Of a stretch of 5,037 bases of DNA, positions 1 to 5,037 are shown piece by piece (the stretch's first letter is position 1; each line of letters begins with the position of its first letter). The position numbers and the translations under genes are program-made. Under the pieces are notes generated by a model. It was not told where the DNA came from. It saw only the letters and a list, made by a program, of their open reading frames with translations, and ran no database searches. Origin of the DNA: an uncultured Chloroflexota bacterium (lineage in GTDB: Bacteria > Chloroflexota > Anaerolineae > Anaerolineales > Anaerolineaceae); the NCBI GenBank assembly GCA_902795255.1, contig CADBKS010000206.1, positions 1 to 5,037 of the forward strand. Reading direction: 5' to 3'.

Positions 1-241
1 CGATCGCCTTCCCGAAGCGCTCCAGCGGATAGCTGTGGTGCCCGTAATCCTTTTTATCCGGCGACATGGCAAGCACATTCACGGCCTGCCGGTTCAGCCA
101 TTTGGCCCCGCATTTTGCCATATAGTCATCCGAGGAATCCCCCAGCATTATGATCATCGCGCGGTCTGTTTTTTCGGCCGCCGGGTACCATGCTCCGTAA
201 AATCCGTCTTTTTCGGGTGTGAAATTCGCTGTCGGTTTCAT
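1..241 (-). CDS. Alpha/beta hydrolase-like protein, acyl-CoA thioesterase/BAAT C-terminal type (3' end outside window)
   Basis: Only the first 80 residues are present; the gene continues past the left edge. The ATG at 241-239 overlaps the TGA of the upstream methyltransferase as ATGA, and AGGAG (complement of 251-255) lies 9 nt before it, so the start is secure. Visible are an early GFYGAWYP stretch, a hydrophobic strand followed by a short acidic turn (AMIIMLGDSSDD, residues 28-39), a second strand (VNVLAMSP, 54-61), and then KDYGHHSYPLERF. This order, strand 1, a turn that could shape an oxyanion region, strand 2, then a Tyr/His-rich loop, resembles small Firmicutes alpha/beta hydrolases annotated as acyl-CoA thioester hydrolase/BAAT C-terminal domain proteins. 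The nucleophile elbow and catalytic Asp/His would lie beyond the window, so activity cannot be judged. There is no signal peptide, so it is probably cytoplasmic. The family call comes from remembered sequence pattern; the substrate is unknown. Confidence 0.6.
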   Translation of the reverse strand, partial: MKPTANFTPEKDGFYGAWYPAAEKTDRAMIIMLGDSSDDYMAKCGAKWLNRQAVNVLAMSPDKKDYGHHSYPLERFGKAI

Positions 242-846
242 TTATCTTTTCTCCTCATTACAGCGACTGTGCAGGGGATCCGGCCTTCCGCCGTCATCAG
301 CCGCACATCCGGATATCCGGCATCCAGAAAGAACTGTTTATAGCTTTCCGGTGTGAACTCCCGTTTGAAATCGGCCCCGGCTTTTCCCGCGGCGGCGGAA
401 AAGCTGTTTGAATTTCCGCTGCGGTCTTTGTTCATATAGGTCGGAATGATCAGTATCCCGCCGGGTCTGCAGACACGGTCCAGTTCCTTCAGTGCTTTCA
501 GCGGTTCATCCAGCAGGTGGATCACGTTCCCTGCGATCACTTTGTCAAAGCTGCTGTCCGGAAAGTCCAGTGCCGTGATGTCCGCGCGGCGGAATGTGAT
601 ATTATGGAAGCCTGAACAGTTTTTGGCTGCTTTTTTCAGCATTTTCTCCGAAAAGTCTGTTGCCGTGAGCGTTCGGCATTTCGCCGCGGCCACTGCGCTG
701 AGCAGTCCGGTCCCGCAGGCGCATTCCAGCACATCATCCTCCGGCCCGATCAGGTCCGCCACGATCGCGCGCAGTTTTTCGTGTGTTTTTCTGTTGACAA
801 CGTTCACAAACAGGTCATAAACGCCGGCGACATTATCCCAGAACAT
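238..846 (-). CDS. Class I SAM-dependent methyltransferase (UbiE/Methyltransf_11-like)
   Basis: This 202-residue cytoplasmic protein has the full Rossmann methyltransferase signature. Motif I is VLECACGTGLLS (residues 39-50), a variant of the usual D/E-x-G-C-G-T-G glycine loop with Ala-Cys in place of Gly-Cys. The acidic residue of motif II sits in TATDFSEKML (61-70), and the adenine-contacting acid in RRADITALDFP (86-96). Motif IV is the strand SFDKVIAGNVIHLL (99-112), and a CRPGG turn (126-130) precedes strand 5. The length fits small-molecule methyltransferases of this group. The acceptor substrate cannot be predicted. The ATG at 846-844 has AAGGAG (complement of 852-857) 5 nt upstream, and an in-frame TGA shortly upstream leaves no better start. 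Its stop overlaps the downstream hydrolase start by ATGA, implying one transcript and translational coupling. Control probably comes from the promoter and palindrome near 1071-1124. Confidence 0.88.
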   Translation of the reverse strand: MFWDNVAGVYDLFVNVVNRKTHEKLRAIVADLIGPEDDVLECACGTGLLSAVAAAKCRTLTATDFSEKMLKKAAKNCSGFHNITFRRADITALDFPDSSFDKVIAGNVIHLLDEPLKALKELDRVCRPGGILIIPTYMNKDRSGNSNSFSAAAGKAGADFKREFTPESYKQFFLDAGYPDVRLMTAEGRIPCTVAVMRRKDK

Positions 847-1070
847 GTTTGCTCCTTCATCAGCCGGATCTGAACGTCCGGCGTTCTTGTTTTTTGTTCA
901 AATCGGACCTTCCATCGCCGGCGGTCGTTCCTGACCGGCTCCGGCGGGGCCCTTTTGGGAAACACAGCGCTTTTTTGCAGGCTTTCAGGGGGCAGGATCT
1001 TCTATTTCCATCAAACCATGGGAGCGTGTTCCCCTTCTGATATTTGCGGTATTTATATCGGATCGGTTGA
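847..1070 (-). other. Long, structured 5' leader of the methyltransferase operon; no gene found
   Basis: If transcription starts just downstream of the candidate -10 box at 1096-1101, the leader is about 240 nt. No convincing reading frame is present on either strand. Several inverted repeats lie in it. The strongest has arms 917-926 and 933-945, a 10-bp stem with a 3-nt bulge and a 6-nt loop. Close to the ribosome binding site, two hairpins share bases and cannot form together: 863-868 with 877-882 (GCCGGA/TCCGGC), and 872-876 with 882-886 (GAACG/CGTTC). I recognise no known riboswitch or T-box sequence. Confidence 0.4.
917..945 (-). repeat. Strong imperfect hairpin in the methyltransferase leader
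   Basis: GCCGGCGGTC at 917-926 pairs with GACCG (933-937) and CCGGC (941-945), with GCT (938-940) bulged and GTTCCT as loop. It is GC-rich and not followed by a T-tract on either strand, so it does not look like a standard terminator. It may be a leader structure in the transcript, or only DNA-level symmetry. Confidence 0.5.
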
Positions 1071-1088
1071 AGTTAATATCTTCTAACT
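1071..1088 (-). promoter_or_regulatory. Candidate operator A (18-bp palindrome) of the methyltransferase operon
   Basis: On the minus strand the site reads AGTTAGAAGATATTAACT, an inverted repeat with outer 5-bp arms AGTTA/TAACT. It matches operator B (1293-1310), read in the direction of its own promoter, at 15 of 18 positions. It begins 7 nt downstream of the candidate minus-strand -10 box, so it would cover the start site, where a bound protein would block initiation. The regulator is not in this window. TTAG/CTAA-type arms recall DtxR-family metal-dependent repressors, but that assignment is inference. Confidence 0.55.
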
Positions 1089-1095
1089 GCGGTCA

Positions 1096-1124
1096 ATTAT
1101 AATCTCAAATTAGCTTTGTATAAC
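1096..1124 (-). promoter_or_regulatory. Candidate minus-strand promoter for the methyltransferase/hydrolase pair
   Basis: The minus strand carries a perfect TATAAT (complement of 1096-1101). At 17-bp spacing the -35 position (1119-1124) reads GTTATA, which is a poor match to TTGACA, so strength may depend on an activator or on the A/T-rich context. Support comes mainly from the -10 box and from operator A lying at the predicted start, mirroring the plus-strand promoter arrangement. Confidence 0.45.
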
Positions 1125-1164
1125 CATAAGGTCTGAAAATGCCTGATATCTGTTATGGCCGTTC

Positions 1165-1190
1165 CGATTTCCGGTGATCCGTTGAAATCG
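1165..1190. repeat. 10-bp-stem inverted repeat between the two divergent promoters
   Basis: CGATTTCCGG (1165-1174) pairs with CCG (1179-1181) and GAAATCG (1184-1190); TGAT is the loop and TT (1182-1183) is bulged. No T-run follows on either strand, so it is not a usual terminator. Smaller inverted repeats follow at 1192-1204 (GCCGG/CCGGC) and 1205-1223 (CTGAA/TTCAG). The stretch 1125-1254 has no reading frame of note. Its role is unknown; a regulator site, a small RNA structure or a degenerate repeat element are all possible. Confidence 0.5.
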
Positions 1191-1254
1191 CTGCCGGATC
1201 CCGGCTGAAATTCGCCGCTTCAGAATTTGTTTGGAATATATGTCATCAATTGAT

Positions 1255-1282
1255 TTGACTTTTCCGGAAAAACTCATATAAT
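1255..1282 (+). promoter_or_regulatory. Strong sigma-A-type promoter of the ZinT-like/GLUG gene
   Basis: TTGACT at 1255-1260 (one mismatch from TTGACA) and a perfect TATAAT at 1277-1282 are separated by 16 bp. The predicted start near 1289-1290 lies immediately before operator B, giving a leader of about 40 nt to the ATG at 1329. Confidence 0.85.
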
Positions 1283-1292
1283 AGTGCGTTAA

Positions 1293-1310
1293 AGTTAGAA
1301 TAGACTAACT
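1293..1310 (+). promoter_or_regulatory. Candidate operator B (18-bp palindrome) of the ZinT-like/GLUG gene
   Basis: The site is AGTTAGAATAGACTAACT, a perfect 6-bp inverted repeat (AGTTAG/CTAACT) with a 6-nt spacer. It starts 10 nt after the -10 box, so it overlaps the transcription start and the early transcribed region, the usual place for a repressor site. Its near-copy at 1071-1088 lies at the equivalent place for the divergent operon. A metal-responsive DtxR-like repressor would fit the ZinT-like product, but the regulator itself is not visible. Confidence 0.6.
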
Positions 1311-1328
1311 AAGAAAGGATGGTTTTGA

Positions 1329-2978
1329 ATGAAAAAGTCGTTATTTGTTATTCTGTCCGCGGTCCTGCTGACCGCCGTGATCTGCTTCTCCGCATTTGCG
1401 GAGACGGACGAACGTCTTGAAGCCATTCAGGGCAGCTTCATTGAGCTCTTCCCGGAGTTCGCGAAGGAAGAATTCCATGATTACTGGATCGAATGCATCC
1501 GGAACTACACGGATGATCCGGAGATGGCGGAAATGTATTATCAGATGCTTGTGGGCTCCTGTATGGGGGAACTGTACGGACAGGAAGCCATCGATTTTTT
1601 CAGCAAAAATCCGGAATCCGTTGTGTTCGACTGCTTTTTCCTGAACGGCGTGAAGGAGATCACGATCAGCGGGGATGTGATCTCAGGGATTGATGCGGAG
1701 GGCACGCCTGTTTTCAGCCATACCTATACTTATCTCAGGGATGAACCGCTGGTCATCGGCGGGCAGGTCATGGAAGGGATGGCTCTGCACATTTATCAGG
1801 CCGATGCGGAAGGGGATGACTTCACCTATTTCGCCTTTGCGGATGACACACCGGAGGAGACCTTCCATCTCGAATTCCGCTGGGGGCCCACGCTTGAAAA
1901 CATCGGCAGCTACTTCGAAGGGCCTTATGCCTACTGGCTGTCCGGTGCGATCCGTGCGGATTATGCGGAATCCGATATGATGCAGAACTGCATCAAACTG
2001 TTCGTGGATGAAAATATGAAAGAAATGGTGGAAGAGACGCAGGTGATCGAAATTTCCACCGCGGAAGAACTTGCTGCCATCAATGAAAATCTTGCCGGCA
2101 ATTATGTGCTGACCGCCGATATCGACCTGGCCGGGATGGAATGGAAACCGCTCGGAACCTTTGTCCCTTCCGGTGAAAGCGAAGAAGAACAGGAGATGCC
2201 GCTGCAGTCGGCTGCTTTTACAGGTACCTTTGACGGCGCGGGCCATAAGATCTCCAACCTGGTCATTGATCAGCCGGACGGCATGGCAATTGGTCTTTTC
2301 GGCTGCATCTCCGGAAGTTCTGTCGGGAATTTCACCGTTGAAAACGCTTCTGTGGACGGTATGGTGATGGTCAGTGATGTGATCGGCTATGCGTTTTCGT
2401 CCAAAGTTTCAGATATCAGCCTCGTGGGCGGCAAAGTCACTGCGCATGTGGGTGAATATTCCGCCGAAGGGATGTATGGCGGCATCGTGGGCGCCGGCAT
2501 GAATTCCGTGATCACGGGCTGCAGCGCTTCGGCCGAGATCGTGATCCCCGACGGTACTGCCAACGCCGGCATTATCGGCGGCGGTCTGGAGCTGACATCC
2601 GTCATCGACTGCAGCGCTTCCGGCACCGTGACCGCCGGGAATGACTGTTACGGCCTGGGCGGCATCTCCGGATGCGGTTTCGGCGCGGATGAATTTACAG
2701 GGAACACCGCGGAAAATGTGACGATCTCCGCCGGAAAGAACTGTTACTGGATCGGCGGCATCACCGGTTATGCCGGCGGATTCGGTGAGGAATACGGCAT
2801 TCCGGTCACAAAAGTCAGCAACTGTACGGTCCGGAATGTGGTGATCGCTGCCGAAAACGCGGAAGGCACGGACAGCATCGTCGGTGCGGGTTTTTACAGC
2901 GAACAGGCCGCCGAAGCCATGAGCGCCCCGTTCGACAAACCGACCCTCTACGAGATCGCTGACTGCGTCGTTGAGTAA
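1329..2978 (+). CDS. Secreted ZinT-like domain protein with C-terminal GLUG repeats
   Basis: This 549-residue protein has a clear signal peptide (residues 1-24; KK, a hydrophobic core, then AFA before Glu25), with no lipobox. Residues about 30-232 resemble the ZinT/YodA lipocalin-like domain, known in ZinT and streptococcal AdcA for periplasmic or extracellular zinc/cadmium binding. The main matches are VKEITISGDVISGID (108-122), FTYFAFADDT (165-174), TFHLEFRWG (178-186) and PYAYWLSGAI (199-208). Of the three ZinT histidines only His180 is evident; the others align with Asp173 and Thr178, so metal binding may be altered. A bridge STAEELAAI...YVLTADIDL (243-267) leads into FTGTFDGAGHKISNLVI (297-313), the usual entry to GLUG repeats, of which about six follow (roughly 322-340, 384-405, 413-435, 443-466, 475-506, 517-548), predicting a beta-helix-like surface domain. 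No LPXTG, dockerin or C-terminal anchor is seen. AAAGGATGG (1314-1322) precedes the ATG. It is monocistronic, with its own promoter and terminator. Confidence 0.75.
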   Translation: MKKSLFVILSAVLLTAVICFSAFAETDERLEAIQGSFIELFPEFAKEEFHDYWIECIRNYTDDPEMAEMYYQMLVGSCMGELYGQEAIDFFSKNPESVVFDCFFLNGVKEITISGDVISGIDAEGTPVFSHTYTYLRDEPLVIGGQVMEGMALHIYQADAEGDDFTYFAFADDTPEETFHLEFRWGPTLENIGSYFEGPYAYWLSGAIRADYAESDMMQNCIKLFVDENMKEMVEETQVIEISTAEELAAINENLAGNYVLTADIDLAGMEWKPLGTFVPSGESEEEQEMPLQSAAFTGTFDGAGHKISNLVIDQPDGMAIGLFGCISGSSVGNFTVENASVDGMVMVSDVIGYAFSSKVSDISLVGGKVTAHVGEYSAEGMYGGIVGAGMNSVITGCSASAEIVIPDGTANAGIIGGGLELTSVIDCSASGTVTAGNDCYGLGGISGCGFGADEFTGNTAENVTISAGKNCYWIGGITGYAGGFGEEYGIPVTKVSNCTVRNVVIAAENAEGTDSIVGAGFYSEQAAEAMSAPFDKPTLYEIADCVVE

Positions 2979-2984
2979 ACCGAA

Positions 2985-3018
2985 ACCGGACGGGGTGCTT
3001 TTCAGTGCCCCGTCCGGT
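2985..3018 (+). terminator. Hairpin directly after the ZinT-like/GLUG gene, probable first terminator
   Basis: ACCGGACGGGG (2985-2995) pairs perfectly with CCCCGTCCGGT (3008-3018), and two wobbles plus a C-G pair can extend the stem inward. It begins 6 nt after the stop codon. A run of seven T (3025-3031) follows only after a 6-nt gap, which is farther than usual, so it may act as a weak terminator or as a 3'-end stabilising stem ahead of the next hairpin. Confidence 0.6.
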
Positions 3019-3032
3019 ATGTGATTTTTTTG

Positions 3033-3070
3033 AAAAATGAACGGATCGTGATAAATCGATCCGTTTTTTT
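3033..3070. terminator. Bidirectional intrinsic terminator between convergent genes
   Basis: AACGGATCG (3040-3048) pairs perfectly with CGATCCGTT (3057-3065) around an 8-nt loop. On the plus strand the stem merges into seven T (3064-3070), ending transcription from the ZinT-like gene. On the minus strand the stem is followed after one base by five T (complement of 3033-3037), so it can also end the SIMPL gene transcript, whose stop codon is 26 bp away. Confidence 0.85.
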
Positions 3071-3095
3071 ATTGTGTATTTTGCGGATGCGGCTG

Positions 3096-3797
3096 TTATT
3101 CCGCCGTGAAGGTGATGCTTACGGTCGCGCTTACGACCAGTTTGGCAGCCTGTACGACCGTTCCGGCGTCTGCCGTGGCGGCTTCGACTTCCCTGCCTTT
3201 GGCGAAGCTGTTCCCGATGCTGTTTTCATAGCTGTAGAGGCTGCCTTCGGAGATGGATTCGATCCCGGTGATCTTTACGCCGGCGGCTTCAGCCAGGATC
3301 CCGGCTTTGTTCTGCGCGTCCTCAGTGGCTTTCTGCAGAGCTTCGCTTTTGGCGTCCGTGGTATCGGAGGCGGAGAACGAGATGCCGTTCAGGGTGTTGG
3401 CCCCGGAGGCAAAAGCCGCGTCGATCAGCGATCCGACACTTTCCATATCGGTGACCCGGATCGCCAGGGTGGAGCTGGCCTCGTACGCAGCAAGCTGTTC
3501 CTGGTCATTCTTATAGTCATAGATGGCGTAAATGTTGATGTATTCGGTGTTGATGTTCTCTTCTTTGATGCCCTCTCCGGTCATTGCTTTGCGGATGGCG
3601 GAAATGGTTTCATTGACCCGCTGCTGGGCTTGCAGGACGTCTTTGTCCCGGGCGCTGACGCCCAGGGAGATCACGGCGGTATCGGCGGAGACCCGCACTT
3701 CGCCGGTCCCGCTGACGGTGATCTTTGTTTCGGCGCTGACGGCAGCGGCCGTAAGCATCAGGATCAGAACAGTAAACAATGCAAACAGTTTTTTCAT
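3096..3797 (-). CDS. Exported SIMPL domain protein (DUF541, BP26/OMP28-like)
   Basis: This 233-residue protein has a signal peptide of 22 residues (MKKLF, a hydrophobic core, AVSA before Glu23). The remainder is a single SIMPL/DUF541 domain. It shows the family start ITVSGTGEVRVSADTAVISLGV (26-47, with Gly30, Gly32, Glu33, Asp39 and Thr40), then a helix RVNETISAIRKAM (60-72), GIKEENINTEYINIY (76-90), a YEASSTLAIRVTD segment (105-117), GSLIDAAFASGANTLNGISFSASD (122-145), and the helix EALQKATEDAQNKAGILAEAAGV (152-174). The length is normal for the family. SIMPL proteins are exported proteins of poorly defined role; mouse SIMPL is a signalling factor and Brucella BP26 forms oligomeric channels, but no function can be assigned here. 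An upstream in-frame GTG at 3824 is less likely as the start, because the Shine-Dalgarno lies between it and the ATG and the signal peptide begins at MKK. It is monocistronic and convergent with the ZinT-like gene. Confidence 0.88.
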   Translation of the reverse strand: MKKLFALFTVLILMLTAAAVSAETKITVSGTGEVRVSADTAVISLGVSARDKDVLQAQQRVNETISAIRKAMTGEGIKEENINTEYINIYAIYDYKNDQEQLAAYEASSTLAIRVTDMESVGSLIDAAFASGANTLNGISFSASDTTDAKSEALQKATEDAQNKAGILAEAAGVKITGIESISEGSLYSYENSIGNSFAKGREVEAATADAGTVVQAAKLVVSATVSITFTAE

Positions 3798-3806
3798 AAA
3801 AATTTT

Positions 3807-3812
3807 TCCTTT
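3807..3812 (-). promoter_or_regulatory. Ribosome binding site deciding the SIMPL gene start
   Basis: AAAGGA on the minus strand lies 9 nt before the ATG at 3797. It falls inside the longer frame that would begin with GTG at 3824, which favours the shorter product starting with the signal peptide. Confidence 0.7.
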
Positions 3813-3937
3813 CTCTTCTCTCACTCATCTGTACGGCGGCCGGGCCCGGAAAGTTCCCCCTGCACGGGTTTTGGGCGGAAACAGGTGTCTCTGCGTCTGT
3901 TCTTCGCGGCATTTTCCGGAGCAGATCCATGTGTTAT

Positions 3938-3953
3938 GGACGTATAAACGTCC
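3938..3953. repeat. Perfect 6-bp-arm palindrome, possible operator
   Basis: GGACGTATAAACGTCC has arms GGACGT/ACGTCC around ATAA. No T-run follows on either strand. Its position in the divergent region, flanked by the near-identical GCATTYTCCGG repeats, makes a protein-binding site possible. It is unrelated in sequence to the operators at 1071-1088 and 1293-1310. Confidence 0.4.
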
Positions 3954-4034
3954 TGATAGCATTCTCCGGCCGTTTTTTCTTCGGGAAAACTGTAATTTTT
4001 TGCGGATATCTCCGACTAACCCCGGAATTTCGGG

Positions 4035-4064
4035 TTTACAATTTTTCCCTGTACTGAAAATTAT
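4035..4064 (+). promoter_or_regulatory. Tentative promoter of the FliB-like gene
   Basis: TTTACA at 4035-4040 is a fair -35 box. The A/T-rich AATTAT at 4059-4064 (18-bp spacing) is only a fair -10 box, and it would leave a very short leader before the ATG at 4082. The same A/T patch holds a minus-strand TATAAT, so the assignment is weak. Confidence 0.25.
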
Positions 4065-4081
4065 ACATGGGGTTTAACAAT

Positions 4082-5037
4082 ATGCGGAGCACGACGCTGT
4101 TTCTGGTTCCGGATTATTATCCGTATTTTCAATGTAAGATGGGGGCATGCCGTCACGCATGCTGTGAAGGCTGGCCGGTTTCCATTTCGATGGAAGACTA
4201 CTTTCACCTGGTCGGTGTCAGCTGCAGCCCGGATCTGCGGCGGCGGCTGGATACCGCGCTGCACATCCTCCCGCACCGCGGGGACGGAGCGTATGCGGAG
4301 ATCAGTCCCCGCTATGACGGGACCTGCCCGCTGCGGAATACGGACGGCCGCTGCGGTCTTCAGGTCGAGCTTGGGGAGGGGGCACTGGCGCAGGTCTGCC
4401 GGCTTTATCCGCGGGGACTTCGGGGCGGAGACCGGCCGGAATGCTCCTGTGCCAACAGCTGCGAGGCGGTTCCCGAACTTTTCATGCAGCGCAGTGAACC
4501 CATCCGTTTCATTTCGGTTCCGCTGGAATTCAGTGTCCCGGCGCATCGGGAAGCGGAAAACGTTTTTGAGACTGCCGGCCGCGGCCAGGAGATCCGCCTG
4601 TATTATATCCGGATCATGCAGAACCGCCGGCAGCGGATCCCGGACCGGCTGATGACGCTGGGGATCGCAATGCAGAAAATGGAGCAGGCCCTGCGGGCGC
4701 ATGATGAGGACCAAATCAGCGGCCTGCTTTCCGGCGAACCGGAGCTGTTCGGCGGTACTGCGGAGAAACCTTCCCAGGCGCATCTGGATGCCGGAATGAA
4801 GATCGCCGGGGCAATGCTTCAGCAGGTGGATGAACACAGCGAGAGCGTCCGTTCCTTCGGTAAGGAAGCGCTGCGCTGGTTCGCTGAAGCGGATAACAGC
4901 ATCGACCGTTATGAACGCGCCATTGCAAATTTCGAGACGGTCCTTCCCGACTGGGAGACTGTCTTTGAACACCTGATCGTGAACCACATGTTCTTCGAGC
5001 AGTTCCCGTTCCAGGATCGTCCGGTCCCGGTCTCGGA
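4082..5037 (+). CDS. FliB-like cysteine-cluster protein, flagellin lysine-N-methylase family (3' end outside window)
   Basis: The first 318 residues are present with no stop; the family is usually near 380-400 residues, so most of the protein is here. It opens with VPDYYPYFQC (9-18) and the hallmark C-x4-C-x3-C-C cluster (Cys18, Cys23, Cys27, Cys28) followed by GW, as in FliB-type proteins. Then come a CPL...GRCGLQVELGEGALAQVC block (Cys82, Cys91, Cys106), YPRGLR (109-114) and a C-x-C-x3-C group (Cys121, Cys123, Cys127). The cysteines probably bind a metal or iron-sulfur cluster. Salmonella FliB methylates lysines of flagellin; Clostridia carry many relatives under that name, often without proof of substrate. 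No signal peptide is present. TGGGG (4068-4072), 9 nt before the ATG at 4082, is a modest ribosome site; an in-frame ATG at 4067 would add five residues but lacks a site. No flagellar gene is in the window, so the substrate stays open. Confidence 0.8.
   Translation, partial: MRSTTLFLVPDYYPYFQCKMGACRHACCEGWPVSISMEDYFHLVGVSCSPDLRRRLDTALHILPHRGDGAYAEISPRYDGTCPLRNTDGRCGLQVELGEGALAQVCRLYPRGLRGGDRPECSCANSCEAVPELFMQRSEPIRFISVPLEFSVPAHREAENVFETAGRGQEIRLYYIRIMQNRRQRIPDRLMTLGIAMQKMEQALRAHDEDQISGLLSGEPELFGGTAEKPSQAHLDAGMKIAGAMLQQVDEHSESVRSFGKEALRWFAEADNSIDRYERAIANFETVLPDWETVFEHLIVNHMFFEQFPFQDRPVPVS

Follow-up and report, generated by a model that had tools for sequence, protein, structure and literature searches.

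Gene organization and paired candidate operators

The window, by which we mean the whole 5,037-nucleotide stretch of DNA analyzed, carries a gene for a secreted ZinT/GLUG protein and, on the opposite strand, a methyltransferase gene that overlaps the start of a hydrolase gene, and an 18-bp palindrome lies at the predicted start of each of the two transcripts. In the following list, L001 and L002 refer to the closest genomes with the locus (rumen or gut MAGs labelled Anaerolineaceae or Chloroflexi, with ZinT/GLUG proteins 81–82% identical to that of the window), and L101 comes from the same genome as L002.

2–241, minus strand: start of an alpha/beta hydrolase gene, overlapping the methyltransferase gene and truncated at the window end; this piece matched nothing in Pfam, L001 ortholog in the BAAT_C family
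238–846, minus strand: class I SAM methyltransferase (Methyltransf_11), 202 amino acids, from Pfam and the ORF
847–1070, minus strand: leader from operator 2 to the methyltransferase ATG, 224 nt; 26–27 nt in L001, L002, and L101
1071–1088, no strand assigned: operator 2, minus-strand sequence AGTTAGAAGATATTAACT, where the methyltransferase/hydrolase transcript is predicted to start; from the repeat search and shuffles, with TATAAT-N7-site kept in L001, L002, and L101
1096–1101, minus strand: −10 hexamer TATAAT of the methyltransferase promoter, from the sequence; conserved
1255–1260, plus strand: −35 hexamer TTGACT of the ZinT/GLUG promoter, 11/12 together with the −10 hexamer; TTGAC conserved
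1277–1282, plus strand: −10 hexamer TATAAT of the ZinT/GLUG promoter, from promoter prediction; conserved
1293–1310, no strand assigned: operator 1, AGTTAGAATAGACTAACT, in the predicted start region of the ZinT/GLUG gene; from the repeat search and shuffles, with arms kept in L001 and L002
1329–2978, plus strand: secreted protein of 549 amino acids with a signal peptide (by eye), a ZinT-like domain (about 27–235), and a GLUG beta-helix (about 236–549), from profile, fold, and alignment

Operator 1 begins 10 nt past the plus-strand TATAAT, which itself follows TTGACT after 16 nt. Operator 2, AGTTAATATCTTCTAACT when written from 1071 to 1088, follows a perfect minus-strand TATAAT (1101–1096) after 7 nt; no good −35 hexamer was recognized by eye for this TATAAT, and the promoter listing had no entry for operator 2. 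When each was read in its own direction, the two operators were identical at 15 of 18 positions. The initial annotation had described two matching 18-bp palindromes downstream of perfect TATAAT hexamers, and their positions, their identity, and the gaps of 10 and 7 nt all hold. A blind repeat search returned, as its top inverted repeat, the arms 1071–1088 and 1293–1310, and the pair also lay inside the top direct repeat. The pattern AGTTAGN6CTAACT with at most one mismatch occurred twice in the window versus not once in 200 dinucleotide-preserving shuffles, and with at most three mismatches it occurred three times versus 0.58 expected. The minus-strand operator is one letter off GTTAG-N6-CTAAC. 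Both sites are predicted to overlap the transcription start or −10 hexamer, as a DtxR/IdeR box does.

The 224-nt leader at 847–1070 had no Rfam match, and the loci compared with it showed no similar DNA beyond a 15-nt chance match. It contains a hairpin-like stretch at 863–886. Directly 3′ of the ZinT/GLUG gene lies a strong terminator-like hairpin of 15 pairs (2985–3018), suggesting a one-gene ZinT/GLUG transcript. The remainder of the window encodes a SIMPL (DUF541) family protein on the minus strand (3096–3824; PF04402, 167.4 bits) and a plus-strand product, cut by the window end, that matches the flagellin lysine-N-methylase FliB (4067–5035; 136.8 bits, cut-off 85).

The ZinT-like domain matched AdcA (7jja) at the profile level with an E-value of 5.1e-4, and Foldseek placed it with 7jja (E 1.3e-5) and with ZinT entries. 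When 20 members of the protein family were compared with Pfam, five families matched (up to E 1), none of them a ZinT model, and a repeat structure comparison of the model gave no ZinT among the 50 rows listed, the list being filled by the beta-helix half. The earlier designation of the product as ZinT-like stands at the profile and fold levels. Residues H131, H180, and H306 were invariant in the alignment of the ZinT/GLUG family. This is a large unnamed secreted family combining a ZinT-like domain with a GLUG beta-helix; its 79 genome loci are mostly from gut or rumen MAGs, and some members have approximately 250 extra N-terminal residues.

Sequence and spacing of the core motif

The motif was characterized in the 79 loci encoding ZinT/GLUG relatives (664,561 bp), which are related to one another, so that the counts are not independent. 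The exact sequence GTTAG-N6-CTAAC occurred 69 times in these loci, whereas spacers of 0–5 and 7–14 nt gave 0–5 occurrences each. With the 12-letter form and one mismatch, N6 gave 69 matches, no other spacer exceeded 8, and the maximum among 89 permuted half-sites was 11 (median 0). The exact cores were also concentrated in position: 60 of the 69 lay at most 2.7 kb upstream of the ZinT/GLUG match (189,029 bp), versus 9 in the other 475,532 bp. Counted by locus, 54 of 79 had a site at no more than one mismatch, 43 had an exact core, and 63 had either; at these cut-offs, 16 loci had no site. The reversed pattern was found in 0 of the 79 loci. The core is better written GTTAG-N6-CTAAC than with its outer A..T, because the latter is only weakly conserved in the relatives (A 0.33, G 0.30, T 0.33). 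The first spacer position avoids G (0.03).

Among 41 directed sites, the gap from the site to a TATAAT-like hexamer was broad, and many sites lay upstream of the hexamer or overlapped it. This rules out a fixed −10 distance at every site, and the gaps of 10 and 7 nt are therefore specific to the window promoters and their orthologs. In L020, four sites with one or two core mismatches (2862–2984) lie between divergent DUF2325-like and DUF3793-like genes.

Conservation at orthologous promoters

At the ZinT/GLUG promoter, TTGAC, TATAAT, and both arms of the palindrome were kept in the window, L001, and L002, with variable spacer bases. At the methyltransferase promoter, TATAAT-N7-GTTAG..TAAC was kept in L001 and L002, 26–27 nt 5′ of the ATG. 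Absence from orthologous intergenic regions had been named at the outset as a refutation of the shared-operator idea, yet both sites were found there and were conserved one by one. In L001 and L002/L101, the two sites are approximately 2.2 kb apart, with two genes between them, and each is retained at the same distance from its TATAAT. Because both are kept at this separation, they are best regarded as separate operators for which looping is unneeded. The pair of genes inserted between the divergent promoters of L001, L002, and L101 (L101 5051–6627), which is absent in the window, resembles hipB/hipA by eye.

A DNA search detected the methyltransferase gene in 2 of the 14 genomes of the genus, namely those of L001 and L002. 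Outside the genus, the Clostridia MAG L053 encodes an ortholog of 68% identity with an exact core 44 nt upstream; the orthologs in L020 and L029 had no exact core within the 350 nt searched.

Genes associated with the motif

Genes were placed with a rough gene caller. In the 79 loci, 77 genes adjoined 61 site clusters, including 20 from the ZinT/GLUG group and 14 from the DUF3793 group; the L096 member of the latter was checked against Pfam. In the five closest genomes (G001–G005), sites at no more than one mismatch were not enriched by number (30 versus 64 for the reversed control), so that the argument there lies in which genes the sites precede. These are DUF3793–flavodoxin, DUF3793–ZinT/GLUG, feoA–feoA–feoB, flavodoxin, methyltransferase, and ApbE-type genes, along with some genes that have no evident link. 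Among 30 FeoA loci from 21 genomes, 5 (at four places) carried a site at no more than one mismatch; more carried two-mismatch sites, a class for which no background was computed.

In Clostridia, the exact pattern AGTTAGN6CTAACT was present in 77 of 196 evenly drawn genomes, with 136 sites versus 30 for the reversed pattern. Thirty motif loci were taken from this even draw, one per genome, and 15 of them carried FeoA/FeoB, DUF3793, flavodoxin, DUF2325, or DtxR. Eight of the other 15 were resolved by Pfam as FecCD (L203), Trep_Strep (twice), two ABC transporters, an AraC regulator, a heavy-metal ATPase, and CobW. Only 2 of the 30 Clostridia sites were inside an ORF of at least 100 amino acids (rough caller), and one of these, in L204, is probably an antisense artefact beside feoA. 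Together with the 60 of 69 cores lying upstream of ZinT/GLUG genes, this sets aside the concern raised in the initial annotation that the motif might be scattered through coding DNA. The reverse test gave the same spacing: among 17 DUF3793 loci chosen irrespective of the motif and coming from 15 of 60 Clostridia genomes that formed part of the same draw, 11 held the exact N6 core versus 0–1 for the other spacers from 0 to 12, and with one core mismatch, N6 gave 12 versus 0–5. ZIP-family metal transporter genes were found near exact Clostridia sites in L126, L128, L129, and L130, the last by Pfam.

The exact pattern was not enriched in 100 Anaerolineae genomes (8 versus 18), and the case there rests on position. 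Four of the eight exact Anaerolineae loci were intergenic; of these, L224 and L225 have the site at the start of a DtxR gene, and L227 has it just before feoAB. Lone sites stand at many promoters elsewhere. The idea of a small regulon around one intergenic region, as first proposed, was too narrow. The motif marks feoAB, flavodoxin, DUF3793, DUF2325, FecCD, and GLUG genes.

DtxR-family regulators in motif-bearing genomes

The sites, their conservation, and their genomic companions were established by computation, as was their link to DtxR genes in other genomes. A DtxR-family gene adjoined the site, on either side, in 8 of the 30 evenly drawn loci (L190, L192, L193, L197, L205, L206, L211, and L219), and a Fur gene did so in 0 of the 30. 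The site lies between divergently oriented DtxR and feo genes in L183, L190, and L192. Locus L183 is from Clostridium sporosphaeroides DSM 1294. Fur genes were likewise absent from 114 other loci (L001–L079, L095–L116, and L126–L138). DtxR genes were not found in the 79 ZinT/GLUG loci, in the 22 stretches around the sites of G001–G005, or in the first 13 Clostridia loci (L126–L138). Each of G001–G005 had one PF02742 (DtxR-family) match, and four of the five had FUR-family matches; the loci of approximately 3 kb around these five DtxR genes had no site at two or fewer mismatches. In the nearest kin of the window, in which no DtxR gene was found beside a site, the link between site and regulator therefore rests on co-occurrence. 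PF02742 was present in 14 of 16 Clostridia genomes; the other 2 gave no match, including G012, which carries an exact site.

When 30 PF01325 loci were listed by score, 4 had an exact N6 core and none had an exact core at any other spacer from 0 to 12. In the 21 of these loci that were parsed, the exact site lay upstream of 2 of the 6 regulators with a Cys metal site and of 0 of the 15 without. The L120 protein scored 40.8 bits with PF01325 and 53.9 bits with PF02742 (cut-offs 26 and 27). An alignment of 14 of the 26 proteins found showed regulators of 124–155 amino acids with a winged helix and a metal/dimer domain and no SH3 domain. Residues C100, E103, and H104, the equivalents of IdeR Cys102, Glu105, and His106, were invariant in all 14. 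Residue 9, the equivalent of IdeR Met10, was Asp or Asn in all 14; it was Met (EMYL) in the motif-linked L193, L206, and L211. The best solved relatives were MntR chains, in which Glu99 aligns with C100. Since C100 is IdeR-like and Asp/Asn at residue 9 is MntR-like, the aligned regulators are, by their residues, hybrids of the IdeR and MntR metal sites. G021 (L169) encodes a 218-amino-acid DtxR member of another type.

Comparison with known regulons

The motif resembles the actinobacterial IdeR/DtxR iron box (TTAGGTTAGSCTAACCTAA; PMC1382209, PMC8464063, and PMC10317159, in the parts available) in its TTAG-N6-CTAA half-sites at the same spacing. It also shares with that system the overlap of the box with the start or −10 hexamer (predicted here), the iron-uptake genes, and the Cys-Glu-His of the primary metal site. 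According to the accessible text of PMC10317159, repressed genes have IdeR boxes that overlap the transcription start, the −10 hexamer, or both, one repeat is contacted per IdeR subunit, and the base contacts are made by Ser37, Pro39, Thr40, and Gln43, of which the Gln43 contact is reported, in the same papers, to be dispensable for recognition. The available portion of PMC8464063 describes a half box occupied by one IdeR dimer and a proposed Saccharopolyspora erythraea consensus, TTAGGNNNNCCTAA, which corresponds to TTAG-N6-CTAA. Several differences separate the present motif from these boxes. Unlike the 19-bp double-dimer box TTAGGTTAGSCTAACCTAA, only the single-dimer half is conserved here, and the outer and spacer positions are weak. 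The G/C beside the spacer of the IdeR box is not conserved (G 0.03), whereas the outer G..C is part of the core. By alignment offset, the L120 residues at the four IdeR contact positions would be S36, P38, S39, and I42, and the loss of Gln would fit the finding that the base adjoining the spacer is no longer conserved. In contrast to the IdeR/DtxR iron subgroup, the aligned regulators are short and lack the SH3-like domain, and the present system belongs to Clostridia and to a gut/rumen genus of Anaerolineae rather than to actinobacteria.

The regulators resemble the manganese regulator MntR in size, two-domain architecture, best PDB matches, and Asp/Asn at residue 9, but differ from it in having Cys at the Glu99 position and feoAB and flavodoxin genes at their sites. 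The ligands given in the available part of PMC10317159 are Met10 and Cys102 for IdeR and Asp/Asn and Glu for MntR. This recent review also states, in the part available, that most low-GC Gram-positives use Fur for iron and that their DtxR proteins are confined to manganese sensing. The gene order feoA–feoA–feoB in motif loci L107, L114, L204, and L205 recalls feoAABC of Faecalibacterium duncaniae (PMC10781979, available sections). In that species, excess ferrous iron represses feoAABC, and in high-acetate culture a flavodoxin gene increased along with it, a likeness to the flavodoxin genes at the motif sites. The available text of PMC10781979 contains 0 occurrences of “dtxr” and describes no operator or regulator. 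Titles and abstract beginnings in open PMC, including those on DtxR, TTAGGTTAG, or dimers, gave no description of the Clostridia box, which may be published elsewhere.

Proposed regulation and alternative explanations

We consider it probable, at about 85%, that a small DtxR-type metalloregulator, probably iron-sensing, keeps both operons repressed by lying over the transcription start. The initial annotation had proposed one repressor for both operons, which is well supported by the conserved sites at both orthologous promoters, and a DtxR-like metal-dependent regulator, which is likewise well supported by the motif at feoAB, flavodoxin, and FecCD genes and with a DtxR gene in 8 of the 30 loci as opposed to Fur in none. 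We infer the presence of this regulator in the window genome, its binding to the two sites, iron as its metal, and a repressive effect. The regulator would be short and MntR-sized, would lack an SH3 domain, and would share its Cys-Glu-His metal-site residues with IdeR. In cells replete with metal, most likely iron, a metal-loaded dimer would sit on GTTAG-N6-CTAAC at each transcript start and block RNA polymerase. Upon iron shortage, the dimer would leave, and the ZinT/GLUG gene and the methyltransferase–hydrolase operon would be switched on in concert with feoAB, flavodoxin, and DUF3793 genes at other places in the genome. One dimer per operator, covering the start, would be the simplest mechanism, given the single IdeR dimer on the half box TTAGGNNNNCCTAA (PMC8464063, available part). 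Iron is favored by the feoAB, flavodoxin, and FecCD genes at the sites and by the repression of Faecalibacterium feoAABC by excess iron (PMC10781979, in the sections available). With the Asp or Asn at residue 9 that the aligned proteins share with MntR, the regulator may instead sense manganese or show mixed sensing.

The alternatives concern the metal, the protein, and the mode of binding. A regulator of the MntR-like manganese (or zinc) branch of the same family, with a regulon that answers to Mn or Zn and not to iron, would agree with the MntR chains as the best solved relatives, and with the ZIP genes near sites and the ZinT-like gene that carries one; however, FeoAB, flavodoxin, and FecCD are iron genes, Cys100 replaces MntR Glu99 in an IdeR-like manner, and the motif-linked L193, L206, and L211 have Met at residue 9, as in IdeR. 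We regard this reading as unlikely, even with the Asp/Asn at residue 9 of the aligned proteins, which is the MntR state (PMC10317159, available part). That the palindrome is bound by a regulator of another type (Fur, MarR, TetR, or AraC), with the DtxR gene being only a frequent neighbor, seems quite improbable. Fur-family proteins do occur in 4 of the 5 closest genomes, AraC genes adjoin sites in L138 and L208, and many loci have no DtxR gene beside the site, but both the half-site and its spacing agree with the IdeR half box, and the exact site was upstream of regulators with a Cys metal site (2/6) and not of the others (0/15) among the 21 parsed PF01325 loci. Fur itself was rejected as the regulator after no Fur gene was found in the 30 motif loci or the 114 other loci.

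The suggestion in the initial annotation that the repressor binds both sites jointly, looping the approximately 220 bp between them, had in its favor a distance of 222 nt, or about 21 helical turns by arithmetic. With the same two sites approximately 2.2 kb apart, across two genes, in L001 and L002/L101, and with lone sites at so many other promoters, looping is very unlikely. It is scarcely credible that the palindromes arose by chance or act as RNA-level hairpins in 5′ leaders with no protein ligand: both would fall within the transcribed leader, but no such site appeared in 200 shuffles, the N6 spacing is strict while the spacer sequence is free, and there was no Rfam match.

Returning to the DtxR-type repressor, we lean slightly towards a wider picture in which much of the Clostridia would control iron homeostasis not by Fur alone but by a compact DtxR-family sensor with a hybrid MntR/IdeR site, reading the single-dimer GTTAG-N6-CTAAC at feoAAB, flavodoxin, DUF3793, DUF2325, and its own gene. 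In the gut/rumen Anaerolineae genus to which the window's kin belong, this regulon, possibly obtained from Clostridia, would drive ZinT/GLUG and methyltransferase/hydrolase modules that are uncharacterized and may have a role in metal scavenging. If true, the occurrence across the Clostridia of a DtxR-type iron box ahead of feoAB, flavodoxin, and DtxR genes would alter the Fur-for-iron rule for abundant gut bacteria, and the motif would become a tag for iron-starvation genes of unknown function, such as those for DUF3793, DUF2325, ZinT/GLUG proteins, and methyltransferases. Relative to known DtxR/IdeR iron regulons, the spread in Clostridia and the ZinT/GLUG and methyltransferase operons are the notable new elements; beyond the initial observation, the analysis defined the true core and the breadth of its use in Clostridia, tied it to DtxR and feo genes, showed the two operators to be independent, and recognized a ZinT-like fold.

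At or close to sites in L098, L099, L101, L102, and L126 there are SAM methyltransferase genes of several types, which are possibly metallophore-related. In L102, an LCM-type methyltransferase gene adjoins an ABC transporter gene, and in L126/L047, a methyltransferase gene follows a ZIP gene.
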